Assembly: GCA_030607765.1 (NCBI GenBank)
Contig: JAUWJJ010000025.1
Location: forward strand, 1 to 9,058
Reading direction: 5' to 3'
Length of the DNA: 9,058 nt
Source: Candidatus Aerophobota bacterium
GTDB taxonomy: Bacteria; Aerophobota; Aerophobia; Aerophobales; B3-G15
The notes under the pieces were generated by a model, which searched no databases, was not told where the DNA came from, and saw only the letters and a program-made list of their open reading frames with translations. Made by a program: the position numbers and the translations under genes. Shown one piece after another: positions 1 through 9,058 of this stretch; position 1 is the stretch's first letter; the number at the start of each line of letters is the position of its first letter.

Positions 1-1091
1 TAGGTTCCCAGCATTATTCTTCTTTTTACCTCTTCTCCAAAGCCTTCACTTCGAGTTTTCTTGTACATTCCAATAAGATCAGTTTTTCCTTGGGTGCGAT
101 GTCCATATCTTACCCCATCGTATCTTGCTAAATTAGAACTTGCCTCAGCAGTAGCAATTAAATAATAGGTAGCCACAGCATATTCTGTATGAGGCAGAGA
201 AACCTTTTCTATCTTAGCTCCCAGGTCCTCGAGGACTCTGATTGCCTGCATAATTTTCCCTTTTACCTCTTTTTCCATTCCAGGGATAAAGTACTCCTGA
301 GGAAGACCAATTTTTATTCCTTTGAGTTCGGGAATAAGAAATTCAAGATAATCCGGCACAGGATAGTCTAAGGAAGTAGAGTCCATTTTGTCTTTTCCGC
401 TAATCGCTTTAAGAAGAAGAGCGCAATCAGTAACATCTCGGGCTAAGGGTCCTATTTGATCCAGAGAAGAAGCAAAGGCAACCAGTCCGTAACGGGAAAC
501 TCGTCCATAGGTTGGTTTTATTCCCACAATTCCACACAGAGATGCTGGTTGACGGATAGAGCCTCCTGTGTCTGAACCCAGAGCTAAGGGAACCTCGCCA
601 CCGGCTACTGCTGCAGCAGATCCTCCACTGGACCCTCCGGGAATATAGTTTAAATTCCAGGGATTGCGGGTTATTTGAAAAGCAGAATTTTCTGTAGAGG
701 AACCCATAGCAAATTCATCCAGATTAGTTTTTCCTATTATAATACATCCTGCTTCTTTTAATTTTTCTATTACTGTAGCCGGGTAAGGAGGAATAAAACT
801 ACTAAGGATACGAGAAGCACAGTTGGTTTCTCCATTGGTTGTGCACATATTATTCTTAACAGCGATGGGAATTCCACTTAAAGGACCAATTTTTTCTTTC
901 CTTTGTATTTTTTCATCCCACATCTTAGCTTCCTCAAGAGCTTCTTCCCTGTCCAGATACAAAAAAGCCTTTATCTTATCTTCAACCTCTTCTATTCTCT
1001 GGAAAAAAGAGAGCACAAGTTCCTGCACTGATATTTCTTTACTTACAATTAACTTGTGAAGATTATGTGCTGGATTTTCATAAAGAGCCAA
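1..1091 (-). CDS. gatA: Asp-tRNA(Asn)/Glu-tRNA(Gln) amidotransferase subunit A, 5' part (C-terminus beyond window)
   Basis: GatA is the amidase subunit of the GatCAB complex; it releases ammonia from glutamine to convert Glu-tRNA(Gln) and Asp-tRNA(Asn) to the amidated forms. The reading frame is open from a TTG at 1091 to the window edge, giving 363 codons, about three quarters of the usual ~485 residues. The amidase-signature triad is intact and falls at the family's usual numbering: Lys79 (in AVKNN), Ser154 (in [10 protein letters not shown]) and nucleophile Ser178 (in [13 protein letters not shown]). [21 protein letters not shown] and the ARYDGVRYG segment are also typical. The start was chosen because AAGGAG lies 6 nt upstream of the TTG and [15 protein letters not shown] matches GatA N-termini; an ATG at 1081 is out of frame. 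The gene begins 14 nt inside the upstream isomerase gene, so translation is probably coupled. gatC is not adjacent on this side; gatB could lie beyond the edge. Confidence 0.96.
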
Positions 1092-2121
1092 TTTCAACTC
1101 CTTTATTCCTTAAAGCATTTTCCCAGTAATTTACCGATTCTTTTAAGTGATCCAGGATCATCTCATCAAAAGACCCAAAAGGCGGATACATTATTTCTAT
1201 AAAAAAGTAAACCCCGTTAGAAAATTCGGATGGTGCTTTAAACCCTACTCTCATTTCTTCATAATCTTTCCTATCATTCCCGCCCTTGTGGACGGAGCCT
1301 TTTCTAACAGGATGAATCTCTTTTTCTCCTCTGTTCTGAAAAATTTTTATTATCCTTTCTGCATCAATAATTCCTTTCTGATTGTGTTCTTTAGTAAAAG
1401 GCCAGTGCTTACTGGTTATCTTATCGGTTTGCTGGAGATGAACAACTAAGGTTTCTCGAGAAAATTCCTCCAGCCAGGCATAGGGGTCAGCATCTTTTCT
1501 GTTAGGGGAGTCAACATTTCCATGACCTACATCTATTAAAAGATAAACAGGCAACTCAGAAACTTCATTTAGTTTTTTATACCACCATCTTGTTTCCGAG
1601 ATAGTGGAGGGAATTTCTCTTCTGCAGGACATAGGTTCAAATAGCATAAATTTTAGTCCCTTTTCTTTCCCCACTTTTGAAAGATATCCCCATTTGGAGA
1701 GAAGTTCCTCAATTAAGCTATTTTTTTCTTTATCATCCAAGAGAGCTTTTTGAGGGAGAGCCCCCAAGAAACTTCCGTAACCAAAAGACCCCATCTGCAG
1801 TGTATCTTCTATTCCATTTTCAAACCATTTTACAGCAGCATCTCTCATCTCTTTATCCGGATGAAACAAAAGGTTGAGACAATGGGGAATTGTTCCTGAG
1901 AAATTGCTCTGGATAACTATCCCATACCTCTGGCATAGTTTTTTTATTTTATGGCAAGTTTTTCTCCTTAACTTCAAAGGAGTAAAAATAGGGTCCAGAA
2001 TATCACTGAAAAACTGAACATATTTTACTTTTAAATCCTCAGCCACAATCCTTGTCCACTCCTCCGGTTTTATCCATCTGGTTCCTACAAAGGAAAGATT
2101 TACTCCTAAATTTATTTGCAT
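1078..2121 (-). CDS. xylose-isomerase-like TIM-barrel sugar-phosphate isomerase/epimerase family protein
   Basis: This 347-residue soluble protein looks like a member of the sugar-phosphate isomerase/epimerase TIM-barrel superfamily. Strand-end residues fit a divalent-metal site: Glu162 (LFEPMS), Asp197 ([11 protein letters not shown]), His228 (VVHLQQTD) and Glu309 (FIEIMYPPF). HWPFT at 239-243 follows the His strand, as I recall from tetrulose/tetrose-phosphate isomerase-like members, but the substrate cannot be assigned. Residues 270-306 are encoded by an inserted palindromic repeat that falls just before the last metal-ligand strand, so the normal protein would be about 310 residues. The start ATG at 2121 has only a weak AGGGA-type site 4 nt upstream; a small upstream ORF overlaps it. 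The gene ends inside gatA, which suggests a bicistronic unit. Superfamily assignment is fairly secure, function is not. Confidence 0.8.
1204..1314 (-). repeat. in-frame palindromic repeat inside the isomerase gene (codons 270-306)
   Basis: The coding sequence carries a segment bounded by inverted arms CCCGTTAGAAAA (1213-1224) and its near-complement TTTTCTAACAGG (1300-1311), 11 of 12 positions pairing. The right-hand product ends FSNGVYF and the left-hand product begins HPVRKG. A 14-mer, GTAAACCCCGTTAG (1207-1220), recurs exactly at 2644-2657, where it belongs to an intergenic hairpin. The segment keeps the reading frame, has no stop codon, and encodes 37 polar, charged residues unlike the rest of the TIM barrel. 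I infer insertion of a mobile palindromic element, comparable in kind to the in-protein palindromic elements described in Rickettsia. Confidence 0.75.
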
Positions 2122-2180
2122 ACGGTCCCTTTTTTATAAATTTTTTGAATCTCATCAATAATAATTCTATTTTCTCTCAT
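2112..2180 (-). other. possible 22-codon upstream ORF overlapping the isomerase start
   Basis: An ATG at 2180 opens a short frame, [22 protein letters not shown], that ends with TAA at 2112-2114, ten nt inside the isomerase gene. The overlap would permit translational coupling, which could compensate for the weak ribosome site of the isomerase. The ATG itself is at the end of a hairpin arm (2179-2208) and lacks a well-spaced ribosome site, so translation is doubtful. It might also be a remnant of a gene start. Confidence 0.2.
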
Positions 2181-2208
2181 ACCTTAAAAATATATAATTT
2201 TAAGGTAT
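2179..2208. promoter_or_regulatory. 11-bp AT-rich hairpin in the isomerase leader
   Basis: ATACCTTAAAA (2179-2189) and TTTTAAGGTAT (2198-2208) are perfect complements around an 8-nt loop. On the plus strand a run of six T follows (2208-2213), which looks like a terminator, but no plus-strand gene enters it. On the minus strand it would form the very 5' end of the isomerase-gatA transcript if the predicted promoter is right, and so may stabilise the mRNA or limit access to the small upstream ORF. It could also help end transcripts of the preceding tRNA-binding gene. Confidence 0.4.
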
Positions 2209-2213
2209 TTTTT

Positions 2214-2241
2214 ATGTTAGTGATTTCACCTTGGTTGTCAA
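2214..2241 (-). promoter_or_regulatory. candidate sigma-70 promoter for isomerase-gatA
   Basis: On the minus strand a perfect TTGACA (2236-2241) is followed after 16 nt by TAACAT (2214-2219), four of six matches to the -10 consensus. The start of transcription would be near 2207, about 85 nt upstream of the isomerase ATG. The perfect -35 is the main support; the -10 is weak. Confidence 0.4.
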
Positions 2242-2251
2242 ATGTTATAAA

Positions 2252-2593
2252 TTACCTTACCCTTGAACCAGGCTCAATTTCTCTTTCTGTTGTTATTAAA
2301 ATAACTTTACTTTCTTGAGGATTCTGGGCTGCCAGGAGCATTCCTTCACTTTTTTCTCCTCGGATTACCGCCGGCTCAAGGTTAATAAAAACAATACACA
2401 GTTTCCCTTTTAGATCCTCTTTGAGATAATATGGTTTTAAACCAGCTACCAGTTGTCTTTCTTCGCTGCCTAGGTCTACCTGAAGCAAATACAGTTTATC
2501 TGCCCGGGGATGATCTTCTACCTCCAAGATTTTAGCTACTCTTAGATCAAGCTTTTCCCAATCTGAAAAGGATACTTTAACTTCACTCGACAT
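2252..2593 (-). CDS. stand-alone MetRS C-terminal-type tRNA-binding domain protein (OB fold)
   Basis: This 113-residue protein is a single EMAP-II/Arc1p-like OB-fold tRNA-binding domain, the module that forms the C-terminus or beta subunit of many bacterial methionyl-tRNA synthetases. The signature runs through KLDLRVAKILEVEDHPRADK (residues 14-33), LYLLQVDLG, RQLVAGLKPYY and the C-terminal LEPAVIRGEKSEGMLLAA. The pattern is MetRS-C rather than CsaA. It would bind tRNA non-specifically and may dock to a MetRS encoded elsewhere that lacks this domain; that partner is not in the window. The ATG at 2593 has a strong AGGGGGAG site 3 nt upstream. It has its own promoter and is separated from the malic enzyme by a palindromic repeat, so it need not belong to the polA transcript. 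Ends REIEPGSRVR, the usual length for the domain. Confidence 0.88.
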   Translation of the reverse strand: MSSEVKVSFSDWEKLDLRVAKILEVEDHPRADKLYLLQVDLGSEERQLVAGLKPYYLKEDLKGKLCIVFINLEPAVIRGEKSEGMLLAAQNPQESKVILITTEREIEPGSRVR

Positions 2594-2618
2594 ATTCTCC
2601 CCCTCTACTTTATAAAAA

Positions 2619-2647
2619 ATTATACCTTACAAGATTTCTTTTGGTAA
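2619..2647 (-). promoter_or_regulatory. candidate promoter of the tRNA-binding protein gene
   Basis: On the minus strand TTACCA (2642-2647) and a perfect TATAAT (2619-2624) are separated by 17 nt. Transcription would start near 2612, about 20 nt before the ATG, leaving room for the ribosome site. The -35 overlaps the outer edge of the palindromic repeat (it shares the GTAA of the repeated 14-mer), so repeat insertion may have contributed part of the promoter. Confidence 0.55.
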
Positions 2648-2678
2648 ACCCCGTTAGATGTTTACTATCTAACGGGGT
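2648..2678. repeat. palindromic repeat at the 3' end of the malic enzyme gene
   Basis: ACCCCGTTAGAT (2648-2659) and ATCTAACGGGGT (2667-2678) are perfect 12-bp complements around the loop GTTTACT. GTAAACCCCGTTAG at 2644-2657 is identical to 1207-1220 inside the isomerase gene, and in the same orientation. The malic enzyme's terminal Pro-Arg codons and its TAG stop lie in the right-hand arm. No T run follows on the minus strand, so it is not a classical intrinsic terminator, though it might stabilise the 3' end of the mRNA. Confidence 0.75.
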
Positions 2679-4012
2679 AAAGGCTGAATAACCCCTTTTT
2701 CCATATGAAATTTAACAACTTCCTGAGAGGCTTTTATTGTTGAGAAAATGCTCTCTTGCAGCTCATCCTTACTTAGCTTGATTCTTGCTACCCCCTGTTG
2801 TATAGCTTTCATTCCCACAGCTACTGCCTCTTTTATATACATCGGTGTCTCTCCCATATTTGGGATTATGTATTCCTCGCTTAGCCCTTTTTTCTCTGCA
2901 TATTCAGATATGGCATATGCTGCTGTAGTGCACATCTCGTCAGTTATACATCTTGCTCCTACATCTAAAACACCTCTAAATACAGCCGGGAATCCAAGGG
3001 AGTTATTTACCTGGTTGGGAAAATCAGAACGGCCTGTAGCTATAATCTTGGCTCCTGCCTCTTTTGCCTCCCAGGGCCATATCTCAGGAATGGGATTGGC
3101 ACAGGCAAAAACTATCGATTTGTTAGCCATATTGGCAATCCACTCTTTTTTTATCACCCCTGGACCTGATTTAGATAAAGCTATACAGATATCAGCCCCC
3201 TTTAGAGCTTCCCTTATTCCACCAGTTTTTCTTTCTTTGTTTGTTTTTTTACATATCTCCCACTTGACAGTTTCCTTCTCCTTTAAATCAGTTCTATCCT
3301 GATTAAGAATACCTTTACTATCAACCATTACTATATTATCAGGGTTTGCCCCGGCTAAAACTGTATATTTAGCGATATTTATATTTGCAGCTCCGGCTCC
3401 AATAAAAGCAATTACAACATCCTTTAGCTTCTTTTCAACTACTTTTAAAGCACTGATTAGTCCAGCTAAAGTTACCAGAGCTGTTCCCTGCTGATCATCA
3501 TGCCATACAGGTATATTTAGCTCTTTTCTTAGCCTCTCAAGAATATAAAAACACTTTGGTTTGGCAATATCCTCTAAATTTATGCCTCCAAATGTAGGAG
3601 ATAGCCACTTAACTGTATTAATTATCTCATCAGGGTCTTTGGTATTTAAACATATCGGGAAAGCATCCACACCTCCTAAGTATTTGAAAATCATAGCTTT
3701 ACCTTCCATTACAGGAAGAGCTGCCTCAGGGCCAATATCTCCTAAACCAAGCACCCTGCTTCCATCGCTGATGATAGCAATAGAATTGCCTTTATTTGTA
3801 TATTTAAATACTCTGGCTTTATTCTTATAAATAGCCCTGCAGGGGGAGGCTACTCCAGGGGTGTACCATATGGAAAAATCCTCATAGGTTTTAATGGGGG
3901 CCTTAATTGCTGTAGCAATTTTTCCCTTATAAAAGGAGTGATGTTTCATAGCTAATATTTCCGGTTCTTTAGCCTTAGCCAAAAGTTCCTTCTTTGTTAA
4001 CTTCTTAGTCAT
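2669..4012 (-). CDS. malic enzyme (malate dehydrogenase, oxaloacetate-decarboxylating, NAD(P)-dependent)
   Basis: The enzyme converts malate to pyruvate and CO2 with reduction of NAD or NADP, linking the C4-acid pool to pyruvate. At 447 residues it is in the range of the short bacterial malic enzymes. The general acid is Tyr50 (in WYTPGVA) and the general base Lys105 (in EGKA). Metal ligands are Glu147-Asp148 (GGINLEDI) and Asp172 or Asp173 (VWHDDQQGTA). SDGSRVLGLGDIG is at 82-94, and the Rossmann loop GAGAAN is at 205-210. NPIPEIWPWEA and QVNNSLGFPAVFRGVLD complete the C-terminal domain. Cofactor choice cannot be read with confidence. The start ATG lies 4 nt after the polA stop, with GAGG in the last codons of polA, so the gene is translationally coupled to polA. 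The final residues Leu-Pro-Arg and the stop codon come from a palindromic repeat, so the original C-terminus may have differed. Confidence 0.95.
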   Translation of the reverse strand: MTKKLTKKELLAKAKEPEILAMKHHSFYKGKIATAIKAPIKTYEDFSIWYTPGVASPCRAIYKNKARVFKYTNKGNSIAIISDGSRVLGLGDIGPEAALPVMEGKAMIFKYLGGVDAFPICLNTKDPDEIINTVKWLSPTFGGINLEDIAKPKCFYILERLRKELNIPVWHDDQQGTALVTLAGLISALKVVEKKLKDVVIAFIGAGAANINIAKYTVLAGANPDNIVMVDSKGILNQDRTDLKEKETVKWEICKKTNKERKTGGIREALKGADICIALSKSGPGVIKKEWIANMANKSIVFACANPIPEIWPWEAKEAGAKIIATGRSDFPNQVNNSLGFPAVFRGVLDVGARCITDEMCTTAAYAISEYAEKKGLSEEYIIPNMGETPMYIKEAVAVGMKAIQQGVARIKLSKDELQESIFSTIKASQEVVKFHMEKGVIQPLPR

Positions 4013-4016
4013 ATTG

Positions 4017-6581
4017 TTACCTCATTTCTGCCCAGTTTTTTCCTACCTTAATTTTCACTAAAAGGGAAACAGAAAGCTTCATTGCTCCTTCCATCTCTTT
4101 TTTAACTATTCTTTTAATTTCCTCTATTTTTCTGCAGGGTACCTCGAAGAGAAGCTCATCGTGAATTTGAAGAAGAATCCAGGCTCCTGTTTTCTCTTGC
4201 TTAAATCTTTGATAAAGATTAATCATAGCTATTTTAATTAAATCAGCCGCTCCTCCCTGAATGGGGGAGTTAATAGCTGTGCGCTCAGCAAATTCTCTCC
4301 TCCTGCGGTTGGGAGAGTTAATCTCGGGTAGATATCTCCTTCTTCCTGTGAGGGTTGTTACATAATGATTTTTACGGGCTTTTTCCAGGGTTTTTTCTAT
4401 GTACTTCCTTACCTTGGGATAGCGATTAAAATATTTAGTAATGTATTCACTTGCTTCTTTTTCAGAAATTCCCAGATCTCGAGAAAGTCCATAAGATGAT
4501 ATTCCATAAACAATTCCAAAGTTAACTACCTTAGCTTGTCTTCTCATTTGAGAGGTAACCTGAAGAGGCAAAATTGAAAAAATCTCTGCTGCCGTTTGCT
4601 GGTGAATGTCCTCCCCTCTGGTAAAAGTAGATTTTAAATTGGGGTCTTTGGAAAGATGAGCTAAAATTCTTAATTCAATCTGGGAATAATCAGCGGAGAG
4701 GAAAAGATGATTTTTTTCCGCTACAAAAGCTTTTCTTATTCTTTCACCCAATTTTTCTTTGATGGGAATGTTTTGAAGATTGGGCTGAGATGAAGATAGT
4801 CTTCCCGTAGCGGTAACGGTTTGATTAAAAGAAGCATGAATTCTTCCTGTAGTAGGGTTAATTAAGTTGGGGAAAGGTTGAATATAAGTAGACTCTAATT
4901 TAAAAAGATGTCTGTACTCCATTATTTTCTTTAAAGAAGGATGAATGCGGGAAAGAACTTGCAGAACTTCCTCATCTGTAGAGTAGCCCGTTTTTGTTTT
5001 TTTTACCACCGGTAGATGAAGTTTCTCAAAGAGAATCTTTCCCAGTTGCTGGGAAGAATTAATATTAAATTCCTCTCCTACTTCCCGATAGATTTCTTCT
5101 TCTATTTCTTCTCTTTTTTCTCTTATCTCACAGAGAAAATCATTTAGAATATTTTTATCTACCTTAATTCCCTTTTCCTGCATAGCCTCCAAAACTTCTA
5201 TTAAGGGCATCTCTATTTGAGAAAATAAATCCCACATTCCCAGTTTTTTTAAGTTATCTTTTAAGGGAAAATAAAGTTTTTTAATTATCTTAACTCTTTG
5301 CATGGAAGATGAATCTTCTATGTATTCCCCCGCATATTGAAAAGATAAATCTTTAAGAGAATAATTGGTAGATAAAGGGTTTAAAAGATAAGAAGCTATC
5401 TGAGTATCAAAATCCAGCCCTTTTAAGCTAAGTCCCATTTTTCTTAATTTTAAAATGGAACATTTTAAATTATGCCCTATCTTTTTAATCCCGGGGTTCT
5501 CAAGGACAGGACATAGTTTATTTAAAATAAAGTCCTTACTTAAATTTTTCTGGTTTAACGCTATCTGGAAAACTTCCTCTTTTTGAAGAGGAGAAAAAAC
5601 AAGCTCTTTTTCCCCTACCTCTATTACAAATGTTTCTTGAGATAACTTATGAATAAGATTTTCAAGTTGTTCCTGAGAACTAATATCTTTAAAAGATAAA
5701 GGTGAAGATGAAGGAGTAGGACCCCCAAGTTGTTTAATTAACTCCTTAAATTCCAATTTTTTAAAAAGAGGAAAGAGCAAATCCTTTTGAGGAGAACTTA
5801 CCTTAAATTTATTTAAATCTACCTTTACGGGAATGTGGGCAAGGACAGTGGCTAATTTCTTACTCAGTCTTGCTTGCTCAGAGTATTTTTTTAAAATTTC
5901 ACTTACTTTGGCTGAGATTTGTTCAAGGTTAGCAAGAAGGTTTTCCAGGTTTCCAAATCTCTGGATAAGATTTCTTGCTGTTACAGGACCTATCCCAGGA
6001 ACTCCTGGAATATTATCTGAGACATCTCCTGTAAGGGAAAGATAATCAGCTATTTGAGAGGGAGAAACGCCGTATTCCTTTTTAACCTGTTCCTCATCAA
6101 AGAGTTGAGTTTGGCTAATTCCCTTTTTAAAACGAACAATGCAAATGGAAGAGGAAACTCCCTGCAGAATATCTTTATCTCCTGTGAAAATCTTTACCTG
6201 CAATCCCATTTGCTCAGCCTCTTTCGCTAAAGTTACCAGTATATCATCAGCTTCGTATTCTTCTTCTTCAAAGATAGGGATATCGAAACCCTCAAGAACT
6301 TCTTTGATTAAAGAGATCTGGGTAATTAGCTCTTGAGGTGTTTTAGGACGGGTAGCTTTGTACTCTTTATATTTTTTGTGCCGAAAAGTTTTCTTTCCTT
6401 TATCAAAAGCACAGGCTAAATAGGTAGGATTTTCTTCCCGTAAAAGCTTTAAGAGAATACGGGTAAATCCATAAACTCCGCCTGTGGGAATTCCTTGAGA
6501 GTTAGTTAAAGGAGGAAGAGCATAGAAAGAGCGGTAGAGCAAAGCATTTCCATCAATAAGGATTAATTTTTCCTTTTCCAT
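4017..6581 (-). CDS. polA: DNA polymerase I
   Basis: Family A polymerase for repair and Okazaki-fragment processing, about 854 residues from the ATG at 6581. The 5'-3' nuclease occupies roughly residues 1-285: LILIDGNALLYRSFYAL, TFRHKKYKEYKATRP, EEYEADD, FTGDKD, and the helix-hairpin-helix GDVSDNIPGVPGIGPVTA. A shrunken middle domain follows. Its exonuclease motifs are lost: the Exo I DxE position reads Glu321-Val-Gly, and the Exo II Asp is replaced by Ser in GHNLKCS. Proofreading is therefore probably absent, as in Taq and Bacillus Pol I. The polymerase domain is intact: motif A DYSQIELR with Asp631, motif B Lys684 to Phe688 in KVVNFGIVYG, motif C IHDELLFE with Asp808. Residues upstream of 6581 in the same frame (to an ATG at 6695) do not resemble Pol I and run into a repeat element, so the internal start MEKEKLILIDGN was preferred. 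Confidence 0.97.
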   Translation of the reverse strand: MEKEKLILIDGNALLYRSFYALPPLTNSQGIPTGGVYGFTRILLKLLREENPTYLACAFDKGKKTFRHKKYKEYKATRPKTPQELITQISLIKEVLEGFDIPIFEEEEYEADDILVTLAKEAEQMGLQVKIFTGDKDILQGVSSSICIVRFKKGISQTQLFDEEQVKKEYGVSPSQIADYLSLTGDVSDNIPGVPGIGPVTARNLIQRFGNLENLLANLEQISAKVSEILKKYSEQARLSKKLATVLAHIPVKVDLNKFKVSSPQKDLLFPLFKKLEFKELIKQLGGPTPSSSPLSFKDISSQEQLENLIHKLSQETFVIEVGEKELVFSPLQKEEVFQIALNQKNLSKDFILNKLCPVLENPGIKKIGHNLKCSILKLRKMGLSLKGLDFDTQIASYLLNPLSTNYSLKDLSFQYAGEYIEDSSSMQRVKIIKKLYFPLKDNLKKLGMWDLFSQIEMPLIEVLEAMQEKGIKVDKNILNDFLCEIREKREEIEEEIYREVGEEFNINSSQQLGKILFEKLHLPVVKKTKTGYSTDEEVLQVLSRIHPSLKKIMEYRHLFKLESTYIQPFPNLINPTTGRIHASFNQTVTATGRLSSSQPNLQNIPIKEKLGERIRKAFVAEKNHLFLSADYSQIELRILAHLSKDPNLKSTFTRGEDIHQQTAAEIFSILPLQVTSQMRRQAKVVNFGIVYGISSYGLSRDLGISEKEASEYITKYFNRYPKVRKYIEKTLEKARKNHYVTTLTGRRRYLPEINSPNRRRREFAERTAINSPIQGGAADLIKIAMINLYQRFKQEKTGAWILLQIHDELLFEVPCRKIEEIKRIVKKEMEGAMKLSVSLLVKIKVGKNWAEMR

Positions 6582-6588
6582 AAAATAA

Positions 6589-6616
6589 ATTATAGCAAAT
6601 TTTTGTTTAAAGGCAA
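6589..6616 (-). promoter_or_regulatory. polA promoter, probably giving a leaderless mRNA
   Basis: On the minus strand TTGCCT (6611-6616) and TATAAT (6589-6594) are 16 nt apart, with an extended -10 TGC directly before TATAAT. Only 7 nt separate the -10 box from the polA ATG, so transcription should begin at or next to the start codon. No Shine-Dalgarno site is present. The repeat element begins 4 nt beyond the -35. Confidence 0.6.
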
Positions 6617-6620
6617 AAGT

Positions 6621-6905
6621 GCGCCTCCAGTTTCCTGAAATTTTAAGGCTGCCCTTTCCTTCGGTGTTTTCCGGGCGCCAGCGGCTAAGTTTCACATTAC
6701 TTCTCGGCAGGTCTAAAGACCTGCTCTACATTTACTGTAGCCGCAACCTTCAGGTTGCGTAAGATTCGCAGGCTCTGAGCCTCGCGACTACCAAAAGAAG
6801 CAGGCTATGAGTCTCGCGATTACCCGCCTTAATCACCGCTTACCTTATGGAAAACATGCTCAGCGGGCAGCAAATTGTAAGGATTTTTCAGGAAACTGGA
6901 GGTGT
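6621..6905. mobile_element. MITE-like element with 17-bp terminal inverted repeats
   Basis: CCTCCAGTTTCCTGAAA at 6624-6640 is repeated as its perfect reverse complement at 6886-6902. Internally, GCTGCCC (6648-6654) and its complement GGGCAGC (6865-6871) extend the symmetry. The roughly 285-bp interior has no convincing ORF but contains an array of small hairpins, and is visibly richer in G+C than the flanks. A clear target-site duplication is not visible; TTAA is found near both sides (6607-6610 and 6907-6910) but not immediately flanking. I infer a non-autonomous mobile element moved by a transposase elsewhere. Confidence 0.6.
6707..6824. repeat. array of short hairpin repeats inside the MITE-like element
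   Basis: Four units can be seen. GCAGGTCTAAAGACCTGC (6707-6724) is a perfect 8-bp hairpin followed by CTAC. CGCAACCT and AGGTTGCG (6742-6759) form a second. AGGCTCTGAGCCT (6770-6782) is the core of a third inside GCA...CGCG. A fourth (6800-6824) is a degenerate direct copy of the third (6768-6792), identical at 22 of 25 positions and 32 bp downstream. The block 6737-6791 has the order GTAG, hairpin, AAGAT, hairpin, CTAC, and matches 8933-8987. Confidence 0.75.
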
Positions 6906-6955
6906 CTTAATTCATCTGAAATAGTAGTGTAGTTTATATATGACTTAACGCTTTC

Positions 6956-6984
6956 TTGCTTTTTATGAAAATTTTTTGTATACT
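6956..6984 (+). promoter_or_regulatory. second, weaker candidate promoter upstream of the peptidase gene
   Basis: TTGCTT (6956-6961) and TATACT (6979-6984) are 17 nt apart. The -10 has five of six consensus matches, the -35 only three. If used it would give a leader of about 340 nt. Confidence 0.35.
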
Positions 6985-7087
6985 AAAATTAAAGAAGAGT
7001 AGCACTTTACAAAAGATGTGTACATGAAATATGTTTCCTGCCTTTCATTTTATTTAAACTTTTTCCTGAAGCTGAATAAAACTATTC

Positions 7088-7116
7088 TTGACAATTTTAT
7101 AGTAATTCTTTATATT
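7088..7116 (+). promoter_or_regulatory. main candidate promoter of the M23 peptidase-bactofilin unit
   Basis: A perfect TTGACA (7088-7093) and TATATT (7111-7116, five of six matches) are separated by exactly 17 nt. It is the best promoter in the window. Transcription would begin near 7123, leaving an untranslated leader of about 208 nt that includes the inverted-repeat element at 7203-7274. Confidence 0.7.
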
Positions 7117-7202
7117 AATTGGTGATATATATTTAACTTTGGGTCTTTACATTTACTTTCATGTATAGTATATTCTTACAGTGTCGGAATTTTAATAATG
7201 CT

Positions 7203-7274
7203 TGTCATTGCTTGGAACAGGCTCTGCAATCCCAAGGGATTGCTATGTTTCCATCTGAAAGGCTTGCGATGATA
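7203..7274. repeat. degenerate TCATTGC-type inverted-repeat element with central hairpin
   Basis: TGTCATTGC (7203-7211) and GCGATGATA (7266-7274) are imperfect complements (seven of nine). Between them GCAATCCCAAGGGATTGC (7226-7243) forms a perfect 8-bp hairpin with a 2-nt loop. The layout (GTCATTGC, central GCAAT stem, GCAATGAC-like end) resembles, from memory, a short repeat scattered in many bacterial genomes. It lies entirely in the predicted 5' leader of the peptidase gene. Confidence 0.55.
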
Positions 7275-7330
7275 GTAAGGAGTTTCAGGGGATTTTTTCT
7301 GATGTATTTTGTCAAGGAGGTAGTAAAAAG

Positions 7331-8260
7331 ATGAAGAAAGATTCTACACTTTTTACCTTGATGGTGGTCCCTCATTCTTCTCGTAGGGGAGTTAGACGGA
7401 TTAGAATTCCAAGATTTACATTTTCTATAACATTAATAGCTATAGTGATAGCCTTCTTTACTCTTTTTTACTTTATTAATGATTATAGACAACTAAAGGA
7501 AAAATTGGTGTATCTTCAGCAAATGGAGAAGATAAATCAAATGCAACAGGAAAAAATAGCCTCCTTAGCTGGACAGATAAAGGAATTTAATGAAAAGTTA
7601 AATGAGTTAAAGGAAACGGAAAATCGACTGAGAACCCTGGCTGGTGTAGGAGGGGAATCAGCCACATCTGAGCAACTGGGTAAAGGGGGACCAGGGAAAT
7701 ATATACCGTTAGAGAAAGTGGAAGAAGGAGGAATTAATTCCCTGAGAGTTATTGAGAAAATTGAAAATAACATTACCTTTCTCCAAAATAAGGCTGTAAG
7801 GCAAAAGAAAGATTTCAGTAAGATTGAAAAAATAGTTCAAGAGAAAAAAGACCTTTTTGCCTCCACTCCTAATATATTCCCCGTTCAGGGATGGATATCT
7901 TCTGGATACGGCTGGAGAAAGAACCCCTTTACCAAAGAGCGAGAATTTCACCAGGCTATTGATATTGTTGCTCCCTGGGGGACTTCAATGAAAGCTGCTG
8001 CTCAGGGAAAAGTTGTTTATGCTGGATGGAAGAGTGCTTATGGTTTAGCAATTCAAATAAAAAGTAGTTATGGATATTCAACTGTTTACGGGCATCTTTC
8101 CAGTATACTGGTAAAAAAGAACTCTTGGGTGAGTAAGGGACAGATTATAGGTAGAATTGGCAGTTCTGGACGAAGCACAGGACCCCATTTGCATTTTGAA
8201 GTCTGGCATAATGGGAAAAGTGTAAATCCTTTGAATTTAATGGTAGAGCCTTTAGGATAA
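7331..8260 (+). CDS. membrane-anchored M23/LytM-type metallopeptidase with coiled coil
   Basis: This 309-residue protein has a basic cytoplasmic tail rich in Arg (1-28), one membrane segment (about 29-49), a periplasmic coiled coil (about 51-102), a Gly-rich linker, a second helical stretch (135-175), and a C-terminal LytM domain (about 183-302). The zinc ligands are intact: His207 and Asp211 (HxxxD in FHQAID) and His288 of HLHFE (286-290). His255 (YGHLSS) and His286 complete the active site. An active peptidoglycan DD-endopeptidase is therefore likely, unlike the inactive EnvC/NlpD-type activators. AAGGAGGT at 7314-7321 supports the ATG at 7331. A bactofilin gene follows after 18 nt; such pairs set cell shape by localising wall cleavage. 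Confidence 0.93.
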   Translation: MKKDSTLFTLMVVPHSSRRGVRRIRIPRFTFSITLIAIVIAFFTLFYFINDYRQLKEKLVYLQQMEKINQMQQEKIASLAGQIKEFNEKLNELKETENRLRTLAGVGGESATSEQLGKGGPGKYIPLEKVEEGGINSLRVIEKIENNITFLQNKAVRQKKDFSKIEKIVQEKKDLFASTPNIFPVQGWISSGYGWRKNPFTKEREFHQAIDIVAPWGTSMKAAAQGKVVYAGWKSAYGLAIQIKSSYGYSTVYGHLSSILVKKNSWVSKGQIIGRIGSSGRSTGPHLHFEVWHNGKSVNPLNLMVEPLG

Positions 8261-8278
8261 ATTTTAAAGAGAGGAAAA

Positions 8279-8677
8279 ATGTTTAAAGGAAAAAAAAACG
8301 AGAGAAAACCCAGCAGTATAATTGGGAGAGAGGCAGAGTTTAAGGGAGCCCTGATAGATAAAGAAAGCCTTAGAATCGATGGTAAGTTTGAAGGGGAAAT
8401 CCAAACTGAGGGAAGTATAATTATAGGGAAAGATGCTGTGGTGCAGGCAAATATTAAGGCTAAGTCTGTTTCTATTGGAGGAAAAGTTATAGGTGATATT
8501 GACTGTGAAGAAAGAATAGAACTATCTTCCACCGGAAGTTTGGAAGGAAAAGTAAAAGCTTCTGATTTAACCATTGCCGAAGGTGGTTTTTTCAACGGTG
8601 AGTGTAAAATGACTCCTGCTGCCCAGAGGGTTAACTTAGAGAAAGATTTTTTCTCGAAAGAAAAAAAAGAGGATTAG
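8279..8677 (+). CDS. bactofilin family cytoskeletal protein
   Basis: Bactofilins polymerise without nucleotide into filaments and position cell-wall enzymes. This 132-residue protein has the usual small size, a short basic N-terminal tail (residues 1-14), a central right-handed beta-helix domain (about 15-110) and a charged C-terminal tail. The helix rungs are recognisable as repeated hydrophobic-Gly turns: LRIDGKFEGEI, SIIIGKDAVVQANI, SVSIGGKVIGDI, RIELSSTGSLEGKV and LTIAEGGFFNGECKM. No membrane segment is present, so it probably works at the inner face of the membrane, where the basic N-terminus may contact lipid. AGAGG lies 6 nt before the ATG, and the gap to the M23 gene is only 18 nt, so the two are very likely cotranscribed. 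The partner peptidase may be recruited through its cytoplasmic tail; that is inference from other M23-bactofilin pairs. Confidence 0.95.
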   Translation: MFKGKKNERKPSSIIGREAEFKGALIDKESLRIDGKFEGEIQTEGSIIIGKDAVVQANIKAKSVSIGGKVIGDIDCEERIELSSTGSLEGKVKASDLTIAEGGFFNGECKMTPAAQRVNLEKDFFSKEKKED

Positions 8678-8687
8678 TTGCTTTTTG

Positions 8688-8762
8688 GGCGGCATAGCCA
8701 AGTGGAAAGGCAGGGGACTGCAAATCCTCGATTCCCCGGTTCGAATCCGGGTGCCGCCTCCA
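8688..8762 (+). tRNA. tRNA-Cys (anticodon GCA)
   Basis: The acceptor stem pairs GGCGGCA (8688-8694) with TGCCGCC (8752-8758), followed by discriminator T and encoded CCA. The D stem pairs GCC with GGC. The anticodon stem GGGGA/TCCTC, with one G-U pair, holds the loop CTGCAAA with GCA at 8720-8722. The T arm is CCCGG-TTCGAAT-CCGGG. The U73 discriminator is the tRNA-Cys identity base. It starts 10 nt after the bactofilin stop and may share its transcript; no separate promoter is evident. Confidence 0.97.
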
Positions 8763-8824
8763 ATGATTTGTGGAATAAATTGTTGGTAAATTGGTTACCT
8801 CGTTTATTTAGTTAACTCATCTAT

Positions 8825-8900
8825 GCCCAGTTAGCTCAGCGGTTAGAGTACTTGCTTGACATGCAAGAGGTCGCTGGTTCAAACCCAGCACTGGGCACCA
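8825..8900 (+). tRNA. tRNA-Val (anticodon GAC)
   Basis: The acceptor stem pairs GCCCAGT (8825-8831) with ACTGGGC (8890-8896), followed by discriminator A and encoded CCA. The D arm is GCTC...GAGT. The anticodon stem CTTGC/GCAAG encloses TTGACAT with GAC at 8858-8860, position 34-36. The T arm is GCTGG-TTCAAAC-CCAGC. It lies 62 nt after tRNA-Cys, probably in the same transcript. Confidence 0.97.
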
Positions 8901-8932
8901 AAAGACTATTTCTTGTTAATATTTAAGTTTAT

Positions 8933-8987
8933 GTAGGGCAGGTCTTTTAGACCTGCCAAGATAAGCAGACCTGAAGGTCTGCACTAT
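8933..8987. repeat. paired-hairpin repeat, second copy, downstream of tRNA-Val
   Basis: The unit reads GTAG (8933-8936), a perfect 9-bp hairpin GGCAGGTCT/AGACCTGCC (8937-8957), AAGAT (8958-8962), a perfect 8-bp hairpin GCAGACCTGAAGGTCTGC (8965-8982), and ACTA (8983-8986). The same framework, with different but still complementary stems, occurs at 6737-6791. No T run follows directly, so it is not a standard terminator for the tRNAs, though it may define their 3' end. Confidence 0.8.
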
Positions 8988-8994
8988 AAAAATT

Positions 8995-9021
8995 TTCAGT
9001 GAATTCAGTATCTTCAGTGGT
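8995..9021 (+). repeat. three-copy 9-bp-period TTCAGT repeat
   Basis: TTCAGT occurs at 8995-9000, 9004-9009 and 9013-9018, exactly 9 bp apart, followed by GGTTA and a T-rich stretch. It resembles, from memory, a dispersed CTCTGTG-type short repeat of many environmental bacterial genomes. No coding frame could be judged so close to the window edge. Confidence 0.4.
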
Positions 9022-9058
9022 TATTTTTTCTCAAGGGGAAAATTTTGCAGAAAGAGAA

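Follow-up and report, generated by a model that had tools for sequence, protein, structure and literature searches.

A probable MITE-like palindromic element inserted in frame in an epimerase-like gene of a Candidatus Aerophobota bacterium

Most descriptions of in-frame coding palindromes concern Rickettsia and Wolbachia; to our knowledge, the way in which such palindromes move is unsettled. According to passages of two papers, Rickettsia palindromic elements (RPEs) are palindromes of 100-150 bp, some of them situated in frame in Rickettsia genes (PMC3767692, PMC10969869). Coding palindromes are also cited, in part of a further source, for Wolbachia and Methanocaldococcus jannaschii (PMC2996958). 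Searches of the open-licence literature for a palindromic element of Aerophobetes, under that name of the phylum, gave no report among the matches listed; one may exist elsewhere. The arm letters of the element do occur in PMC3969353, where they belong to an oligonucleotide list, and none of the papers containing these letters looked relevant by title.

Here we describe a palindromic segment in a 9,058-nt stretch of DNA (the window; contig JAUWJJ010000025.1, assembly GCA_030607765.1) from a Candidatus Aerophobota bacterium. With a probability of roughly 0.86, we read the segment as belonging to a dispersed palindromic element of Aerophobetes, non-autonomous and MITE-like, of which one copy has entered an epimerase-like gene in frame. 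As with RPEs, in the passages that portray them (PMC3767692, PMC10969869), its palindromic repeats lie in frame in unrelated genes, where the extra residues are apparently tolerated. It differs from them in belonging to another phylum, in the dominance of a 33-nt short form and in its TTTAC-like flanks on both sides; furthermore, its copies lie mostly outside genes, in contrast to the RPEs of R. conorii, nearly half of which are in ORFs, as stated in a section of PMC10969869. The Aerophobetes element works in the manner of an RPE, a likeness in kind that sets the two side by side by description, and not by sequence. Also by description, it resembles the stand-alone palindromic coding inserts found in assorted genes of Wolbachia and M. 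jannaschii, which are other lineages (PMC2996958, in part). With GTAG/CGTC REPs, as an extract of PMC3733652 presents them, it shares short palindromic hairpins, of which many are situated downstream of genes and some within them; on the other hand, it has no GTAG/CGTC tag, it carries TTTAC-like flanking repeats, and no linked RAYT was found. With MITEs, following the account in passages of PMC10969869, it has in common the small size, the lack of autonomy, the terminal inverted repeats and a target repeat at both ends, but no parent transposon was found among the Y1 loci examined.

The host gene is an ORF on the reverse strand (1078..2121) encoding a 347-residue xylose-isomerase-like TIM barrel of the sugar phosphate isomerase/epimerase type (PF01261, E 3.1e-9), whose nearest folds in a fold search are 4k3z and then 3qxb. 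On the same strand, the long element copy occupies 1207..1316 (110 nt with both target copies), and its net insert of 105 nt equals 35 codons. Along the gene it is composed of a 5' target copy TTCAT (1312..1316), a 5' arm CCTGTTAGAAAA (1300..1311), a 3' arm TTTTCTAACGGGG (1212..1224) and a 3' target copy TTTAC (1207..1211), all on the reverse strand; the 3' arm belongs to a half-site family present in 10 of 17 Aerophobetes genomes, and TTTAC is also the word at the empty site. The sequence-only reading of the window had pointed out two inverted arms and a 14-mer shared with a second hairpin, and both are indeed there: the arms CCCGTTAGAAAA (1213-1224) and TTTTCTAACAGG (1300-1311) are complementary at 11/12 positions, and GTAAACCCCGTTAG at 1207-1220 repeats exactly at 2644-2657, the identity running one base further in both. 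Folding of the 111-nt segment gave z = -2.2, 4/200 shuffles being equally stable.

A protein search with the host enzyme returned 125 relatives, 120 of them listed, and a 70-sequence alignment joined the window protein to 69 of these 120. Its 33 inner insert columns are filled in two sequences, the window protein and P0001 (97% identical), and empty in 68, and the same two carry the insert in an alignment of 27 sequences. The clean in-frame gap in homologues that had been anticipated is thereby found, with an extent of residues 270-304 (net 35 residues); P0002, a relative of 306 residues with 78% identity, is without the insert. At the DNA level, relatives were found through the epimerase alignment because the matches of a peptide-alignment pattern (28 in GTDB genome contigs, 34 in IMG/VR) were all unconfirmed, tblastn supporting none. 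This search yielded 21 loci from named genomes, of which that of Candidatus Aerophobetes isolate AUK284 is closest (79% identity) and the next three belong to other Aerophobetes isolates, so that this phylum is the most likely source of the window. The empty site of the AUK284 epimerase (L001) is GAAATTTACTTTTTTATAG and includes TTTAC, as read by eye, the aligner having placed the gap uncleanly. Thus TTTAC is present once in the empty site, versus TTCAT at the start and TTTAC at the end of the filled one. The TTCAT at 1312..1316 has apparently decayed from TTTAC; in P0001, a Tyr is encoded at the first target copy (EIYPVRK).

The insert had been called domesticated and had been placed near the active-site mouth. 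A functional loop, selected for instance for substrate gating or oligomer contacts, would agree with an insert that is open and in frame in both carriers, and with presumed catalytic-site residues that are intact (E162, D197, H200, H228, Q231 and E309, invariant in 70/70). However, the window protein and P0001 differ at 6/35 insert residues versus 6/312 elsewhere (Fisher p = 4e-4, rate ratio 8.9), and a divergence about nine times that of the rest of the protein suggests relaxed constraint and tolerance rather than domestication. In an AlphaFold2 model of the enzyme (mean pLDDT 91.1), residues 271-300 average 51-53, a low confidence that may partly stem from coverage of the insert by 2/70 alignment rows alone; the model also draws a low-confidence helix at 283-289 within the insert, this enzyme being the one modelled among the three in-frame cases. 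The modelled insert connects helix 254-262 (alpha7) to strand 304-308 (beta8, the eighth strand). As a general rule, TIM barrels have their catalytic site at one face of the strands. Because of this rule and of its position between alpha7 and beta8, the insert is predicted on the non-catalytic face, where it would enter beta8 at its N-terminal end, opposite the catalytic end and not near the active-site mouth; the placement follows strand order, not coordinates. The same peptide is also found in an unrelated protein (P0121, described below), which again argues against a loop selected in this enzyme. We regard domestication as very unlikely, and the insert of the host enzyme is most likely a tolerated passenger.

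The other copies considered here are a second one in the window and those counted in related genomes. The second copy is a short form of 38 nt (TTTAC...TTTAC, net 33 nt) at 2644..2681 on the reverse strand, recognized by its fold, by the two-arm pattern and in the catalogue. It had been taken for an intergenic hairpin: the repeat at 2644-2657 is as described, but the full extent of the copy, 2644-2681, overlaps the 3' end of a malic-enzyme ORF and provides its last codons and TAG stop. Its folding z is -4.3 (0/200 shuffles equally stable), and the two-arm pattern fitting 2646-2677 had 0 matches in 200 shuffles. Matches to TAAACCCCGTTAGA with up to 3 mismatches number four in the window, two of them exact, versus a shuffle mean of 1.0, and four were reached in 2/200 shuffles. 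At gathering thresholds, Rfam gave no match at the element, the window containing two tRNAs only. Elsewhere in the window, upstream of polA, a perfect 17-bp inverted repeat with a 245 nt spacer (6624-6902) resembles another MITE-type unit, and its inner words reappear inverted at 8926-8978.

Three genes unrelated to one another, those of the epimerase, of the TudS-like protein P0121 and of RdgB, contain palindromic repeats of this kind in frame and have homologues with a clean empty site; the repeats add 11 to 35 residues. P0121 (204 residues) came to light when the insert region was searched by itself, an approach limited to proteins some 190 to 607 residues in length, which yielded two; the protein carries the same peptide in frame, with 28/38 residues matching. 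The family that fits it best is CD3072 TudS-related, below the model cut-off, and a PDB search with it gave no match. Of the matches that a profile of the long peptide had in 17 genomes, the one in G011 (E 1.3e-6) is strong and lies in a long open frame; the others are short or weak (next best E 7.5e-4). A homologue of P0121 is present in 8/17 genomes, and all eight align in two pieces that skip the insert. The homologue in G009 is a near-identical empty allele: it is the same at 113/115 residues before and 53/54 after the insert (166/169 flanking residues), and has exactly 35 residues fewer. The DNA of this empty site is GAGGTTCACATAG, with TTCAC and an encoded Val-His; Val-His stands on both sides of the P0121 insert, as a duplicated TTCAC would give, the target repeat of P0121 being read from codons. 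The third case is an RdgB fused to CoaE in G019, to which the short form adds 11 residues. RdgB is found in 16/17 genomes, and in the 15 others the span matched to the G019 protein is shorter by 11 (11 cases) or 12 residues (4 cases); alignment with the solved structure 3tqu also leaves an 11-residue gap at the insert. The 68/70 gap in the epimerase, the shared peptide in P0121 and the short form in RdgB bear out the earlier proposal of in-frame insertion in the style of RPEs.

Several other in-frame, element-like peptides were noted and are not counted as proven. Those in Aerophobetes lie in UxaE (L055), in an MBL-fold fragment (L059) whose upstream frame looks interrupted, in a prepilin (L064) and in a TolB/Omp85-like protein (L189). 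Others are in G006, in PriA (the alignment to a solved structure shows no clean 11-residue gap), in PurL (the alignment to a solved structure stops before the insert), in a GvpL/GvpF protein and in a sigma-54 regulator.

The element is widely dispersed in the phylum. The general layout in the catalogue is TTTAC and CCCGTTAGA, then a centre that varies in length, and then TCTAACGGGG and TTTAC, and the arms CCCCGTTAGA...TCTAACGGGG are conserved across 54 two-arm entries, a few of which are nested matches; CCCCGTTAGA and TCTAACGGGG form terminal inverted repeats, as MITEs have. The half-site TCTAACGGGGTTTAC, with at most one mismatch, has 47 matches in 10/17 phylum genomes versus 3 for the reversed pattern, the full short palindrome occurs at 19 places in 7/17 genomes versus 0 reversed, and the long palindrome at 3 places in 3/17 versus 0 reversed. 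BLAST with a query of 131 bases from around the insert found matches at E <= 1 in 16/17 genomes, mostly weak and strongest over the right arm. The patterns that proved productive across the phylum were those with CCY/RGG ends or the half-site; an early two-arm pattern gave no match in six genomes, its reversed control matching in three, most in G006 (13 per strand). The family thus comprises a short form (net 33 nt), which is common, and longer ones reaching 105 nt or so net. Including both flanks, 38 nt is the commonest catalogue size, the others being 39 to 48, 68 to 70 and 99 to 110 nt. Net lengths are multiples of three in 40 entries and not in 14, an excess that is due to one size class and is not proof. 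Judged by their flanks, some copies are likely orthologous between genomes (L153/L162, L156/L191), so part of the family is old.

Gene-internal, in-frame copies are a minority in Aerophobetes. Among 35 two-arm copies, 18 neither lie under an ORF of at least 100 codons nor contain the end of one, 14 have an ORF ending inside, and three are spanned by an ORF, RdgB being the only convincing gene (1/35); the long copy of the window is too diverged for the cut-offs of this classing. In nine copies (7 sites, with orthologous pairs counted once) the ORF ends at the TAA within the flanking GTAAA, and gene ends are for this reason common landing sites. The same nine copies would also suit a short form that is a transcription terminator or RNA hairpin only, recurring by function and not by mobility. 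Similar hairpins in several of 20 environmental viral stretches, some with T runs after them and no TTTAC flanks, would fit this reading too. Yet RdgB has a copy within it, two other genes contain long forms, a near-identical empty allele existing for one of them, and the arms are conserved as sequence together with a flanking word. To a terminator or hairpin without mobility we give hardly any credence, and a mobile element is again preferred.

The flanks themselves bear on how such an element would move. Left and right 4-mers are identical in 34/54 entries from both phylum groups (permuted right flanks, mean 27.1; P = 0.00045); the identical pairs include TTGA/TTGA twice, TTCA/TTCA and TCTA/TCTA, and where the left flank is not TTTA, the right one is identical in 4/18. 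TTTA is the left flank of 36 and the right flank of 40 of the 54 entries, right-flank counts being biased by the many loci found with that flank in the search pattern; GTAG or CGTC, the tag of the REPs, is in none. At RdgB of G019, the element is in the opposite orientation, between ATAAA and GTAAA, and among 13 empty RdgB sites read, GTAAA is at the aligned codons in two (G002 and G011, whose genomes are not close relatives). Target-site duplication, as in MITEs, is therefore seen in the epimerase, the TudS-like protein and the 34 flank pairs, and is weaker at RdgB; its basis is DNA of both states in the epimerase, empty-site DNA and filled-site codons in the TudS-like protein, and the flanks of the filled site in RdgB. 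These alleles support a TTTAC-like target for insertion and a repeat of 4-5 nt that remains on either side.

A different mover would be implied if the repeat were of REP type, carried as single-stranded DNA by a Y1 (RAYT/IS200-like) transposase, and not a terminal-inverted-repeat derivative. Short hairpins are often at gene 3' ends, as REPs are in an excerpt of PMC3733652, and Y1 transposases are present in 7/17 genomes. Nonetheless, among 20 Y1_Tnp loci one had a half-site, at 2 mismatches, and no transposase, of the Y1 class that was examined, was linked to the element; G010 to G015 have the element with no detected Y1 match, although these genomes may be incomplete. A target repeat of 4-5 nt also fits staggered-cut transposition better. 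Y1 transposase was dropped as the mover for want of linkage, and we consider a REP-type origin unlikely. For the MITE-like element, we propose that a transposase acting in trans would make a staggered cut at a TTTAC-like target and join the element to it. Surviving copies would then be mostly intergenic or at the TAA stop of a gene (GTAAA being the target in reverse), and a gene-internal copy with a net length that is a multiple of three and an open frame could survive as an unstructured surface loop.

Element copies occur in genomes of a second phylum too, where contamination of metagenome bins is possible. The more distant epimerase loci come from 15 genomes, and the half-site is found in five of these (11 in G006, 2 in G005 and 1 each in three) versus 3 reversed matches overall; G012, one of these 15 and of the Aerophobetes group, has none. 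In the second phylum group (35 genomes, including G005 and G006), the strict two-arm pattern is present in two. Near-identical short forms of the GTTTAGA type are found in both phylum groups (L166 and L154 of G015, L261 of G006), which suggests transfer or bin contamination. Separately, the coding sequence of a prepilin-like N-terminus (FLTGFTLVELM) at L252 of G006 spans an exact half-site TCTAACGGGGTTTAC, by chance or by reuse of an arm. In three of the 20 viral stretches (L207, L208 and L212), the exact short core of the window copy lies between TTCA repeats; their flanks are similar, perhaps from one virus. Viruses could carry the element between hosts. A broader reading, in which frame-neutral sizes (net 33, 36, 42, 57, 63, 99 and 105 nt) are selected because such copies add residues and leave genes intact, and the element is a recurrent, protein-lengthening, target-specific mobile palindrome of at least two phyla, perhaps also of viruses, in hosts that are not Rickettsia-like parasites, seems to us doubtful and is offered as conjecture.

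The Aerophobetes lineage is not known to be an obligate intracellular parasite. Because the near-identical empty allele and the recurring target word show the site before and after insertion, both the mechanism and what such inserts cost a protein are directly testable. Where proteins of uncultured phyla have odd loops of 11 or 35 residues, the cause may be mobile DNA, and not function.
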